Positions 1 through 64,000 of a stretch of 64,000 nucleotides of DNA are shown here, piece after piece. The notes beneath the pieces are model-generated. The model made no database searches, had not been told where the DNA came from, and saw only the letters and a list, made by a program, of their open reading frames with translations. The translations under genes were made by a program, and so were the position numbers. Every line of letters begins with the position of its first letter. The first letter of the stretch is position 1. The DNA comes from Actinomycetota bacterium (GTDB lineage: Bacteria > Actinomycetota > Actinomycetes > Actinomycetales > Microbacteriaceae): assembly GCA_020160915.1 (NCBI GenBank), contig JAIUPK010000005.1, positions 124,001-188,000 on the forward strand, written 5' to 3'.

Positions 1-2
1 GC

Positions 3-749
3 GACCACGAGGGCGAGACCGCGCTCATCAGCGTGACCCTGCTCGCGGTCAAGGAGCGCGAGCTTCCCGAGGCCGACGACGACTTCGCCCAGATCGCCAG
101 CCAGTTCGACACCATCAAGGAACTCAAGGCCGACATCAAGGAGCAGGTCGAGAAGTCGAAGGTCTTCGGTCAGGGCGCCCAGGCCCGCGACCAGATCGTC
201 GACGAGCTGCTCAAGAAGGTCGAGATCCCCGTTCCGGCCAAGCTCGTCGAAGACGAGGTGCACCGTCACCTGGAGAACGAGAACCGCCTCGAGGATGATG
301 TCCACCGCGCCGAGGTCGTCATCTCCACCGAGAAGACCTTCCGCTCGCAGATCCTTCTCGACTCCATCGTGGAGGCCGAGGAGGTCAAGGTCAGCCAGGA
401 CGAGTTGACCAGCTACCTCATTCAGGGCGCTGCCCAGTACGGCATGGAGCCGGGCGAGTTCATCCAGGTGCTCGACCAGAACGGCCAGATCCCCGGCATG
501 ATCGCCGAGGTCGCCCGCGTCAAGGCGCTCGCCGCCGTGCTCGCCAAGGCGAAGGTCGTCGACTCGAAGGGCAAGGCGGTGGATGTCTCGGCCTTCACCG
601 CAGCCGTCACCGGCCCCGCGGGCGGCGACTTCGTCGAGGCCTCAGTGGGCTCGGGAGACAGCGACTCCCACGACAGCCACGGTGCCACCGGGCGCGACAA
701 GCACGGCCGCAAGGCCGGCCACGAGCACTACGGTCACGACCACAAGTAG
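3..749 (+). CDS. tig: Trigger factor, C-terminal part (5' end outside window)
   Basis: Ribosome-associated folding chaperone with peptidyl-prolyl isomerase activity. The window opens inside the gene; the frame is open from base 3. The visible part starts near the end of the PPIase domain ([15 protein letters not shown]) and continues through the substrate-binding arm domain to a stop at 747-749. The tail is unusual: after the arm domain come about 35 residues rich in His, Asp and Gly ([14 protein letters not shown], then HEHYGHDHK), a likely metal-binding extension. clpP1-clpP2-clpX follow downstream, the standard bacterial order, although two minus-strand genes lie between. Identification is firm; a role for the His-rich tail is inference. 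Confidence 0.96.
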
Positions 750-762
750 GACTTGACGGCAG

Positions 763-794
763 AACGGCCCCGGGAGCGATCTCCTGGGGCCGTT
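763..794. terminator. Bidirectional hairpin between tig and the convergent small gene
   Basis: A 14-bp stem (763-776 with 781-794, one G-U pair) closes a 4-nt loop and is followed on the plus strand by a short T-rich run. It lies between two convergent genes and can end transcription from both sides. Confidence 0.8.
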
Positions 795-807
795 GTCGTT
801 TAGCGGG

Positions 808-972
808 TCAGGATGCCGCGCGAAGGTCGCGTGCGGCGGCCGCGGTCGCGCAGTCGTGGGCCTGCTCCCACGCGAACGCGAGGAACGCGCTCGTCTCGAT
901 CGGACCGCTCTCACCGCAGTCCGCGCAGAACGGCTCGTACGCGACCAGTTCACGGATGTCGATGTCTGCCAT
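808..972 (-). CDS. Small CxxC protein of unknown function (54 aa)
   Basis: A 54-residue protein beginning MADIDIREL. It has a CADCGES segment, a single CxxC pair that could be half of a zinc site or a redox pair, and an Ala-rich helical C-terminus. The frame stays open upstream to 1041, but the start at 972 leaves the upstream gene's end free and gives a compact protein. It lies just downstream of the TPR gene on the same strand and could be co-transcribed with it. No family was recognised. Confidence 0.55.
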   Translation of the reverse strand: MADIDIRELVAYEPFCADCGESGPIETSAFLAFAWEQAHDCATAAAARDLRAAS

Positions 973-1047
973 GCCTCTATGCTCACCCCGACCTCCGACA
1001 TCGCGGGGGAGGCACGCGGGCAAGCCGCCCAGCGGTGCCAAACCGAG

Positions 1048-1560
1048 CTACTCGCGCGCCGCCAACACGATCGCGTAGCTGCGCACCGACGCCGAGTACA
1101 CCGGCAGGTAGTCGGCGAGGGCCGCGAGGGCGACGGATGCCGCATCCCGCTCGTCTCCCCGGCTCGAGAGTGCGAGCGCCAGGAATGCGGCGCCCGGACC
1201 CGTCCACTCATCGTCCGGATGCTCGGCCAGCAGCCGCTCCAGCATCCTCACGCTCTCGTCGTACTTGCCGAGGTTGCGCAGGGTGCTCGCGAGCTGGATC
1301 GTCGCGCGGGGCGATGTCGCGTCATCCAGACCCAGCTCGATCGCCCTGCGGTAGAGCGGCTCAGCCTCGGACTCGAGGCCAGCGTAGTCCCGGGCCGAGG
1401 CCGCCTCGAAGACTGCGGATGCCTCATCCGCGTCTCGCTCGGCGACCAGCGCATCGATCGCCGCGACCACGTCGAGGTCGGCCATCTCGTCGGCCGATGC
1501 CCACACCGCGCTCACGCGCCGCTGCCAGTCCCTGGCATCCCTATCCGCATCCACATCCAC
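1048..1560 (-). CDS. TPR-like protein
   Basis: A 170-residue soluble, helical protein. Residues about 65-140 contain two tetratricopeptide-like helix pairs: EAEPLYRRAIELG and ATIQLASTLRNLGKYDESVRMLERLLAEHPDD. It resembles small TPR proteins found in many Microbacteriaceae, which probably act as protein-binding scaffolds; partners are unknown. The GTG start at 1560 is supported by a TAGGGT box (complement of 1567-1572) six bases upstream, the leaderless arrangement used widely in this window. Confidence 0.75.
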   Translation of the reverse strand: MDVDADRDARDWQRRVSAVWASADEMADLDVVAAIDALVAERDADEASAVFEAASARDYAGLESEAEPLYRRAIELGLDDATSPRATIQLASTLRNLGKYDESVRMLERLLAEHPDDEWTGPGAAFLALALSSRGDERDAASVALAALADYLPVYSASVRSYAIVLAARE

Positions 1561-1800
1561 GCCGACACCCTAGCGCCGTTCCCCGCCTCGCAACCTTCAC
1601 GCGGATCAGGACAATGGTGCGACACGCCGCTAGCAGTCAGTAGGGGAGCGGCGCGTCGCGCATCAGTCCTGATCGGCGAACAGGGGGATGCTGCGTGCCG
1701 GAGGCCCATCGCGCCCGCGGTAGCTGTGCGTGGTGGTTCGCGTGGCCAGAGCCGCGCTCTGCCCACGGCGAACACGGGCGATCGGCCGCGTGCGCTCGGC

Positions 1801-1806
1801 TAGATT
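1801..1806 (+). promoter_or_regulatory. Candidate -10 box of clpP1P2
   Basis: TAGATT at 1801-1806 would place the transcript start near 1813, leaving a leader of about 29 nt before clpP1. No clear -35 was seen. The 281 bases between the TPR gene and clpP1 contain no other gene. No clear ClgR-type palindrome was found. Confidence 0.4.
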
Positions 1807-1841
1807 CGACACAAGCGATAACTGAAACGGAGCGCAACCCC

Positions 1842-2441
1842 ATGGCCGAACCGGCACTGGTCTCGAGCATTTTCGACCAACTCCTCAAGGACCGCATCAT
1901 CTGGCTCGGGTCAGAGGTGCGTGACTCCAACGCCAACGAGATCTGCGCGAAGATCCTCCTCCTCGCCGCCGAGGACCCGAAGCGCGACATCTTCCTCTAC
2001 GTGAACTCGCCCGGTGGCTCGATCACCGCGGGCATGGCCATCTACGACACGATGAAGTTCGTTCCGAACGACATCGTGACCGTGGGCATCGGCCTCGCGG
2101 CATCCATGGGCCAGTTCCTGCTCTCGTCGGGCACGAAGGGCAAGCGCTACATCACGCCGAACGCCCGCGTGCTGCTGCACCAGCCGTCCGGTGGTTTCGG
2201 TGGTACGGCCGCCGACATCCAGACCCAGGCGGGCGTCATCCTCGACATGAAGAAGCGGATGGCTGAGCTCACCGCCGAGCAGACCGGCAAGTCGGTCGAG
2301 CAGATCCTGATCGACAACGACCGCGACAACTGGTTCACCGCCCAGGAGGCGCTCGAGTACGGCTTCGTGGATCACCTCCGCGAGTTCGCATCCGACGTCG
2401 TCGGCGGCGGCGGAACCGTCACCACCGAGAACGCCAAGTAA
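1842..2441 (+). CDS. clpP1: ATP-dependent Clp protease proteolytic subunit ClpP1
   Basis: Serine peptidase forming heptameric rings. In actinobacteria ClpP1 and ClpP2 assemble into a mixed 14-mer that degrades proteins fed by ClpX or ClpC. 199 residues, normal for the family. The catalytic triad is intact: Ser88 in GLAASMG, His113 in LLHQPSGG, Asp158 in LIDNDRDN. The ATG at 1842 follows the purine-rich GGAGCG and yields the usual short N-terminus; longer upstream frames are not conserved-looking. It is followed by clpP2 after 11 bases, so the two are co-transcribed. Confidence 0.97.
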
Positions 2442-2452
2442 GGACTGACCTG

Positions 2453-3121
2453 ATGAACGACTTCACTTTCGGCGCCGCATCGGGCATGGCTCGCCAGACC
2501 CCCGAGTCCCGCTACATCCTGCCCACGTTCGAGGAGCGCACGGCCTACGGCTACAAGCGCCAGGACCCGTACGCGAAGCTCTTCGAGGACCGCATCATCT
2601 TCCTCGGCGTGCAGATCGACGACGCCTCGGCCGACGACGTCATGGCTCAGCTGCTCGTGCTCGAGAGCCAGGACCCCGACCGCGACATCGTCATGTACAT
2701 CAACTCGCCCGGTGGCTCGTTCACCGCGATGACGGCGATCTACGACACGATGCAGTACATCCGTCCGCACATCCAGACGGTCGTGCTCGGCCAGGCCGCA
2801 TCGGCCGCCGCGGTCATCACCGCGGGTGGCACCAAGGGCAAGCGTCTCGCACTGCCGAACGCGCGCATCCTCATCCACCAGCCCGCTGGCGGATCCGAGG
2901 GCTCGAGTCAGGCATCCGACATCGAGATCCAGGCCCGCGAGATCCAGCGGATGCGCGAATGGCTTGAGGAGACTCTCGCCCTGCACTCGAACCGCACGGC
3001 CGAGCAGGTGCACAAGGACATCGACCGCGACAAGATCCTGAGCGCCGAGGAGGCCGTCGAGTACGGACTCATCGACCAGGTGCTCTCGAGCCGCAAGAAC
3101 GTGCCGGCGCTCGTCAAGTAG
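2453..3121 (+). CDS. clpP2: ATP-dependent Clp protease proteolytic subunit ClpP2
   Basis: Second ClpP subunit, 222 residues, partner of ClpP1 in the mixed peptidase. Triad Ser117 (GQAASAA), His142 (LIHQPAGG) and Asp189 (VHKDIDRD). It has about 30 more N-terminal residues than ClpP1; such extensions are commonly processed in ClpP2 proteins. The ATG at 2453 has AAGGA upstream inside the clpP1-clpP2 gap. A strong terminator follows. Confidence 0.97.
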   Translation: MNDFTFGAASGMARQTPESRYILPTFEERTAYGYKRQDPYAKLFEDRIIFLGVQIDDASADDVMAQLLVLESQDPDRDIVMYINSPGGSFTAMTAIYDTMQYIRPHIQTVVLGQAASAAAVITAGGTKGKRLALPNARILIHQPAGGSEGSSQASDIEIQAREIQRMREWLEETLALHSNRTAEQVHKDIDRDKILSAEEAVEYGLIDQVLSSRKNVPALVK

Positions 3122-3152
3122 CCCGAGCACCGCAGAACACCAGCACCGCATC

Positions 3153-3195
3153 ACGACCGAAGGGCCGCCCTCACAAGGGACGGCCCTTCGGTCGT
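3153..3195. terminator. Bidirectional terminator between clpP2 and copC
   Basis: A 15-bp perfect stem (3153-3167 with 3181-3195) containing GAAGGGCCG/CGGCCCTTC lies between the convergent clpP2 and CopC genes. Confidence 0.85.
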
Positions 3196-3202
3196 TCCGG
3201 CT

Positions 3203-3844
3203 CTAGCTGCGGTTACGGCGCCCGATGACGAGGAACGTCACCAAGCCAGCGCCGAGCACGGCGACGATCGCGCCGCCGATCCAGAGCACGTCGCTCAGGT
3301 TCGCGTTCGGGCGCTCCGGAGCGGAGATGGGCACGGCTGTCTCCCCGGGCGAGGGCTCCGACGAGTCCGACGGCTCGGTCGGAACCGCGATCGTGCCGCC
3401 GCAGTCCGGAGGGCTCGCCGATCCCGCCGACTCCTGCGTGGCATCCACTGGTTGCCAGCTGAAGGCGATCTCGCCCGACACCGGGTGGCCGTCTTCGGAG
3501 ACGACCTGCCAGATCAGCGTGTAGTCGCCCGGTTGGCCAAGCGTCGCGCCCGACGAGATGGTCGCGCCCGTGACCTGGATGCAGCCGTCGCCGTAGTACT
3601 GGCCCGCCGAATCGACGACCTGCAGCGCGAACCCGTCCGTGCTTCCCCCGAGCGTCAGCAGCGGAGCATTGGTCGTGACGGAGAACTCGCTTGGCACCGT
3701 GGTGACCACTTCACCGGCAGCGGGGGTCGACGCGACGACGTAGTTGTGGGCCTGTGCGGAGGCGGCAAGCCCCAGCACAGACCCGCCGACCATCAGCGTC
3801 GTGGCGAGCAGGGCCAGAGCCGTGCGACTCATGATGGTCGGCAT
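3203..3844 (-). CDS. CopC-domain copper-binding membrane-anchored protein
   Basis: A 213-residue exported protein. An N-terminal signal peptide (about residues 6-32) is followed by a mature start at His33 (HNYVVASTP), matching the Cu(II) ligand of the CopC family. The domain ends with the typical SEDGHPVSGEIAFSW segment. A Pro/Ser/Glu linker leads to a C-terminal membrane helix (about 186-208) ending in RRNRS. Function: binding of copper outside the membrane, for homeostasis or delivery to oxidases. The start at 3844 uses AAGGA inside the end of the ycnI-like gene. It is the last gene of a three-gene minus-strand cluster. Confidence 0.88.
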   Translation of the reverse strand: MPTIMSRTALALLATTLMVGGSVLGLAASAQAHNYVVASTPAAGEVVTTVPSEFSVTTNAPLLTLGGSTDGFALQVVDSAGQYYGDGCIQVTGATISSGATLGQPGDYTLIWQVVSEDGHPVSGEIAFSWQPVDATQESAGSASPPDCGGTIAVPTEPSDSSEPSPGETAVPISAPERPNANLSDVLWIGGAIVAVLGAGLVTFLVIGRRNRS

Positions 3845-3847
3845 CGA

Positions 3848-4558
3848 CTACGCGTCCTTCTTGCGATGGGAGGTCAGTGCGATCACCACAGCGACCGCAC
3901 CCAGCACGAGCCCACCGATTCCCAGCACACGAGCGAGCGTGTCACCGGATGCCGCGGCAGCAGTATCCCCGTCGACGACGATCTCGGCGTGCTCGTCGTC
4001 CGCCCCACCGCCAGCGTGGTGATCGGACTCGGGCACGTCGTTCACGTAGAGCACCGGCGCGGGGAACTCGGCGTCGGCCCCGGTCTCGCTCCAGCTCACG
4101 ACGGTGCCGTCGCTGTACGTCTGGTCGACGGCGAGCACGACCGAGCCGGTGTCGGGCACGGGTCCGAGCACGAGTGGGAACAGTCCGTACTGCTCCGCGG
4201 TCAGCTCCGATCCGGGTTCGGCAGTCCAGATGACCTTGGTCACCGCTTCGGTGACCTCACCGTCGTCGGTGACCACGGGCTCGGGGAGGGTCTCCTTGAC
4301 GAGCTCGGTGGCCCAGCCCTCGACCGGGGTGTAGCTGACGAAGCCGAACGGGGTGTCTTGCGGAAGGGTCAGCTCGATCTTGGTCGTGGTTGCGGTCGCG
4401 GACTCCGTGGGCACCTTGAAGGTGATCAGGGGATAGGTGCCGGGGTCCGACTGGTTGGGGTCGATGCCGACGTGGGCGCTCGCCGCCAGCGGTGCGGCCA
4501 GGGCGATTGCTACTCCGGCGACGAGCGCGGTAGCGGAGGTGAACAGGGATTTCTTCAT
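3848..4558 (-). CDS. YcnI-like (DUF1775) copper-associated exported protein
   Basis: A 236-residue exported protein with signal peptide (KKSLFTSATALVAGVAIALAA) and mature N-terminus at His29 (HVGIDPNQ), the conserved metal-binding start of YcnI proteins. The DUF1775 beta-sandwich covers about 29-170. A His/Asp/Glu-rich linker (SDHHAGGGADDEHAE) precedes a C-terminal membrane helix and KKDA. YcnI members are linked to copper uptake or delivery. The start has GAAGGA upstream. CopC follows three bases later, so the two are one operon. Confidence 0.88.
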   Translation of the reverse strand: MKKSLFTSATALVAGVAIALAAPLAASAHVGIDPNQSDPGTYPLITFKVPTESATATTTKIELTLPQDTPFGFVSYTPVEGWATELVKETLPEPVVTDDGEVTEAVTKVIWTAEPGSELTAEQYGLFPLVLGPVPDTGSVVLAVDQTYSDGTVVSWSETGADAEFPAPVLYVNDVPESDHHAGGGADDEHAEIVVDGDTAAAASGDTLARVLGIGGLVLGAVAVVIALTSHRKKDA

Positions 4559-4634
4559 TCGTGTAGTCCTTCGAAAGCGGTCACCGAACAGCGACCGAGA
4601 GTGGTGGGGCGAACCCCGGGGAATCGTGTGGGCG

Positions 4635-5216
4635 CTACGCGCCCGCAGTTCCCAGCGGGGGACCGCGCCGACTCAGCGAAGAACTGACCAGGACAATCAG
4701 GTATGGCGGGCGCGCGTCGATCGCGGTCAGACGCACGTGGCTCGGCGTTACAGTCACAGGCACCAGCACGCGAGTCAGGCGTGCCAGCAGGAGGGCGGCC
4801 GTGGTGGCCAGCCCGAAGAACGCAGCCTCACCGAAGCGGTAGACGAGGAAGGCGATGAGCCCCGCGGCGGCGTGCGCCAACCACATCGTGCCGGCGTGGT
4901 GGTGCGCCGGGGCATCCAGACCGATCGTCATGTCGGAGTGGGAGTGCGCCACCGACACCGGCGTACCGAGGCTCGAGAACAGGCCGTGGAACAGCAACTG
5001 GCTGATCGCCATGGTCGCTGCGAGTCGCAGGGACGACAGCCGGCTGCCGGCGAGGGCGGTGCCGACGAGACCCGAGATCACCAGGGATGCGACGATGCCG
5101 AACACGCTCGGCGCCAGCCCACCGGCGAGGGTGTGAGACACGGCGGCGACAGTTGTCGCGAACGCGGCGGCGCTCCACCCGCGGGCGACTCGCCCCCACC
5201 GTGAACCCATCCGCAT
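4635..5216 (-). CDS. Multi-spanning membrane protein with His-rich loop (copper cluster)
   Basis: A 193-residue membrane protein with about five hydrophobic segments. A loop between helices carries many His residues (AHSHSDM, then APAHHHAG), suggesting metal contact. It is the first gene of the minus-strand cluster with ycnI and copC, 76 bases upstream of ycnI. I chose the start at 5216 (ATGCGGATG) because GGGAG lies nine bases upstream; longer frames run into the clpX leader. The family was not recognised. A role in copper handling is inferred from the neighbours and the His-rich loop. Confidence 0.65.
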
Positions 5217-5341
5217 CGTGTCGATCTCCCGTCGTGACCATCGTGCCACACCGCCAATGGCGGCCCGAAATCGCCGGGAATGGGCCGCGGCGCGCCGAGA
5301 CGCGAAGCGCCGCACTGCCCGCCACCGTCCGCCGATCGGGT

Positions 5342-5347
5342 TAGGCT
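5342..5347 (+). promoter_or_regulatory. Candidate -10 box of clpX
   Basis: TAGGCT at 5342-5347 gives a leader of about 45 nt before clpX. The leader can form a short hairpin (GTGTGTTG with the downstream AACAGCACAC) and carries GGGAAGAGG ahead of the ATG. Confidence 0.4.
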
Positions 5348-5397
5348 CGGTGTGTTGCATCAACAGCACACCACCGCGTGGGGAAGAGGTTCCGCTC

Positions 5398-6675
5398 ATG
5401 GCTCGCATCGGCGAAAGCGCTGACCTCCTCAAGTGTTCCTTCTGCGGCAAGAGCCAGAAGCAGGTGCAGCAGCTCATCGCCGGTCCCGGCGTCTACATCT
5501 GCGACGAGTGCGTCGAACTGTGCAACGAGATCATCGAGGAGCGTCTCGCCGAGGCGGGCGAAGAGGTGTCGAGCGAATTCGACCTGCCGAAGCCCCGTGA
5601 GATCTACGCGTTCCTCGAGGAGTACGTCATCGGGCAGGAGCACGCCAAGCGCGCCCTCTCGGTGGCCGTGTACAACCACTACAAGCGCATCCGTGCTCGC
5701 AACACCATCACGTCGGCCGACGCGGTCATCGATGACGTCGAGATCGCGAAGAGCAACATCCTGCTGATCGGCCCCACCGGCTGCGGCAAGACCTATCTGG
5801 CGCAGACGCTCGCGAAGCGCCTCAACGTTCCTTTCGCCGTCGCGGATGCCACGGCACTCACCGAGGCCGGCTACGTCGGTGAAGACGTGGAGAACATCCT
5901 CCTCAAGCTCATCCAGGCCGCGGACTACGACGTCAAGCGTGCCGAGACCGGCATCATCTACATCGACGAGATCGACAAGATCGCCCGCAAGGCCGAGAAC
6001 CCGTCCATCACCCGTGACGTGTCGGGCGAGGGTGTGCAGCAGGCGCTGCTGAAGATCCTCGAGGGCACAGTCGCGTCGGTTCCGCCGCAGGGTGGCCGCA
6101 AGCATCCGCACCAGGAGTTCATCCAGGTCGACACGACCAACGTGCTGTTCATCGTGGCAGGCGCGTTCGCGGGTCTCGACGAGATCATCTCCCAGCGAGC
6201 GGGCAAGAAGGGCATCGGCTTCGGCGCCCCCCTGCACAGCAAGGGTGACGACGTGAACCTCTTCAGCGAGGTGCTGCCGGAGGACCTCCACAAGTTCGGA
6301 CTCATCCCCGAGTTCATAGGCCGTCTGCCCGTCGTCACGACGGTCACGCCGCTCGATCAGGTCGCCCTCATGGACATCCTCACCAAGCCGAAGAATGCAC
6401 TCGTGCGCCAGTACCAGCGCATGTTTGAGATCGACGGCGTCGAGCTCGACTTCGATCACGAGGCCCTCGAGGCCATCGCGGACCTGGCAGTGCTGCGTCA
6501 GACCGGTGCGCGCGGCCTGCGCGCGATCATGGAGGAGGTGCTCGGACCGATCATGTTCGACGTGCCCTCCGATGACCAAGTTGCCCGCGTTGTCGTGACG
6601 CGCGCCGCGGTGCTCGAGAACGCCGCGCCGACGATCGTGCCGCGCAGCGCGCCGCGTGCGGAGAAGTCCGCCTAA
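5398..6675 (+). CDS. clpX: ATP-dependent Clp protease ATP-binding subunit ClpX
   Basis: AAA+ unfoldase that recognises tagged substrates and threads them into ClpP1P2. 425 residues. Zinc-binding domain with Cys13, Cys16, Cys35, Cys38. Walker A GPTGCGKT at 125-132, pore-loop GYVGED at 159-164, Walker B IIYIDE at 186-191, and the IGF loop at 273-275 that docks on ClpP. The ATG at 5398 begins exactly before the zinc domain ([16 protein letters not shown]). It is separated from clpP1P2 by the copper cluster and has its own promoter. Confidence 0.97.
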
Positions 6676-6734
6676 GCCACGCACCGCCAAGTGGCCCGCA
6701 ATAGGGGAACCCTTCGCGCCCTAGGCTGGGAGGC

Positions 6735-7946
6735 ATCGACAGGCCATCCGTTCTCCAGCCGATCTCGGCGGGGTTCGTCGCTGCAATCTCTGGCTTCGCC
6801 AGTTCCTTCGTTCTGGTGATCGCCGGACTGCAGGCCGTCGGGGCGAGCTCCGCCGAGGCGGCCTCGGGTTTGTTCGCGGTCTGTATCGCCGTCGCGATCA
6901 CCAATGTCGTCGCTGCCCTGACCCTGCGCATCCCGCTCGCATTCGCATGGTCGACTCCCGGAGCTGCCGTGCTACTGGCAGCAGCCACCCCGGGCCTGAG
7001 GTTCTCGGATGCCGTCGGGGCTTTCCTCGTGTCGGCAGCACTCATGCTGTTGTGCGGTCTGTGGCCGTTGCTGGGTCGCGCCATCACCCGGATTCCGCGG
7101 CCGCTGGCGAGTGCGCTGCTCGCAGGTGTGCTGCTGCCGATCTGCCTCAAGCCGGTCGAGGCGGTTGCGACCCTGCCGCTGCTAGCCGCGCCGATCGTGA
7201 TCGTCTGGCTTGTGCTCTACCGTCTCGCCCCTCGGTGGGCCGTGCCTGCCGCGATGGTCGTCGCGGTCGTGTCGATCCTCATTGCGGCCGGGACCGACTG
7301 GGTCGGCGAGGCGGCGATTGCGCCGCAGCTGACCTTCGTCGCGCCGACGTTCGACCTGTTCACCATTCTCAGTGTGGGTCTGCCGCTGTTCGTGGTGACG
7401 ATGGCGGGCCAGAACGTTCCCGGGTTCGCGGTGATGAGCGCCAACGGCTACGTCGCACCGCCGCGCTTCGCCCTCGTCTCGGGCGGCCTCGGCTCCGGAG
7501 TCGCGGCCCTGTTCGGCGGGCACGCGATCAATCTCGGCGCGATCACTGCCGCGATCATGGCCGGCCCCGAGTCGCACACCGACAAGGACCGACGTTGGAT
7601 CGCCACCCTGACCAACGGCATCCTCTACGTACCGCTGGGGGCCGGTGCGGGACTCGCCGCCGCCCTCATCACCGCGGCCCCGGCAATTCTCGTGACCGCA
7701 GTCGCCGGACTCGCCGTCCTGGGCGCCCTGATCACCAGCATCGTGAACGCGCTCGAGCAGCCCGAACACCGCGTCGCGGCGATCGTGACCTTCGTGGTGG
7801 TGGTATCGGGCATCGTGATCGCGGGCATCGGCTCGGCCCTGTGGGGCCTCGCGGCGGGAGGCCTCGTGATGGCCTGGCTGGGCTGGCGTCGGCGTCCCAC
7901 ACCGACTGTGCCGTCATTCGAACCCTCATCCGATTCAGACGAGTGA
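6735..7946 (+). CDS. BenE family transporter; apparent ATC start
   Basis: Multi-spanning permease of the benzoate:H+ symporter (BenE) family; the substrate cannot be told from sequence. The reading frame between a TAG near 6700 and a GTG at 6816 has no ATG, GTG or TTG, yet it clearly encodes the first helix of the family (DRPSVLQPISAGFVAAISG). The ATC at 6735 sits seven bases after TAGGCT (6722-6727), exactly where leaderless starts fall in this window, so it is the likely start (403 aa). CTG at 6726 is an alternative. The GTG at 6816 would delete most of helix 1. Confidence 0.8.
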   Translation: MDRPSVLQPISAGFVAAISGFASSFVLVIAGLQAVGASSAEAASGLFAVCIAVAITNVVAALTLRIPLAFAWSTPGAAVLLAAATPGLRFSDAVGAFLVSAALMLLCGLWPLLGRAITRIPRPLASALLAGVLLPICLKPVEAVATLPLLAAPIVIVWLVLYRLAPRWAVPAAMVVAVVSILIAAGTDWVGEAAIAPQLTFVAPTFDLFTILSVGLPLFVVTMAGQNVPGFAVMSANGYVAPPRFALVSGGLGSGVAALFGGHAINLGAITAAIMAGPESHTDKDRRWIATLTNGILYVPLGAGAGLAAALITAAPAILVTAVAGLAVLGALITSIVNALEQPEHRVAAIVTFVVVVSGIVIAGIGSALWGLAAGGLVMAWLGWRRRPTPTVPSFEPSSDSDE

Positions 7947-7960
7947 CCTAGGCTGACGAC

Positions 7961-8701
7961 ATGTCAGCTACCCCGAGCACTCCGCCCGCACTGCGGGAGC
8001 TCCGCCGCGCCGCCGTGATCTTCATCATCGTGTCGCTGTCTTTGACCGCGCTCGTAGGCATCGTCACGCTGCTCACGGCCTCCTTCGGCGAAGTCCAGGT
8101 GAAAGTCATACTCACCACGCTGTTGGTGGCCGGATTCAGCATCACGGCACTGTGCCATCTCGCCGTCGTGGGCAGGGCTCTTCGAGTCGTGGGCTTCGTG
8201 GGCATCGCCGCGTCGGGGCTGGCACTCATCACGGGAGTTGTCCTCATCTGGGGCAGTTGGGACAACTGGAACAGCGGCTGGGAGGCCCTCCTCAAGTCCT
8301 TCGCCGTGCTCGGCGTTCTTTCGCTGAGCCTCGCCCATGCGAACCTGTTGCTCCTACTGGGCGACCGTCCGTCGCCCCTCATCCGCTACGGACTCATCAC
8401 CACCGTCGCGCTGATCGGCCTGCTCGCGCTGCTCATCATCCTGCCCATCGTCACCGACGGCCGCATCCCCGGTGACAACGATGTGTACTGGCGCATCCTT
8501 GGCGTCGTGGCGATCCTCGACGTGCTGGGCACGATAGTGCTGCCGGTTGTCAGCCGATTCACCACTGGCGGGCGTGCGGCATCAGTGACGATCCGCCTGC
8601 ACGGGGATGCCGCGGCACGACTCACCCGCATCGCCGCCGAACGCGGCTCGACTCCCACTGCCGTCGTCGAGGCGGCGGTTGCGGACCTCCCCGAGGCCTA
8701 G
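7961..8701 (+). CDS. Membrane protein with C-terminal ribbon-helix-helix-like segment
   Basis: A 246-residue protein with six predicted membrane helices (about 16-195) followed by a soluble tail. The tail (ASVTIRLHGDAAARLTRI, then AAERGSTPTAVVEAAVADL) has the strand-helix-helix pattern of MetJ/Arc/CopG-type DNA-binding domains. The start is leaderless: TAGGCT at 7949-7954, six bases, ATG. It overlaps the convergent M3 peptidase gene by four bases (CTAG). No named family was recognised; the membrane-plus-RHH combination is unusual. Confidence 0.75.
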   Translation: MSATPSTPPALRELRRAAVIFIIVSLSLTALVGIVTLLTASFGEVQVKVILTTLLVAGFSITALCHLAVVGRALRVVGFVGIAASGLALITGVVLIWGSWDNWNSGWEALLKSFAVLGVLSLSLAHANLLLLLGDRPSPLIRYGLITTVALIGLLALLIILPIVTDGRIPGDNDVYWRILGVVAILDVLGTIVLPVVSRFTTGGRAASVTIRLHGDAAARLTRIAAERGSTPTAVVEAAVADLPEA

Positions 8702-10719
8702 TTCAGTCCTCGCCGATCCAGGAGCGGCTGGATGTCGGCGTCGCGGCCCCGGAAGTCGCGGAACGCCTCGAGCGGGTCCTTCGACCCACCCACGCCGAGC
8801 AGACGCTGGCGGAACCGGTCGCCGTTCGCGCGGGTGAGGCCGCCGTTCTCCTTGAACCACTCGACAGTGTCGGCGTCGAGCACCTCGCTCCAGATGTAGG
8901 AGTAGTAACCCGCGTCGTACCCGCCCGAGAAGGTGTGGGCGAAGTAGGTGCTCGAGTAGCGCGTGGGCACGGCAGGGTTGTCGAGCCCCGCGGCCCTCAG
9001 CGCCTCGGCCTCGAACGCGGCGACGTGGGGAATCGCGGCATCCGACCCGAGGGCGTGCCAGGCCTGATCGAGGAGGGCCGCCGCGAGGTACTCGCTGGTC
9101 GCGAAGCCCTCGTTGAAGGCGCTGGAGGCCTGGATCTTGTCGACGAACTCCTGCGGCATCGGCTCACCGGTCACGTGGTGCACGGCGTAGTTGGCCAGGA
9201 CTTCGGGCCAGAGCATCCACATCTCGTTGACCTGACTGGGGAACTCCACGAAGTCGCGGTAGGTGTTCGTGCCCGCGAACTTCGGGTACGTGACCCGGGC
9301 GAACAGCCCGTGCAGCGCGTGGCCGAACTCGTGGAAGAACGTGTTGACCTCGTCGTAGGTCAGCAGGGTCGGCTCGCCGGCGGCTGGCTTGGGCACGTTG
9401 AGGTTGTTGGTGACGACCACGGGGTGATCGAGCAGGGTCGACTGCGAGATGAGCGAGTTCATCCACGCACCGCCGCGCTTGGAGTCGCGGGTGTACAGGT
9501 CGAGCGTGTACAGGCCGACGGGGGAGCCGTCGTCGTTCTTCACCTCGAACACGCGCACATCGGGGTGGTAGGCCGCGATGTCGGGCCGCTCGGTGAAGGT
9601 GATCCCGTAGAGGTTCGTGGCGGCGAAGAACACGCCGTCCTGCAGCACCCGCTCGGCCTCGAAATAGGGGCGCATTGCGCTCTCGTCGACGTCGTACTTC
9701 GCCTGGCGCACCTTCTCCGAGTAGTACGCCCAGTCGTGGGCCTCGATCGGATGCCCGGCCAGGGCCTCGAGGTCGGCCTGCTCCTCCCGCGCGTTCTTCG
9801 CGGCGGGTACCGCCAGCCGGTTCAGCATGGCGGCGACGTTGCCGGGGTTCTTGGCCGTCTCGTCGGCGATCACCCACGCGGCATGTGACTCGAAGCCGAG
9901 CAGCTCGGCCCGCTCGGCGCGCAGACGCGTGATCTCCAGCACGAGCTCGGAGTTGTCCCAGTCGCCGCCGCGGTTGCCGCGGGCACGCGAGGCCGCCATG
10001 ATGCGCTCGCGCACCTCGCGGTTGGTGAGCGACGAGAGGAACGGATGCCCGGTCGGCAGCACGAGTGTGATCAAGTACTTGCCCTCAAGTCCGCGGTCCT
10101 TCGCCGCCTCGGCCGCGGCGGATACCTCGCCGGCGCCGAGTCCGTCGAGTTCGGAGACATCGTCGACCACGACGGCGAGGTCGTTGGTGTCGGCGAGCAG
10201 GTTCTTCTCGAACCGCGTCGTGAGCGTCGACAGGTGCTGGTTGTAGTCGCGCAGCCGAGCCTTCTCGGCCTCGTTGAGGCCAGCACCCGCGACCGTGTAC
10301 TCCACGTAGTAGCGCTCGACCAGGTAGCGTGACTCGGCGTCGAGACCCAGCTGGTCGAGCTGGTCGTGGATCGTCGTGATGCGCCAGTAGAGCTGCGAGT
10401 CCAGCCTGATCGCGTCAGAGTGCGCGGCCAGCAGTGGGGCGATCTCCTCCTCGAGCTCGTTGGTGAAGTCGGTGCTGTCGGCCGACGACTTGTTGTAGAA
10501 GACTGTCGCGACCCGGTCGAGCAGCTGGCCGCTGCGCTCGAGCGGCAGCATCGTGTTCTCGAACGTCGGCAGCTCGGCGCTCGCGGTGATCGCGGCGATC
10601 TCCTCGAGCTGATCGGCCATGCCCTTCTCGAACGCGGGCCGGTAGTGCTCGTCGCGGATCTCGGCGAACGGAGGCATGCCGTAGGGCAGGGTGCTGGGCT
10701 CGAAGAAGGGGTTGGTCAT
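8698..10719 (-). CDS. M3 family metallopeptidase (oligopeptidase / peptidyl-dipeptidase Dcp type)
   Basis: Cytoplasmic zinc peptidase that clears short peptides. 673 residues, typical of Dcp/OpdA enzymes. The HEFGH zinc motif is at 463-467, and the third ligand is Glu492 in FVEFPSQ. The protein starts MTNPFFEPSTLPYGMPPF, the usual beginning of the family. The start at 10719 is leaderless: TAGGGT (complement of 10726-10731) six bases upstream. This box shares two bases with the -10 box of the divergent methyltransferase. Confidence 0.94.
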   Translation of the reverse strand: MTNPFFEPSTLPYGMPPFAEIRDEHYRPAFEKGMADQLEEIAAITASAELPTFENTMLPLERSGQLLDRVATVFYNKSSADSTDFTNELEEEIAPLLAAHSDAIRLDSQLYWRITTIHDQLDQLGLDAESRYLVERYYVEYTVAGAGLNEAEKARLRDYNQHLSTLTTRFEKNLLADTNDLAVVVDDVSELDGLGAGEVSAAAEAAKDRGLEGKYLITLVLPTGHPFLSSLTNREVRERIMAASRARGNRGGDWDNSELVLEITRLRAERAELLGFESHAAWVIADETAKNPGNVAAMLNRLAVPAAKNAREEQADLEALAGHPIEAHDWAYYSEKVRQAKYDVDESAMRPYFEAERVLQDGVFFAATNLYGITFTERPDIAAYHPDVRVFEVKNDDGSPVGLYTLDLYTRDSKRGGAWMNSLISQSTLLDHPVVVTNNLNVPKPAAGEPTLLTYDEVNTFFHEFGHALHGLFARVTYPKFAGTNTYRDFVEFPSQVNEMWMLWPEVLANYAVHHVTGEPMPQEFVDKIQASSAFNEGFATSEYLAAALLDQAWHALGSDAAIPHVAAFEAEALRAAGLDNPAVPTRYSSTYFAHTFSGGYDAGYYSYIWSEVLDADTVEWFKENGGLTRANGDRFRQRLLGVGGSKDPLEAFRDFRGRDADIQPLLDRRGLN

Positions 10720-10725
10720 CCCACC

Positions 10726-10735
10726 ACCCTATTCT
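10726..10735. promoter_or_regulatory. Overlapping divergent -10 boxes
   Basis: ACCCTA at 10726-10731 is TAGGGT on the minus strand (M3 peptidase) and TATTCT at 10730-10735 serves the plus-strand methyltransferase. They share the TA at 10730-10731. Each lies six bases from its start codon, and the whole intergenic region is 22 bp. Confidence 0.7.
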
Positions 10736-10741
10736 CGAAGT

Positions 10742-11542
10742 ATGGAACAGCCCCACGAGCACTACACCCACGGCCACCACGAGAGCGTGCTGAAGAGCCA
10801 CACCTGGCGCACGATCGCCAACTCGGCCGCATACCTCGAACCCCAGCTCGCGGCGGGGCTGTCCCTTCTCGACGTCGGCTGCGGCCCCGGCACGATCACC
10901 GTCGAGTTCGCCGACCGTCTCGCTCCGGGCCGTGTCGTGGGGCTGGATGCGTCGGCCGAGGTGATCGCGAAGGCGAGCGCCGACTTCGCTCGCCCCAACC
11001 TCGAGTTCATCGTCGGCTCGGTGTACGAGTTGCCGTACGCCGACGGCACGTTCGACATCGTGCACACGCACCAGACCCTGCACCACCTCGCTGACCCGGT
11101 CGCAGCACTGCGCGAGATGCGCCGAGTCGCCAAGCCCGGTGGTCTGGTTGCGGCCCGCGAGGTCGACTACGCCGGCACGATCTGGTACCCCGAGCTGCCC
11201 GGTCTCGACAGCTGGCTGAACCTGTATGAGCGAGTGCACCGCAGCAATGGCGGAGACCCGGATGCGGGCAGGCGAGTGAAGGCCTGGGCGCAGGCGGCCG
11301 GGTTCGGGGACATCGCGGCCACGGCATCCGTCTGGAACTTCTCGGATGAGACGGATCGCGAGTGGTGGGGGAGCATGTGGGAGGCGCGGATTCTGCAGTC
11401 CGCCTTCGCGGCCGACGCGCTCGCCAAGGGACTCGCGACGCAGGAGGAACTCGAGCAGATCAGCCGCAGCTGGCGAGAGTGGGCCGACCGGGAGGACGGC
11501 TGGCTTGCCATGCCGCACGGCGAGATCGTGGCGCGGGTCTAG
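10742..11542 (+). CDS. Class I SAM-dependent methyltransferase
   Basis: A 266-residue methyltransferase. SAM-binding motif LLDVGCGPG at about 41-49, acidic residue at the end of strand 2 (VVGLDAS), motif around LPYADGTFDIVHTHQTLHHL, then REMRRVAKPGG. This resembles UbiE/type-11 methyltransferases; the acceptor is unknown. The N-terminus is His-rich (EQPHEHYTHGHHE). Leaderless start: TATTCT, six bases, ATG. Confidence 0.88.
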   Translation: MEQPHEHYTHGHHESVLKSHTWRTIANSAAYLEPQLAAGLSLLDVGCGPGTITVEFADRLAPGRVVGLDASAEVIAKASADFARPNLEFIVGSVYELPYADGTFDIVHTHQTLHHLADPVAALREMRRVAKPGGLVAAREVDYAGTIWYPELPGLDSWLNLYERVHRSNGGDPDAGRRVKAWAQAAGFGDIAATASVWNFSDETDREWWGSMWEARILQSAFAADALAKGLATQEELEQISRSWREWADREDGWLAMPHGEIVARV

Positions 11543-11544
11543 AC

Positions 11545-11606
11545 ACGCAAAGAATCCGTTGCAAAGAGGTCATTGCAAAGATTGCTTTGCAATGGTAGCT
11601 TTGCAT
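11545..11606. promoter_or_regulatory. Operator array of five GCAAAG half-sites with 14-bp period
   Basis: GCAAAG occurs at 11547, 11561 and 11575, exactly 14 bp apart. The inverse, CTTTGC, occurs at 11585 and 11599, also 14 bp apart. The inner four form nested dyads centred at 11582.5 (TTGCAAAGATTGCTTTGCAA at the core). The array covers TAGCTT (11596-11601), the likely -10 box of the ArsR gene, whose ATG is six bases further. Autorepression by the ArsR protein is the simplest reading. Confidence 0.75.
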
Positions 11607-11607
11607 C

Positions 11608-12207
11608 ATGTCCGAGGAGAAGTCGCCGTTCGCTGAACGCAAGCTCGACGCTGAAGCCCTGAAGGGTCTCTCGCACCCGCTGCGCGTGCAGCTGTTCGAC
11701 GCGCTGTCCGTCTACGGACCTGCCACGGCCAGCGCCCTGGCCGACCGGCTGGGGGAGTCCAGCGGTGCGACCAGCTATCACCTTCGCCAGCTCGAGCGTC
11801 ACGGGTTCGTTCGCGAGGTCGAGGGCAAGGGCACCGGTCGCGAACGCTGGTGGGAGCGCGTGCCCGGTGGGGTATCACTGTCCGCCACGGAGATCGATGA
11901 CACCCCCTCGAATCGTGCGGCTACGCAGGCTGTGCTGCGTCAGTGGGAGCAGAACCGCTCAGTGCTCCTGAGTGACTTCATCGCGCGCGGCTTCGATGCC
12001 CTGCCCGCTGAGTGGCTGGATGTCTCGAATGTCGCCACCGCGAACCTGCGTCTCACCTCCGAGCAGCTCAAGCACGTCACCGACGCCTGGGACGTCTGGG
12101 CCCGGGAGATCCTCGAGCCGCTCCGCGGACAGAACCTGCCCGGGTCACGCCCCGTGCAGATCCACTTCAACGCCTTCCCCGTGCTCGGCGCAGAGGAGCA
12201 CTCGTGA
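11608..12207 (+). CDS. ArsR-family helix-turn-helix regulator
   Basis: A 199-residue transcription factor. Winged-helix domain at about 15-75: LSHPLRVQLFDALSVYG, then TASALADRLGESSGATSYHLRQLERHGFV. A helical C-terminal domain of about 100 residues presumably senses a ligand or forms the dimer. The metal-site Cys motif of classical ArsR proteins is absent, so the signal is unknown. The array of half-sites over its promoter points to autoregulation. A small gene follows and may be co-transcribed. Confidence 0.88.
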   Translation: MSEEKSPFAERKLDAEALKGLSHPLRVQLFDALSVYGPATASALADRLGESSGATSYHLRQLERHGFVREVEGKGTGRERWWERVPGGVSLSATEIDDTPSNRAATQAVLRQWEQNRSVLLSDFIARGFDALPAEWLDVSNVATANLRLTSEQLKHVTDAWDVWAREILEPLRGQNLPGSRPVQIHFNAFPVLGAEEHS

Positions 12208-12305
12208 TGCTTCTCCTCGAGCAATCCACCACCCCGACCACCGACCGCGTGTCAGTGGCTCACCGTACATTCGACACAGGCTCCACTCGTGGACAGGAGA
12301 CCACA

Positions 12306-12518
12306 ATGACTTCGCATTCCCTCGCGGCGACCCGACACCGGGCCCGCGGCATCGACCTTCTGGTCATGCGTGTGAGCCTCGCGATGCTGCTCTGGGCCCG
12401 ACGCCGGGCCGGCCGCGCAGACCTGCCCCGTGAGGAGCACGAGCGTCGTCTCGCCATCCAAGCCGACATCGCGCGCCGGCAGCACGCCAACGCGCTGCTG
12501 GCAGCGCGTGTGCGCTGA
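12306..12518 (+). CDS. Small basic protein downstream of the ArsR regulator
   Basis: A 70-residue Arg-rich protein with one moderately hydrophobic segment (LLVMRVSLAMLLWARRR) and an amphipathic C-terminus. The start at 12306 has AGGAGA upstream. An in-frame ATG at 12207 overlaps the ArsR stop (TGATG) behind AGGAG and would give 103 residues, so the longer form is possible. Function unknown; transcriptional coupling with the regulator is likely. Confidence 0.6.
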   Translation: MTSHSLAATRHRARGIDLLVMRVSLAMLLWARRRAGRADLPREEHERRLAIQADIARRQHANALLAARVR

Positions 12519-12639
12519 CCTCGCCACTACACGCTCCAGCCCCGGTACCGCCCCCGAAACGCACCCGGCGTCCTAGCGCCACCTCCTGTGCAGCTCCCCG
12601 GCGGTGTCGGGGCTGGTTCCGGATTGCACCGACAATGCA

Positions 12640-12672
12640 GAAGGTCCCGCGGCGTGCTGCCGCGGGACCTTC
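12640..12672 (-). terminator. Terminator of secreted protein gene, copy 1
   Basis: Perfect 14-bp stem (12640-12653 with 12659-12672) with a 5-nt loop, just downstream of the minus-strand gene ending at 12692. The same hairpin recurs after copy 2. Confidence 0.85.
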
Positions 12673-12691
12673 AGAAGCTAGTTCTGTCGCG

Positions 12692-13663
12692 CTATGCGGT
12701 GGCTCGGCGGCGGCGCGTGATCACGAGGCCCGCTCCACCAGCCAGCAGCAGCAGTGCGCCCGCAGCGATGGCAGTCGTTGCTGCGGTGTCCACGCCGGTG
12801 TTCGCGAGCGCCGGGGCGGCGGCCGCGGTCGGGCCCCAGTTCAGCACGGTGATCCCGTCGGGCAGGCCAGCGATGAGCCGGCCGCTGAAGGTATCGAACT
12901 CCACGCTAGCGTCGGTCGCAGCAGTGAAGGCGGCTTGGATGGCGGGATCGTCGTAGGGGTCGGCCGGAAGGTGGATGGTTACGAAGTCGGCCACGTACGT
13001 GGTCGAGCCGGCAGCGAAGGTTGTGCTGACGAAATCGTGGAACGTCTCCTCGCTGGAAATGTCACCCGATGAGGTGGTCGCGGTGTTGCCCGTCTGAGCC
13101 CACACCGATCCCGCCACCGTGGTCTGCGAGGTGGGGTCCGTGACGATTACCCAGGTGTCGCCAGCCGAGAGGTTCTCGGTCGTGCCGCCCGAGGATGAGA
13201 GGTACTGTCCGTAGTAGTCGTAGTTGTCGTAGAGGTAGAAGTCGCTCGTAGTGATGTCGGCGCCAGTGCGGTTCTCGATCGTGTAGAACAGGCGGGCCAG
13301 ATCGCCGGTCGAGTACAGCCGGTAGCTGGGGGTGACGAAAATGCCGGGGGTGATCTCCTGGGCGTCGCAGGTGATCACGACGTCGCCGGAGCCTGCATCC
13401 GTCTCCAAGTCCGCGGTCGCCTCGTCGCACCACGCGTAATTGCCGTCTATGTACAACTCGCCGAAGTGGTGGCTGACAGAACTGAGGTTGCCCGCCTCGT
13501 CATACGTGTGGCCGATGCCTGCGCCGCTGCTGCGGAGCCCCCAATCGGTTCCGCCGATCACGTAGCTGCTGACCCACGGGGCGGCGATAGCAGGCGTGGC
13601 GATCACGAGAACGGAAGCGCCGACGATGGCGGCGGCAGCAGACAAACGGGCAGAGAGCTTCAT
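12692..13663 (-). CDS. Secreted LAxTG-anchored surface protein, copy 1
   Basis: A 323-residue exported protein. Signal peptide at 1-27 (MKLSARLSAAAAIVGASVLV, cleavage near AIAAPW). The mature body is Tyr/Asp/Thr-rich and predicted beta. At the C-terminus LANTG (a class E sortase-type LAxTG signal) is followed by a hydrophobic helix and RRRRATA, so it is probably linked to the cell wall. The function of the body is unknown. It is a paralogue of the next gene with the same length, identical first 22 residues, and duplicated promoter and terminator. Confidence 0.85.
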   Translation of the reverse strand: MKLSARLSAAAAIVGASVLVIATPAIAAPWVSSYVIGGTDWGLRSSGAGIGHTYDEAGNLSSVSHHFGELYIDGNYAWCDEATADLETDAGSGDVVITCDAQEITPGIFVTPSYRLYSTGDLARLFYTIENRTGADITTSDFYLYDNYDYYGQYLSSSGGTTENLSAGDTWVIVTDPTSQTTVAGSVWAQTGNTATTSSGDISSEETFHDFVSTTFAAGSTTYVADFVTIHLPADPYDDPAIQAAFTAATDASVEFDTFSGRLIAGLPDGITVLNWGPTAAAAPALANTGVDTAATTAIAAGALLLLAGGAGLVITRRRRATA

Positions 13664-13740
13664 GCGTAATCCCCAAGGGTAGAACGGGCAGTGCGATCAC
13701 TCTAGCGCAGTCTCACAGCCCTTTCTCAGCCAGGCGCGCA

Positions 13741-13789
13741 CTACTCGGTAGCGATCTCCACAGAACCATCGTGACCGACCCGGATGCTC
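13741..13789 (-). pseudogene. Remnant of the 3' end of the 74-aa gene carried by the duplication
   Basis: These bases match the last 16 codons of the intact gene at 14902-15126. They retain the frame and stop (read VGHDGSVEIATE and stop, versus VGHDGSVEIVTE and stop). The match ends abruptly at 13789, after GGATGCTC, where the terminator region of the other copy begins. This marks the junction of the tandem duplication. Confidence 0.8.
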
Positions 13790-13796
13790 CGAAATG

Positions 13797-13835
13797 CGAG
13801 AAGGTCCCGCGGCACAGTGCCGCGGGACCTTCTCG
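13797..13835 (-). terminator. Terminator of secreted protein gene, copy 2
   Basis: Perfect 18-bp stem (13797-13814 with 13818-13835) with a 3-nt loop; a longer version of the hairpin at 12640-12672. Confidence 0.88.
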
Positions 13836-13851
13836 GTCTGCCTCTAGTGCG

Positions 13852-14823
13852 TTACGCGGTGGCTCGGCGGCGACGCGAGATCATGAGACCGACACCGCCG
13901 ACCAGAAGCAGCAGGGCACCGCCAGCCATAACAATCGAGGCGCTGGCGTCAATGCCGGTGTTTGCCAGGGCGGGCGCGGCGGGCGTCGTCTCGCCCCAGT
14001 TCAGCACGGTGATGCCGTCGGGTAGGCCAGCGATAAGCCGGCCGCTGAAGGAATCGAACTCGGTCGCCGCCGCAACGGAGGCGTCGAAGGCGACCGTGGT
14101 CTCCGACGCTCCGTAGGGATCAAGCGGCAGATGCATCGTCACGAAGTCAGCCACGTACGTGGTCGACCCCGCGGCGAAAGTGGTGTTGACGAAGTCGTGG
14201 AACGACTCGTAGTTGCTGAGGATGTCACCAGACGACGTGCTGGCGGTGTTGCCGGGCAGCGCCCAGAAGGAGCCCGCAACGGTGGTGCCGGCGGTCGACG
14301 CCGTGATGATCCACTTGTCTTCACTCGCCAGCACACCGGTGGTGAGGCCCGTGGAAGACTTGAATACGCCGTTGTTGTCGTAGTTGTCGTAGAGGTAGAA
14401 GTCGCTGGCCGTGATGTCGGTACCGGTGCGGTTCTCGATCGTGTAGAACAGTCGGGCGAGGTCACCGGCCGCGTAGAGGCGGTAGTTGACGGTGGTGAAC
14501 AACCCCGGAATCAGCTCTTCCTCGAGGCAGGTGATGACCGTGTCCCCGGTACCCGCGTCAGTTTCGACGTTCGCGGTGCCCTCGTCACAGGAAACATCAT
14601 TGCCATCGATGTACAGCTCGCCGAATGAGTGGTTCACTCGATCCAGGTTGCCGGCCTCGTCGTAGGTGTGGCCGAATCCGGCCGCGCTGCTGTTGAGGTT
14701 CCACTCGGTCCCTCCGATGATCACCTGTCCGGTCCATGCGGCTGCGGCGACGGGGCCAGCGATCACGAGAACCGAAGCGCCGACGATGGCGGCGGCAGCA
14801 GACAAGCGGGCAGAGAGCTTCAT
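13852..14823 (-). CDS. Secreted LAxTG-anchored surface protein, copy 2
   Basis: A 323-residue paralogue of the preceding gene, with the same signal peptide and architecture: beta-rich body, LANTG sorting signal, membrane helix, RRRRATA. The bodies have clearly diverged, for example in the first 40 mature residues, while signal peptide, sorting region and flanks are almost identical. The intact upstream neighbour (14902-15126) suggests this is the ancestral position. Both genes start after GGGGATTACGC and share a TAGAGT-type -10 region. Function unknown. Confidence 0.85.
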   Translation of the reverse strand: MKLSARLSAAAAIVGASVLVIAGPVAAAAWTGQVIIGGTEWNLNSSAAGFGHTYDEAGNLDRVNHSFGELYIDGNDVSCDEGTANVETDAGTGDTVITCLEEELIPGLFTTVNYRLYAAGDLARLFYTIENRTGTDITASDFYLYDNYDNNGVFKSSTGLTTGVLASEDKWIITASTAGTTVAGSFWALPGNTASTSSGDILSNYESFHDFVNTTFAAGSTTYVADFVTMHLPLDPYGASETTVAFDASVAAATEFDSFSGRLIAGLPDGITVLNWGETTPAAPALANTGIDASASIVMAGGALLLLVGGVGLMISRRRRATA

Positions 14824-14901
14824 GCGTAATCCCCAAGGGTAGAACGGGCAGTGCGCTCACTCTAGCGCAGGCTCACAGCCTTTTCTCAGTCTGGCGCACG
14901 G

Positions 14902-15126
14902 CTACTCCGTAACGATCTCCACAGAACCGTCGTGACCCACCCGGATGCTCGTGCCATCGTCGAGCTCCACCACGGGTCGACCCTCCAGCCACGTGAGCGT
15001 CCACCGCCACCCGTCGGTGGGGACACCGTCAAGCTCGCCCTCCACCTGACGGATCGCCGCGCGCACCGGCTCCTCGAGTCGAGCGGGCGGCTCGTCGCCG
15101 ACGTTCCAGCGAGTGCCGAGCTGCAT
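14902..15126 (-). CDS. Small conserved-looking protein (74 aa) coupled to a GNAT gene
   Basis: A 74-residue soluble protein with Trp-rich centre (GWRWTLTWLEGRPVVELDDG) and a short beta-type C-terminus. It begins inside the stop codon of the acetyltransferase gene (ATGA), so it is translationally coupled to it and to valS. The last 16 codons are duplicated at 13741-13789. No family was recognised. Confidence 0.65.
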   Translation of the reverse strand: MQLGTRWNVGDEPPARLEEPVRAAIRQVEGELDGVPTDGWRWTLTWLEGRPVVELDDGTSIRVGHDGSVEIVTE

Positions 15127-15563
15127 CAGAGGCTCTTCTCGTAGGTGACCCAGGTCGTCTTCGTGGCGATCCGGTCGTAGACGCGTTGAGCGCGCTCGTT
15201 GTCGGCTGCGGTGATCCAGCGCAGCGTGCCAGCGGGACCGGCGGCGCGGGCGAGGTCGGCGAGGTGCTCGATGAGGGCCGTCGCGTGGCCCGCGCCCCGG
15301 GCATCCGGATCGACGTAGAGGTCGTCGAGGAACCAGTCGCGGCCGCCCGTGAAGGTGTCGGGGTGCGAGCGGTAGTGCGCGAACCCGACGACGGTGCCCT
15401 CCTGCTCGGCGACGAGCGCGTCGACTCCCGACCCGGACTCGAGCAGCAGCTTCCACACCGCCGCGATCACGTCGTCGGTGAACTGCGTCTCGTAGAAGAC
15501 CCCGTAGTCGGTGAACAGGCGCTGCCACGCCGCACGATCGGCGGGCGCGATCGCGCGGATCAC
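15126..15563 (-). CDS. GNAT family N-acetyltransferase
   Basis: A 145-residue acetyltransferase. It contains the strand-4 region FLDDLYVDPDARGAGHATALIEHL with the acetyl-CoA-binding RGxGxA/G pattern, and a late NERAQRVYDRIA segment typical of the fold. Substrate unknown. It overlaps valS by four bases and the downstream 74-aa gene by three, giving a three-gene minus-strand operon. Confidence 0.88.
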   Translation of the reverse strand: MIRAIAPADRAAWQRLFTDYGVFYETQFTDDVIAAVWKLLLESGSGVDALVAEQEGTVVGFAHYRSHPDTFTGGRDWFLDDLYVDPDARGAGHATALIEHLADLARAAGPAGTLRWITAADNERAQRVYDRIATKTTWVTYEKSL

Positions 15564-18166
15564 TCTGCCACCTCGGCTAGCACGATGTCGCGCACCTCGA
15601 TCGTGTCGGACTCCTCGAAGCCCAGCACTCCGATGCGCCCCACGGCCCGCAGGTCGGCGAGGCCGTCGCGCAGGATCGCAGGCCCGGTGATGAGTGCCGA
15701 CACGACGTCGGCCTTCTGCGAGGCCTTGGCGTCGGTCTTGGCCCGACGGATGCCGATGAGCGCCTCGCTCACAGCCGGCAGCAGACCCGCGGGAGCGCCG
15801 CGCACACCGGTGTCCTGAATCGTCGGCCAGCTGGCGGTGTGCACCGATCCCTCATGGGTCCAGCTCCAGACCTCTTCCGTGGCGAACGGCAGGTACGGGG
15901 CGAACAGTCGCAGCATCACGTCGATCGCCACGCGCAGTGCTGTGGCCGCGCTCGCCTGATCCTCGGGGCCGCTGGCGCCGTAGGCGCGCTCCTTCACGAG
16001 TTCGAGGTAGTCGTCGCAGAAGGTCCAGAAGAACTGCTCGGCCGTCTCCAGAGCGCGGGCGTGGTCGTAGGCCTCCAGAGCCTCAGTGGCAGTGGTGACC
16101 ACCGCGCCGAGGGTGGCGAGCATGTCGAGGTCGAGGGGTTCGGTCACGCGTGGGCCGGTGATCGAGCCTGTCGAGACCGGCTCCGGGAACGAGTACACGA
16201 ACTTCGCGGCGTTCAACACCTTGATGGCCAGCCTGCGCCCGATCTTGATCTGCTTCGGGTTCTGCGGGTCGAACGCGGCATCCGTGCCCAGTCGACTGGA
16301 TGCCGCCCAGTACCGCACCGCGTCGGAGCCGTGCTCATCGAGCATGCCCTTGGGCGTGACGACGTTGCCCTTCGACTTGGACATCTTCTTGCGGTCGGGG
16401 TCGACGATGAAGCCGGAGATACCGGCGTTGGTCCACGGCACCTGACCGTGCTCGAGTTCGGCGCGCAGCACCGTCGAGAACAGCCAGGTGCGGATGATGT
16501 CCTGGCCCTGGCTGCGCAGGGAGTACGGGAACACCAGGGCGAACAACTCGGGGTCGGTCTCCCAGCCGCCTGCGATCTGCGGCGTGAGGCTCGAGGTGGC
16601 CCAGGTATCCATGATGTCCAGCTCGCCGGCGAAACGAACGCCGCGGTCGGCCTCGGTGTAGCCGGGCGGCACGTCGGTCGACGGGTCGATCGGCAGGCTC
16701 GCCTCGTCGGGCACGAGCACTGCGCCCTTCTCGCCGTTGGCGTCGAGCTCGTACCAGACGGGGATCGGCACGCCGAAGAAGCGCTGGCGCGAGATCAGCC
16801 AGTCGCCGGTGAGTCCGCCGACCCAGTTCTCGTAGCGCACGCGCATGTGGTCGGGGGTGAAGGCGATCTCGCGACCCGCCTCGAGCAGAGTCTCGCGGAG
16901 CTTCTGGTCGCGGGCGCCGTTAGTGATGTACCACTGCCGGGTCGAGATGATCTCGAGCGGCTTGTCGCCCTTCTCGAAGAACTTCACCTGGTGGGTGATC
17001 GGCTTGGGATCACCGATCAGCTCGCCGCTCTCCCGCAGCAGTTCGACCACCCGCGCCTTCGCGCTGAATACCGTCTTGCCCGCGAGCTCGGTGTAGGCGG
17101 CCTGCGCCTCGGGTGTAGCGATCACATCGGGTGCTTCGGCGATGATGCGGCCGTCGGCGCCGATGATGGTGCGGTTGGGCAGGTCGAGTTCGCGCCACCA
17201 GATCACGTCGGTCACATCACCGAACGTGCAGATCATCGCGATGCCCGACCCCTTGTCCTGCTGGGCCAGGTGGTGGGCGACCACCGGCACCTCCACGCCG
17301 AACAGGGGAGTGGTGACGGTCGTACCGAAGAACGGCTTGTAGCGGTCGTCATCCGGATGCGCCACCAGCGCCACACAGGCCGCCAGCAGTTCCGGCCGGG
17401 TCGTCTCGATCTCGATGTCGCCCTGACCGTCGGTGCGGTGGAACGCGACCCGGTGGTAGGCCGCAGGCTGCTCCTTGTCCTCGAGCTCGGCTTGGGCGAC
17501 CGCGGTGCGGAAGGTGATGTCCCACAGGGTGGGCGCATCCGCCTGATAGGCCTCACCGCGGGCGAGGTTGCGAAGGAATGCGCGCTGCGCCACCCGCTGG
17601 GCATCGTCGCCGATCGTGCGGTAGGTCAGTGACCAGTCGACGCTCAGTCCGAGCTGGCGCCAGAGGTCCTCGAACTGCTTCTCGTCTTCGGCGGTGAGTT
17701 CCTCACACAGCTCGATGAAGTTGCGGCGGGAGATCGGAAGCTGATCGGCGGCCTTGCCGCTCGTTCCCTCGCCGCCCTGCTGCGGAGGCACGAAGCCCGC
17801 GTCGTAGGGCAGTGTCGGGTCGCACCGCACCCCGTAGTAGTTCTGCACGCGGCGCTCGGTGGGCAGACCGTTGTCGTCCCAGCCCATCGGGTAGAAGATG
17901 GTGCGGCCGCGCATACGGTGGAAGCGTGTGACGAGATCCATGTGCGTGTAGCTGAAGACGTGACCGATGTGCAGACTGCCCGAGGCGGTGGGCGGGGGCG
18001 TGTCGACGGAGAACACGCTGTCTGGCCCGGCGGCGGCCGCGGCATCCCTATCGAACCGGTAGGTGCCGTTGGCCTCCCAGACCGGCCCCCACTTGTCTTC
18101 AAGACCTTCGAGGGCGGGCTTCTCGGGGATGCCCGGGCTGGTGGCGGACGCGTCGCTCGACGACAT
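15560..18166 (-). CDS. valS: Valine--tRNA ligase
   Basis: Charges tRNA-Val. 868 residues, class I synthetase of the actinobacterial type. HIGH motif is HIGH in GSLHIGHVFSY (about 64-74), KMSKS motif is KMSKSKGN, and the editing domain lies between. Near residue 660 the peptide EPVSTGSITG is encoded by a copy of a short palindromic repeat (16155-16183), an in-frame insertion. The start at 18166 precedes MSSSDASATSPGIPEKPALEGLEDKW, normal for the family. Confidence 0.97.
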   Translation of the reverse strand: MSSSDASATSPGIPEKPALEGLEDKWGPVWEANGTYRFDRDAAAAAGPDSVFSVDTPPPTASGSLHIGHVFSYTHMDLVTRFHRMRGRTIFYPMGWDDNGLPTERRVQNYYGVRCDPTLPYDAGFVPPQQGGEGTSGKAADQLPISRRNFIELCEELTAEDEKQFEDLWRQLGLSVDWSLTYRTIGDDAQRVAQRAFLRNLARGEAYQADAPTLWDITFRTAVAQAELEDKEQPAAYHRVAFHRTDGQGDIEIETTRPELLAACVALVAHPDDDRYKPFFGTTVTTPLFGVEVPVVAHHLAQQDKGSGIAMICTFGDVTDVIWWRELDLPNRTIIGADGRIIAEAPDVIATPEAQAAYTELAGKTVFSAKARVVELLRESGELIGDPKPITHQVKFFEKGDKPLEIISTRQWYITNGARDQKLRETLLEAGREIAFTPDHMRVRYENWVGGLTGDWLISRQRFFGVPIPVWYELDANGEKGAVLVPDEASLPIDPSTDVPPGYTEADRGVRFAGELDIMDTWATSSLTPQIAGGWETDPELFALVFPYSLRSQGQDIIRTWLFSTVLRAELEHGQVPWTNAGISGFIVDPDRKKMSKSKGNVVTPKGMLDEHGSDAVRYWAASSRLGTDAAFDPQNPKQIKIGRRLAIKVLNAAKFVYSFPEPVSTGSITGPRVTEPLDLDMLATLGAVVTTATEALEAYDHARALETAEQFFWTFCDDYLELVKERAYGASGPEDQASAATALRVAIDVMLRLFAPYLPFATEEVWSWTHEGSVHTASWPTIQDTGVRGAPAGLLPAVSEALIGIRRAKTDAKASQKADVVSALITGPAILRDGLADLRAVGRIGVLGFEESDTIEVRDIVLAEVAE
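16155..16183. repeat. Palindromic repeat family R1, copy inside valS
   Basis: CCGGTGATCGAGCCTGTCGA followed by GACCGGCTC: imperfect palindrome with CCGG ends. Read in the valS frame it encodes VSTGSIT, the same peptide core as the ileS copy. Confidence 0.75.
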
Positions 18167-18210
18167 GAGGTCTCCGGTTCGATATGTGCGGCACCGAGTC
18201 TGTGTGGTCA

Positions 18211-18236
18211 GTGATCTCGACGGGCTCGATCACCGG
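18211..18236. repeat. Palindromic repeat family R1, copy upstream of valS
   Basis: GTGATCTCGACGGGCTCGAT followed by CACCGG, in the 124-bp gap between valS and the preceding minus-strand gene. Confidence 0.7.
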
Positions 18237-18290
18237 CTCACGAAGGTGCCTGAGTGTGGGTGTGCTGTGATTCTACCGGAGGGGCTGTCT

Positions 18291-18986
18291 CTACTGAGTG
18301 TCACCGACGTTAGTCACCGTGATCGTCTTACTGACCTTTTGGCCGTTGCTGCCAGTGACGGTGAGAGTGTAGATCTGGTCTTCGCTCGGGCAGGGGAACT
18401 CGACGGCGTACTCGAAGTTGTCGTCGCTGTTGCCACTCGGGGGGAGATTGATGAACAGCGGTCCCTGGGAGGCATCCTTCGTGGCGACGCCGAAGTAGAC
18501 GGCGTTCACGTTGGACGTCTTCCAGGCGAAGCCCAATTCATACGACGGCGGGTTGGGTGCCTGCGTGTTGCAGAAGATCTCGTCGGTGCTGACCGTGAAG
18601 CTGTTGATCTTCGTGCTGTTGTCGGGCGGCGGGGCCACCGTCTCCGTCGGGGTCGGTGTGGGTGTGGGGGTCGGCGTGGGCGTCTTGCTCGGGGTGGGGC
18701 TGGGTGTGGGCGTCGGCGACCCGCTAGCCGAGCCGGTCGGAGTCGGCCCCGGTGTCGGCACCCCGGATCCCTGGGTCAGCAGCACGATCAGCAGGATGAG
18801 GACCGCGAGCAGGAGCGCACCGCCGATGGAGGCGAGGATGATGATCAGGCGTCGTGACTTCGGGTCGCCCGCGGCGGTGGCTGCGGCTGAGCCATCTGCG
18901 GGCGGCGCGGGCGGTCCGCCGATGACTTCGGTGGGCGCATCCGCACCCGGCTGGTCGAACTTCTGGGTCGGGGTGTCGTCGCTCAT
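18291..18986 (-). CDS. Membrane-anchored protein with Pro-Thr-rich linker
   Basis: A 231-residue protein. Cytoplasmic N-terminus of about 45 residues (acidic, Pro/Ala-rich), one membrane helix (about 46-71), a low-complexity PT-rich linker (72-118), then an extracellular domain of about 110 residues. That domain has two Cys residues (IFCNTQ and EFPCPSED) that could form a disulfide, and ends in beta-strands (YTLTVTGSNGQKVSKTITVT) resembling an Ig-like fold. Function unknown. GAGGGACCG precedes the ATG. Confidence 0.75.
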   Translation of the reverse strand: MSDDTPTQKFDQPGADAPTEVIGGPPAPPADGSAAATAAGDPKSRRLIIILASIGGALLLAVLILLIVLLTQGSGVPTPGPTPTGSASGSPTPTPSPTPSKTPTPTPTPTPTPTETVAPPPDNSTKINSFTVSTDEIFCNTQAPNPPSYELGFAWKTSNVNAVYFGVATKDASQGPLFINLPPSGNSDDNFEYAVEFPCPSEDQIYTLTVTGSNGQKVSKTITVTNVGDTQ

Positions 18987-19097
18987 CGGTCCCTCGAGGC
19001 TGTGGCAAAAAGAGACGGGGAGGACCCCCGAATGCGCCCAGCTTAGGGCGTTGTCGGGGCTTGGAACAACAGATCCTTGAGGACTGTTCAGGCGCAG

Positions 19098-19126
19098 TTG
19101 CTCTAGTTGAAATAGAACAATATACT
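19098..19126 (+). promoter_or_regulatory. Promoter of the GntR/DUF1648 operon
   Basis: TTGCTC at 19098-19103, a 17-bp spacer and TATACT at 19121-19126; the ATG follows after six bases, so the transcript should be leaderless. The spacer contains TTG-AAATAGAA-CAA, a possible GntR operator. Confidence 0.65.
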
Positions 19127-19132
19127 GAGGTC

Positions 19133-19483
19133 ATGATTCTTACCGTCGACCCCGCATCGGCCCTGCCGCTGTTCGAGCAGTTGGTGACGGGCATCCGCGG
19201 GCAGATCATCGGTGGATCGTTGAGCGCGGGGGAGCGGCTCCCGGCGGCGCGTGAGCTCGCGGAGTCGCTCGACATCAACGTGCACACAGTGCTGCGCGCG
19301 TATCAGATACTGCGCGACGAGGGCTTCCTCGATCTTCGACGCGGTCGTGGCGCGATCGTCGCCGACCGCGCCCGCGACTACGACGAGCTCGCCCGCCGGG
19401 TCACCCAGCTCGTCGCCGAGGCCCAGCGGCTCGGACTCACCCCCGCTGCGCTCAGCTCCCTGATTCGAGAGGCATACGAATGA
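19133..19483 (+). CDS. GntR family regulator, YtrA-type short form
   Basis: A 116-residue regulator made of a winged-helix domain (PLFEQLVTGIRGQIIGGSLSA, GERLPAARELAESLDINVHTVLRAYQILRDEGFLDLRRGRG) plus a short helical tail. It lacks the large effector domain of longer GntR proteins, as in the YtrA subfamily, which usually controls adjacent membrane-protein genes. It overlaps the DUF1648 gene by four bases, so the two form one operon, probably autoregulated. Confidence 0.9.
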   Translation: MILTVDPASALPLFEQLVTGIRGQIIGGSLSAGERLPAARELAESLDINVHTVLRAYQILRDEGFLDLRRGRGAIVADRARDYDELARRVTQLVAEAQRLGLTPAALSSLIREAYE

Positions 19484-20475
19484 ACACCACGTCACGCCGT
19501 CGAGAGCAAGTGATCGGTCTGGCCCTCCCCGTGGCGATTCTCGTGATCAGCCTCGCGGTCATGTTCTGGGCACTGAGCGACCTGCCCGACCCGGTCGCAG
19601 TTCACTGGGGTCCGGCAGGAACGCCCGACGCCTTCGGTAGCCCGCTGCTGGCGTTCATCCTTATGCCGGTCACAGTTCTCGCCTACCTCGCGCTGCCGGC
19701 GCGCGTGCTCGCACGGGCGCACGATCGGGGCCCGACGGCCAATCAGCGCATCCTGCTCGCCGTGGGCCCATTCCTGTCGACAGTGCTCGGTGTAGTTCTC
19801 GCGGGGGGTCTCGCCATCCAACGCGGTCTGGATGACGCGGCCGCCGGCCCGTCGATCCTTCCCGTTGTGGCGCTCGCGTTCGGCGGCGGGATCGTGGTCG
19901 GCGTCGTGTCGTACCTGCTGCTGCCGGCCGGCCCAGCGGTCGAGGCGATCCCGGATGCCGCGGACCTCCCTGCCCGCCCGCTGGGCGTGGACGAGACCGC
20001 GGTGTGGATCCGCCAGGTGCGGCCCGTCGGGGCGGCACTGGCGATCATCCTCACGGCCGGTGCGATCCTCTTCATCGCGGGCGCCACGATCGTCGCGTTC
20101 GTGCAGCCGATTGCGGTGCTGCTGTTCGTGCTGCCAGCGCTCCTGCTCGTGTTCGGCTACGCCTGCACGTACTGGACGTTGACCGTCGACCGGCACGGGG
20201 TGCTTCTGCGTGGCGCTCTCACCTGGCCGGTCATCCGGATTCCGCTCGACCAGATCGAGTCGGCTCGGGTGATCGACGTCGATCCGCTGTCGGACTTCGG
20301 GGGATGGGGGCTTCGCTGGGCGCCACGCACCACAGGCATCATCGTTCGTCGCGGTGAGGCCCTGGAGGTGGCACGCCGGGGTCGGCGCACCCTCGTCGTC
20401 ACGCTCGATCGCGCGGCGCCGGGAGCCGAACTGCTCAATGCCCTGGTCCTCCGTCAGCGTGGAGGCGTGCGGTAG
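19480..20475 (+). CDS. DUF1648 domain-containing membrane protein
   Basis: A 331-residue membrane protein with about seven helices. The DUF1648 signature LPDPVAVHWGPAGTPD lies between helices 1 and 2. A soluble C-terminal PH-like region (YWTLTVDRHGVLLRGAL through RTLVVTLDRAAPGAELLNAL) follows. Proteins of this family commonly pair with small GntR regulators, as here. The biochemical function is unknown. Its TAG stop is part of the candidate TAGGAT -10 box of the ileS leader. Confidence 0.85.
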   Translation: MNTTSRRREQVIGLALPVAILVISLAVMFWALSDLPDPVAVHWGPAGTPDAFGSPLLAFILMPVTVLAYLALPARVLARAHDRGPTANQRILLAVGPFLSTVLGVVLAGGLAIQRGLDDAAAGPSILPVVALAFGGGIVVGVVSYLLLPAGPAVEAIPDAADLPARPLGVDETAVWIRQVRPVGAALAIILTAGAILFIAGATIVAFVQPIAVLLFVLPALLLVFGYACTYWTLTVDRHGVLLRGALTWPVIRIPLDQIESARVIDVDPLSDFGGWGLRWAPRTTGIIVRRGEALEVARRGRRTLVVTLDRAAPGAELLNALVLRQRGGVR

Positions 20476-20478
20476 GAT
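20473..20478 (+). promoter_or_regulatory. Candidate -10 box of the ileS T-box transcript
   Basis: TAGGAT at 20473-20478, giving a transcript start near 20485 and a leader of about 216 nt. Confidence 0.5.
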
Positions 20479-20484
20479 TGTGAC

Positions 20485-20700
20485 TATAGGCGCCGATCCG
20501 GCCATCACCGGGGAGCCTTCGGAAGAGCCGCTCTCGGGCGGGGTAGAACCGAACGGGTCAGCCCGTCATAGCTCTTGAGTGGCCCGGAACCGGTGGTCGA
20601 ACATATCGAGACCATCGCCCGAGCAAGCGGGGTGGTACCGCGGCTAGTGCCTGTGTCAGGCCGATGTCGTCCTCGTGCAGAGTCCAGCACAGGAGCCACG
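20485..20700 (+). ncRNA. T-box leader RNA of ileS
   Basis: Senses uncharged tRNA-Ile and controls ileS expression. The conserved T-box sequence TGGTACCGCGG is at 20633-20643. Upstream, GATCCGGCCATCACCGGGGA (from about 20495) matches the short Stem I of actinobacterial ileS T-boxes, with the isoleucine specifier ATC at 20504-20506. After the T-box there is no terminator with a U-run; instead CAGGAG lies just before the ATG. Control is therefore probably translational, by hiding the ribosome site. A palindromic repeat (20590-20613) lies in the linker. Confidence 0.9.
20590..20613. repeat. Palindromic repeat family R1, diverged copy inside the T-box leader
   Basis: CCGGTGGTCGAACATATCGA followed by GACC, between Stem I and the antiterminator/antisequestrator region of the ileS leader. 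Confidence 0.5.
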
Positions 20701-23700
20701 ATGACTTACCCCCGCCACACTCCCGACGAGTCGGTGCCGCCGAGCCCCACGTTCCCGTCGATCGAGGAGCAGGTGCTCGCCTACTGGCGCGAGGACGACA
20801 CCTTCCGGGCGTCGGTCGATCAGCGTGAGGGCGCGCCCGAGTGGGTGTTCTACGACGGTCCGCCGTTCGCGAACGGTCTGCCGCACTACGGTCACCTCCT
20901 CACCGGCTACGCGAAGGACCTGTTCCCGCGCTTCCAGACCATGCGCGGCAAGCAGGTGCACCGTCGCTTCGGCTGGGACACCCACGGGCTGCCCGCCGAG
21001 CTCGAGGCGGAGCGTCAGCTCGGCATCACCGACAAGAGCCAGATCGAGCAGATGGGCATCGCGGCCTTCAACCAGGCCGCCCGCGACTCGGTGCTGAAGT
21101 ACACCAAGGAGTGGGAGGAGTACGTCACCCGTCAGGCCCGCTGGGTCGACTTCGAGAACGACTACAAGACCCTCGACGTGACCTTCATGGAGAGCGTCAT
21201 CTGGGCGTTCAAGCGCCTCTACGACAAGGGCCTCGCCTATGAGGGCTACCGCGTGCTGCCGTACTGCTGGCGCGACCAGACACCGCTGTCGAACCACGAA
21301 CTGCGCATGGATGACGACGTCTACAAGATGCGTCAGGACCAGTCGGTCACGGTCACCTTCCCGCTCGATGGACCCAAGGCGGAGAGCCTCGGCCTCACGG
21401 CCGTCAAGGCTCTCGCCTGGACGACCACCCCGTGGACCCTGCCCACCAACCTCGCGCTCGCCGTCGGCCCCGACATCGAGTACGCCGTCGTGCCGAGCGG
21501 GCCGCTGGGCGCCGGGATCTCGACGGGCTCGATCACCGATGCCGAGGGGGTTGCGGAGTTCCTGCTTGCCGCCGATACCGTGGGCGCCTACGCGAAGGAC
21601 CTCGGCTACGCCACGCCCGACGAGGCGCTCGAAGCAATCACGCGCCGCCTCCCGGGTCGCGACCTCGAGGGTGTGCGCTACGCACGCCTCTGGGACTACT
21701 ACGCCGACACCGACGAGTGGGGCACGGGCAATGCCTGGCAGATCCTCGTCGCCGACTACGTGGCCACGGGAGAGGGCACGGGCATCGTGCACCAGGCGCC
21801 CGCCTACGGTGAGGACGACCAGATCGCGTGTGCTGCCGCGGGCATCCCCGTGATCCTGTCGGTCGATGAGGGCGGCAAGTTCCTGCCCATCATCGAGGAT
21901 GTCGCGGGCCTGCAGGTCTTCGACGCCAACAAGCCACTCACCCAGAAGCTGCGCGCCGACGGCCGCCTGCTTCGGGTGGCCAGCTACGAGCACTCCTACC
22001 CGCACTGCTGGCGCTGCCGCAATCCGCTCATCTACAAGGCGGTGTCCAGCTGGTTCGTGCGCGTGCCCGAGTTCCGCGACCGCATGGAGCAGCTCAACCA
22101 GGAGATCAACTGGGTTCCGGAGAACGTCAAAGACGGTCAGTTCGGCAAGTGGATCGCCGGCGCCCGCGACTGGTCGATCTCCCGCAACCGCTACTGGGGA
22201 AGCCCCATCCCGGTATGGAAGAGCGACAACCCGGAGTACCCGCGCGTCGACGCCTACGGCTCGCTGGCCGAGCTGGAGGCCGACTTCGGCAGGCTGCCGC
22301 TGAACGCGGCAGGCGAGCCCGACCTGCACCGCCCCTACATCGATGAGCTGACTCGTCCGAACCCCGATGACCCCACCGGGAAGTCGACCATGCGTCGCAT
22401 CCCCGACGTGCTCGACGTGTGGTTCGATTCCGGCTCCATGCCGTTCGCACAGGTGCACTACCCGTTCGAGAACGAGGACTGGTTCGCCACCCACAACCCC
22501 GCCGACTTCATCGTCGAGTACATCGGCCAGACCCGCGGGTGGTTCTACCTGCTGCACGTGCTGTCGACCGCACTCTTCGATCGCCCCGCCTTCAAGAACG
22601 TCATCAGCCACGGCATCGTGCTCGGCAGCGACGGCCAGAAGATGTCCAAGTCGCTGCGCAACTACCCCGACGTCAACGAGGTCTTCGACCGCGACGGCGC
22701 GGATGCGATGCGCTGGTTCCTCATGTCGAGCTCGGTCATCCGGGGTGGCAACCTCGTGGTGACCGAGGAGGGCATCCGCGGGGGCGTGCGCGAGTTCCTG
22801 CTGCCGTTGTGGAGCACGTACTACTTCTTCACGCTGTATTCGAACAGTCGGTCAGGCGGGTTGAGTAGCGCGGAGCGCGTATCGAAACCGCGCGAAACCT
22901 GGCGCACCGACTCCACCAACGTGCTCGACCGCTACCTGCTGGCCAAGACCGGCCAGCTGATCCGGGATGTCACGGCCGACCTCGAGGCGCTCGACAGCCC
23001 TCTCGCCGCAGCCAAGCTGCGCGACTTCGCCGACGTGCTCACCAACTGGTACGTGCGCCGCAGCCGCGACCGGTTCTGGGCGGGCGACGACACCGACGCG
23101 TTCGACACCCTCTACACGGTGCTGGAAACAGTGACCCGGGTGGCCGCGCCGCTCATCCCGCTCGTCGGCGAAGAGATCTGGCGTGGGCTCACGGGCGGGC
23201 GCAGCGTGCACCTTGAGGACTGGCCGGACGCGGCATCCTTCCCCGTCGACGACACCCTCGTCTCGGCCATGGACCGCGTGCGCGAGATCGCGTCGGCCGG
23301 ACTGGCTCTACGCAAGGCTCGCGGTCTGCGGGTGCGCCTGCCCCTCGCGCGACTGACCATCGTCTCGAACGAGACAGCCGGTCTCGCGCCGTTCGGCGAC
23401 ATCCTGAGCGAGGAGCTCAACGTCAAGGCCGTCGAGTTCGAGACTCTCGATACCGGAAGCCTCGATCAGCACGGCATCGCTCGCCGTCTCACCGTCAACG
23501 CGCGCGCCCTCGGCCCTCGCCTGGGCAAGCAGGTGCAGCAGGTCATTCAGGCGGCCAAGGCCGGCGACTGGACGGTGACTGATGACGTCGTCACGGTCGG
23601 GGGCACCAGGCTCGAGCCGGGGGAGTTCGATCTAGAACTCGAAGCCGCCGACGTGGCGAGCGCCATCGCGTTCCTCAGCGGTGACGGGTTCGTCATCCTC

Positions 23701-24045
23701 GACACCGCGACGACCCCCGAACTCGAGGCGGAAGGCCTCGCGCGCGACGTGATCCGCGCGATCCAGGACACCCGCAAGGCCGCGGGACTCGAGGTCAGCG
23801 ACCGCATCCAGCTCGCCGTCACCGGATCCGACGCTGGCGATATCGAAGCGCTCACGCTGTTCGCCGAGACCATTGCCGGCGAGACGCTCGCCGTCGCCTG
23901 GGTCTTCGATCTCTCGGCCGACCCCGCGCTGACCGCCACGCTCGGCTCGGCCGCCGGCCAGCGAGCCGAACTCGCGGCGGGGCAGTACGCGAACCGTGGT
24001 TCACTGGTAATCGACGTTGTGAAGTCGGGAGCGGTGAGTGTCTGA
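20701..24045 (+). CDS. ileS: Isoleucine--tRNA ligase
   Basis: Charges tRNA-Ile. 1114 residues, the long eukaryote-like form common in actinobacteria. HIGH-type motif HYGH in [18 protein letters not shown] motif KMSKSLRN, and an editing domain with the conserved [11 protein letters not shown]. Two short palindromic repeats interrupt the gene in frame: one encodes GISTGSITD (21513-21538), the other [11 protein letters not shown] (22858-22889). The ATG at 20701 follows CAGGAG; upstream in-frame codons belong to the T-box leader. folC overlaps its end by eight bases. Confidence 0.97.
21513..21538. repeat. Palindromic repeat family R1, copy inside ileS
   Basis: CGGGATCTCGACGGGCTCGA followed by TCACCG. 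In the ileS frame it reads G-ISTGSIT-D, matching the VSTGSIT read from the valS copy. Confidence 0.75.
22858..22889. repeat. Palindromic repeat family R2, copy inside ileS
   Basis: GGGTTGAGTAGCGCGGAGCG followed by CGTATCGAAACC, in frame in ileS between the catalytic core and the anticodon-binding domain. Confidence 0.75.
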
Positions 24046-25537
24046 GTCAAACCAGTCCGATCGGGATGATGAGTTCGCGGATGACGCCGACCTCGGCGAC
24101 GACGACTCGAACCCGCTCGCCGATCTCAGCCCGTTTGCCTCAGGTGACGAGGGCACGAACGTGGACGACGACTCCGAGTGGGACCTCGAGGACTCGGAGT
24201 ACCAGGACGACGCCGACCGCGTCTATGAGGAGCTTCTGGCCCGCGTGGGCGAGGCCGCACCACAGCCGCGGCTGGAGCCGACTCGCCGCGTGACCGAACT
24301 GCTGGGCGACCCGCAGCGCAGTTACCCGATCATTCACGTGACCGGTACCAACGGCAAGACGTCGACGAGCCGAATTGCCGAGAGCATTCTGCGCGCCTAC
24401 GGGCTGCGCACCGGGCTCATGACCAGTCCCCACCTGGTGCGCGTCAACGAACGCATCGTGATCGATGGCCAACCGATCTCCAACCGGGCGCTCGCGGCGA
24501 ACTGGGCGGACATCCGCCCGTATATCGACATGGTCGACGCCGAGCTGATCGCCAACTCCGAGGAGACCCTCACCTACTTCGAGGCCCTGACCGTCTTGGC
24601 CTTCGCCGCCTTCGCCGATGCGCCGATCGACGTCGCCGTCATCGAGGTCGGCATGGGCGGCGAGTGGGATTCGACGAACGTCGGTGACGGGCAGGTCGCC
24701 GTCTTCACCCCGATCGCCCTCGATCACACGCAGCGGCTCGGGTCAACGGTGGCCGAGATCGCTCGCACCAAGGCGGGGATCATCAAGCCCGTGGCATCCG
24801 TCGTCTCGGCGGTGCAGTCCTCTGACGCCCTCGCCGAACTGGAGCGCGCGGTCGAGCTCACCGAGTCGAGCCTCGAGGTGGAGGGCGACGGGTTCGCGCT
24901 CGAGTCCTCGGCCGTCGCGGTCGGTGGGCAGGTCATCACGGTCCGCGGTCTCGCCGAGACCTACAGCGACCTGTTCCTGCCTATGTTCGGCGATCACCAG
25001 GGTCACAACGCGGCGCTCGCGATCGCGGCCGTCGAGTCGTTCCTCGGGGCGGGCACCCAGCCTCTCGTGGGCGATGTGCTCGCCGAGGGTCTTGCGACCG
25101 CGACGTCACCCGGACGCCTCCAGGTCGTGGGCGTCGACCCCACGGTGATCGTGGATGCCGCACACAACCCCCACGGCGCCGCAGCCCTCGCCGCGGCTCT
25201 CGGCACCTACTTCACGTTCGACGAGATCGTCGTCGTGCTGGGCGTTCTGCAGGACAAGGACGCCGCAGGAATCGTCGCGGCGCTCGCACCCGTGGCCGCC
25301 CGCTTCAACGTCACCCAATCGCAGTCCGAGCGCGCTGTGCCGCACGACCAGCTGGCCGAACTCGTTGTCGAGCACGCGGATCAGGACTCGACCTACCAGT
25401 TCGAGACCTTCGAGCAGGCGGTGGCGGATGCCCGGGCCTGGGCTGCGGAAAGTGATCGCCGCGCCGTGCTCGTCACCGGGTCGATCACCCTTGTGGGAGA
25501 AGCCATCGCGCTCGCGAGTTCGGAGCGCTGGAAGTGA
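24038..25537 (+). CDS. folC: Bifunctional folylpolyglutamate / dihydrofolate synthase
   Basis: Adds glutamate to dihydropteroate and to folates in the cytoplasm. 499 residues with Mur-ligase fold: P-loop GTNGKTST at 103-110, central [14 protein letters not shown], and C-terminal [12 protein letters not shown]. The first 60 residues are extremely acidic ([16 protein letters not shown] and similar) and absent from most FolC proteins. The GTG at 24038 overlaps ileS by eight bases, and DUF4233 overlaps its stop by four, so ileS, folC, DUF4233 and ndk are one operon. Confidence 0.95.
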
Positions 25538-25956
25538 GCGGGCCCCGTAGCCCGCAGGGCGTATCGAAACCGCCGAAACCCGCCCGTCGCGAGCGCACCG
25601 CGAGCGAATCGCTCCTCTCGATCGCCCTCGCGCTCGAAGCCATTCTCGTGTTCTTCGTCGCGCTCACCGCGTTCGGGTTGAAGGCTCTCGAGCCGCTGCC
25701 CGCGTTCATCGGCGGGGCCGCCCTGATCATCGTGCTCGTGCTCGCCGCACGGGTGGTGCGCTACCCGTGGGGCGTGTGGCTGGGATGGCTTCTGCAGGTG
25801 GTGCTTCTGGCCACCGGCATCCTGCTGCCCATCATGTATGTCGTCGCAGCCGCCTTCATCGGCATCTGGGTCTACTGCTTCGTCAAGGGCCGCCAGCTCG
25901 ACAGTGCCAAGGCCGCGTATCTCGCGGCGAATCCCCAGCAATCCAAGGAGTCGTAA
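25534..25956 (+). CDS. DUF4233 domain-containing membrane protein
   Basis: A 140-residue membrane protein with four predicted helices, matching the DUF4233 family that commonly lies between folC and ndk in actinobacteria. Function unknown. Residues 5-12 (SPQGVSKP) are encoded by a palindromic repeat copy at 25547-25571, so the repeat has become part of the N-terminus. GTG at 25534 overlaps the folC stop by four bases; ndk starts immediately after its stop. Confidence 0.88.
   Translation: MSGPRSPQGVSKPPKPARRERTASESLLSIALALEAILVFFVALTAFGLKALEPLPAFIGGAALIIVLVLAARVVRYPWGVWLGWLLQVVLLATGILLPIMYVVAAAFIGIWVYCFVKGRQLDSAKAAYLAANPQQSKES
25547..25571. repeat. Palindromic repeat family R2, partial copy at the DUF4233 start
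   Basis: GTAGCCCGCAGGGCGTATCG followed by AAACC; the right-hand two thirds of the R2 consensus. Confidence 0.65.
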
Positions 25957-26373
25957 GTGTCAGTCGAAGAAACCCTCGTTCTCGTCAAGCCGGATGGCGT
26001 CGCCCGCAACCTGACCGGTGAGATCCTGCGCCGCATCGAGGCCAAGGGCTACCAGCTCGTCGACATCAAGCTTGTGCAGGCCGACCTCGACCTGCTCGCG
26101 GCTCACTACGAGGAGCACCAGGGCAAGCCCTTCTACGAGCCTCTCGTCGAGTTCATGCAGAGCGGACCCGTTGTCGCGATCCGTGTCGCGGGCAACCGGG
26201 TGATCGAGGGCTTCCGCTCACTGGCAGGCACGACCGACCCGACGACCGCGGCACCGGGAACCATCCGTGGCGACCTGGGTCGTGACTGGGGTCTCAAGGT
26301 GCAGCAGAACCTCGTGCACGGCAGCGACTCGCCCGAGTCGGCCGCGCGCGAGCTTGCTCTCTGGTTCGGCTAG
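25957..26373 (+). CDS. ndk: Nucleoside diphosphate kinase
   Basis: Transfers the terminal phosphate of ATP to other nucleoside diphosphates. 138 residues, normal length. Starts ETLVLVKPDGVARN; phosphohistidine His121 in NLVHGSDS. The GTG at 25957 follows AAGGAG at the end of the DUF4233 gene. Its stop overlaps the convergent VKOR gene by four bases. Confidence 0.97.
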   Translation: MSVEETLVLVKPDGVARNLTGEILRRIEAKGYQLVDIKLVQADLDLLAAHYEEHQGKPFYEPLVEFMQSGPVVAIRVAGNRVIEGFRSLAGTTDPTTAAPGTIRGDLGRDWGLKVQQNLVHGSDSPESAARELALWFG

Positions 26374-26969
26374 ATGGCGAGCATCGACAGCAGGTCGAGG
26401 CGCAGCTGCGCCACGATCGCGATGATGAGGTAGCCGGCGAGGGTGATCACGGGGACCCATCCGTAGAGCCGGTCGCCGAGCCGCACGAGCCCTGAGCCGA
26501 AGCGACCCTCGCGAGCATTGAAGAGGGTGAGGGCCCAGAACATCGGGATCACCATCGACCAGACGAGCATGCACCACGGGCAGAGGGTGCCCAGGTTGAA
26601 GATCGACTGGTAGGCGAGCCAGAGGCAGAACGCGAATGCCCCGGCGACGCCGATGTTGAAGGCGATCCAGAACCAGCGGGCGAAGGCGGCGCCGGCCAGC
26701 AGTGCCACGCCGACGGCGATCGGAGCGACGAATCCACCGAGTCCGATGATGGGGTTGGGGAAGCCGAGGATCGCACCCTGCCACGACCCGAGGTTCTTGC
26801 CGCACTGCACGATGACGCTGAAATTGCAGTCGAGGTCGGCCTCGGGATTGGCGAGCACGGCGAGCTTGTCGAGTGTCAGCGCGAGGGCCGCGTACCACCC
26901 CACCGCGCCCGTGACGATGAGCACAATGGCGAGCGACAGGGGTCTGCGCGGGACGGCGGCGTCAGTCAT
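26370..26969 (-). CDS. Vitamin K epoxide reductase (VKOR) family protein
   Basis: A 199-residue membrane protein with about five helices. Active-site pair Cys130/Cys133 (LCPWCML) and loop cysteines Cys48 and Cys56 (DLDCNFSVIVQC) match bacterial VKOR proteins. These reoxidise DsbA-like enzymes using quinones, supporting disulfide formation in exported proteins. The start at 26969 lies six bases after AATAAT, a leaderless arrangement. No DsbA-like gene is adjacent. Confidence 0.92.
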   Translation of the reverse strand: MTDAAVPRRPLSLAIVLIVTGAVGWYAALALTLDKLAVLANPEADLDCNFSVIVQCGKNLGSWQGAILGFPNPIIGLGGFVAPIAVGVALLAGAAFARWFWIAFNIGVAGAFAFCLWLAYQSIFNLGTLCPWCMLVWSMVIPMFWALTLFNAREGRFGSGLVRLGDRLYGWVPVITLAGYLIIAIVAQLRLDLLSMLAI

Positions 26970-27326
26970 GTTCGGATTATTGCACGGGCCAAATCACGAC
27001 TAACTGACAATGCGTGCGATAATTTGAGGTAGTCAGTCGAGCCGCGCTCGATCTGGCGCCAAAACAGCTTTACCGGGGCGGTTCCCGGGCCAGGAAAGCA
27101 ACCCCAGAACCACGGTTGCGCGAGTCGGATAGCCAGTTCCGAGTAGTAGTGGCAGACCAAGTGACAACAAGTGTGGTGAGAGCACGACTGCACCGCGAGC
27201 CCAGAGCCCGGTGCAGGACCTGAAGAATTAGTAGCGGTCCCTCGCATTCAGTTGCGGCGGATAGCGCACGAGAGAGTACCCGGTGGGTGGCGCGGCCCCC
27301 TACCCGGGAATGGGAGTACACCAGCA
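26970..27326 (+). promoter_or_regulatory. Long upstream region of rne
   Basis: 357 bases without a convincing gene. GATAAT at 27018-27023 is a possible -10 box, which would give a leader of about 300 nt. Near the end, TACCCGGTGGGTGGCGCGGC and the following CCCCCTACCCGGGAATGGGAGTA can pair into a GC-rich hairpin just before the ATG. RNase E genes are often autoregulated through their 5' leaders; this one is a candidate, without direct proof. Confidence 0.35.
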
Positions 27327-29792
27327 ATGGTGAATGAGAACATCGAAGATAGCCCCAAGAAGAAGTCGCGACTGTTTGGCCGCAAGGTAGCGGATGCCGC
27401 GGCACCCGTCACCCCGCCGGTCGAGCCCGAGGCGTCCGAGCCCGCAGTGCCCGAGCAGGCAGTGCCCGAGCAGGCAGCGCCCGAGCAGGCAGCGCCGGCG
27501 AAGGCCCCGGCCCGCAAGCGCACAGCGCCCAAGAGCGCGGCGGATCACGTGAACACCGCCGCAAGCGATGCGTCCGTTGCCGAGGCGGCGACCGATGATG
27601 TCATCGCTCAGGCGCCGACCCGCAGCCGCTCGAAGAAGGCGGCGCCCGCCGATGGCCCGGCCGAGGCATCCACTGATGCACCGGCAGACGCAGCTGTAGA
27701 CGCGCCGGCCAAGAAGACGCCGCCGCGCCCGACCACGTCGCTGCTCTTCCAGGCACCCGACCTGCCTCCGCTTCCGCCGATGCCGCGCTCGGGTGCACCG
27801 CTGCCCGAACTCGACGAACCCGGCACCGTGCGCCGTCGTTCGCGTCGCCGCCCGGGGGAGGACCTGCGCCCCGGTGATGAGGCACCCAACACCGTCGTGC
27901 GCGTGCGCCAGCCGCGTCCGGAGCCCGTGCTCAGCAATGAGCCCACCCGCGTCAAGGGCTCCACGCGCCTCGAGGCGAAGAAGCAGCGTCGCCGCGATGG
28001 CCGCGACGCCGGCCGTCGCCGTCCCGTCGTCACCGAGAGCGAGTTCCTCGCCCGCCGCGAGTCTGTCGACCGCGTCATGGTGGTGCGCAGCAAGTTCGAC
28101 CGCATCCAGATCGCCGTGCTCGAAGATGGCGTGCTCGTCGAGCACTACGTCGCCAAGGCGCAGGACGCCAGCCTCATCGGCAACGTCTACCTCGGTCGCG
28201 TGCAGAACGTGCTGCCGTCGATGGAGGCCGCATTCGTCGACATCGGTCGCGGTCGCAACGCCGTGCTGTACTCCGGTGAGGTCGACTGGGATGCCGCGGC
28301 TCTCGATTCCGACGGCAAGACTCAGGCTCGCCGCATCGAGCTCGCGCTCAAGCCGGGCGACCGCGTGCTCGTGCAGGTCACCAAGGACCCGGTCGGACAC
28401 AAGGGTGCCCGCCTCACCTCGCAGGTCTCGCTGCCCGGCCGCTACCTCGTCTACGTGCCCAATGGCTCCATGTCCGGCATCAGCCGCAAGCTGCCCGACA
28501 CCGAGCGCGCCCGTCTCAAGAAGATCCTCAAGGAGGTTCTGCCCGAGAACGTCGGTGTCATCGTGCGCACCGCCGCCGAGGGTGCAACCGAGGAGCAGCT
28601 GACGCTCGACGTCAACCGCCTCACCAACCAGTGGGCCGAGATCAGTCGTCTCGTGGAGACCCAGCAGGCGCCCGCGCTCCTTCACTCGGAGCCCGACCTG
28701 CTCATCAAGATCGTGCGCGATGTCTTCAACGAGGACTTCGGCAAGCTCGTCATCGAAGGCTCGGATGCTCGGCAGACCATCGAGGGCTACCTCCGTTCCG
28801 TCGCTCCCGACCTGCTCGATCGCATCCAGACGTATGAAGGCGCCGCCGACTCGTTCGACGAGTACCGGGTTTCTGAGCAGATCGAGAAGGCGCTCGACCG
28901 CAAGGTCTGGCTGCCCAGTGGTGGCTCGCTCGTGATCGACCGCACCGAGGCCATGACCGTCGTCGACGTCAACACGGGCAAGTTCGTCGGCTCGGGCGGC
29001 AACCTCGAGGAGACGGTCACCAAGAACAACCTCGAAGCCGCCGAGGAGATCGTGCGCCAGCTGCGTCTGCGCGACATCGGCGGAATCATCGTCGTCGACT
29101 TCATCGACATGGTGCTCGAGTCGAATCGTGACCTCGTGCTGCGCCGCCTGGTCGAGTGCCTGTCGCGCGACCGCACCAAGCACCAGGTCGCCGAGGTCAC
29201 CTCGCTCGGCCTCGTGCAGATGACGCGCAAGAAGCTGGGCCTCGGCCTGCTCGAGACGTTCAGCGAGACCTGCGAGGTCTGCGCCGGCCGCGGCATCATC
29301 GTGCACCACGACCCCGTCACCAAGCACCGTCAGCAGACTCAGACGGCGCAACCCGAGCAGAGCGGCGGGCGCCGCAATCGTCGGGGCGGCGGCAACGCCG
29401 GCGGTGGGGCGGCCGTGGCATCCACGGTCAAGAACGGCGTGGGCAGCAACGGAACTCACGCGATCACCGAAGACGTGCGCAACGCGCTCGCCCGGGTCGC
29501 GTCGGTGACGGTGCACACGACCGAGATCGCGATCATCCCGGGCAACGCGCCCGCGGAGCCCGTCGAGGCCAGCACCCCGGTGGTTGAGGCACCCGAGGTC
29601 GAGGAGATTCTCGACATTCCCGTGGTGAAGCAGCCGCGTCAGCAGCGCAAGGTCTCCACTCAGGACGCGGAGCAGATCCTCGGGTCCGTGCTCGAGTCGC
29701 TGCCGGAGCCGAAGCAACCCGGACAGGGCCGCTCGCGTGTTTCCCGACGTGCGGGCAGCGCTGGGCAAGTGGTGAGTGCGCCCTCAGAGTAG
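27327..29792 (+). CDS. rne: Ribonuclease E/G
   Basis: Endoribonuclease for rRNA processing and mRNA decay. 821 residues. A long N-terminal extension (1-240) is disordered, Ala/Pro- then Arg-rich. The catalytic part follows: S1 domain at about 285-365, DVNTGK at 547-552 and DFIDM at 591-595 (metal-binding Asp residues), and the zinc-link CEVC at 649-652. The C-terminal 150 residues are again low-complexity with basic patches, a usual site for RNA or partner binding. The N-terminus holds a short tandem repeat (AVPEQ units). ATG 27327 was chosen because upstream codons belong to the leader. Confidence 0.94.
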   Translation: MVNENIEDSPKKKSRLFGRKVADAAAPVTPPVEPEASEPAVPEQAVPEQAAPEQAAPAKAPARKRTAPKSAADHVNTAASDASVAEAATDDVIAQAPTRSRSKKAAPADGPAEASTDAPADAAVDAPAKKTPPRPTTSLLFQAPDLPPLPPMPRSGAPLPELDEPGTVRRRSRRRPGEDLRPGDEAPNTVVRVRQPRPEPVLSNEPTRVKGSTRLEAKKQRRRDGRDAGRRRPVVTESEFLARRESVDRVMVVRSKFDRIQIAVLEDGVLVEHYVAKAQDASLIGNVYLGRVQNVLPSMEAAFVDIGRGRNAVLYSGEVDWDAAALDSDGKTQARRIELALKPGDRVLVQVTKDPVGHKGARLTSQVSLPGRYLVYVPNGSMSGISRKLPDTERARLKKILKEVLPENVGVIVRTAAEGATEEQLTLDVNRLTNQWAEISRLVETQQAPALLHSEPDLLIKIVRDVFNEDFGKLVIEGSDARQTIEGYLRSVAPDLLDRIQTYEGAADSFDEYRVSEQIEKALDRKVWLPSGGSLVIDRTEAMTVVDVNTGKFVGSGGNLEETVTKNNLEAAEEIVRQLRLRDIGGIIVVDFIDMVLESNRDLVLRRLVECLSRDRTKHQVAEVTSLGLVQMTRKKLGLGLLETFSETCEVCAGRGIIVHHDPVTKHRQQTQTAQPEQSGGRRNRRGGGNAGGGAAVASTVKNGVGSNGTHAITEDVRNALARVASVTVHTTEIAIIPGNAPAEPVEASTPVVEAPEVEEILDIPVVKQPRQQRKVSTQDAEQILGSVLESLPEPKQPGQGRSRVSRRAGSAGQVVSAPSE
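27444..27503 (+). repeat. 15-bp tandem repeat in rne
   Basis: Units GCAGTGCCCGAGCAG (27444, 27459), GCAGCGCCCGAGCAG (27474) and a degenerate fourth from 27489, encoding A-V/A-PEQ repeats in the disordered N-terminus. Confidence 0.75.
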
Positions 29793-29820
29793 GTCGAATA
29801 CCGCACCGTAGACTGCACGC

Positions 29821-30879
29821 GTGGCGGCGCACACTCATCTCGACGAACGGTCGGGAGTCGATGGTGCGCCGCATTCGCACTCGCTGACACGTCCACGGCT
29901 GAGCGCGGCGCGCGTGGTGTGGTTGGTCGTCGGAGTGCTCGGAATCGCAGCGCTTCTCGTGCTCAGATTCGCGGTCGAACCGGCGGCACTCCCCAATCGG
30001 CTCCAGGATCTGCTGACCCTGAGCATCAGCGTGATCGTGGAGTCGCTGCCCTTCGTGATCCTGGGCATTCTGCTGTCGATAGTGGTTCAGGTGTGGCTCC
30101 CCGAGGGGCTGCTCATGCGGTACCTGCCGAGGAACCCGGTGGCTCGACGGTTCTGCATCTCCCTCTTCGGCATTGCGCTGCCCGTCTGTGAGTGCGGAAA
30201 TGTGCCGCTCGCCCGGGGCCTGATCGTTGGGGGGTTCACGGTTCCGGAATCGATGACCTTCCTGCTCGCGGCGCCCATCATCAACCCGATCACGATCATC
30301 ACCACACATCAGGCGTTCGGCTTTGACGACGGAATTCTGGTGGCGCGCATCATCGGTGGCCTCGCCATCGCGAACATCATCGGATGGCTCTACAGCCGCC
30401 ACGCTCGCCCCTACGAGCTGCTGACCCCGAAATTCGCCGCCGAGTGCGCGCGGGCCGAGGGCGACGACCATCACCACTCGCGATGGGGCAAGAGTCTCGA
30501 CATCTTCGTGCGCGAGTCCAGTGCGATCATGCCTGCACTGTTCATCGGTGCGCTCGCCGCGGGCGCGATACAGGTGCTCGTGCCGCGTGAGGTCCTGGTG
30601 TCGCTGGGCAGCAACCCGCTCTGGTCGGTACTGGCCATGATGGTGCTCGCCTTCGTCATCGCGGTCTGCTCCAACGTCGATGCGTTCTTCATCCTCCCGT
30701 TCGCGAGCACGTTCCTCCCGGGCTCGATCGTCACCTTCCTCGTGTTCGGCCCGATCATCGACATCAAGATGCTGGCGATGCTGCGCACGACATTCACCAC
30801 CCGGGTGCTCATTCAACTCACAGTGATGGTCGGCCTGCTCAGCGCCCTCCTCGGATTGGTGGTCAACGTTGTGGCGTAA
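29821..30879 (+). CDS. DUF318/YraQ-type permease
   Basis: A 352-residue permease with about eight helices in two halves. It contains the family-typical LPVCECGNVPLARGL and VCSNVDAFFI segments, in which Cys residues in the membrane core are conserved. Relatives are proposed metal or arsenical permeases; the substrate here is unknown. The N-terminus and a central loop are His-rich (AAHTHLDE, APHSHS, GDDHHHS). GTG start is leaderless: TAGACT at 29809-29814, six bases, GTG. The TIGR03943 gene overlaps its end by 11 bases, a pairing common in Gram-positives. Confidence 0.88.
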   Translation: MAAHTHLDERSGVDGAPHSHSLTRPRLSAARVVWLVVGVLGIAALLVLRFAVEPAALPNRLQDLLTLSISVIVESLPFVILGILLSIVVQVWLPEGLLMRYLPRNPVARRFCISLFGIALPVCECGNVPLARGLIVGGFTVPESMTFLLAAPIINPITIITTHQAFGFDDGILVARIIGGLAIANIIGWLYSRHARPYELLTPKFAAECARAEGDDHHHSRWGKSLDIFVRESSAIMPALFIGALAAGAIQVLVPREVLVSLGSNPLWSVLAMMVLAFVIAVCSNVDAFFILPFASTFLPGSIVTFLVFGPIIDIKMLAMLRTTFTTRVLIQLTVMVGLLSALLGLVVNVVA

Positions 30880-31621
30880 TCTCCAGCGCTGGCGCGGCGT
30901 GGTGCTTGTGGCTGCTGTGACGGTGGCGACAGCGGTGCTCGCCGTGACCAACCAGCTGCAGCTCTACATCCACCCCCGCTACATCCTCTTCACCGTGATC
31001 ATGGTCGCGATCGGCGGAGTCGTTCTGGTGGCGAGCCTGATCGCGCGCTCTGCGGGGCAGGAGGACTCCGAGGAGACTCCGGGCCGGGCATCCCGGGCGT
31101 TCAGTTATATCGGGCTCGTACTGGCCGCCGCACTCGCCGTCGGCATGCTCGCCCTGCCTCCCGCGACCCTGACGAGCGCGACAGCCCAGCAGCGCGACGT
31201 CAGTTCAACGACAGTGGGAGCCGACACTCAGGATGCCGCAGCCGTTGCTTCGGCACCGGCCGCCGCATTCTCTTCGTTCACGGTGATCGACTGGGCTTCG
31301 CTGCTGCGCCAGACCACCGATGTCTCCTTCTACCGCGACAAGCCCGTCAGCGTGGTCGGGTTCATCGTGCCCGACAGCGAGGATCCCGACAACGTGTTCT
31401 ACGTGTCGCGGTTCTTCGTCACGTGCTGTGCCGTCGACGCGCAGCCGACGGGCATCCCCATCTACCTCCCCGATTGGTCGGCGACCTTCGACGCTGACGC
31501 GTGGGTGCAGGTCAGCGGAACCTTCGAGACCAATCCGAGCAGTGCGAGCACTCAGCCGCTCGCCGTACAGCCGTCCGAGATCACTCCGGTGGAGCAACCC
31601 AGTGACCCGTACCTCTACTGA
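30869..31621 (+). CDS. TIGR03943 family membrane protein
   Basis: A 250-residue protein: two or three N-terminal membrane helices, then an extracellular domain with DVSFYRDKPVSVVGFIVP and FFVTCCAVDAQPTGIPIY (vicinal Cys), the hallmark of TIGR03943/YcgQ-like partners of YraQ/YcgR permeases. It starts at a TTG (30869) inside the permease gene and is translationally coupled. It probably works together with the permease. Confidence 0.85.
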   Translation: MWRNLQRWRGVVLVAAVTVATAVLAVTNQLQLYIHPRYILFTVIMVAIGGVVLVASLIARSAGQEDSEETPGRASRAFSYIGLVLAAALAVGMLALPPATLTSATAQQRDVSSTTVGADTQDAAAVASAPAAAFSSFTVIDWASLLRQTTDVSFYRDKPVSVVGFIVPDSEDPDNVFYVSRFFVTCCAVDAQPTGIPIYLPDWSATFDADAWVQVSGTFETNPSSASTQPLAVQPSEITPVEQPSDPYLY

Positions 31622-32978
31622 TCAGTTCCGGCGGTCGTTCGCCTGGCTCGTCGCGGTGCTGCTCGTGCTCTGCGCCGTGTTCGTCGCGCTCGGCTACCTG
31701 CAGGGTCCCAGGCTTACTGACGCACAGGTGGACACTCAGGCGGTCACCTCTCGCAGCGGCCAACAGCTGCGGCTCTTCGCGAACCAGCCCGTCGCTGCCG
31801 TTGCCGCCGATCAGATCACAGTGACGCCGGATGCCCGCGTCTCGGTCACGACCGACGGTGACGTGATCGCGGTGCAGTTCGACCAGCCGCTGCACTACGC
31901 AACCGACTACGTGGTGCGAGTGGAGGGTGTGCACAGCATCTCGCTGCCCCAAACCAGCACTCTCGAGTACCGGTTCACCACGTCAGCGCCCGAGCTCTTC
32001 TGGCTGCACCGGGCGCAAGGTGCCGATGATCAGATCGTCCGAACCGGCCTGACCGGCTCGGACACCACCGTGGTGTTCGCCTCGGAGCGGATCGTCGAGT
32101 TCGCCGTCGTGGGGCGGGCCATCGCTGTGATCACCGTCGACGGCGACGACCGCACCGCCCTCCAGTTGGTCAGTCTCACAGACGGTGCGGTGGAGACGGT
32201 TCCGCTGCCGGGCCCGGGCACGCTGAGCGATCTGGGGGCCTCCTCAGCGGCATTCGTGCTCGGGGTCGTCTTCACCCCCGACGGAGCTCAGGACGAGGTT
32301 CTCGGGGGACGGCAACTGCTCACGCTCGACCTCAGCGCGGGACGCACATTCGTTCCCGTTGAGGGCCTTGACGGCGCCCCGGTAGCGGTGGCCGACTGGC
32401 GATTCGTGCCCGGCGGAACGCTGCTCGTGGCGCAGAGCAGCGAGCAGACCATGTTGATCGCCGATGCTGCAGCGCCCGGCATCCCGACGCCGCTGGGCAA
32501 GTTCGCTGAACTGGTGGGCTTCTCCTCCGACGGTCGCACGATGGTCGTGCGCGATGTTCTGGGTCCCATCAGCGTGAACCTTCAGGACGCGGCACAGGCG
32601 CGCATCGAGCCGTCGCCTGTGCAAGGTGTGACGCCGTTCGTGGGACAGGTCGTGCCGCTCTCCGATGGCGGACTGGTCGAGAAGGCGGCGGTGCCGGGCG
32701 CGGCGGGCGCGTTCACTGTTGCATTGGTGGTCGACGACGGCAGCGCGGGGCGGGTGCTGTACACGACCCCGGACGGCAAGGGGAGCATCGAGACGTTCTC
32801 GCTCTCTCCCAATGAGCAGTTCGTCATCGCCGAGGTGGTGCCCGACAACGAGTCGACGGTGTCCGACGGCTACCCGCAGAAGCCCCGCTCGACATCGATC
32901 AGGACGGTGATCATTGATCTCGCATCGGGCGAGATCGTGAAGACGCTCGAAGGATTCGAAGCGCAATTCGCCGGCTGA
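31602..32978 (+). CDS. Membrane-anchored protein with Ig-like and beta-propeller-like region
   Basis: A 458-residue protein with an N-terminal membrane anchor (about 15-36), then a segment like the bacterial Ig-like fold (ITVTPDARVSVTTDGDVIAVQFDQPLHYATDYVVRV). About 330 beta-rich residues with WD/YVTN-like blades follow (GRTMVVRDV, NEQFVIAEVVPDNES). Family and function were not recognised. The GTG at 31602 lies seven bases after GGAG and overlaps the preceding gene by 20 bases, so it is the third gene of the permease operon. Two R1-type repeats follow the stop. Confidence 0.7.
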   Translation: MTRTSTDQFRRSFAWLVAVLLVLCAVFVALGYLQGPRLTDAQVDTQAVTSRSGQQLRLFANQPVAAVAADQITVTPDARVSVTTDGDVIAVQFDQPLHYATDYVVRVEGVHSISLPQTSTLEYRFTTSAPELFWLHRAQGADDQIVRTGLTGSDTTVVFASERIVEFAVVGRAIAVITVDGDDRTALQLVSLTDGAVETVPLPGPGTLSDLGASSAAFVLGVVFTPDGAQDEVLGGRQLLTLDLSAGRTFVPVEGLDGAPVAVADWRFVPGGTLLVAQSSEQTMLIADAAAPGIPTPLGKFAELVGFSSDGRTMVVRDVLGPISVNLQDAAQARIEPSPVQGVTPFVGQVVPLSDGGLVEKAAVPGAAGAFTVALVVDDGSAGRVLYTTPDGKGSIETFSLSPNEQFVIAEVVPDNESTVSDGYPQKPRSTSIRTVIIDLASGEIVKTLEGFEAQFAG

Positions 32979-33036
32979 GCCGGTGGTCGAGCACGCCGGT
33001 GATCGCGGCCGTCGGTGATCGAGCCTGTCGAGATCC
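32977..33036. repeat. Two tandem R1-type repeats after the operon
   Basis: A diverged copy (GAGCCGGTGGTCGAGCACGC and following) and a consensus copy GGTGATCGAGCCTGTCGAGA-TCC at 33014-33036, between two convergent genes. Confidence 0.7.
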
Positions 33037-33052
33037 CCGCGCGCGCCCCCAC

Positions 33053-33316
33053 CTACCGATCCCGCTGAGGCACCCGCAACCCGCTCGCCTCGAGACGCTG
33101 CACGAATTCGCGCACGCCGACCGGCTGTGCGCCCAGAGCGACGAGCTCGTGCCACTTGTGAGCGGGCACGTCATAGTGGTCCAGGTCGAAGCCCCGACGC
33201 GGGATGCCCGCCGCCTCCGCGAACGCGTGCAACTCCTCCAGCGACGTGTCGCTGACGATGTGCGCCCATAGAGTGTTGTGTGCGGGCCAGATCGGCTGGT
33301 CGATGAGCACGGTCAT
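33053..33316 (-). CDS. DUF4031 domain-containing protein
   Basis: An 87-residue soluble protein matching DUF4031 (MTVLIDQPIWPAHNTLWAHI, then SDTSLEELHAFAEAAGIPRRGFDLDHYDVP). The conserved His/Asp residues resemble those of small hydrolases, but no activity is known. Leaderless start: TAGGAT (complement of 33323-33328), six bases, ATG. Confidence 0.9.
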   Translation of the reverse strand: MTVLIDQPIWPAHNTLWAHIVSDTSLEELHAFAEAAGIPRRGFDLDHYDVPAHKWHELVALGAQPVGVREFVQRLEASGLRVPQRDR

Positions 33317-33322
33317 GATGCG

Positions 33323-33332
33323 ATCCTAGGCA
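33323..33332. promoter_or_regulatory. Overlapping divergent -10 boxes
   Basis: ATCCTA at 33323-33328 (TAGGAT on minus, DUF4031) and TAGGCA at 33327-33332 (plus) share the TA at 33327-33328. Each is six bases from its start codon in a 22-bp intergenic region, the same geometry as at 10726-10735. Confidence 0.7.
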
Positions 33333-33338
33333 GGCAGC

Positions 33339-33857
33339 GTGGAAATCTCAGTGAAGCGGATGCTCCGCACCCGCGGCGCCCTCGTGGCAGCCATCACGGC
33401 CCTCGCCGTGGGGCTCGCGCTCGTCGCCGGCCACCTGCTTCTCACCGTCATCGCCATGGAGCCGTTCGATCGCACCGGTTATGTGCTGCTCACGAGCGTT
33501 CTGCCGTTCACAGTGGGCTACTTCCTGGCTCTCTGGGTTGTCGCCCCGATCACGGAGCAACTCGGCGTGGGGCACGTGATCACGCGCGCAGTGCTCGCGA
33601 CGGGCATCGGTGCCACGCTGTGGTTCGTGGTGCTCGGGCTCACAGGCGTCGTGACAGCAGTGTCGGCGACGTCCGATGTGCTGGGGATCGCGGCATCCCC
33701 GGGTCTGATCGGTGCCCAGCTCGCCTACGCTCTGCAGCAGGCGCTCACCGGTCTGGTCGTGCTGCTGCCTCTCGGTGTGCTCGGGGGAGTGCTGCAGTGG
33801 GTGTGGCGCACGGCGCATCCCGCCCCGCACCACATCGAGGGTCTCATCGACGTCTGA
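33339..33857 (+). CDS. Four-helix membrane protein of unknown function
   Basis: A 172-residue membrane protein with four predicted helices and a short cytoplasmic tail (WRTAHPAPHHIEGLIDV). No family was recognised. The GTG start at 33339 is leaderless behind TAGGCA. The ATG at 33360 is a less favoured alternative. Confidence 0.7.
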   Translation: MEISVKRMLRTRGALVAAITALAVGLALVAGHLLLTVIAMEPFDRTGYVLLTSVLPFTVGYFLALWVVAPITEQLGVGHVITRAVLATGIGATLWFVVLGLTGVVTAVSATSDVLGIAASPGLIGAQLAYALQQALTGLVVLLPLGVLGGVLQWVWRTAHPAPHHIEGLIDV

Positions 33858-33878
33858 TCGAGCGTTTAGAGTGGAAGC

Positions 33879-34013
33879 ATGTCGTTCCTCGGTGTCGTCA
33901 CAGTTCTCGGCCAGCTGGCCTTGGTCGCCATGGGCGGCCTGATCATCCTCGCCAGCCTGGTCGTGCTGGCGGGGATCGCATTCCCGGCGCTTCTGGCGCC
34001 GTTGTTCCCCTAG
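33879..34013 (+). CDS. Small single-helix membrane protein (44 aa)
   Basis: A 44-residue, almost entirely hydrophobic peptide (MSFLGVVTVLGQLALVAMGG, then LIILASLVVLAGIAFPALLAPLFP). The start is supported by TAGAGT at 33867-33872 exactly six bases before the ATG. Function unknown; it may span the membrane once or twice. Confidence 0.55.
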   Translation: MSFLGVVTVLGQLALVAMGGLIILASLVVLAGIAFPALLAPLFP

Positions 34014-34023
34014 CGGGCGCCGT

Positions 34024-34053
34024 TTGACCCAGCACCCCGAAGTCGCGTATTGT
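34024..34053 (+). promoter_or_regulatory. rplU-rpmA promoter and leader
   Basis: TTGACC at 34024-34029, an 18-bp spacer, and TATTGT at 34048-34053. The leader of about 85 nt contains TTGGTG and CACCAA (34060-34100), which can pair and enclose a GC-rich stem; it could serve ribosomal-protein autoregulation. Confidence 0.6.
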
Positions 34054-34143
34054 TGACTCTTGGTGTCTGCTGGGCCAAGCCCGCATTCGATCACCAACAG
34101 CTTCCGCAGTGTTAGCTAACAATTTCTAAGTAAGGGCAATCAA

Positions 34144-34452
34144 GTGGTTTACGCAGTTGTGCGCGCCGGTGGGCGTCAGGAGAAGGTCGAGGTTGGCTCG
34201 ATCGTCGTTCTCGACCGCATCCAGGCCGACAAGAACGGCAACGTCGAGCTCGTTCCCGTGCTCTTCGTCGATGGTGACAAGATCACCCACGACGCCAAGT
34301 CGCTGACGAAGGTCAAGGTCGTCGCCGAGGTTCTCGGCAACGAGCGTGGGCCGAAGATCGTCATCCAGAAGTTCAAGAACAAGACCGGATACAAGAAGCG
34401 CCAGGGCCACCGCCAGGAGCTGACTCGTATCAAGATCACCAGCATCGCGTAG
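34144..34452 (+). CDS. rplU: 50S ribosomal protein L21
   Basis: 102-residue structural protein of the large subunit ([20 protein letters not shown]), with C-terminal [17 protein letters not shown] typical of L21. GTG start at 34144 behind AAGGGCAA. First gene of the rplU-rpmA pair. Confidence 0.97.
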
Positions 34453-34464
34453 GGGTAGACACTC

Positions 34465-34719
34465 ATGGCACACAAAAAGGGCGCATCGTCCACCCGTAAC
34501 GGCCGCGACTCCAACGCTCAGCGCCTCGGCGTGAAGCGCTTCGGCGGCCAGACCGTGCTCGCCGGCGAGATCATCGTCCGCCAGCGCGGAACCCACTTCC
34601 ACCCGGGCGCCAACGTCGGCCGCGGTGGCGACGACACGCTGTTCGCGCTCGCGGCCGGTGCCGTCGAGTTCGGCGCCAAGGGCGGCCGCAAGGTCGTCAA
34701 CATCGTCACTGCAGACTAG
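34465..34719 (+). CDS. rpmA: 50S ribosomal protein L27
   Basis: 84-residue large-subunit protein that reaches the peptidyl-transferase centre. Starts [20 protein letters not shown], with no cleavable N-terminal extension of the Firmicutes type. Follows rplU by 12 bases. The last base of its stop codon is the first base of an R2 repeat. Confidence 0.97.
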
Positions 34720-34751
34720 GTTTCGATACGCCGCTTCGCGGCTACTCAACC
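34719..34751. repeat. Palindromic repeat family R2 after rpmA
   Basis: GGTTTCGATACGCCGCTTCG followed by CGGCTACTCAACC, a full-length copy in reverse orientation relative to the ileS copy; it directly abuts the rpmA stop. The gap to obgE (34720-34836) otherwise holds only the ribosome site AGAAGGAGGAG. Confidence 0.75.
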
Positions 34752-34836
34752 AGCGGGGAGCGGGCTTCGGCTCGCTTTTCCCGTTTAAGGCAACACCAAC
34801 CGCAACCGCAATACCGCAACCAGAAGGAGGAGTGCC

Positions 34837-36363
34837 ATGGCGTCATTCGTCGACCAAGTGACCCTCCACCTGCTGGCGGGTCACGGTGGCAACGGCTGCG
34901 TGTCGGTCAAGCGCGAGAAGTTCAAGCCGCTCGCGGGCCCCGACGGCGGCAACGGTGGAGACGGCGGCGACATCGTGCTCGTGAGTGACCCCCAGGTCAC
35001 CACGCTGCTCGGCTTCCACCGCGCTCCCCACCGCAAGTCGGAGCACGGCCAGCCCGGTCAGGGCGACCACAAGGCCGGTACCTCGGGCGAGGACCTGATT
35101 CTCTCCGTGCCCGTCGGCACCGTCATCAAAGACGCCGAGGGCAACGAGCTCATCGACATGGATGCCCCGGGCATCCGCTACGTCGCCGGCCCCGGCGGTC
35201 AGGGCGGCCTCGGCAACGCCGCGCTCGCGACCACCAAGCGCAAGGCGCCCGGTTTCGCTCTGCTGGGAACGCCCGGCTTCGAGGGCGACATCTTCCTCGA
35301 GCTGAAGACCGTCGCGGATGTCGCGCTCGTCGGCTACCCGTCGGCGGGCAAGTCGAGCCTGGTCGCCGCCCTCTCCGCAGCCAAGCCGAAGATCGCGGAC
35401 TATCCGTTCACGACCCTGCACCCCAACCTCGGCGTCGTCGAGTCAGGCGACACCCGATACACGATCGCCGATGTTCCGGGCCTCATCGAGGGCGCGAGCG
35501 AGGGCAAGGGGCTCGGCCTCGAGTTCCTTCGTCACGTCGAGCGGTGCACCGCTCTGCTGCACGTGCTCGACTGCGCCACCCTAGAGCCCGGTCGCGACCC
35601 GATCAGCGACCTCGACATCATCCTGGGGGAGCTCGGCGCCTACCCGGTTCCCGAGGGTCAGCTGCCGCTGCTCGAACGCGCCCAGCTCATCGCCCTCAAC
35701 AAGATCGACGTGCCCGAGGCGCGCGACCTCGCCGACATGGTGCGCCCGGAGCTCGAGGCGCGCGGCTACCGCGTGTTCGAGGTCTCCGCGGCATCCCACG
35801 AGGGTCTGCGCGAGCTGTCGTTCGCTCTCGCCGCGCTAGTGCAGGCCGATCGCGCCGCGAAGGCGCTGGAGCCCGTCAAGCAGCGCATCGTGATCCGGCC
35901 GCGGGCTGTCGACGAGAAGGAGTTCGTCGTCAAGGTCGAGGGCGGCACCTACGGCAACGTCTACAACGTCGTCGGCACCAAGCCCGAGCGCTGGGTCGCA
36001 CAGACCGACTTCGAGAACGAGGAGGCGGTGGGCTTCCTCGCCGACCGTCTCGCCAAGCTGGGAGTCGAGGACGAACTGTTCCGCGCCGGGGCGGTTCCCG
36101 GATCGACCGTCATGATCGCCGGCCGGGTCTTCGACTGGGAGCCCACGCTCTCGTCGACCGCCGAGCTCATCACGAGCCCGCGCGGCACCGACTCCCGCCT
36201 TGATGACAACCAACGCGCGACCAACCGTGCACGTCGCCAGAGCTACCTCGAGAGAATGGATGCGAAGGCCGCCGCCCGCGCCGAACTCGAGGCCGAGCGC
36301 AACGCCGGCATCTGGACCGACGATGAAGGATTCGCGGTCTCCAAGGAAGAGGACAGTGAGTAG
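34837..36363 (+). CDS. obgE: GTPase ObgE/CgtA
   Basis: Ribosome-assembly GTPase. 508 residues: Gly-rich Obg fold (1-158), G domain with G1 GYPSAGKS at 166-173, DVPG (G3) and NKID (G4), and an OCT domain (about 340-425). The tail of about 70 residues is charged and typical of actinobacteria. A strong AGAAGGAGGAG precedes the ATG. proB starts inside its last codons. Confidence 0.97.
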
Positions 36364-37153
36364 TGTCGTGACCTCGCGCGCCGGTATCCCGCACGCGCGA
36401 CGCATCGTGGTGAAAGTCGGGTCGTCCTCCGTGTCCGGGGAGAACGTCGGTCAGATCGGAGCACTCGTCGATGCACTTGCGGCCGCCCACGGTCGTGGGT
36501 CGGAAGTGATTCTTGTCTCGTCGGGGGCGATCGCCACGGGCATCCCCTATCTGAATCTGGATGCCCGCCCGACCGATCTGGCAACGCAGCAGGCCGCGGC
36601 CGCCGTCGGCCAGAACGTGCTCATCTTCCGCTACCAGGAGTCACTCGACCGGTACCGCATCGTGGCGGGACAGATCCTGCTCACCGCCGGCGACATGGAG
36701 AATCCGACGCACCGCTCGAACGCGCAGCGCGCGATGGAGCGTCTGCTCGGGCTTCGCATCCTGCCGATCGTCAACGAGAACGACACTGTGGCAACGCAGG
36801 AGATCCGCTTCGGCGACAACGACCGTCTGGCCGCCCTTGTGTCGGTGCTCGTGCGCGCTGACGTGCTCGTGCTGCTCAGCGACATCGACGCGCTCTACAC
36901 CCGGCCGCCCGCGGAGCCGGGCGCCCTCAAGATCGAGACGGTGCCGTTCGACGATGACCTCGGCGGTGTCACCTTCGGCGACATCGGTGCAGCCGGCGTC
37001 GGCACAGGGGGAGCGGGCACAAAGGTCGCCGCCGCGAAGCTGGCCGCCGCATCCGGAATCCCGACCCTCCTCGCCGCGACGGGCAGTGTCGCCGAGGCTC
37101 TGGCGGGCGCTGAGCTGGGCACCTGGTTCGAGGCGGCACAGCCGGCCGAGTAG
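36356..37153 (+). CDS. proB: Glutamate 5-kinase, short form without PUA domain
   Basis: First step of proline synthesis: phosphorylates glutamate. 265 residues: amino-acid kinase fold with [38 protein letters not shown] and [11 protein letters not shown]. The C-terminal PUA domain of longer ProB proteins is missing. Its TAG stop (37151-37153) is part of an R2 repeat. GTG 36356 overlaps obgE by eight bases; GTG 36368 is an alternative. proA follows. Confidence 0.94.
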
Positions 37154-37215
37154 GCCGCAGGCCGTATCGGAACCCGCTGCAGCCGGTTGAGTAGGCCGCA
37201 GGCCGTATCGAAACC
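37144..37215. repeat. Two tandem R2 repeats between proB and proA
   Basis: Copies at 37144-37174 and 37185-37215, each GG(T/C)(T/C)GAGTAGGCCGCAGGCCGTATCG(A/G)AACC. The first supplies the proB stop codon. Confidence 0.8.
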
Positions 37216-37237
37216 TCTGCGCCACTAAACTCGACGC

Positions 37238-38503
37238 ATGCCTGAGACCGCCGTCGCCACGTCGTTCACCGACAAGCTCACCGCCTCGAGAGAGGCCGCC
37301 CGCGCCCTCGCCACCGCGACGACAGCGCAGAAGAACACCGCTCTGCGGGCCATCGCCGACGCCGTGCTGCGCAACCAAGCTCGCGTGCTGCAGGCCAACG
37401 AACTCGACCTCGCGAACGGCCGTGACAACGGCCTCAGCGCGGGGCTTCAGGACCGTCTGAGGCTTGACGAGAAGCGCCTCATCGCGCTCTCGCAGGCCGT
37501 ACTGGAGATCGTGGCCCTGCCCGACCCGGTCGGCGACGTCGTGCGCGGGTCCAGCTTGGAGAACGGTCTGCAGCTCACCCAGATTCGCGTGCCGTTCGGC
37601 GTAGTCGGCGCGATCTACGAGGCGCGGCCCAACGTCACCATCGACATTGCTGCCCTCGCGCTCAAGAGCGGCAACGCGGTCGTGCTGCGCGGTGGCACGG
37701 CGGCCGAGAACACCAACCGGGTTCTGGTCGAGGTAATTCAGTCCGCGCTGGAAGAGGCCGGACTGCCGATCGACTCTGTGCAGACGATCGATGAGTTCGG
37801 TCGCGAGGGCGCCAAGGAGCTCATGCGGGCGCGCGGATTCGTCGACGTGCTCATCCCGCGGGGCAGCGCCGACCTCATCAACTCGGTGGTCGCCGAGTCG
37901 ACGGTTCCGGTGATCGAGACCGGTGCGGGTGTCGTGCACATCTACCTCGACGAGTCCGCCGACCTCGAGAACTCGGTGGCGATCGTCCACAACGCGAAGG
38001 TGCAGCGGCCCAGCGTCTGCAACGCACTGGAGACTCTGCTCGTGAACGCGGCATCCGCCCCTCGCCTTCTGCCGCCGGTGCTGGCCAAGCTGCGGGAGTC
38101 CGGGGTCACCGTGCACGGCGACTCGCGCACCCTCGAGCTGTTCCCCGACGCGCTGCCCGCAACTGACGAGGACTGGTCGACCGAGTACATGAGCCTCGAT
38201 GTCGCGGTGCGGGTCGTCGATGATCTGGATGAGGCGCTGGACCACATCCGTCAGTACTCGACCCACCACACCGAGTCGATCATCACCAACGATCTCGCGC
38301 GTGCGGAACGCTTCCTCGCCGAGGTCGACTCCGCAGTCGTCATGGTGAATGCGTCGACACGGTTCACCGACGGTGGCGAGTTCGGGTTCGGTGCCGAAGT
38401 CGGTATCTCGACTCAGAAGCTTCACGCCCGAGGGCCGATGGGTCTGCCCGAACTGACCAGCACCAAGTGGGTTGTGCGCGGGTCGGGCCAGGTGCGCGGA
38501 TAG
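37238..38503 (+). CDS. proA: Gamma-glutamyl phosphate reductase
   Basis: Second step of proline synthesis: reduces glutamyl phosphate to the semialdehyde with NADPH. 421 residues, aldehyde-dehydrogenase fold; catalytic Cys in QRPSVCNALET. Leaderless start: TAAACT at 37226-37231, six bases, ATG, so proA can be transcribed separately from proB. Confidence 0.97.
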   Translation: MPETAVATSFTDKLTASREAARALATATTAQKNTALRAIADAVLRNQARVLQANELDLANGRDNGLSAGLQDRLRLDEKRLIALSQAVLEIVALPDPVGDVVRGSSLENGLQLTQIRVPFGVVGAIYEARPNVTIDIAALALKSGNAVVLRGGTAAENTNRVLVEVIQSALEEAGLPIDSVQTIDEFGREGAKELMRARGFVDVLIPRGSADLINSVVAESTVPVIETGAGVVHIYLDESADLENSVAIVHNAKVQRPSVCNALETLLVNAASAPRLLPPVLAKLRESGVTVHGDSRTLELFPDALPATDEDWSTEYMSLDVAVRVVDDLDEALDHIRQYSTHHTESIITNDLARAERFLAEVDSAVVMVNASTRFTDGGEFGFGAEVGISTQKLHARGPMGLPELTSTKWVVRGSGQVRG

Positions 38504-38532
38504 GATAGGGCTACACCCCGAACGGAGAAATG

Positions 38533-38724
38533 ATGTCGCTGATCGCCCTCGCACTCGCTGAGACGGAGGAGCTTGCTCCCTTGATCATGCCTCCGCTGGC
38601 CTTCGCGGCGATTGCCGTCGTGGTGTTCGTCGCGCTGGCAATCGTCTCGTGGAGCTTCCGTGACGTGTCCAACCGTCACACGAAGAACCCGAACGGCTCC
38701 AACACGCACGGCGCGGGCCACTAG
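38533..38724 (+). CDS. Small single-pass membrane protein (63 aa) between proA and nadD
   Basis: A 63-residue protein with one strong membrane helix ([20 protein letters not shown]) and a polar tail ending [12 protein letters not shown] lies five bases before the second of two adjacent ATGs (38533); the first is at 38530. Function unknown. Confidence 0.7.
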
Positions 38725-38738
38725 GTTCTCCTGCCCGC

Positions 38739-39341
38739 ATGGCCGAGCCAGCACAGCGACGTGCCCGCATCGGTGTCATGGGTGGCACGTTCGACCCGAT
38801 TCACAACGGCCACTTGGTCGCGGCGAGCGAGGTTCAGCAGCAGTTCGCTCTCGACGAGGTGATCTTCGTTCCCACGGGTCAGCCGTGGATGAAGCCCGGG
38901 GTGACAGAGGGGGAGCATCGCTACCTCATGACTGTCATCGCGACCGCCGCCAATCCGCGGTTCACTGTGAGTCGCGTCGACATCGATCGGGATGGCCCGA
39001 CCTACACTGTCGACACCCTTCGCGACATCCGCGAGGCGCGTCCGGATGCCGACCTGTTCTTCATCACCGGGGCCGATGCGGTCGCCCAGATCCTCGACTG
39101 GAAGGACGTCGATGAGGTCTGGAATCTCGCGCATTTCATAGCGGTTTCGCGGCCAGGACACACCCTCACCATTCGCGGTTTGCCAGAGCAGGGCGTAAGC
39201 TCGCTTGAAGTGCCGGCGTTGGCGATATCCTCCACGGACTGTCGAAGCAGGGTGAGTCGGGGGTTTCCGGTTTGGTATTTGGTGCCCGATGGTGTCGTTC
39301 AGTACATCGCCAAGCACCACTTGTATCGGAGTAGCACATGA
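38739..39341 (+). CDS. nadD: Nicotinate-nucleotide adenylyltransferase
   Basis: Makes deamido-NAD from nicotinate mononucleotide and ATP. 200 residues. The nucleotidyl-transferase motif [11 protein letters not shown] is at 15-25, and ISSTDCRSR is the ISSTxxR signature. The next gene overlaps by four bases (ATGA). Confidence 0.96.
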
Positions 39342-40795
39342 CCACGTACCAAGATCCGCAGCCGCAGTCGCGGCGTGCGGTGCGGCAGGGTGAGCGCGGC
39401 GAGACTCCCGAGCAGCAGGAGCAGGCGCCTTTCCAGGGCCAGACTCCGCCGCAGTTCTACCCCGATTCCGCTACCGCTCGCGAGATGTGGGATACCACCG
39501 CGCGTCGCGCCGCACAGTTGCCGCCGGCGGCGGCCCCTCGACCGGATGCCCCGGCAGCAACATCCGGACGACGCTCGGCCCAGCCGGCTCCGACGGCCGC
39601 AGAACCACTGTCCTATTCCACCCAGGGCGCGCCCTCGACCCAGCAGGCGAGCCCGGCCCCGTCGTTCCGTCCTCGTGGTTCCTCGCAGGCGCCGGAGGTT
39701 CGCGCCGAGCAGCCCAGTGCCACCCACGTCGCCCCACCGATCATCCCCGCTCAGCCGGAGCCGGGAGCATTCCGCGTGCGCGACTTCAGCCCGGAGGGCC
39801 GCAGGTCGGCCGCCCCGCAGGCTCGTGTCGAGTCGCCGCTTGAGGCTCAGCAGGCGCCGCCCAGCGATCTCGACTACCACACCGAGGCTCGGATCGATCG
39901 GGCCGCTCCGCCGGCACCGCCGATTGCAGAGGTTCCGACGTTCGTTTCCCAGCCGCAGCCGGTTGCTCCCGAACTGATCCAGCCGCCGGTGAGCGAAGCC
40001 CCGGTATCCCAAGCGCCGGCAGCCCACTCGCCTGTGGACCTCATCCCACCGAGTGCCCCCGGCGTACCCGTGGAACAGACTCTGACTCGCCGCGAGCTGC
40101 GGGCACTGCAGCAGTCGGAGGCGGTTTCGTCGCCCGACCAGCCCGTCTGGGACCAGCCGGTGGCCAGCGTGCCCGCTCAGTCGCCGTTCCCTCCCGCGCC
40201 GGAGCCGGACGTCAACACGGCCCTTACGAACGCGATCACCGAGTTCGACCAGCTGTTCCAGGCACAGCCGGCGGCTCCGGCGCAGCCAACGCCGCAGGCC
40301 GACGCCGCGACACCCACCTGGACGGCACCCGTCGGCCACTGGTCGGTTCAGGCCGACCTCGATGACGACGAGTTCCACGAGACCACGATCAATCGCACCG
40401 TCGGCAGCGGTAGCACGGCCACGAGTGCTCTGGTGCTTCCCACGATTCCCGGTGGCCACGACATCCGCGGCCCCCTGACGGGCACCGGAGAGATCATGCT
40501 CACCGGCTCGATCGAGCTTCCGCACACCCTGAGCTCAACCGGCGCGACGGCACGGTTCGACAACGGCGGAATCGACGCATTGTTCGACGCGGGGGACGCC
40601 GAGGTCATCTCCACTGACTCGGCACCGGTGCGGGCGATCAAGGCGGTGAGCACCCACAACTCCGGTCAGGGTGTCACTCACACCCAGAAGCCGAAGGGCA
40701 CGCGCACCCTCACGGTGCTGCTCATCGCCGCGTCATCCATGGCCGTCGTCGTCGCGGGGCTGCTCATCACGGCTTTCGCCCTCAACGTGTTCTGA
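39338..40795 (+). CDS. Pro/Ala/Gln-rich protein with C-terminal membrane anchor
   Basis: A 485-residue protein that is mostly low-complexity and probably disordered (residues 1-330). A better-conserved-looking stretch follows ([40 protein letters not shown]), and one membrane helix near the end ([21 protein letters not shown]). It lies between nadD and rsfS, a position often taken by such proteins in Microbacteriaceae. Function unknown. Translationally coupled to nadD. Confidence 0.7.
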
Positions 40796-40836
40796 TCCTT
40801 GACGACACTTCCTTTCTCCTACTTCCTGAGGACCCT

Positions 40837-41214
40837 GTGACTGCATCTGCGCGCGCCCGCGAGCTTCTGACCGTGATGGCCCTTGCTGCCGACTCCAAGC
40901 AGGGCGAGGACCTGGTCGCACTCGACGTGTCAGGCCCCCTGCCCCTTACCGACATCTTCTTCCTCGCCACGGGTCGCAACGAGCGTAACGTTCAGGCCAT
41001 CGCCACCGAGATCGAGGACAAGATGATCGAGGCCGGCGCCAAGCCGCTGCGCCGGGAGGGACGCGCTGAGGGCCGCTGGATCCTGCTGGACTTCGGCGAC
41101 GTGGTCGCGCACGTCTTCCACGAGGAGGACCGCCTGTACTACTCGCTTGAGCGTCTGTGGAAGGACTGCCCGGCGATCGCTCTCGATCTGCCGGCGCCAC
41201 GCACCGCGAGCTAG
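40837..41214 (+). CDS. rsfS: Ribosome silencing factor RsfS
   Basis: Binds L14 and blocks subunit joining under starvation. 125 residues with the RsfS domain (LVALDVSGPLPLTDIFFLATGRNERNVQAI through VVAHVFHEEDRLYYSLERLWKDCP). GTG start after TTCCTGAGGACCCT. BudA-like gene follows after three bases. Confidence 0.95.
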   Translation: MTASARARELLTVMALAADSKQGEDLVALDVSGPLPLTDIFFLATGRNERNVQAIATEIEDKMIEAGAKPLRREGRAEGRWILLDFGDVVAHVFHEEDRLYYSLERLWKDCPAIALDLPAPRTAS

Positions 41215-41217
41215 GTC

Positions 41218-41949
41218 ATGACCGACGACCTGAGTCCGCGGCCGTCGGGCGTGCTGCACCAGTTCTCCTTCCTCGATGCGCTGGTCGCAGGTCTCTACGA
41301 GGGCGCCTTCCGGGCATCAGATGTGCTGGGCGCTGGCGACTTCGGGGTGGGCTGCGGCGACGCACTCGACGGGGAGATAGTGCTGCTCGACGGCGCCATG
41401 CACCTGTGTCGAGGTGACGGGCAGGTCGTGGATGTCGCGCCCGATGCCCTGCTGCCGTTCGCCGAGGTATCGCGGTTCACCCCGACCCACACCGAGGCGG
41501 TCGCCGACCTGACAGGGCTCGATTTCGACGCGCTCGTCGATTCGCTCACCCCCAGCGGTAACCTCTTCTACGGCATCCGCGTCGATGGTGTCTTCGAGCG
41601 GATGACGGTGCGCGAGGCCGTGCGCCAGCAGCAGCCCTATCGGGGTCTCGCCGAGGCCGTGAAGGGGCAGCACGAGGACACCTCCGCGCACACCACCGGC
41701 ACCCTGATCGGGTTTCGCGGCCCGGATGTCTTCCAGGGCCTCAGCGTGGCCGAGTTCCACCTGCACTACATCAACGATGCCCGCAGCTTCGGGGGCCACG
41801 TCATGGACTTCCAGCTCAGATCCGGGATGCTCGCGCTCGAGGCCTACGACACCTTCACGCTGCACCTGCCGGAGGTCGCGTCGTACCTGTCTGCGCCCCT
41901 GCGCCGGCACGACTCGGACGCGGAGATCCGTGAGGCTGAGGGCTCCTAG
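41218..41949 (+). CDS. budA: Alpha-acetolactate decarboxylase
   Basis: Converts acetolactate to acetoin. 243 residues. Zinc ligands His181, His183 and His194 (EFHLHYINDARSFGGHV) show the spacing of characterised enzymes; Arg121 in FYGIRVDG is the conserved active-site Arg. It follows rsfS directly and may be co-transcribed, an unexpected partner. No acetolactate synthase gene is nearby, so acetolactate may come from branched-chain amino-acid synthesis. Confidence 0.92.
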   Translation: MTDDLSPRPSGVLHQFSFLDALVAGLYEGAFRASDVLGAGDFGVGCGDALDGEIVLLDGAMHLCRGDGQVVDVAPDALLPFAEVSRFTPTHTEAVADLTGLDFDALVDSLTPSGNLFYGIRVDGVFERMTVREAVRQQQPYRGLAEAVKGQHEDTSAHTTGTLIGFRGPDVFQGLSVAEFHLHYINDARSFGGHVMDFQLRSGMLALEAYDTFTLHLPEVASYLSAPLRRHDSDAEIREAEGS

Positions 41950-42503
41950 AGCCCGCGCGTCAGCCAGGGCCGCAGGGCCCGCGTGACGAACGGCATGGCC
42001 AGGTAGGTCATGACCGGCGTGACCAGCAGCACCGTGACGAGCACGCGCAGCACGAGTGGCCACGCGCCGGTGATCGGCGACAGGGCCCAATTGGAGAGAA
42101 GGCTGAGCGGGAAGAACACGAGGAAGATCGACACCATCTGCTTCCAGCGCGGCGGCACGGCGCCCGTGGGTGAGATCACCTCGACGCTCGAGGGGGTGTC
42201 GAACCAGCCCTCGATGCCGGTGCGGCGTTCCTCCAGGGAGTGCTCCACGATCCCCAGCGCAGAGGCCACCCACCAGGCGCGCTCGTCGGAGCTCTGCCAG
42301 GTGGCAAGGGACGCGGCATCCGCGAACCGGTAGAGCATGTGCCACTGGGTGCTCGCTGGGTCGGGCCGCACCCAGCCCGAACCGAGGTAGCCCGGGTACG
42401 TGCTCATGAGGTCCTGGCCGGACCGGGCCCAGGCCGCGAACTGTCTGGCTTGCGCCGGGTCGACGAAACGGGTGATCGAGACCGTGACGGGTTCTTCGTG
42501 CAT
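41946..42503 (-). CDS. Antibiotic-biosynthesis-monooxygenase-like membrane protein
   Basis: A 185-residue protein: an N-terminal ABM-like ferredoxin fold (VTVSITRFVDPAQARQFAAW, then SGWVRPDPASTQWHMLYRF) and two C-terminal membrane helices (about 122-170). Such ABM-plus-membrane proteins are widespread; the reaction is unknown. It overlaps budA by four bases at the stop codons. Confidence 0.82.
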   Translation of the reverse strand: MHEEPVTVSITRFVDPAQARQFAAWARSGQDLMSTYPGYLGSGWVRPDPASTQWHMLYRFADAASLATWQSSDERAWWVASALGIVEHSLEERRTGIEGWFDTPSSVEVISPTGAVPPRWKQMVSIFLVFFPLSLLSNWALSPITGAWPLVLRVLVTVLLVTPVMTYLAMPFVTRALRPWLTRGL

Positions 42504-42580
42504 TCCACCATTCTCGACCGGTTCGCGCAGCCCGCGACATGTAGTAATCTTGACCAGTTGCCAATTGCGGTAACACTCAA

Positions 42581-42654
42581 GGGTCCATGGCGCAGCCCGG
42601 TAGCGCACCTGCATGGCATGCAGGGGGTCAGGGGTTCGAATCCCCTTGGATCCA
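42581..42654 (+). tRNA. tRNA-Ala (anticodon GGC)
   Basis: Complete cloverleaf: acceptor 42581-42587/42647-42653 with the G3-U70 wobble that identifies alanine tRNAs, anticodon stem CCTGC/GCAGG around the loop ATGGCAT (anticodon GGC at 42615-42617), T arm AGGGG-TTCGAAT-CCCCT, discriminator A at 42654. CCA is not encoded. Confidence 0.97.
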
Positions 42655-42660
42655 CAGTTG

Positions 42661-42692
42661 AAGAAGAGCCGTCCACCAGGGCGGCTCTTCTT
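42661..42692 (+). terminator. Terminator after tRNA-Ala
   Basis: 11-bp perfect stem AAGAAGAGCCG/CGGCTCTTCTT (42661-42671, 42682-42692) directly after the tRNA. Confidence 0.85.
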
Positions 42693-42713
42693 GTATCGCG
42701 AGGTGGTGGGTGG

Positions 42714-43331
42714 ATGGTGAAGGTCGACTTCAAGTCGCTCGATTCCTACCGCGCGAAGCAGGGTGAGTTCCGCATCGTCGACGTCCCTCCGCTGACCTAC
42801 CTCATGATCGACGGGCACGGTGATCCGAACACTGCGGAGTATCGTGGCGCGATCGAAGCGCTGTTCCCCGTTGCCTACGCCCTCAAGTTCGCCAGCAAGA
42901 CCTCGCTCGGCAAGGACTACGTGGTCATGCCCCTCGAGGCACTCTGGTGGGCGCAGGACATGCAGTCGTTCACGACTGAGCGCGACAAGTCGCGGTGGGA
43001 CTGGACGGCCATGATTCTGGTTCCCGAGTGGACAACCCAGTCCGCGCTTCACACAGCCGTTGTGTCGGTGGGGGAGAAGAAGGATCCTCCAGCCGGCCTC
43101 CACCGGATCCGACTGGAGCGGCTCGAGGAAGGGTTGTGCGTGCAGACCCTGCACATCGGAAGCTACGACGATGAGACCGAGACGCTCGCACGCCTGCACG
43201 ACGAGTTCATACCGGGAGCAAACCTGCGGATGACCGGCAAGCACCACGAGATCTACCTGAGCGATTCGCGCCGCGTCGCGCCGGCGAAGCTCCGCACGAT
43301 CCTGCGTCAGCCCGTCACGACACCTGCCTAG
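42714..43331 (+). CDS. GyrI-like domain-containing protein
   Basis: A 205-residue protein of the GyrI-like small-molecule-binding family (VDFKSLDSYRAKQGEFRIVD, VPPLTYLMIDGHGDPN; late HEIYLSDSRRVAPAKLRTILRQPV). Family members bind or hydrolyse hydrophobic or DNA-active compounds. The ATG at 42714 gives the usual N-terminus; upstream in-frame codons run through the tRNA. Confidence 0.9.
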   Translation: MVKVDFKSLDSYRAKQGEFRIVDVPPLTYLMIDGHGDPNTAEYRGAIEALFPVAYALKFASKTSLGKDYVVMPLEALWWAQDMQSFTTERDKSRWDWTAMILVPEWTTQSALHTAVVSVGEKKDPPAGLHRIRLERLEEGLCVQTLHIGSYDDETETLARLHDEFIPGANLRMTGKHHEIYLSDSRRVAPAKLRTILRQPVTTPA

Positions 43332-43341
43332 ACTGGGCACC

Positions 43342-43890
43342 ATGGCGGCTCTCTCCTGGCTCGGCAGGCTCCTGCGCAATCGTCGGGCCGGGTCATCCCT
43401 CAGCATCTGGTTCGTTCCGGGGCTCCGCTCTGAGCGTGACCTGATCGTCAGCAGCCCGTCATTCGGTGACGGTGGTGCCATCCCGCAGCGCTTCGCTGGC
43501 CCCGGCGTGGGCGAGAACGTCTCGCCGGCGCTGGTGTTCAGCGGTGTACCCGTCGAGGCCCGCCACCTCGTGTTCGTGCTCGAAGACACCGACACGCCCA
43601 ACTCGCGTCCACTCATCCACACTCTGTCGATTCTGAATCCGGATGCCACGTCCCTCCCCGAGGGCGCGCTCGATCGCACCGCACCCGGAGTGACTCACCT
43701 CAAGGGCGACTTCGCGACCGGATACAGCGGACCCCGCCCCATCCCGGGCCACGGCACACACCACTACGGCTTCATGCTCTTCGCGGTGGACGTCGACATC
43801 GACACCACCAGCTGGCGCACCGCTCTCGAGTCGATCGAGGGGCACGTGCTCGCCCGCGGTCGAGTGATCGGAACCTACGAGCGAGCCTGA
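43342..43890 (+). CDS. YbhB/YbcL-type PEBP (Raf kinase inhibitor-like) protein
   Basis: A 182-residue phosphatidylethanolamine-binding-like protein. Contains the family signatures FVLEDTDTPN and GYSGPRPIPGHGTHHYGFMLFA with the ligand-pocket residues. Exact role unknown. Leaderless start: TAGACT (43329-43334, overlapping the previous stop), seven bases, ATG. Its end overlaps the convergent antiporter gene by 16 bases. Confidence 0.92.
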   Translation: MAALSWLGRLLRNRRAGSSLSIWFVPGLRSERDLIVSSPSFGDGGAIPQRFAGPGVGENVSPALVFSGVPVEARHLVFVLEDTDTPNSRPLIHTLSILNPDATSLPEGALDRTAPGVTHLKGDFATGYSGPRPIPGHGTHHYGFMLFAVDVDIDTTSWRTALESIEGHVLARGRVIGTYERA

Positions 43891-45080
43891 GCCTCGACCT
43901 TCGCCTCGGAGGCCAGTCGTCGGCGCTTGACGGTGTCCTTGAACCACGTGGCATCCGGAATTCTGGCCAACAGCGGACCCGAGATGATCGTGATCAGCAC
44001 GTAGGCCGCGGCCAACGGCGCGATCTGCGGCTCCAGGCCGGCGCTGACCGCAAGACCGGCGATGACGATCGAGAACTCGCCGCGCGGCGTCAGAACGAGC
44101 CCGGCCCGCCACCGACCGGGAACCGCGATTCCCGCCTTCTTCGCCGCCAGGTATCCGGTGGCGGTCTTCGTGCCCATGGTGAGCACCGCCAGCACCAGCG
44201 CGGGAATGAGCACAGGCACGATCGATGCCGGGTCGGTGGAGATGCCGAAGAAGACGAAGAACACGGTCGCGAACAGGTCGCGCAACGGCGAGAGCACGGC
44301 GGCAGCGTTGTGCGCCACCTGGCCCGACAGCGCGATTCCGACGAGGAACGCCCCGACGGCGGCCGACACGTTCACCTGTTCGGCGAGCCCGGCAACGAGC
44401 ATCGTGAGCCCGAGCACGCCCAGCAGCAGCGGCTCGGCGTGATGTGACGTGAACGCTCGTGAGAGCAGGCGCCCGTGGCGAAGCGCGAGGTAGAGGATGA
44501 CGACCACCACGCTCACTGCGATCACCACGGTGGTCGCGCCCTGAAGCAGCCCCGCGCCGATCACCAGGGCCGACAGGATCGGCAGGTAGAAGGCCATGGC
44601 GAGGTCCTCGATTACGAGCACCGACAGCACGACGGGGGTCTCACGGTTGCCCAGACGTCCGAGGTCGCGCAGCACCTTGGCGATCACACCCGACGACGAG
44701 ACCCAGGTGACGCCACCGAGGGCGACGGCGGCGAGCCATCCCCAGCCCATGATGAGGGCGAAGGCAGCGCCGGGCACCGCGTTGAGAAGCCCGTCCATCA
44801 GACCTGCGACGCGCGCGCGCTTCAGGCTGGATAGCAGCTCCTCCGCGGAGTACTCCAGACCCAGCATGGCGAGCAGAAGGATCACGCCGATCTGCGATCC
44901 GACTTCGAAGAAGCTCTCGCTCGCGTCGAACGGCAGGAACCCGCCGTGACCTACGGCGAGTCCCGCGAGCAAGTACAGCGGAATGGGGGAGATGCCCACC
45001 CTCAGGGCGAGGCGACCGAGCAGGCTGAGTACGAGTAGGAGGGCTCCCACCTCGATGAGCAGTACGGTCGTCTCGTGCAT
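43875..45080 (-). CDS. CPA2-type K+/H+ antiporter, KhtU-like
   Basis: A 401-residue membrane protein with about twelve helices of the CPA2 fold (LGLEYSAEELLSSLKRARV, VLSVLVIEDLAMAFYLPIL, and NVSAAVGAFLVGIALSG). It lacks a C-terminal nucleotide-binding domain; the regulatory subunit is encoded just upstream, as in Bacillus khtTU. Expected role: export of K+ in exchange for H+, for pH or osmotic control. Confidence 0.9.
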   Translation of the reverse strand: MHETTVLLIEVGALLLVLSLLGRLALRVGISPIPLYLLAGLAVGHGGFLPFDASESFFEVGSQIGVILLLAMLGLEYSAEELLSSLKRARVAGLMDGLLNAVPGAAFALIMGWGWLAAVALGGVTWVSSSGVIAKVLRDLGRLGNRETPVVLSVLVIEDLAMAFYLPILSALVIGAGLLQGATTVVIAVSVVVVILYLALRHGRLLSRAFTSHHAEPLLLGVLGLTMLVAGLAEQVNVSAAVGAFLVGIALSGQVAHNAAAVLSPLRDLFATVFFVFFGISTDPASIVPVLIPALVLAVLTMGTKTATGYLAAKKAGIAVPGRWRAGLVLTPRGEFSIVIAGLAVSAGLEPQIAPLAAAYVLITIISGPLLARIPDATWFKDTVKRRRLASEAKVEAQARS

Positions 45081-45088
45081 CGGTGGGG

Positions 45089-45583
45089 TTACCCCGGTCC
45101 GCGGTCGATGATCTTGGCCAGTGCGTCGAGACCCTTTCGTGTGCCAACGGCGACGATCACGTCACCCTGCTCGAGAAGCTCTGTCGGCGTGGGGGATGCG
45201 ATCACTTGAGTGCCGCGAGCGATCGCCACGATCGATGAACTGGTCAGCGTGCGCGCCTTGGTGTCGCCCATCTGCCTGCCGACCCACCCCGAGCCTGTGG
45301 GCAGCGTCATCTCCTCAGTGAACAGCCCCATCTCGCGAGTGCCCAGGCCGGTGACCCGACTGAGACTGAGGGATGCCCCGAGCACCTCCGCGAGCGCCGC
45401 GGCCTCGTCGTCGGTCAGGGCGATCGAGTCAGTGCTGGCATCAGGGTCGTCGGCGTCGAACAGCGCCAGATCGCGCTCGCCAGACCGCAGCGATACCACG
45501 CTGACGCGTCGTCCGCCTTCGGTGATCACGTCATTGCGCACGCCGATACCAGGAAGGTCAACCCGCTCGACTCGTACGCTCAC
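45089..45583 (-). CDS. TrkA-C domain antiporter regulatory subunit, KhtT-like
   Basis: A 164-residue soluble protein: N-terminal domain starting VRVERVDLPGIGVRND and a C-terminal RCK_C/TrkA-C domain (SSIVAIARGTQVIASPTPTELLEQGDVIVAVGT). It pairs with the antiporter eight bases downstream. I prefer GTG 45583, because TATGGT lies exactly seven bases upstream and the protein then starts like its relatives. An ATG at 45595 is the alternative. Confidence 0.9.
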   Translation of the reverse strand: MSVRVERVDLPGIGVRNDVITEGGRRVSVVSLRSGERDLALFDADDPDASTDSIALTDDEAAALAEVLGASLSLSRVTGLGTREMGLFTEEMTLPTGSGWVGRQMGDTKARTLTSSSIVAIARGTQVIASPTPTELLEQGDVIVAVGTRKGLDALAKIIDRGPG

Positions 45584-45608
45584 GAGTTTGACCATACAGG
45601 AGGAGAAC

Positions 45609-46415
45609 TCAGGCCGCGGCGCCCGCCGAGACGCCGTACTTCTTCATGGAGGTCTCCACGATCGTGAGACCCTCGAGCCCGGGCATCCGGGAGATGTGTT
45701 CGTCGAGCTTGCGGATCTCGCGCAGCCCCTCTTCGCCAGCGAAGATGTGGCCCATCACGTGGGTGACCTCGGCGGGCTCCATGACGCTGGATCCGACCGG
45801 TCCCCACGCGTTCTTCAGGGCGAACCGGGCAAGCACCTGAGCCTTCTTGCTCTTGGCGAGGCGCTCGCGCGCCTGGGTAGCGTAGAAGGCCACATGGCGC
45901 GCCTCCTGCTTGGCGATGCGCTTGAGCAGCACGGCGAGCACCGGGTGCTGCTCGAGCTCGGCAAGGCGGTTGTAGGCGGCTACGGCCGACCACTCGTTCG
46001 CGGCGCCCCAGATCATGTGTACGGCGATGAAGTCCTTGCCGACGATGTTGCCCAGGAGCGACTGCTTGATCGGGTCGAGCCGATCCTTCCAGCCGAGCTT
46101 GAGGCGCGTCGCCTTGAGCTCGTCGAAATCGACGGTGATGCCGTGCGCGCCGAGCACGGCGGCGAGGGCCTCGCCGTGCCAGAACTCCTCGCGGTTCCAC
46201 ATGGTCATGAAGGCCGAGACATCCGCCTCCTTGTGCGAGGGCGTCACCAGAAGGTCGCGCAGGTAGCAGACCGTGTGGTACTCGATGTCGCACATGTAAC
46301 GGAGGCTGCGCAGCGTGGACTCGGGCAGCGGGTTGGTCTCGAAGTCGCCGAAGTCGAGGTCACCCCACATCACGCTCGTCGACGTGGCGGTGTAGTTGTC
46401 GATATCAAATGCCAT
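45609..46415 (-). CDS. Diiron ferritin-like / acyl-ACP desaturase-like protein
   Basis: A 268-residue helical protein with a complete carboxylate-bridged diiron site: Glu45, Glu77-x-x-His80 (EEFWH), Glu141 (NEW) and Glu171-x-x-His174 (EARHVAFY). This is the order of soluble acyl-ACP desaturases and related oxygen-activating enzymes. The substrate is unknown. It is the last gene of an operon with a fatty acyl-CoA reductase and a ligand-less paralogue, so a lipid substrate is likely. One possibility is the vinyl-ether double bond of plasmalogens; another is ordinary fatty-acyl desaturation. Confidence 0.82.
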   Translation of the reverse strand: MAFDIDNYTATSTSVMWGDLDFGDFETNPLPESTLRSLRYMCDIEYHTVCYLRDLLVTPSHKEADVSAFMTMWNREEFWHGEALAAVLGAHGITVDFDELKATRLKLGWKDRLDPIKQSLLGNIVGKDFIAVHMIWGAANEWSAVAAYNRLAELEQHPVLAVLLKRIAKQEARHVAFYATQARERLAKSKKAQVLARFALKNAWGPVGSSVMEPAEVTHVMGHIFAGEEGLREIRKLDEHISRMPGLEGLTIVETSMKKYGVSAGAAA

Positions 46416-48759
46416 GGGATGCCGCGGGGCTCTCCTCGAGAGAGGTCCCGCCTCCTTCCGTGGGGGTCTGTTTCTCGGATTCTAGGCGCTGAACCTGTCG
46501 AACTGCCGCCGGGTGGCGCTTCCAATCCAGAACATTCCAGCGCTTCTCCTGCGCGTGCCGGTAGAGCTGGATGTCGGGGTTGACCGCGCTGGGGTTGCCG
46601 AGCAGTTGGAGCCAGACCAGGTCGGCGTGGCTGTCGCCGTAGCCGTACGACTGGCTGAGGTTGAATCCGTTCTGGTCGGCGTAGTGGCGCAGCCACGCGG
46701 CGCGAGCCTCGTCGACGAGCGGCGGGTCGGCCAGGAAGCCGGTGAGCACGCCATCCTTCTCCTGCATGCGGCCGGCGACCACCTCGTCGAAGTAGGGCAC
46801 GAACGGCGCCACCATGAGGTCGATCGTGCCGGTGACGAGGATCGTGCGGTGACCGGCATCCCGGTGCTCCTGCACTCGACGCAGGGCGTCGGGCAGGGCG
46901 CGGCGCATCATCGCCCGACCGAAGCTGCCGCGCACCAGACGTTCGATCTCGCTGACCTTGAAACCTTTGTAGCGGCGCATGAACGTGCGGATGAACTCGC
47001 CGCGGTCGCGCCGCTCGGCCCGCAGATACTTGGGCAGCGAGAAGGTGAAGTTCGCGAGGTCGTGCGCGACCCGCGACCGGGGAACGCTTCCCGCCCAGAG
47101 CTGGAGGTACTGCTTGACGAGATTCGATTCGAGCACAGTGCCCTCGAGGTCGAAGATGGCCACCACGTCGGAGCGCACCGGTAGCACACGGGCGCCACGC
47201 GTCTTGGCGGAGGGCCGGGTGGCGAACGCGCGCGTGAGGGTGGTGACGGCCGGGAAGTGGATCTCCTGGAAGTAGTGCTCCCAGTCGATCTCGGTGACGT
47301 CGAAGCCCTCGGTCTCCTGTACCTTCTTCGGCAGGCTCGCCAGCAAGGCACGCGTGTTGGTGTCGTCGAAGATGATCTCCGTCTGTACGTACGCGCGATA
47401 CAGCTCGGTGAAGGCGCGCAGCTGGCTCAGCCCGTGCTTGCCCCGGGAGACCTCGTCGAGCCACTTGCGGGTGCGCGGGGTCGTGGGCAGCCGCTCGATG
47501 ATCCTCTCCGCCCGCACCACCTGGTGTTCGCGCTTGGCGAGAGCCTTCTCCACTTTCTGGCCACCGGGGAAGCGCCACAGCGGAACCTTGATGTCGCCCT
47601 TCTCGTCGGGCAGCGGGTTGGCGGTGAAGTACTGGTTGACGTTCTCGTACATGCGATGGAAGGGCAGGGGGTTGCTCTTGCCCGACACGACCTGGAAGTA
47701 CTCGGGCTCGTTCGGCTTGGCCGGCCGCGCGGCGACCGCGAGGGCCGCGTTCACCACGAAGTCGACCGGGATGACGTCGAGCACCGAGTCGGGCAGGCCG
47801 GGGAAGTCGGGCAGCTGGCCGCGCCCGTAGGCGATGATCAGCGGGTCGGCGACCTTGAAGCCGTCGATCCAACCGGGGAAGGGGTGGTGCAGCGCGCTCT
47901 CGATGATCGACGGACGAACCACCGACAGGCGGTGGCCCGCCTGCGACCACAGCTCTTCGGCGGCCCGCTCGGCGAACGCCTTGGTGAGCGTGTAGACGTC
48001 GGTCCAGCCGAGGCTTTCGGCGCGGGTGCGGCCGTAGTCGACGAGTCGCTCACGCACCCACTCGGAGCGGGCGGCCTCGGCGAAACCCGCCACGGCCTGC
48101 GGTCCGGTCTTGCCGTGACGGGCGCGCGCCTTCGCGAGGTGCTGGCGCAGGGCCTCCGGTTGGCGCGACTCGAGCTCGACGCGGGTGCGGGCCGACTTCG
48201 CGGCCTCGTACTCCGCGCGCCAGTCCACGGTATGGGTGAGGGATGCCTCGGGCGCGATGCCCTTGCGGATGCCGCCCACGTAGGCGGTCGACACGTGAAC
48301 CACGTGCGGGTCGCTGCCGCTGGCGAGCAGGGCGCCGTAGACGCCGTGCGCTCCGCCGACGTTGGTGTCGAAGGCCTCATCGATGGGCGGATCGAACGAC
48401 ACCGTCGATGCTCCGTGGATGACCACGTCGATATCCGAGGGAAGGGTTCCGACGTTGGTCAGGCTGCCCTCGATCACGGTGATGCGCTTCGCAATGGCCT
48501 TGGTCGCGGCATCCTCACCGATCGATTCGATCCAGTTGGCGAAGACGGGCTTGCGCATGAGGTTGGCGAGCCGACCTTCGCCAGTCTGGCTTCCCTTGCC
48601 GCGCACGAGGATCGAGATGCGGGTGTCGGGATGCGACGACAGCAGTCGCTCGAGCACCGCCTGTCCTACGAACCCGGTCGCGCCCGTGAGGAACACATGC
48701 TCGTTGGTGAGCACCGGTGAGGACTTCGTGCGGGTGGTCGTCGTGCGTGTGGGAGTCAC
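46405..48759 (-). CDS. Fatty acyl-CoA reductase (FAR) fused to HAD-IB phosphatase
   Basis: A 784-residue two-domain protein. FAR half: Rossmann TGATGFVG at 25-32, VHVSTAYVGG near 154-163, catalytic Tyr256-x3-Lys260 (YTLTK), and a FAR_C-like stretch AYVQTEIIFDDTNTRALL. This matches enzymes that reduce acyl-CoA to fatty alcohol. HAD half: motif I DLEGT at 537-541 (second Asp replaced by Glu), LVTGT at 641-645, and YGYGDSHAD near 705-713. It starts at a GTG overlapping the preceding stop and overlaps the next gene by 11 bases. Expected to supply fatty alcohol for ether lipids; the HAD substrate is unknown. Confidence 0.88.
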   Translation of the reverse strand: MTPTRTTTTRTKSSPVLTNEHVFLTGATGFVGQAVLERLLSSHPDTRISILVRGKGSQTGEGRLANLMRKPVFANWIESIGEDAATKAIAKRITVIEGSLTNVGTLPSDIDVVIHGASTVSFDPPIDEAFDTNVGGAHGVYGALLASGSDPHVVHVSTAYVGGIRKGIAPEASLTHTVDWRAEYEAAKSARTRVELESRQPEALRQHLAKARARHGKTGPQAVAGFAEAARSEWVRERLVDYGRTRAESLGWTDVYTLTKAFAERAAEELWSQAGHRLSVVRPSIIESALHHPFPGWIDGFKVADPLIIAYGRGQLPDFPGLPDSVLDVIPVDFVVNAALAVAARPAKPNEPEYFQVVSGKSNPLPFHRMYENVNQYFTANPLPDEKGDIKVPLWRFPGGQKVEKALAKREHQVVRAERIIERLPTTPRTRKWLDEVSRGKHGLSQLRAFTELYRAYVQTEIIFDDTNTRALLASLPKKVQETEGFDVTEIDWEHYFQEIHFPAVTTLTRAFATRPSAKTRGARVLPVRSDVVAIFDLEGTVLESNLVKQYLQLWAGSVPRSRVAHDLANFTFSLPKYLRAERRDRGEFIRTFMRRYKGFKVSEIERLVRGSFGRAMMRRALPDALRRVQEHRDAGHRTILVTGTIDLMVAPFVPYFDEVVAGRMQEKDGVLTGFLADPPLVDEARAAWLRHYADQNGFNLSQSYGYGDSHADLVWLQLLGNPSAVNPDIQLYRHAQEKRWNVLDWKRHPAAVRQVQRLESEKQTPTEGGGTSLEESPAASHGI

Positions 48760-49562
48760 AGCCGTGCGGCCTTTCGGATCAGGGCGAGCCCGGACTGGCC
48801 GGGCAGGGTGTCGATTCGCTCATCGAGCTCGGCAACGAGGGCGGGTGCGGTGACGAACAGGTGGTCGAAGAAGAAGTGAGTCTCGTGCGCGGGCTCCGCC
48901 TTCGCGCCGATGGGCCACGGCGTCTTCGCCAGTCGCTTGCGTGCGAGCTTGCGGGCTTGCGGCGACTCGGTGAGACGGAAACGGGACTGGGCCTCGAAGA
49001 AGCTCAGCTGACGCTGCTTGATCTCGAGGAAGGTCGCGACGGTGCGATCGAACTCGGGGTTCGGGTCGAGGGCCACGAGGCGTCGGTACGCGGCCTGGGT
49101 GAGCCACTCGTCGACGGTTCCGAGCGTCATGTGCACGGCGATCATGGGAACGCCGATGATGTTGGCGACGATGGACTCGCGGATGGTGCGTTCGACCGGT
49201 GTGCGGAAGGGGGAACGGTCCGGCTCAGCACCCTCGGGCTGGTGAGCGAGCAGCACCTGCTCGAGCGCATCGGCGATCCAGTACTTCTCGAACGCCCAGG
49301 TCGTGAGGAATGCGGTGATGCGCGCGTCCTTGTGCGTCGCGGTCACGAGCACACTGCGCAGGTGCGTCATCGTCGCGCGCTCCACGATCTGGAGGTACCG
49401 GACGATCCGCAGTGTGGCGTCGCTGAGCGGCGCGGAACGATAGGCGGTGAGGTCCATCGACTCACGGTGGCTCCCGGCCGCCGTGCGTGCGAAGTCCCGA
49501 ACATCGAAGTCGGGTGCGGGGAAGTCAGCGCGGCCCACAGACGTCTCCTGGTGCTCGGGCAT
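48756..49562 (-). CDS. Ferritin-like paralogue lacking the diiron ligands
   Basis: A 268-residue protein that aligns along its length with the diiron protein at 45609-46415 (compare RYLQIVERATMTHLRSVLVTATHK with the related segment there). Iron ligands are largely lost: Glu77 becomes Lys93, His80 becomes Ile96, Glu171 becomes Lys182, His174 becomes Gln185. Only Glu61 and Glu152 remain. It is thus probably non-catalytic and may form a complex with the active paralogue. The ATG at 49562 is preceded by GGAGG at the right distance and gives the same length as the paralogue; an in-frame TTG lies at 49589. First gene of the operon. Confidence 0.78.
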   Translation of the reverse strand: MPEHQETSVGRADFPAPDFDVRDFARTAAGSHRESMDLTAYRSAPLSDATLRIVRYLQIVERATMTHLRSVLVTATHKDARITAFLTTWAFEKYWIADALEQVLLAHQPEGAEPDRSPFRTPVERTIRESIVANIIGVPMIAVHMTLGTVDEWLTQAAYRRLVALDPNPEFDRTVATFLEIKQRQLSFFEAQSRFRLTESPQARKLARKRLAKTPWPIGAKAEPAHETHFFFDHLFVTAPALVAELDERIDTLPGQSGLALIRKAARL

Positions 49563-49613
49563 CCGTACTACCTCCGGGAAACGGGACAAGTTCGGCCCAG
49601 TCTACCCGCCCAT

Positions 49614-49632
49614 CGCTACGGTGCCCGTAGCG
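49614..49632. promoter_or_regulatory. Perfect palindrome in the divergent ether-lipid promoter region
   Basis: CGCTACGGTGCCCGTAGCG: two 8-bp arms around TGC. It touches TAATGT (49633-49638), the -10 box of the SDR gene, and lies 13 bp from TAGACT (complement of 49596-49601), the likely -10 of the opposite operon. It is a good candidate operator for the TetR protein encoded at 52862-53473. Confidence 0.6.
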
Positions 49633-49645
49633 TAATGTATCCACC

Positions 49646-50473
49646 ATGGCAACGGCTCTCGTCACGGGCGGCACATCCGGCATCGGTGCCGAATTCGCCC
49701 GCCAGCTGGCTGCCTCCGGATACGACCTCGTGCTCGTCGCACGCAACCCTGACCGCCTGGCGTCCGCGGCGGAGCGACTGCATGCCGATGCGGGCATCAA
49801 TGTCGAGACGATCAGCGCCGACCTCAGCGACCGAGCGGATGTCGCGCGAGTTGCCGCGCGAATCGAGGATGCCGAGCATCCGATCGATCTTCTCGTGAAC
49901 AACGCGGGTGAGGGATTCCGCACCGCTCTCGCATCGGCTGATGTGACTGCGCACGAACATGCCTTCGACGTCATGTGTCGCGCAGTGCTCGTTCTCGGGG
50001 GCGCGGCCGCGCGTGCCATGAGCGGTCGTCGCGGCACGATCATCAACATCTCCAGCCTGCAGACGTACTTGGCCACCGGGGCGTATGCCGCGAACAAGGC
50101 GTGGGTGACCGCATACAGCCAGAGCCTCGCGGTGGAGCTCCGCGGCACCGAGATCGGTGTCACGGTCGTGCTGCCCGGCTGGGTGCGCACCGAGTGGCAC
50201 GAGCGCGCGGGAGTGCGTCGCAGCTCGCTGCCTGGCTTTCTCTGGACCCAACCCGAGGCCGTCGTGCGCATCGCGCTGCGGGACGCGCGGCGTGGCAAGG
50301 TCGTGTGCATACCGACTGTTCGGTACCGAGTGCTCGGCTGGTTTGCCCGTCACCTGCCGAATGCGGCTGTGCGCCGTATCTCTGCGGGCATCTCATCGGG
50401 ACGCGACGAGGCGTCACCAAGCGATTCGGCCGGCGGCGCCGAATCTTCAGCCATGAAGGCGGACACCGCATGA
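49646..50473 (+). CDS. Short-chain dehydrogenase/reductase
   Basis: A 275-residue classical SDR: TGGTSGIG at 7-14, NNAG at 85-88, Ser136/137 in NISS, Tyr147-x3-Lys151. The C-terminus has a hydrophobic, basic stretch (YRVLGWFARHLPNAAVRRI) that may attach to membranes, as in lipid-modifying SDRs. In this cluster it is a candidate alkyl-DHAP (1-alkyl-glycerone phosphate) reductase; that role is inferred from position. Leaderless start behind TAATGT. The PlsC gene overlaps its stop (ATGA). Confidence 0.88.
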   Translation: MATALVTGGTSGIGAEFARQLAASGYDLVLVARNPDRLASAAERLHADAGINVETISADLSDRADVARVAARIEDAEHPIDLLVNNAGEGFRTALASADVTAHEHAFDVMCRAVLVLGGAAARAMSGRRGTIINISSLQTYLATGAYAANKAWVTAYSQSLAVELRGTEIGVTVVLPGWVRTEWHERAGVRRSSLPGFLWTQPEAVVRIALRDARRGKVVCIPTVRYRVLGWFARHLPNAAVRRISAGISSGRDEASPSDSAGGAESSAMKADTA

Positions 50474-51177
50474 GCAAGGGCGAGAAGAGGGATCGGTTCA
50501 ATTCCCCGGCTGTCGCAACGGTGCGATTCGTCGCACAACGCGGCCTGCTGAAACCGCTGGTCTGGTCGTTGGTGCGCGTCACCGTGTACGGCAAGGACCA
50601 GATCGCCGAGCTCGACCGCCCCTTCATCGCCGTGGCCAATCACTCCAGCCATCTGGATGCACCGCTCGTGATCGGCGCTCTGCCCCGGCCCTTGGCGCGC
50701 TACCTTGCCGCTGGTGCCGCCGCCGACTACTTCTTCGACGTGCAGTGGCGCAAGTGGCTGACGACGCTGTTCTTCAATGCCTTTGCCATCGAGCGCAACT
50801 CCGAGGGCAAGCGCAGCGGGTCGTCCCGTTCGCTGCTCGAGCGACGAGTGCCCCTGCTGATCTTCCCCGAGGGCGGCCGCTCCAAGACGGGCGTCATGGG
50901 CCACTTCAAGCACGGCGCCGCGGCGTTGTCGATCGCCACCAAGGTGCCCTGCCTGCCCATCGCCCTCGTCGGGGCGAGTGACGCGATGCCTCGTGGCGTC
51001 AACTGGCCCAAGCGCGGAAGGCTGCCGGTTGCGGTAGTGTTCGGCGCGCCGATGCTTCCCGCCGCGGGTGACACGGCGGAGGATTTCTCCAACCGGCTTG
51101 CCGACGAGGTTCGCCGGCTCCACGCATCCGTGCAGCCCCACCCGAGTTGGGCGCACGCAGAGAAGGGAACGACATGA
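50470..51177 (+). CDS. PlsC-type 1-acyl-sn-glycerol-3-phosphate / DHAP acyltransferase
   Basis: A 235-residue membrane-associated acyltransferase. Motif I NHSSHLD at 57-63 (His58, Asp63) and motif III FPEGGRS at 132-138. It lies between the SDR and the alkyl-DHAP synthase-like gene, overlapping both by four bases. It could acylate DHAP to make the substrate of the synthase, or add the sn-2 chain later. Sequence alone does not decide. Confidence 0.9.
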   Translation: MSKGEKRDRFNSPAVATVRFVAQRGLLKPLVWSLVRVTVYGKDQIAELDRPFIAVANHSSHLDAPLVIGALPRPLARYLAAGAAADYFFDVQWRKWLTTLFFNAFAIERNSEGKRSGSSRSLLERRVPLLIFPEGGRSKTGVMGHFKHGAAALSIATKVPCLPIALVGASDAMPRGVNWPKRGRLPVAVVFGAPMLPAAGDTAEDFSNRLADEVRRLHASVQPHPSWAHAEKGTT

Positions 51178-52844
51178 CCTCCGTCAAGCACATGAAGTGG
51201 TGGGGCTGGGGCGTCGACGGCGTGGGCTTCCACTACGAGGACAAGCCCGGTTTCGCCCCGTTCGTGCTCCAAGCCGTGGGCCTTGACCTCTTGACGGCGG
51301 AGCGTGCCGGAGAGCCGGCGTTCGCAGACCTGAAGGTGCCGAAGTCCAACGCGACCGCCGCCTTCACCAAGACACTGGCCGGCATCGTCGGTGCTGACAA
51401 CGTGTCGACCGATGACATGCTGCGCGTCATCCACACCTATGGCAAGAGCCTGCGCGACCTGGTGCGCATTCGCGGCAACATGATCAAGCGCTCGCCCGAT
51501 GTCGTCGTCTACCCGGCCGACGAGGCCGAGGTGCAGCAGGTGGTGGATGCCGCCGTCGCAGCCAACGCCGTCATCATCCCCTTCGGCGGCGGCAGCAACA
51601 TCGCCTCAAGCCTGGAGCCGCTTCCCGAGGAGAAGCGCACCATCGTCTCGCTGGACCTGGGCCGGCTGCGCAAGGTGATCGACATCGATGCCGACTCCGG
51701 TCTCGCGCGCATCGAGGCCGGGGCTCAGGGCCCCGACCTCGAGGAGCAGCTCAACAAGCAGGGCTGGACCATCGGGCACTTCCCCGACTCCTTCACCCAC
51801 TCGACCGTCGGCGGCTGGGTCGCGACCCGCTCGTCGGGCATGCAGTCCGACAAGTACGGTGACATCGCCGACATCGCCCGTGGTCTGCGCGTCGTGCGCC
51901 CCGGTGGTGTGCTCGTGCTGCGTCCGCTGCCGAGCACGTCGAGCGGGCCGAGCGTGCGCGAGATGATCCTCGGTTCCGAGGGTCGCCTGGGCGTCATCAC
52001 CGAGGTCACGGTGCAGGTGCACCGGGTGCCCGCCAAGCGCGATGTCTACGCCTACTTCTTCCCGAACTGGAAGTCCGGTATCGCAGCGATGCAGGAGATC
52101 TCGGAGTCCGACGCGGCTCCGTCGATCACGCGCATCTCCGACGCGCGTGAGACGGGTTTCTCGCTGGCTACGAGCAAGGATCGCAAGGGCTTCGACAAGT
52201 TCCTCGCCGGAACAGTGCTGCCCGGCCTCATGAAGTCGAAGGGCTGGACCCTGGAGGACATCTGCCTCAGCTTCATCGGCTACGAGGGCAGCGTCTCCCA
52301 CGCCAAGCGTCAGAAGAAGCTCGTGGATGCCATCGTCAAGAAGCACGGCGGCATGGGCGTGGGCACGGGGCCCGGCATCCTCTACGACCAGAAGAAGTTC
52401 GACACGCCCTACCTTCGCGACTTCCTACTCGACATGGGCGCTGCCGGAGATGTCTCGGAGACCGCGGCCCCCTGGTCGAAGCTCGTCGCCCTGCACGAGG
52501 CGGTCTACGCGGCGGCCAACAAGGCCTACGACGAGATCGGCATCAAGGGCTGGATCATGAGCCACCTGTCGCACTCGTACCACTCGGGTGCGTGCCTGTA
52601 CTTCACCTTCGCGTTCGTCTTCGACAAGGATCCGATCGGCGAGTACGACCGGGTCAAGAGCGCGATCCAGCAGGCGTTCGTCGACAACCACGGCACGATC
52701 TCGCACCACCACGGAGTGGGCCTCGAGCACGCGCCGTGGCTCGAGCAGGACATCTCGGTCGAGGGCGTCAAGGTCATGCGCGGACTGGTTGGTGCGGCCG
52801 ACCCGAAGAAGAACTTCAACCCGGGCAAGATCTTCGCCGACTGA
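51174..52844 (+). CDS. FAD-dependent alkyl-dihydroxyacetonephosphate synthase-like protein
   Basis: A 556-residue FAD-binding oxidase/transferase close to eukaryotic AGPS, which swaps the acyl chain of acyl-DHAP for a fatty alcohol and creates the ether bond. Matching features: KWWGWG near the N-terminus, PFGGGSNIASS (136-146) of the FAD domain, PDSFTHSTVGGW (204-215), SHSYHSGACLY (466-476) with the active-site Tyr, and the HHH motif (511-513) in SHHHGVGLEH. No peroxisomal signal, as expected. It is coupled to PlsC (ATGA) with GAAGGGAA ahead. It is the diagnostic gene of the cluster. Confidence 0.88.
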   Translation: MTSVKHMKWWGWGVDGVGFHYEDKPGFAPFVLQAVGLDLLTAERAGEPAFADLKVPKSNATAAFTKTLAGIVGADNVSTDDMLRVIHTYGKSLRDLVRIRGNMIKRSPDVVVYPADEAEVQQVVDAAVAANAVIIPFGGGSNIASSLEPLPEEKRTIVSLDLGRLRKVIDIDADSGLARIEAGAQGPDLEEQLNKQGWTIGHFPDSFTHSTVGGWVATRSSGMQSDKYGDIADIARGLRVVRPGGVLVLRPLPSTSSGPSVREMILGSEGRLGVITEVTVQVHRVPAKRDVYAYFFPNWKSGIAAMQEISESDAAPSITRISDARETGFSLATSKDRKGFDKFLAGTVLPGLMKSKGWTLEDICLSFIGYEGSVSHAKRQKKLVDAIVKKHGGMGVGTGPGILYDQKKFDTPYLRDFLLDMGAAGDVSETAAPWSKLVALHEAVYAAANKAYDEIGIKGWIMSHLSHSYHSGACLYFTFAFVFDKDPIGEYDRVKSAIQQAFVDNHGTISHHHGVGLEHAPWLEQDISVEGVKVMRGLVGAADPKKNFNPGKIFAD

Positions 52845-52861
52845 GCGGGTGACGAGCAGAG

Positions 52862-53473
52862 CTACGGATGCCCGGCCGGCGCCATGAGCGCGGGCCAGAG
52901 CAACCCGAGCACCGACTCGACCCACGCGTCGTCAGTGGCGCGACCTCGGATCATCTCGGCCACCACCACTCCGAGCAGCATGCTGATCACGAGCTCGATA
53001 TCGAGGTCGGCGCGGATCTCGCCAGCGAGCGCTCGCTGACGCAGGTCCTCGCGGAACGGTCGTGTGGTCGTGCGGATCATGCCGAGCAGCAGCTCGGTGA
53101 AGTGCGGGTCGGCGTCGGCCATCACGGCCGCGATCGTGCCTCTCCCGACCACGTCCTCGATCGTGTCCCGCGCGTGGCGTAGCACCCAGCGCACGGTGTC
53201 CTGCGCGGTGAGCCCCGAGGGGATGGGAACGGCCGTGGCGGCTGAGGTCACCGCCGCTGTCAGCAGCGCGTCCCGGTTGGCGAAACGACGGTAGATCGTC
53301 GTCTTGGCGACTCCCGAAGCTGCGGCAACGGATTCGACACTCACGCCAGCTGGTCCCCGGCTGCGCAGCAGTACCAAGGCTGCGGTCGCGATGCGTTCGT
53401 CGACGTCCGGTCGGTGCGCTGGAGGTGCGGGCGCGGCATCCACCGCAGGATCCCCGGTCGCCGCACTAGCCAC
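52862..53473 (-). CDS. TetR/AcrR family regulator
   Basis: A 203-residue repressor-type protein: N-terminal HTH (RIATAALVLLRSRGPAGVSVESVAAASG, then VAKTTIYRRFANRDALL) and a ligand domain with a TetR_C-like end. It is convergent with the alkyl-DHAP synthase gene and is the probable local regulator; a lipid or acyl-CoA ligand is a guess. GTG start at 53473 is leaderless: TAGCAT (complement of 53480-53485), six bases. Confidence 0.9.
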   Translation of the reverse strand: MASAATGDPAVDAAPAPPAHRPDVDERIATAALVLLRSRGPAGVSVESVAAASGVAKTTIYRRFANRDALLTAAVTSAATAVPIPSGLTAQDTVRWVLRHARDTIEDVVGRGTIAAVMADADPHFTELLLGMIRTTTRPFREDLRQRALAGEIRADLDIELVISMLLGVVVAEMIRGRATDDAWVESVLGLLWPALMAPAGHP

Positions 53474-53526
53474 ACTCCCATGCTAGGCCGCCCGACACCG
53501 CGAGACTGTGAATGCGCCTCACGCCC

Positions 53527-53622
53527 TTGACTCTGCGGGCGCGCGGGGTCAGTCTGAGGCTAGGACCAGCTGAAACAACCCGTAGGGTGCACGCCCTTGC
53601 TGATCATGATCGGTGCTGACCG
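53527..53622 (+). promoter_or_regulatory. Promoter and shared leader element of ice-binding-like gene 1
   Basis: TTGACT at 53527-53532 lies 58 bp upstream of a 38-nt block (53585-53622, GGGTGCACGCCC, then GATCGGTGCTGACCG). The same arrangement, at the same 58-bp distance, precedes the second gene. Confidence 0.55.
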
Positions 53623-53650
53623 AGTTCATGTCTTACAGCAGGGGGAACCT

Positions 53651-54670
53651 ATGTCCGGTTCGTCATCTCACTTGATGTCGAAGTCCGCACTCGCGGTTGC
53701 GGCGCTGGTTGCCGCATCGGCACTCGTGCTGCTCACTGGCGTCAATCAGGCTCACGCCGTCGATGAGCCGGGGGATGCCGAGTTCCTCGGCACGGCCGAG
53801 GACTACGTCATCATTGCCGCACAGACCATCACCGAGACATCCGGGTCGGCTGTCGAGGGGGATGTCGCGCTCTACACCGGCACCGACCAACAGCTCCTGG
53901 TCGGTCAGGTCGACGGCGAGATCCATGTGGGCACGGATGCCGCGGGCGGCATCGCCATGGCCGATGCGACCGCCGCCTACAACATTGTTGCCCTTGCGCC
54001 AGCGACCAGCGAGGTCGTCGCCAATCTTGCTGGTGGCGTGTACCTCGCCGGCGTCTACCACTCGGCGGCAAGCCTGTTGCTCGACGGAACCATGGAGATC
54101 CACGGCGTGACGGCTGACGACGTATTCATCTTCCAGGCGTCGACGGAGGATCTCACCGTGCTCGCGGGGAGCCACGTCATCCTGACCGGGCTCGCTCAGG
54201 CGTGCAACGTCTACTGGCAGGTCGGAAGCTCCGCGACGATCGGGAGCAACTCGGTGTTCGTGGGAACCGTGCTTGCCTACTCGGACATCGCAGCTCAGAC
54301 CGGCGCCACGATCGAAGGGCGGCTGATCGCACTGACCGGCGAGGTGACGCTCGATGACAACACGATCGATAGCCAGACCCTGTGCGTGCGCACAGCCGTG
54401 GTCGTCACTCCGACGATCACAACCACGACCACTACCAGCAGGCTGAACGGTGTCGTGACGGTCGATGTGGTCGACACGGCAACACCACCCGTGGTCGGCG
54501 AAGGACCGGATGCCGGTCGGGCGGGCAGTGTGGATCGCGAAGCGTTGGCCAGTACCGGTGCCGGCACCGTCGACTACTCCGTGCCGTTGACTGTTGTCGC
54601 ACTCCTGTCGGTTCTCGGTCTCGGGCTGGTCTTCGTGTCGCGGGTGTCGTCCCGGCGCGAGACCGATTAG
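53651..54670 (+). CDS. Ice-binding-like (DUF3494) surface protein 1
   Basis: A 339-residue exported protein: signal peptide to about residue 37 (ending NQAHAVD) and a DUF3494 domain with QACNVYWQVGSSATIGSNSVFVGTVLA and GATIEGRLIALTGEVTLDDNTI. A Thr-rich linker leads to LASTG, a membrane helix and SSRRETD. DUF3494 is the fold of many bacterial antifreeze proteins, but members also act as adhesins, so ice binding is not proven. LASTG suggests wall anchoring by a class E sortase. The ATG at 53651 follows GGGGGAACCT. Confidence 0.85.
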   Translation: MSGSSSHLMSKSALAVAALVAASALVLLTGVNQAHAVDEPGDAEFLGTAEDYVIIAAQTITETSGSAVEGDVALYTGTDQQLLVGQVDGEIHVGTDAAGGIAMADATAAYNIVALAPATSEVVANLAGGVYLAGVYHSAASLLLDGTMEIHGVTADDVFIFQASTEDLTVLAGSHVILTGLAQACNVYWQVGSSATIGSNSVFVGTVLAYSDIAAQTGATIEGRLIALTGEVTLDDNTIDSQTLCVRTAVVVTPTITTTTTTSRLNGVVTVDVVDTATPPVVGEGPDAGRAGSVDREALASTGAGTVDYSVPLTVVALLSVLGLGLVFVSRVSSRRETD

Positions 54671-54702
54671 GTCCTCCCCGGTGGCCACGGACATTGCCCG
54701 CA

Positions 54703-54798
54703 TTGACAAACGGGGGTAGACAGGTCATGCTCAGCCTCAGGAACAGCTAACAATGTCACGGGGTGCACCCCCACGCTGCTCATGTTCGGTGCTGATCG
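54703..54798 (+). promoter_or_regulatory. Promoter and shared leader element of ice-binding-like gene 2
   Basis: TTGACA at 54703-54708, then 58 bp later the block 54761-54798 (GGGTGCACCCCC, then TTCGGTGCTGATCG), matching 53585-53622 at about 31 of 38 positions. With the preceding G, GGGGTGCACCCC is a perfect palindrome. Confidence 0.55.
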
Positions 54799-54814
54799 GT
54801 CATGGGGAGATCTG

Positions 54815-55726
54815 ATGTCGTTGTTGTCAACTCGCGCGGTGGGCGCGGGGTTTCTGAGTCTGGGTATTGCTGTCGCCGTGTGCGCAGGGCCGATGGCGGC
54901 GTCCGCCGACATCGTTCCGACCATCGGTCTGGGAACCGCCTCGAGTTTCGCGGTACTTGCCGGCTCGACCGTCACGAATACCGGGGGATCTGTCATCGAC
55001 GGCGACGTCGGCGTCAGCCCGGGGTTGGCGATCGTGGGATACCCGCCAGGGCACGTCAATGCTCCATCGGCCCTGTTCGCGGGCGCACCAGTTGATGGGC
55101 CGAAGGCCGACCTGGTCACGGCCTACAATCAGGCGCACGACACCCCGGCCACGAGCATCCTTCCCGAGCTGGGTGGTCAGACTCTGATCCCCGGCGGCTA
55201 CTTCGGCACCGCCCACGGGCCTTTGCAACTGACCGGTGACCTCGTACTGGATGGCCAGGACAACGCCTCGGCCGTGTGGGTGTTCCAGACGGACAGCACA
55301 TTGACGACGGCTTCCGGCAGCACCGTCAGCTTCATCAACGGTGGGTCCGTGTGCAACGTCTTCTGGCAGGTCGGCTCGTCGGCGACGATCGCTGGCGGCT
55401 CCTCGTTCGTGGGCACGGTGATGGCACTGACATCGATCACGGCCGTGACCGGTGCCGACATCGAGGGCAGGCTCCTGGCGCGCAACGGTGCAGTGACCCT
55501 GGACACCAACACGATCTTCGTCGATCCGGGATGCGTCACCGGCGAGGTCATCGACCGCACCGAGGGAACCGCGGACAGCGATTCGCTGGAAGCACTGGTT
55601 GCCAGTCGGACTTTGGCGGCCACGGGTGTCGGTGTCGCGCCAACTCTCACGGTCGCGGCGCTGCTGGGCCTGCTCGGTGTCGCACTGCTCGCGGCGAGAT
55701 CCGTTGTCGCTCGTCGTCGCAGCTAG
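54815..55726 (+). CDS. Ice-binding-like (DUF3494) surface protein 2
   Basis: A 303-residue exported protein: signal peptide to about residue 32, then a full DUF3494 domain (LGTASSFAVLAGSTVTNTGG, SVCNVFWQVGSSATIAGGSSFVGTVMA). It ends LAATG, membrane helix, ARRRS. Closer to typical ice-binding proteins than its neighbour, which lacks the early GTASSFAVLAG part. I chose ATG 54815 because GGGAGA lies at the right distance; an in-frame ATG at 54782 lies inside the leader element. Overlaps the convergent ANTAR gene by four bases. Confidence 0.88.
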   Translation: MSLLSTRAVGAGFLSLGIAVAVCAGPMAASADIVPTIGLGTASSFAVLAGSTVTNTGGSVIDGDVGVSPGLAIVGYPPGHVNAPSALFAGAPVDGPKADLVTAYNQAHDTPATSILPELGGQTLIPGGYFGTAHGPLQLTGDLVLDGQDNASAVWVFQTDSTLTTASGSTVSFINGGSVCNVFWQVGSSATIAGGSSFVGTVMALTSITAVTGADIEGRLLARNGAVTLDTNTIFVDPGCVTGEVIDRTEGTADSDSLEALVASRTLAATGVGVAPTLTVAALLGLLGVALLAARSVVARRRS

Positions 55727-56379
55727 GGCAGGTCGCGAAAGTCCAGCACCCGGGTCACAACGTCATGGGCGATGTCCTCGACGGTGCGCCCGGACGCAAA
55801 AGCGTGGGCCCGCAAGCGGATGAACGCATCGGTTGCGGTGGTATCCAACTGCACCAGGATCATCCCCGTCGCTTGGTGCACCTCACGCCGAAGTGCTGGG
55901 ACACTCCCAGACGGTGACGACTCGTCGTCTGCGGCACCGGCGAGAGTCCTTCGCACAGCGCGAGTGCTGGCTCGGTCGGTGAGTGCTCGAGCGATCTCGA
56001 GTTCGATGGTGGCCAGAGGGCCGGGAGTGGCACGGTAGAGGCAGACCACTCCGACGCTCACGGCGCCGATCGCCATCGGCAGGGCAAAGATGGCGCGCAC
56101 GGGAAGCTCGGCGATGGCCGATGCGAACCCCGGGAACTCGATGAGCGGAGGGTTGGTCGTATCCTCGATCAACACGGCGGTCTGCGTGCGAATCGCGCTC
56201 CACTGCGGCCCCTCGCCAAGCTCGAACTGCACCTCGTCGAGTCGGGTTGCGGTTGCGTCCGTTGTGCAGACTGTGGACTGGCGCCCTGCGTTGTCGAAGA
56301 CGGTGATCGATGCACCGGTGACATCCAGCCGCTGCACGAAGGGCTCGCACAGGGAGATCTCGGCGCGATCATCCGGCAT
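55723..56379 (-). CDS. GAF and ANTAR domain-containing regulator 1
   Basis: A 218-residue protein with an N-terminal GAF domain (ASITVFDNAGRQSTVCTT through VSVGVVCLYRATPGPL) and a C-terminal ANTAR RNA-binding domain (ALRREVHQATGMILVQLDTT, then ATDAFIRLRAHAFASGRTVE). ANTAR proteins act by antitermination on nascent RNA; the ligand and target RNA are unknown. The start at 56379 (MPDDRAEISL) is preferred; ATG 56406 and a longer frame exist. It is divergent from a second GAF-ANTAR gene. Confidence 0.85.
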   Translation of the reverse strand: MPDDRAEISLCEPFVQRLDVTGASITVFDNAGRQSTVCTTDATATRLDEVQFELGEGPQWSAIRTQTAVLIEDTTNPPLIEFPGFASAIAELPVRAIFALPMAIGAVSVGVVCLYRATPGPLATIELEIARALTDRASTRAVRRTLAGAADDESSPSGSVPALRREVHQATGMILVQLDTTATDAFIRLRAHAFASGRTVEDIAHDVVTRVLDFRDLP

Positions 56380-56444
56380 GGGGTGCTTTCGGGATCGGTC
56401 GCGCATCACGTCGACCGCGCCGAGTCGGCGCGGGGTCGGTCGAC

Positions 56445-56488
56445 AGTGTACGCCCCGACTGTGCGACCCGTCGGTACGCAGGTACACT
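56445..56488. promoter_or_regulatory. Mirror-image -10 boxes of the two GAF-ANTAR genes
   Basis: TACACT at 56483-56488 (plus) and its complement at 56445-56450 (minus) point outward. Distances to the two start codons are 64 and 65 bases, so both genes have leaders of similar length. Confidence 0.5.
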
Positions 56489-56552
56489 CGGCATCAGATC
56501 CCCACCCGCATGATGGCGGCCGCGAACTCATCAGATTCCGTCAGGACATTCC

Positions 56553-57305
56553 ATGGCCGAGGTATCGCGGGAGCAGCTCATCACGGAAGCGTTCGTGACA
56601 GTCGCCGACACCCTCATCGACGACTACGACGTCATCGACCTTCTTCATACCCTGGTTGACGTCTGCACCAGTGTGCTCGATGTGGATGCCGGCGGTCTGC
56701 TTCTCGCCGACGAGTCCGGCGACCTGCAATTGGTCGCCTCCACGAGCGAGCGCGCGGACTTCGTCGAGATCATGCAACTTGCCGCTGGCGTTGGTCCCTG
56801 TCTGGACTGCTTCAGCGGGGGGATGCCGGTCTCAGTCGCCGACATCGATCGGGACGGCGAGCAGTGGCCGGCCTTCCAATCGGCCGCTCTGCTCCAGGGA
56901 TTCCACGCGGTCTACGCGACTCCGCTGCGCCTGCGGGGGAAGGTGCTCGGCGCGATGAACCTGTTCAGGTCCACTCCCGGCGAGCTCAACGCGCCCGATG
57001 CAGCCGTGGCGCAGGCGCTCGCCGACGTCGCGACCATCGGGATACTGCAGGAGCGCAGCATCCGGGAGACCGGAATCGTCACGGAGCAGTTGCAGCGCGC
57101 GCTCGAGAGTCGCATCCTGATCGAGCAGGCCAAGGGTGTGCTCTCGGCGATGGGCCTCATGAGCGTGGACGAGGCCTTCGAGGCGCTGCGCACGTACGCT
57201 CGGCGCAACAACCTCCCGCTGCGAGTGGTTGCTGAGGGCGTTGCCAGTCGCACCCTCGACGTTCTCGAGCCCAACGCCTTCGCTCCGCGCCACAAGTCGG
57301 AATGA
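56553..57305 (+). CDS. GAF and ANTAR domain-containing regulator 2
   Basis: A 250-residue protein with GAF domain (DVIDLLHTLVDVCTSVLDVDAGGLLLAD through LGAMNLFRSTPGEL; Cys pair in GPCLDCFSGG could sense redox or ligand) and ANTAR domain (LESRILIEQAKGVLSAMGLM, then SVDEAFEALRTYARRNNLPL). Likely an RNA-binding antiterminator. It is only distantly similar to regulator 1. Confidence 0.92.
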   Translation: MAEVSREQLITEAFVTVADTLIDDYDVIDLLHTLVDVCTSVLDVDAGGLLLADESGDLQLVASTSERADFVEIMQLAAGVGPCLDCFSGGMPVSVADIDRDGEQWPAFQSAALLQGFHAVYATPLRLRGKVLGAMNLFRSTPGELNAPDAAVAQALADVATIGILQERSIRETGIVTEQLQRALESRILIEQAKGVLSAMGLMSVDEAFEALRTYARRNNLPLRVVAEGVASRTLDVLEPNAFAPRHKSE

Positions 57306-57612
57306 TCGGTCGTCCACAGCGCTAGCACAGGTGTACTGTTCGAGTAGTTGCTCTGGACCCCGGCGGCATCATCCGCACCGATGATTTGGGGATCTCGTGA
57401 GCATACATTCTGTAGTGGGCCCGCTGGTCACGCACGTGATCTCCATCGGAGTGCCGGCCCAGAGCTGGGCGCTACCACGTTGGTTCCGTGGGCGCCAGTC
57501 GCCGCACACGGCATCCCCGGCCAGGAGCGCTTGGCGACCGAGTTCCTCGCGGCGCTGCGCGATTCGTTCGCCCGGTCGCGGTTTCGCTGACGAGTCGGCG
57601 GGCTCGGCCGAC
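57306..57612. other. Intergenic region with a possible decayed small gene
   Basis: 307 bases without a convincing gene. A GTG at 57397 opens MSIHSVVGPLVTHVISIGVP, which has no stop until far into the antisense of the next gene. Another frame ends cleanly with ERLATEFLAALRDSFARSRFR and a stop at 57588-57590. A frameshifted small gene would explain both halves, but this is weak. Confidence 0.3.
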
Positions 57613-59469
57613 TCAGATCTGCGGAACCCGGCGGATGACCGTCGGTGGTCCAGGGGCGTCTGTCAGGTTGGCGGTCGTCTGCTCGTTGACGGGTTCGATC
57701 GCGAAGGCCGTGTTTCTGAGTCCGTCGGTGATGAGTCGGGCGAGGTCTGCGGCTCTGCCGTCGAACTCGTAACTCGGAACGTCGTCGAAGTCGATGTCCA
57801 GCGCGTCGTGGCCACGAACGAAGCCGCCGAGGAACGCTGGCATTCCGGCGAGCAGGGCACGGTAGCGCACCCACCGGTGGTTGTCCCACCCGGTGTGAGT
57901 CTTCTTCTCGGACTTCGTGGGGTAGGTCTTCTCGCGGAACTGGGTGACGATCTCCCGGGCCGCAACCTGCCCACGATCCGCCAGACGATCGATCACGTCG
58001 GGCGACATGGTGAGGTTGAGCCCTCCCTCGGTCTTGGTCTGCAGCACACGCACGATCCGATCGCGGTAGCCAGGCGCGTCGAGGTGCGAGTTGTCATGCC
58101 AGTCCCTGGCGGTGAAGAAGATCGCTGCGGCGAAGCCCGTGACCGCGCCGATCCCGGACTCGGGGATGGCCTGGTAGCTCGGCTGAAGAGACAGGTTGTC
58201 CCGCGCGAGAACGATGTTGTCGCGCTGGTCCTCGAAGGGCTCCGTGCGCTCCGAGAATGAGCCGAGATTGATGGCGAATGTCGGGCGACCCGGCAGCGGT
58301 GCGTCGAACAGATGCACGGGGAAGTTGCTGGCCAGGCCGCCGTCGCTGAACCAGAGCTTCTCGTACTGCGGGGCTCCGGGTGGCTGCGCCGCGTCATCCG
58401 GAGAGGGCTTGCGGTAGCTCACGCTCCACAGCGGAACGGCGGCGATCAGGAGCGGGAAGCTCAGCGACATGCGGGTGGCGACGATCACGGGCAGATCCGC
58501 CGCGTCCGGGAGGCGACGCAGGGGAGGTGTGTTGGCCGCGGCCTCGGGATCGTCGGGGCTCGCGTCATCCAGCGCCCTCATGACGGCCGGAGGAAACAGA
58601 GTCGCCCAGACCGCAGGGTCGTACAGGAACGTGCGCGCCTTGAGGGGCATCTCGTAGGGCCGCGACCGGCTCAGGCAGGTGCTGATCATGCGCAGATCGA
58701 TGCTGCGCTCGAACGGGGGGATGTCGCCGATCGACCCGGCGCGGAAGTTCCGCCGACCCGTCCACAGGTGGCCGAAGCGCAGTGGCCCCTCCTCGGCGGT
58801 GAGGCCCGCGGCCAGATCGAGCTTCGTCGAGAGCCAGTTGGTGAGGCCGTCGTCGCCGCCGGACGGATCCAGTCCCCGGCAGATGCCGAACAAGTTCGCG
58901 GGAACGCTCCGCGTGAGCTTCCAGCCCAGTCGAATGCCCACGGCGACGATCCAGCCGATGATGGCGAGCACTGCCCCGGAGGTGATGAGAAGGTACCCGG
59001 GCCACGAGTCGGCCAGAGCGCCGGCGATGATCAGCCCCACGCCGGGCAGCAGACCCAGGATGCTGGCGAGCGGGAAACCGCTGGCTATCGCGCCGACGAT
59101 CGCCAGCGCTCGGGCGAACCCGGTGCGCTGACCGCCGTCGGGCCGGAATCCGGTGAAGGCCATGAGGATGGGCAGCAGCGCCCGGGTCGATCGCTCCGGC
59201 CGGAAGAGCGAGCCCAGATCCAGCTGGTCGGGCAGCTCATAGAGCCGTGCGAAGCCACCGCGTGACCGCCCGAATTCGGCGGCGGCGCCCAGCGCCGCAC
59301 CGATGGCGCCCGCGGACGAACCGCCCATGCCACGGAACCGGTAATGGCGGGCCAGCTCGACGAGCGCTCGGGGGTAGATCACCCCCGACGTGATCCCGCC
59401 CTTCATCACCACGTCGCACTGATCGACGGGCTTGCGCTTCCACCGGGATGACTCCGGGAGTGTCGCCAT
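57613..59469 (-). CDS. Patatin-like phospholipase with internal membrane segments
   Basis: A 618-residue protein. Patatin nucleophile elbow G-S-S-A-G at 50-54 (Ser52), oxyanion-type Gly-rich start (VVMKGGITSGVIYPRAL), and catalytic DGG in WFSDGGLASNFP. Between them, residues about 120-185 contain two or three hydrophobic helices, so the enzyme probably sits in the membrane. Expected to hydrolyse acyl lipids. The physiological role is unknown. Confidence 0.88.
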   Translation of the reverse strand: MATLPESSRWKRKPVDQCDVVMKGGITSGVIYPRALVELARHYRFRGMGGSSAGAIGAALGAAAEFGRSRGGFARLYELPDQLDLGSLFRPERSTRALLPILMAFTGFRPDGGQRTGFARALAIVGAIASGFPLASILGLLPGVGLIIAGALADSWPGYLLITSGAVLAIIGWIVAVGIRLGWKLTRSVPANLFGICRGLDPSGGDDGLTNWLSTKLDLAAGLTAEEGPLRFGHLWTGRRNFRAGSIGDIPPFERSIDLRMISTCLSRSRPYEMPLKARTFLYDPAVWATLFPPAVMRALDDASPDDPEAAANTPPLRRLPDAADLPVIVATRMSLSFPLLIAAVPLWSVSYRKPSPDDAAQPPGAPQYEKLWFSDGGLASNFPVHLFDAPLPGRPTFAINLGSFSERTEPFEDQRDNIVLARDNLSLQPSYQAIPESGIGAVTGFAAAIFFTARDWHDNSHLDAPGYRDRIVRVLQTKTEGGLNLTMSPDVIDRLADRGQVAAREIVTQFREKTYPTKSEKKTHTGWDNHRWVRYRALLAGMPAFLGGFVRGHDALDIDFDDVPSYEFDGRAADLARLITDGLRNTAFAIEPVNEQTTANLTDAPGPPTVIRRVPQI

Positions 59470-59501
59470 GGGGATCCGATCTGTCTACCCCCATTCCTAC
59501 C

Positions 59502-59714
59502 TCATGGGCGGGGTCGTGGGGGAGGGGGAACCTCTTTCGCCGCCATCACTCGGTGCAGCTCGATCGTCTCTGCGCCGCGCTTGGTGTCGACGACGGCGTG
59601 GGTCGCGGTCAGCGACAGCAGTACGCCGAGCGCATCGGTCGCCCGGCCGTCGTCGAGGCGGTAGCGGATCACGACCCGCATGCCGGGTTCGAGGTTCACC
59701 AACGGCTCGTTCAC
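59502..59714 (-). CDS. Small SH3-like domain protein (70 aa)
   Basis: A 70-residue protein matching the SH3-like domain found at the N-terminus of Rv0428c-type acetyltransferases (MRVVIRYRLDDGRATDALGV, then VDTKRGAETIELHRVMAAKEV). Here it stands alone without an acetyltransferase. GTG 59714 overlaps the stop of the SDR gene (GTGA), so the two are coupled. Confidence 0.75.
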   Translation of the reverse strand: MNEPLVNLEPGMRVVIRYRLDDGRATDALGVLLSLTATHAVVDTKRGAETIELHRVMAAKEVPPPPRPRP

Positions 59715-61165
59715 CAGCTGCTGGGCGCGTAGTCCTTGAGGAAGACGCCGAAGATGTCCTCGCCCGCCTCGCCGCGCACGATCGGGTCGTACACGCGCGC
59801 GGCGCCGTCCACCAGATCGAGCGGTGCGTGGAAACCCTCCTCGGCCAGCCGCACCTTGGTGGGATGCGGTCGTTCGTCGGTGATCCAGCCGGTGTCGACG
59901 CTCGTCATGAGGATGCCGTCGGTCTCGAACATCTCTCGGGCGCTCGTGCGCGTGAGCATGTTCACGGCGGCCTTGGCCATGTTGGTGTGCGGATGCCCCG
60001 GCCCCTTGTACCCGCGCCCGAACACCCCCTCCATGGCGCTCACGTTCACCACGTACTTGCGTCGCGCGGCGGCCGCGGCCATCGACGGGCGCAGCCGCGA
60101 GATCAGGATGAAGGGAGCCGTCGTGTTGGCCAACTGCACCTCGAGCATCTCCAGCGGGTCGACCTCGTGCACGGCCTGCGTCCACGAGTTGACGTCGTCG
60201 AGGTCGGGCAGCAACCCGCCGGCGTCGATGGCTGTGCCTGCGGCGAGCCGCTCCAGGGAGGAGTTGCCGGCGCCCATCGCCTGGTCGGCGAGCTCCTGGG
60301 CGGCCGCGCTCACATCGGCCGCCGCCGCGAGGATCGGGTGCGCGGCCAGGCTGCGCTCGAGGGCGAGCGGGTGTTGATCGTTCGTATGGCCGAAGGTGAC
60401 CAGCTCGGGAAGCGGTCCGTCGGGCAAGGGGGCGAGTTCGGCATCCACCAGGGGTTGATAGGCGCCGGGGGAGCGGCGCACCGTCTGGGTCGCGTTGTTG
60501 ATGAGGATGTCGAGCGGCCCTGCGGCGGCCACCGAGTCGGCGAGACCGATGACCTGGGCCGGGTCGCGTAGGTCGATTCCCACGATGCGCAGGCGGTCGA
60601 TCCACTCCGACGAGTCGGGGAGGCTCGTGAAGCGGCGCACGGCATCCCGAGGGAATCGGGTCGTGATCGTGGTGTGGGCGCCGTCGCGCAGCAGACGCAG
60701 CGCGATGTACATGCCGATCTTGGCGCGACCGCCAGTGAGCAGGGCGCGCTTGCCGGTGAGGTCGGTGCGGGCATCCCGCTTGGCGTGGCTGAGAGCAGCG
60801 CAGTCGGGGCAGAGCTGGTGGTAGAACGCGTCGACGAGCGTGTACGGCTGTTTGCAGATGTAGCAGGCGCGAGCCTTGATCAGTGTGCCGGCCGTCGGTG
60901 CCGTCGTGCTCGTCGAGATCGGGATGCCCCGGGTCTCGTCATCGATCCGGTCCGGTGCGCCGGTGGCCGTGGCGGCGATCACGCTGCGGTCGGACTCCGC
61001 GATCTCCGCACGCTTCTCGAGTCGGCGCGTCTTCTTGACCGCCTTGAACATGCGGGCCGTGGCGCGCCGCACGGTGATGAAGTCCGGCTCCTCCTCATCA
61101 AGCTCGGCCATCTGCTCGAGCACTTTCAGGGTGGTCGCGAGCTCGGTTGGGTCGATGGAGGGCAC
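59711..61165 (-). CDS. Zinc-ribbon SDR-family protein with atypical active site
   Basis: A 484-residue protein. A helical N-terminus (1-95) is followed by a CYIC...CPDC zinc-ribbon (about 100-122), then a Rossmann SDR domain (GKRALLTGGRAKIGMYIALRLLRDG, LDILINNATQTV). The expected catalytic Tyr of YxxxK is replaced: the sequence is HPHTNMAKAAVNMLT, with Thr at that position; Ser in NVSAMEG is kept. It may bind NAD(P) with altered or no dehydrogenase activity. GTG start at 61165 lies five bases after TAGAAT. Confidence 0.82.
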   Translation of the reverse strand: MPSIDPTELATTLKVLEQMAELDEEEPDFITVRRATARMFKAVKKTRRLEKRAEIAESDRSVIAATATGAPDRIDDETRGIPISTSTTAPTAGTLIKARACYICKQPYTLVDAFYHQLCPDCAALSHAKRDARTDLTGKRALLTGGRAKIGMYIALRLLRDGAHTTITTRFPRDAVRRFTSLPDSSEWIDRLRIVGIDLRDPAQVIGLADSVAAAGPLDILINNATQTVRRSPGAYQPLVDAELAPLPDGPLPELVTFGHTNDQHPLALERSLAAHPILAAAADVSAAAQELADQAMGAGNSSLERLAAGTAIDAGGLLPDLDDVNSWTQAVHEVDPLEMLEVQLANTTAPFILISRLRPSMAAAAARRKYVVNVSAMEGVFGRGYKGPGHPHTNMAKAAVNMLTRTSAREMFETDGILMTSVDTGWITDERPHPTKVRLAEEGFHAPLDLVDGAARVYDPIVRGEAGEDIFGVFLKDYAPSSW

Positions 61166-61206
61166 ACGAGATTCTACGCCGCCCCTGCGCGGCGTACGCT
61201 CGACTC

Positions 61207-62136
61207 ATGGCCCGCTCCATCTTGATCGACTGCGACCCCGGGCTGGATGACGCCCTAGCCCTCCTGCTCGCTCACGGCGACCCGAACCTGAACCTCGTGG
61301 GGGTCACCACGGTCGGCGGCAACGTCGGTCTGGAGACGACGACGCGAAATGCTCTGCAGTTGCGTGAGTACCTCGGCTTCGACAAGGTCCCCGTCGCTGC
61401 GGGTGCTGCCGAGCCGTTGACGCGGCAGGTGCGTGATGCCGCCCACGTGCACGGGGCGGGCGGACTCGGCGACGTCGTGCTGCCGGAGGCGGTGCTGGAG
61501 GCGCACGACGACCACGCCGTCGACTTCATCATCGACACCCTCAGGGCCGCACCGGGGAGCATCCATCTCGTTGCCACCGGGCCTCTGACCAACATCGCTC
61601 TCGCACTCGAGCGCGAGCCCGCGATCGCGCGGTGGGTCGCCTCCTTCACGATCATGGGCGGGTCGTACACGCGCGGCAATGCGACGGTGGCGGCGGAGTT
61701 CAACATCTGGGCGGACCCGGAGGCCGCCCGCATCGTGTTCGACGCCGACTGGCGCGTGACGATGATCGGTCTCGATCTCACCCTTCAGGCTCAGGCCAAC
61801 GCCGCCGTGATCTCACGCCTCAAGGAGCTCGGCAAGCTCGCCGACCACCTCATCGTTCCGCTGGCCACGTTCTACTTCAATCCGAACGACGAGGACTGGG
61901 ACGGTCAGGCGGTGCACGACGTCTGTGCCGTGGCGTACGTGGCTCGCCCCGACCTGTTCACGGTGCGACCCGCTCGGGTTGATGTCGAGACGAACGGTGA
62001 GTTCACGACCGGGATGACCGTGGTTGATTTCGATCCGCCGATCGCCAATGCGAACGTCGCAACCCACCTCGACGTGCCCGGGTTCTGGGCGTACGTCGAG
62101 AACGTGTACGCGCGGGTGGCGCGCGAGCACAGTTAG
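61207..62136 (+). CDS. Nucleoside hydrolase
   Basis: Hydrolyses the N-glycosidic bond of ribonucleosides for salvage. 309 residues. The calcium-binding DCDPGLDD motif is at 8-15, with VATGPLTNIALAL and EFNIWADPEAARIVF, and His in DVCAVAYV near 240. Leaderless start: TACGCT at 61195-61200, six bases, ATG. The substrate range cannot be told. Confidence 0.94.
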   Translation: MARSILIDCDPGLDDALALLLAHGDPNLNLVGVTTVGGNVGLETTTRNALQLREYLGFDKVPVAAGAAEPLTRQVRDAAHVHGAGGLGDVVLPEAVLEAHDDHAVDFIIDTLRAAPGSIHLVATGPLTNIALALEREPAIARWVASFTIMGGSYTRGNATVAAEFNIWADPEAARIVFDADWRVTMIGLDLTLQAQANAAVISRLKELGKLADHLIVPLATFYFNPNDEDWDGQAVHDVCAVAYVARPDLFTVRPARVDVETNGEFTTGMTVVDFDPPIANANVATHLDVPGFWAYVENVYARVAREHS

Positions 62137-62181
62137 GTCAGGCGCTGTCCCACTGGTAGGTCAGGCTCTGTCCCACTGGCA
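62136..62181. repeat. 23-bp tandem duplication at the end of the VOC gene
   Basis: GGTCAGGCGCTGTCCCACTGGTA and GGTCAGGCTCTGTCCCACTGGCA (62136-62158 and 62159-62181) differ at two positions. The right copy encodes the last codons of the VOC protein; the left is a spare copy after its stop. Confidence 0.85.
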
Positions 62182-62529
62182 GAAGTGCAGCAGCACGCCG
62201 GCCGGGTCGTGCACGAACGTGACGAGAGCGCCGTAGTCCCGGCGCTTCGGAGCCTGCACTCGCGCGCCGGAGGCGGGGTTGGCGGCGATCTGGGTGCTGA
62301 CGAGGTCGAACCAGGCCGCGGCATCCTCGACGGTGAAATGGAGCATCGTGTTCTCGGCGATCCGCCGGTCAGCGAAGTCCTGCAGGTAGAAGTGCTGCTC
62401 GGATGCCTCAACTAGGGCAAGACCGTCACCCACTTCGTTCACCGACCAGCCGAGCCCACGGTAGAAGTCGATCGACGCGGCGAAGTCGAGCGCAGGGATG
62501 AACGGGCGAAGGTCGGTCACCTGGGGCAT
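62161..62529 (-). CDS. VOC family (glyoxalase/bleomycin-resistance fold) protein
   Basis: A 122-residue protein with the paired beta-alpha-beta-beta-beta fold (RPFIPALDFAASIDFYRGLGWSV; HFTVEDAAAWFDLVSTQIAA; FVHDPAGVLLHFCQW). Substrate unknown. Leaderless start: TAGCCT (complement of 62536-62541), six bases, ATG. Confidence 0.9.
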   Translation of the reverse strand: MPQVTDLRPFIPALDFAASIDFYRGLGWSVNEVGDGLALVEASEQHFYLQDFADRRIAENTMLHFTVEDAAAWFDLVSTQIAANPASGARVQAPKRRDYGALVTFVHDPAGVLLHFCQWDRA

Positions 62530-62562
62530 CTCATCAGGCTAACCCGGGGTGCTCCACACCAG

Positions 62563-63126
62563 CTAGCGATCCGAGGGCAGCGTCGCGACCAGGGCATCGA
62601 CGAGCCGAACGAAGCTGCGGTCGACGTCGAGGGGGAGACCGAAGCCACCCGCCGCTTCGAGGGCGACGAAGCCGTGCAGGCCTGATCGAAGCGTGCGGAT
62701 CGCGTCGATCTCGTTGTCACCCTCGAGCCGGTAGGCGGCCAGCGCGCCCCTCAGCACGTCGACTGCCCTGACACTCGCCGCGAGCGCGTCGGCGTCCGTG
62801 GGGTCCGGGGCGGCGAGTGTCGCCGCGTACCGTCCCGGGTGAGCCTTCGCCCAACGGCGGTACTCGGCGGCGATCGAGCGCACCGCGTCTGCCCCGGATC
62901 GCCCGACTGCGGCATCCCGCATCACCTCGGCCAGCTCGGCTTTCGCCCGCGCCTCGATGGTGCGCTGCAGGGCATCCTGACCCGCTATGTGCTTGTACAG
63001 GCTGGGGGGCTGCACGCCGAGGCGGGCGGCGAGGGCGGCCAGGCTGAGCTGGGCGAGCCCCACCTCATCGGCGAGACGCTCCGCCTCGTCGACGACCCGC
63101 TCGGCGGTCAGGCCGGCCCTAGGCAT
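62563..63126 (-). CDS. TetR/AcrR family regulator with WHG-type C-terminal domain
   Basis: A 187-residue regulator: HTH (RVVDEAERLADEVGLAQLSL, then AALAARLGVQPPSLYKHI) and a C-terminal domain ending TLRSGLHGFVALEAAGGFG, typical of TetR_C_33/WHG proteins. It starts inside the hydrolase gene (8-base overlap), so both are transcribed from the promoter at 63930-63965, which carries a repeated element that could be its operator. Confidence 0.9.
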   Translation of the reverse strand: MPRAGLTAERVVDEAERLADEVGLAQLSLAALAARLGVQPPSLYKHIAGQDALQRTIEARAKAELAEVMRDAAVGRSGADAVRSIAAEYRRWAKAHPGRYAATLAAPDPTDADALAASVRAVDVLRGALAAYRLEGDNEIDAIRTLRSGLHGFVALEAAGGFGLPLDVDRSFVRLVDALVATLPSDR

Positions 63127-63937
63127 TCGTGCCCAAATCGGCAAGGAAGGATGCCACGGCCGGAACCACGACGTCGGGCCGCTGCGACTGCGGGTAGTGG
63201 CCGGCCTCAGCAACCATCACGACGGTGGCGGACAGCTGGTCGCCGATCCATGCCGCCTCAGCGGCCGGAGTGGGGAAGTCGGGGTCCAGCTCGCCCATGA
63301 TGACCAACGCCGGAGCCGAGACTGCGGGCAGCGCGGCCTCCGCGGGAGCATGGGTCGTGCGGGTGGTGCGGGAGAACGCCGCGCCGTAACCCGGGCGCTT
63401 GAGGGCGGCGGCGACCGTGGCCAGGTACTCGGTCTGGTCTTCGGGCAGTCGACCCTTGTAGAGCGACGGCAGGTAGCCCTTCCACACCGCGGCGGCCCAC
63501 GGACGCGCCATCAGCACGCGGAAGGCCAGACGCATGGCGGCGCCGACGCTCGGCGGATTGCGCACGAATGGACCCACGAGCACGAGTCCGCGCACCAGCT
63601 CCGGTCGTGCGGCCGCGGCGATGACCGCGGAGCCTGCGCCCATCGAATTGCCGATGACGACGGCAGGCTCACCGAGGTGCTCGACGAGGGCGATGATGTC
63701 CCGGGCGGTGGCTTCGTCGTCATACTCGGCGAAGTCGGTGCTGCTGTCGCCGTGTCCCCGGAGGTCGGTGAGCGCGACGCGGTAGTCCGCGGCGATGAGG
63801 GAGGGGGCGAGGTGGCGCCAGGTGGAGCGCAGGTCTCCCATGCCGGGAACGAACACGACGAGAGGGCCGGCGCCCGCTATCTCGTAGGCGACGGTGCCGC
63901 CATCGACGGGGATCACATCCACTGAGCTAATGTTCAT
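63119..63937 (-). CDS. Alpha/beta hydrolase
   Basis: A 272-residue hydrolase. Nucleophile Ser in GNSMGAG, oxyanion VPGMGD, Asp in MGELDPDFP, catalytic His in EAGHYPQSQRP. Substrate unknown. I chose ATG 63937 (MNISSVDVIPV) because TAGCTT lies seven bases upstream; in-frame ATGs at 63943, 63958 and 63973 are alternatives. Coupled to the TetR gene, which probably controls it. Confidence 0.9.
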   Translation of the reverse strand: MNISSVDVIPVDGGTVAYEIAGAGPLVVFVPGMGDLRSTWRHLAPSLIAADYRVALTDLRGHGDSSTDFAEYDDEATARDIIALVEHLGEPAVVIGNSMGAGSAVIAAAARPELVRGLVLVGPFVRNPPSVGAAMRLAFRVLMARPWAAAVWKGYLPSLYKGRLPEDQTEYLATVAAALKRPGYGAAFSRTTRTTHAPAEAALPAVSAPALVIMGELDPDFPTPAAEAAWIGDQLSATVVMVAEAGHYPQSQRPDVVVPAVASFLADLGTNA

Positions 63938-63963
63938 AGCCATAAAGCTAATGGACATAGCCA
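63926..63963. promoter_or_regulatory. Direct repeats over the hydrolase-tetR promoter
   Basis: GCTAATGTTCATAGCCA (63926-63942) and GCTAATGGACATAGCCA (63947-63963) are 21 bp apart, two helical turns, and bracket the TAGCTT -10 box. Each unit is an imperfect dyad (CTAATG...CATAG). Likely operator for the TetR protein of this operon. Confidence 0.6.
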
Positions 63964-64000
63964 ACGGTGTCAAGGGGGATGTGGCACGGTTGAGCCATGG

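Follow-up and report, generated by a model that had tools for sequence, protein, structure and literature searches.

A candidate gene cluster for aerobic ether-lipid synthesis in Microbacteriaceae, with a diiron protein pair as a possible vinyl-ether desaturase

The Microbacteriaceae are soil and water bacteria. In the window analysed here, a stretch of 64,000 nucleotides from one member of this family (contig JAIUPK010000005.1), positions 45609-52844 hold a cluster of six genes in two divergent operons, diB/FAR-HAD/diA on the minus strand and SDR/PlsC/AGPS on the plus strand (Table 1). Successive genes overlap by 4 bases (diB/FAR-HAD), 11 bases (FAR-HAD/diA), 4 bases (SDR/PlsC) and 4 bases (PlsC/AGPS), and a TetR-family gene ends 17 bases past the AGPS stop. 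Every gene named by an earlier note on this DNA was found, with its ends as given there; the adjacent, mostly overlapping set that it described does consist of neighbouring or overlapping genes, but these form two divergent operons rather than one. Two further minus-strand frames, 49525-50310 and 50350-51156, were rejected as genes; they are shadow frames of SDR and PlsC and have no family match.

Table 1. Features of the cluster and the adjoining regulator gene (window coordinates).
Feature	Positions	Strand	Description
diA	45609-46415	-	Ferritin-like diiron protein with full ligand set; candidate desaturase
FAR-HAD	46405-48759	-	Fatty acyl-CoA reductase (residues ~19-505) and HAD-IB phosphatase domain (~533-749)
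diB	48756-49562	-	diA paralogue without diiron ligands
Divergent intergenic region	49563-49645		83 bases between the two operons
SDR oxidoreductase	49646-50473	+	PF00106, E 2e-39; proposed acyl/alkyl-DHAP reductase, role inferred
PlsC-type acyltransferase	50470-51177	+	PF01553, E 2e-18
AGPS	51174-52844	+	Alkylglycerone-phosphate synthase homologue, by tree and conserved residues
TetR-family regulator	52862-53473	-	Adjoins the cluster; not a conserved part

The earlier note had called the flavoprotein of the cluster AGPS-like and had named grouping with D-lactate dehydrogenase (D-LDH) or glycolate oxidase in a tree as the result that would overturn its proposal. When this tree was built (IQ-TREE, 34 rows), the protein grouped with AGPS, split from the D-LDH/LctD/GlcD side at 100/100, under a long-branch warning and with a weak order inside the AGPS side (88/23, 83/70). 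A distant actinobacterial group (34-38% identity) also lies on the AGPS side. The window protein scores 384 bits against Dictyostelium AGPS and at most 94 bits against the GlcD, LctD and D-LDH references, and it is 39.5% identical to the Dictyostelium and 33.3% to the guinea pig enzyme over the aligned part. It keeps the SHHH, GACLYF and GHFPDS motifs; the active-site residues we take to be Tyr578, His615-617, His300 and Arg515 in AGPS numbering. Among the best 80 of 326 relatives in named genomes, which form our sample of AGPS loci, GACLYF and GHFPDS are each present in 80/80, the R515 pattern in 79 (the exception being L016), and SHHH in 72 by pattern and in the remaining 8 by alignment; 8 sequences have HHHA or HHHS instead of HHHG. 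The earlier call is thus upheld by the tree, the residues and the bit scores. The contrary reading, in which the protein would be a D-lactate dehydrogenase or glycolate oxidase and the six genes would have no bearing on ether lipids, has in its favour the profile scan, where the best curated model is NCBIfam GlcD (122 bits, far under its cut-off of 568). Against this stand the 100/100 split (with its long branches), 397 bits to 2uuu versus 76 to D-LDH, and the conserved AGPS residues, which make this reading extremely improbable; a D-LDH/GlcD identity of the protein is rejected on the tree and bit scores.

FAR was identified as a fatty acyl-CoA reductase by the earlier note, and this is confirmed by its alignment to the solved FAR 7eoz (E 4.3e-46, residues 19-505). 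Both the SDR-type reductase domain (PF07993, E 4.5e-47) and the FAR C-terminal domain (PF03015, 33.7 bits, slightly under the cut-off of 35.4) are found, and the YxxxK pattern is present in 76/76 copies. The fused HAD domain matches 3fvv (E 4.1e-8), and its motif I is D-x-E, not D-x-D. Over the same best 80 of 326 relatives, the SDR motif pattern is kept in 77 copies and the NHxxxxD motif of PlsC in 78; the match of the window PlsC to TIGR00530 lies under the cut-off of that model.

In this sample of AGPS loci (best 80 of 326 relatives), SDR, PlsC and AGPS occur together in all 80, and all six genes in 72, with 2 further loci cut by contig ends. In 71/80 loci the six genes are ordered and oriented in the same way, and the arrangement is therefore not due to chance. 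Two other genes were rejected as fixed parts: an ice-binding gene occurs at only 7 of these 80 loci, and the TetR gene, which the earlier note had correctly placed at the cluster end in the window, at only 24. The co-occurrence check proposed in that note gave a consistent outcome within the family. Across 140 Microbacteriaceae genomes, 38 have both an AGPS orthologue and diA, none has AGPS alone, 6 have diA alone, and 96 have neither; the corresponding Fisher value of 2.6e-28 ignores kinship and is not usable as a probability. FAR-HAD is found in 39 of these genomes, namely the 38 and one genome cut at a contig edge, and a second, diB-like match is present in all 44 genomes with diA. In each of three genera (g1, g9 and g15) a single genome is without diA, AGPS and FAR-HAD together, and the others have all three. 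The six genes are also borne by a Streptomyces megaplasmid, and in Actinoplanes and Naasia (N. lichenicola) all are present, divided between two places in the genome.

The diA ligands, E45, E77xxH80, E141 and E171xxH174, are invariant in 28/28 aligned sequences, whereas in the diB of the window the positions of E77, H80, E171 and H174 are occupied by K, I, K and Q. The two proteins are paralogues (hhalign probability 100, 31% identity), and the predicted models (pLDDT 85.2 for diA, 87.5 for diB), together with the ligand table, indicate that diB retains the ferritin-like fold but not the ligands. The nearest folds to the diA model in a Foldseek search are acyl-ACP desaturases and R2lox, and the nearest natural PDB sequence is M. 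tuberculosis DesA2 (1za0; E 0.005-0.025). As modelled, diA would share with the soluble acyl-ACP desaturases, DesA2 included, the E, ExxH, E, ExxH ligands on a ferritin-like fold. It differs from them in having a ligand-less partner and in its distance: 13-17% identity at a query TM-score of ~0.6, and 20.0 bits against PF03405, under the cut-off of 22.7. diB gave no PF03405 match in the family scan, and the cluster contains no gene for an electron donor to the diiron protein. In its model, the fold of diA resembles that of the soluble acyl-ACP desaturases, in divergent form.

Protein families, linkage and co-occurrence are read directly from the sequences and their comparison; from them, we infer the following catalytic steps. 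FAR would reduce acyl-CoA to fatty alcohol, and the PlsC-type enzyme would transfer an acyl group to DHAP or, at a later stage, to the sn-2 position. AGPS, judged from its sequence, would use its flavin to replace the acyl group of acyl-DHAP by the fatty alcohol, SDR would convert alkyl-DHAP to 1-alkyl-glycerol-3-phosphate, and the HAD domain may take off a phosphate at some step. Finally, and most conjecturally, diA in a presumed complex with ligand-less diB would desaturate the alkyl chain at its 1' position with O2 and two electrons. The 1'-desaturated products would be plasmalogens, and would account for the saturated branched dimethyl acetals of Subtercola and the acetal-type peaks of Frigoribacterium and Agreia. 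That the cluster serves aerobic ether-lipid synthesis is very probable. The earlier note's inference that it encodes the entire route is less secure, as its single PlsC protein fits either acylation step and it contains no gene for an electron donor. The pathway taken whole, with diA/diB making the 1' double bond, we put at about 0.5.

The enzymes known to make plasmalogens were sought in the window's own genome and 10 named genomes. No match to PF10520 (CarF/TMEM189/PEDS1) was found in these 11 genomes or in 14 controls; the family matches 11 of 396 genomes across the phylum, none of them Microbacteriaceae. PF09989, which we take as a proxy for plsA/plsR, likewise has no match in the 11 genomes, and matches 4 of the 14 controls. 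The absence of both systems, noted earlier for the window, therefore extends to 11/11 genomes. A membrane FA_desaturase (PF00487), another candidate desaturase, is present in 15/15 tested genomes. However, these include genomes without the cluster (G086, G021 and G027), and PF00487 therefore does not track AGPS in Microbacteriaceae, unlike diA/diB.

The comparison with acetal-releasing strains suggested by the earlier note points in the same direction: acetal-type peaks are on record for three cluster-bearing lineages, which were found via an acetal search and do not include the window's strain. For Subtercola vilae, the available text of PMC5945732 gives dimethyl acetals of 17.0% i-16:0, 3.2% a-15:0 and 1.9% a-17:0, quotes Mannisto 2000 for dimethyl acetals in Subtercola, and in its table lists no unsaturated acid. 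Strain DB165 of this species has the cluster and no PF10520 or PF09989 match. PMC12823222, in the text available, gives an anteiso 15:0 aldehyde/DMA peak for F. adelgis D8, quotes one for the F. faeni type strain, and states that two other Frigoribacterium species lack a report of it. Acetal-type peaks are also reported, in a source available in part, for Agreia; both it and Frigoribacterium faeni bear the cluster.

These acetals could have another origin. The cluster might yield saturated alkyl ethers only, or no plasmalogens, with the acetals arising from fatty aldehydes released by FAR or from some other source; FAR enzymes can proceed via an aldehyde. The Frigoribacterium peak is itself given as aldehyde/DMA (PMC12823222, as available), and an aldehyde-based route was formerly considered in M. 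xanthus, according to the accessible text of PMC9131029. Yet 17% is judged large for a free aldehyde, the diiron pair would be left without explanation, and PMC7472656, in the portion available, describes acetals in Kineococcus and interprets their occurrence in an aerobic actinobacterium as indicative of plasmalogens. We consider this origin improbable.

The assignment of the double bond to diA/diB is less secure than that of the ether lipids. In five genomes from three genera, diB adjoins diA in the absence of FAR-HAD and of an orthologous AGPS. In the tree these genomes form one derived branch nested among cluster-bearing branches, and diA/diB can therefore be retained without the ether-lipid genes. 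Outside the Microbacteriaceae, diA relatives occur in 15 of 387 genomes of a phylum sample (30-54% identity; a single match in 13 of the 15), with no AGPS in the 14 neighbourhoods fetched; clustering of the neighbours revealed a few genes recurring in 2-3 loci, none of which pointed to a function. Conversely, the genomes of three Propionibacteriaceae and of Phytoactinopolyspora carry AGPS without diA/diB (P. halophila has FAR as well), as do four phylum-sample genomes with a clade-mate AGPS. Both kinds of exception, the pair lacking AGPS and FAR-HAD and AGPS lacking the pair, make a strict plasmalogen role for diA/diB less convincing; of the earlier note's proposal that the pair acts in plasmalogen synthesis, the co-occurrence with AGPS in the family stands.

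Accordingly, ether lipids may be made while diA/diB modifies the acyl or alkyl chain elsewhere, by mid-chain desaturation, hydroxylation or other oxidation, the vinyl ether being formed by another enzyme such as PF00487. The five pair-only genomes, the fact that in other families relatives of diA lie apart from AGPS, the activity of the folds nearest to diA on acyl-ACP chains, and the presence of PF00487 in every tested genome all favour this possibility. Nevertheless, the acids and acetals of S. vilae are saturated in the available part of PMC5945732, and a mid-chain double bond is therefore not seen there; moreover, it is the pair and not PF00487 that tracks AGPS in Microbacteriaceae. Modification elsewhere thus appears somewhat unlikely. 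A Kitasatospora protein with aldehyde deformylating activity (6d9f) is also among the Foldseek matches to diA (rank 18, E 0.015), and FAR-HAD is flanked by diA and diB, as might be expected if the pair consumed the aldehyde or alcohol of FAR in a separate, hydrocarbon-forming branch. This is highly improbable, given that acyl-ACP desaturases outrank 6d9f and that the pair remains in five genomes without FAR-HAD. From co-occurrence and the acetals, diA/diB is the best candidate for the vinyl-ether desaturase, with a chance that we judge just short of even.

The proposed route has AGPS, FAR, an SDR and an acyltransferase in common with the eukaryotic pathway (FAR1, GNPAT, AGPS, alkyl-DHAP reductase and PEDS1), but is encoded in a bacterial gene cluster, with FAR fused to HAD and, in place of PEDS1, a soluble diiron pair and no PF10520 match. 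Another parallel is offered by the elb and MXAN_1676-1674 operons of Myxococcus xanthus: according to the available text of PMC9131029, they too encode AGPS, FAR-like and acyltransferase domains together with a HAD protein (ElbB), and their host is aerobic and has branched chains. There, however, the domains are fused differently, the plasmalogen step is catalysed by CarF, for which no PF10520 match is found here, and a diiron pair is not mentioned in that text. The anaerobic plsA/plsR route leads to the same class of end product, if the plasmalogen reading is right, and in some facultative anaerobes a TetR regulator adjoins the pls gene (PMC9702350, as available). In contrast to that route, the one through AGPS forms the ether on DHAP, and PF09989 is absent from the 11 genomes searched here.

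Outside the myxobacteria, true CarF homologues are reported only in Leptospira (PMC9131029, available text); for the acetals reported in aerobic Microbacteriaceae, the present cluster supplies candidate genes. No prior description of the six-gene cluster was recognised among titles and abstracts of the open literature, a scope that leaves most subscription papers outside. Tentatively, and at odds somewhat below even, diA/diB would represent a new plasmalogen-forming class related to acyl-ACP-desaturase-like proteins, a soluble, O2-using diiron heterodimer of ferritin-like proteins in which one subunit is live and the other ligand-less. If so, plasmalogens would have arisen independently a third time, in addition to plsA/plsR and CarF/PEDS1, and the dimethyl acetals of aerobic actinobacteria would be accounted for. 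In culturable strains, the cluster supplies a defined set of genes open to testing, and with it a candidate new route to vinyl ethers. It could also let genomes predict which aerobic bacteria make plasmalogens, where, as the available text of PMC7472656 has it, fatty-acid software may label an acetal as a hydroxy acid.

The genes from which the earlier note had assembled an aerobic route to ether lipids are present in the window: a ferritin-like diiron protein with all of its ligands (diA) and its ligand-less paralogue (diB), a fatty acyl-CoA reductase fused to a HAD phosphatase (FAR-HAD), an SDR, a PlsC-type acyltransferase and a homologue of alkylglycerone-phosphate synthase (AGPS), with a TetR gene alongside. 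The host genome comprises 2.93 Mb in 8 contigs, and its closest named relatives by AGPS among the matches listed (best 80 of 326) are Rhodoglobus and Salinibacterium. The six genes form two divergent operons, head to head within 45609-52844 and 83 bases apart, and successive genes inside an operon share 4 to 11 bases. Beyond AGPS lie the TetR gene, on the opposite strand, and then an ice-binding-like gene (PF11999) adjoining the cluster; 7 of 80 loci (best 80 of 326) have a PF11999 match close to the cluster, which would fit a cold-living host. Directly beside diA is a CPA2-type cation/proton exchanger together with a TrkA_C domain protein encoded by its own gene.

Table. Positions of the cluster genes, flanking genes (window coordinates) and Lar-associated loci
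Feature	Position	Strand	Operon
CPA2-type exchanger with separate TrkA_C gene	43875-45595		
diA	45609-46415	-	leftward
FAR-HAD	46405-48759	-	leftward
diB	48756-49562	-	leftward
SDR	49646-50473	+	rightward
PlsC	50470-51177	+	rightward
AGPS	51174-52844	+	rightward
Ice-binding-like gene	53597-54670		
Lar-associated loci	L076:2770-5039; L143, L144, L145; L095:2-7784		

The AGPS-like flavoprotein might instead have belonged with the D-lactate dehydrogenases and GlcD. In a 34-row tree, however, the window protein, its actinobacterial relatives and two eukaryotic AGPS lie on one side of a 100/100 split, opposite D-LDH, LctD, GlcD and the host genome's own second FAD-oxidase_C protein; this tree is midpoint-rooted, with long branches flagged by the tool and weak support for the order inside the AGPS side, where a distant actinobacterial group (34-38% identity) also falls. 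Among solved structures, the best matches are AGPS from Dictyostelium (397 bits) and guinea pig (286 bits), as against 76 bits for D-lactate dehydrogenase. Four sequence features were taken to represent the AGPS active site. Among the best 80 of 326 relatives from a contig scan of genomes, GACLYF and GHFPDS are each kept in 80 of 80 sequences, the Arg515 pattern in 79 (the exception being L016), and SHHH in 72 by pattern and in the remaining 8 by alignment.

The FAR part of FAR-HAD aligns with a solved fatty acyl-CoA reductase (7eoz, residues 19-505, E 4e-46) and the HAD part with 3fvv, while SDR and PlsC each fall clearly within a broad family. In the window HAD part and its homologues, Glu replaces the usual general acid/base Asp as the second acidic residue of motif I; F-D-x-E-G-T is found in 71 of 76 copies, the exceptions being four Streptomycetaceae copies with FDLERT and one contig-cut copy of 339 residues (L024).

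Within the same best 80 of 326 AGPS loci, SDR, PlsC and AGPS occur together in all 80, and all six genes in 72, of which 71 share an identical order and orientation; contig ends truncate two further loci (L023, L024). Six loci lack diA and diB nearby, four of them also FAR-HAD, although FAR-HAD relatives (43-64% identity) are found in all six genomes. In two of the six, Naasia (L034) and Actinoplanes (L047), the pair lies elsewhere in the genome; in Phytoactinopolyspora (L081) and three Propionibacteriaceae (L078, L079, L082), neither diA nor diB was found anywhere in the genome. The six genes also lie, order and orientation unchanged, on a 2.35-Mb Streptomyces plasmid (L142, NZ_CP109481.1, 1069083-1094729), possibly a route for spread of the cluster between families. 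That plasmid is typed as mobilizable in a plasmid collection that lists no genes for it.

The co-occurrence that the earlier note proposed to test for was borne out in 140 evenly drawn Microbacteriaceae genomes (completeness at least 95%). AGPS orthologues (at least 64% identity) are present in 38, FAR-HAD in 39 and diA in 44, each of the 44 with a second, diB-like match; an AGPS orthologue and diA occur together in 38 genomes, an AGPS orthologue alone in none, diA alone in 6 and neither in 96. One of the six (G108) has its cluster truncated by the end of a contig. Four of the 140 genomes encode a distant AGPS-like protein (32-38% identity), among them another of the six (G138). In genera g1, g9 and g15, some genomes carry diA, AGPS and FAR-HAD, and one lacks all three. 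Families, order, co-occurrence, ligands and the lack of PF10520 and PF09989 matches in 11 genomes are matters of observation, and the cluster they describe is very likely an ether-lipid cluster.

A sub-type of the cluster includes LarA, a member of the nickel-pincer-nucleotide racemase family. Subtercola vilae and the genomes G109, G020 and G147, which together represent two genera (g8, g31), have FAR-HAD and diA separated by a second PlsC and a LarA homologue (Lar_N, PF09861). Actinoplanes has genes resembling LarE, LarB and LarC, along with a LarA homologue, on the flanks of FAR-HAD and the diiron pair, LarE and LarB being readings of broad Pfam matches. The 64-kb window contains no LarA match, and among L003-L082 (best 80 of 326) only L076 does. 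At least two lineages thus associate a nickel-cofactor enzyme family with the cluster.

diA and diB are paralogous (hhalign probability 100, 31% identity). The diA ligands E45, E77xxH80, E141 and E171xxH174 are kept in 28 of 28 aligned sequences. In the window diB, E77, H80, E171 and H174 are replaced by K, I, K and Q, and none of 20 aligned diB sequences has an acidic residue at the E77 site or His at the H80 site. Both predicted models are confident (mean pLDDT 85.2 for diA, 87.5 for diB). By Foldseek, the closest folds to diA are those of plant acyl-ACP desaturases and of DesA2 from M. tuberculosis (query TM 0.57-0.61 for the desaturases, ranked 1-3, 5 and 7; a single match at E < 0.001), followed by R2lox; the closest to diB are R2lox and desaturases, with no match at E < 0.001. 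diA scores 20.0 bits against a PF03405 cut-off of 22.7 and is therefore not filed as an acyl-ACP desaturase, yet it looks like a divergent cousin of these enzymes. If diA and diB form a complex, its combination of a live and a ligand-less subunit would resemble other heteromeric diiron enzymes.

In the eukaryotic route, as outlined in the excerpted PMC9131029, FAR supplies fatty alcohol, AGPS replaces the acyl group of acyl-DHAP with an alkyl group, a reductase yields 1-alkyl-G3P, and an O2-dependent desaturase forms the vinyl ether. The pair would take this last role, since it is the sole O2-type enzyme of the cluster, since it tracks AGPS in Microbacteriaceae, and since the S. vilae table, in the excerpt of PMC5945732, has no other unsaturated chain.

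Several observations speak against the pair being strictly tied to plasmalogens. In five of the diA-alone genomes (G035, G103, G064, G084, G138) diB adjoins diA with neither FAR-HAD nor an orthologous AGPS, and the neighbours annotated in three of the five encode DNA ligase, NusA, and luciferase-like and lysine-decarboxylase-like proteins. In the diA and diB trees, these copies make up a single derived branch nested among sequences from cluster-bearing genomes (support 85/88 for diA, 98/92 for diB), so a single line of descent either kept the pair after loss of the rest or moved it; L087-L091 represent this lineage, with free-standing diB-diA and no ether-lipid genes. In a phylum sample, diA relatives occur in 19 of 396 genomes, 4 Microbacteriaceae and 15 outside. 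The latter (30-54% identity) are single matches in 13 of 15, have the full ligand set in 12 of 13 aligned (except L132), and showed no AGPS, FAR-HAD or PlsC match in any of the 14 neighbourhoods, out of 15, that were retrieved. Conversely, AGPS-like proteins at E < 1e-80 occur in 80 of 396 genomes, six with at least 56% identity; four of these six (G534, G450, G427, G514) have AGPS with adjacent PlsC but lack a diA match genome-wide and FAR-HAD within the sequence retrieved. Therefore, outside Microbacteriaceae AGPS does not depend on the pair, and in one lineage the pair does not depend on AGPS. As the 1' desaturase, the pair is the best single candidate, at a little under even odds.

Known alternatives were likewise sought, and the absences reported in the earlier note persisted. 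PF10520, the CarF/TMEM189-type desaturase, matched 0 of 11 genomes, including S. vilae, A. pratensis and F. faeni, with no control genome matching either; in the phylum sample it matched 11 of 396, none Microbacteriaceae. PF09989, our proxy for the anaerobic plsA/plsR route, also matched 0 of 11, including the same three species. A membrane FA_desaturase (PF00487), a further point against a strict role for the pair, is present in 15 of 15 genomes tested, cluster present or not.

All six genes are carried by S. vilae DB165 itself (L076) and an Agreia pratensis genome (L044), and the cluster by two F. faeni genomes (L058, L060), the first being NBRC 103066, which we take to be the type strain. 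The excerpted PMC5945732 gives 17.0% i-16:0, 3.2% a-15:0 and 1.9% a-17:0 dimethyl acetals (DMA, a plasmalogen marker) for S. vilae DB165, acetals in each of the four Subtercola species of its table and, quoted from others, at most 4% in Agreia; it lists none for Frondihabitans. Anteiso 15:0 aldehyde/DMA is recorded in F. adelgis D8 and quoted for the F. faeni type strain, and is not quoted for two other Frigoribacterium species in the excerpt of PMC12823222. A plasmalogen product is likely in at least some carriers. In Kineococcus, a C14:0 2-OH peak of the MIDI system was a-15:0 DMA by GC-MS, according to the excerpted PMC7472656; acetal-negative reports from such software are accordingly unsure, among them the one for Frondihabitans, whose major acids include C14:0 2-OH. 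Where descriptions of Microbacteriaceae list C14:0 2-OH, this may be misread anteiso-15:0 DMA, and older negatives may need re-checking (excerpts of PMC7472656, PMC12823222 and PMC5945732).
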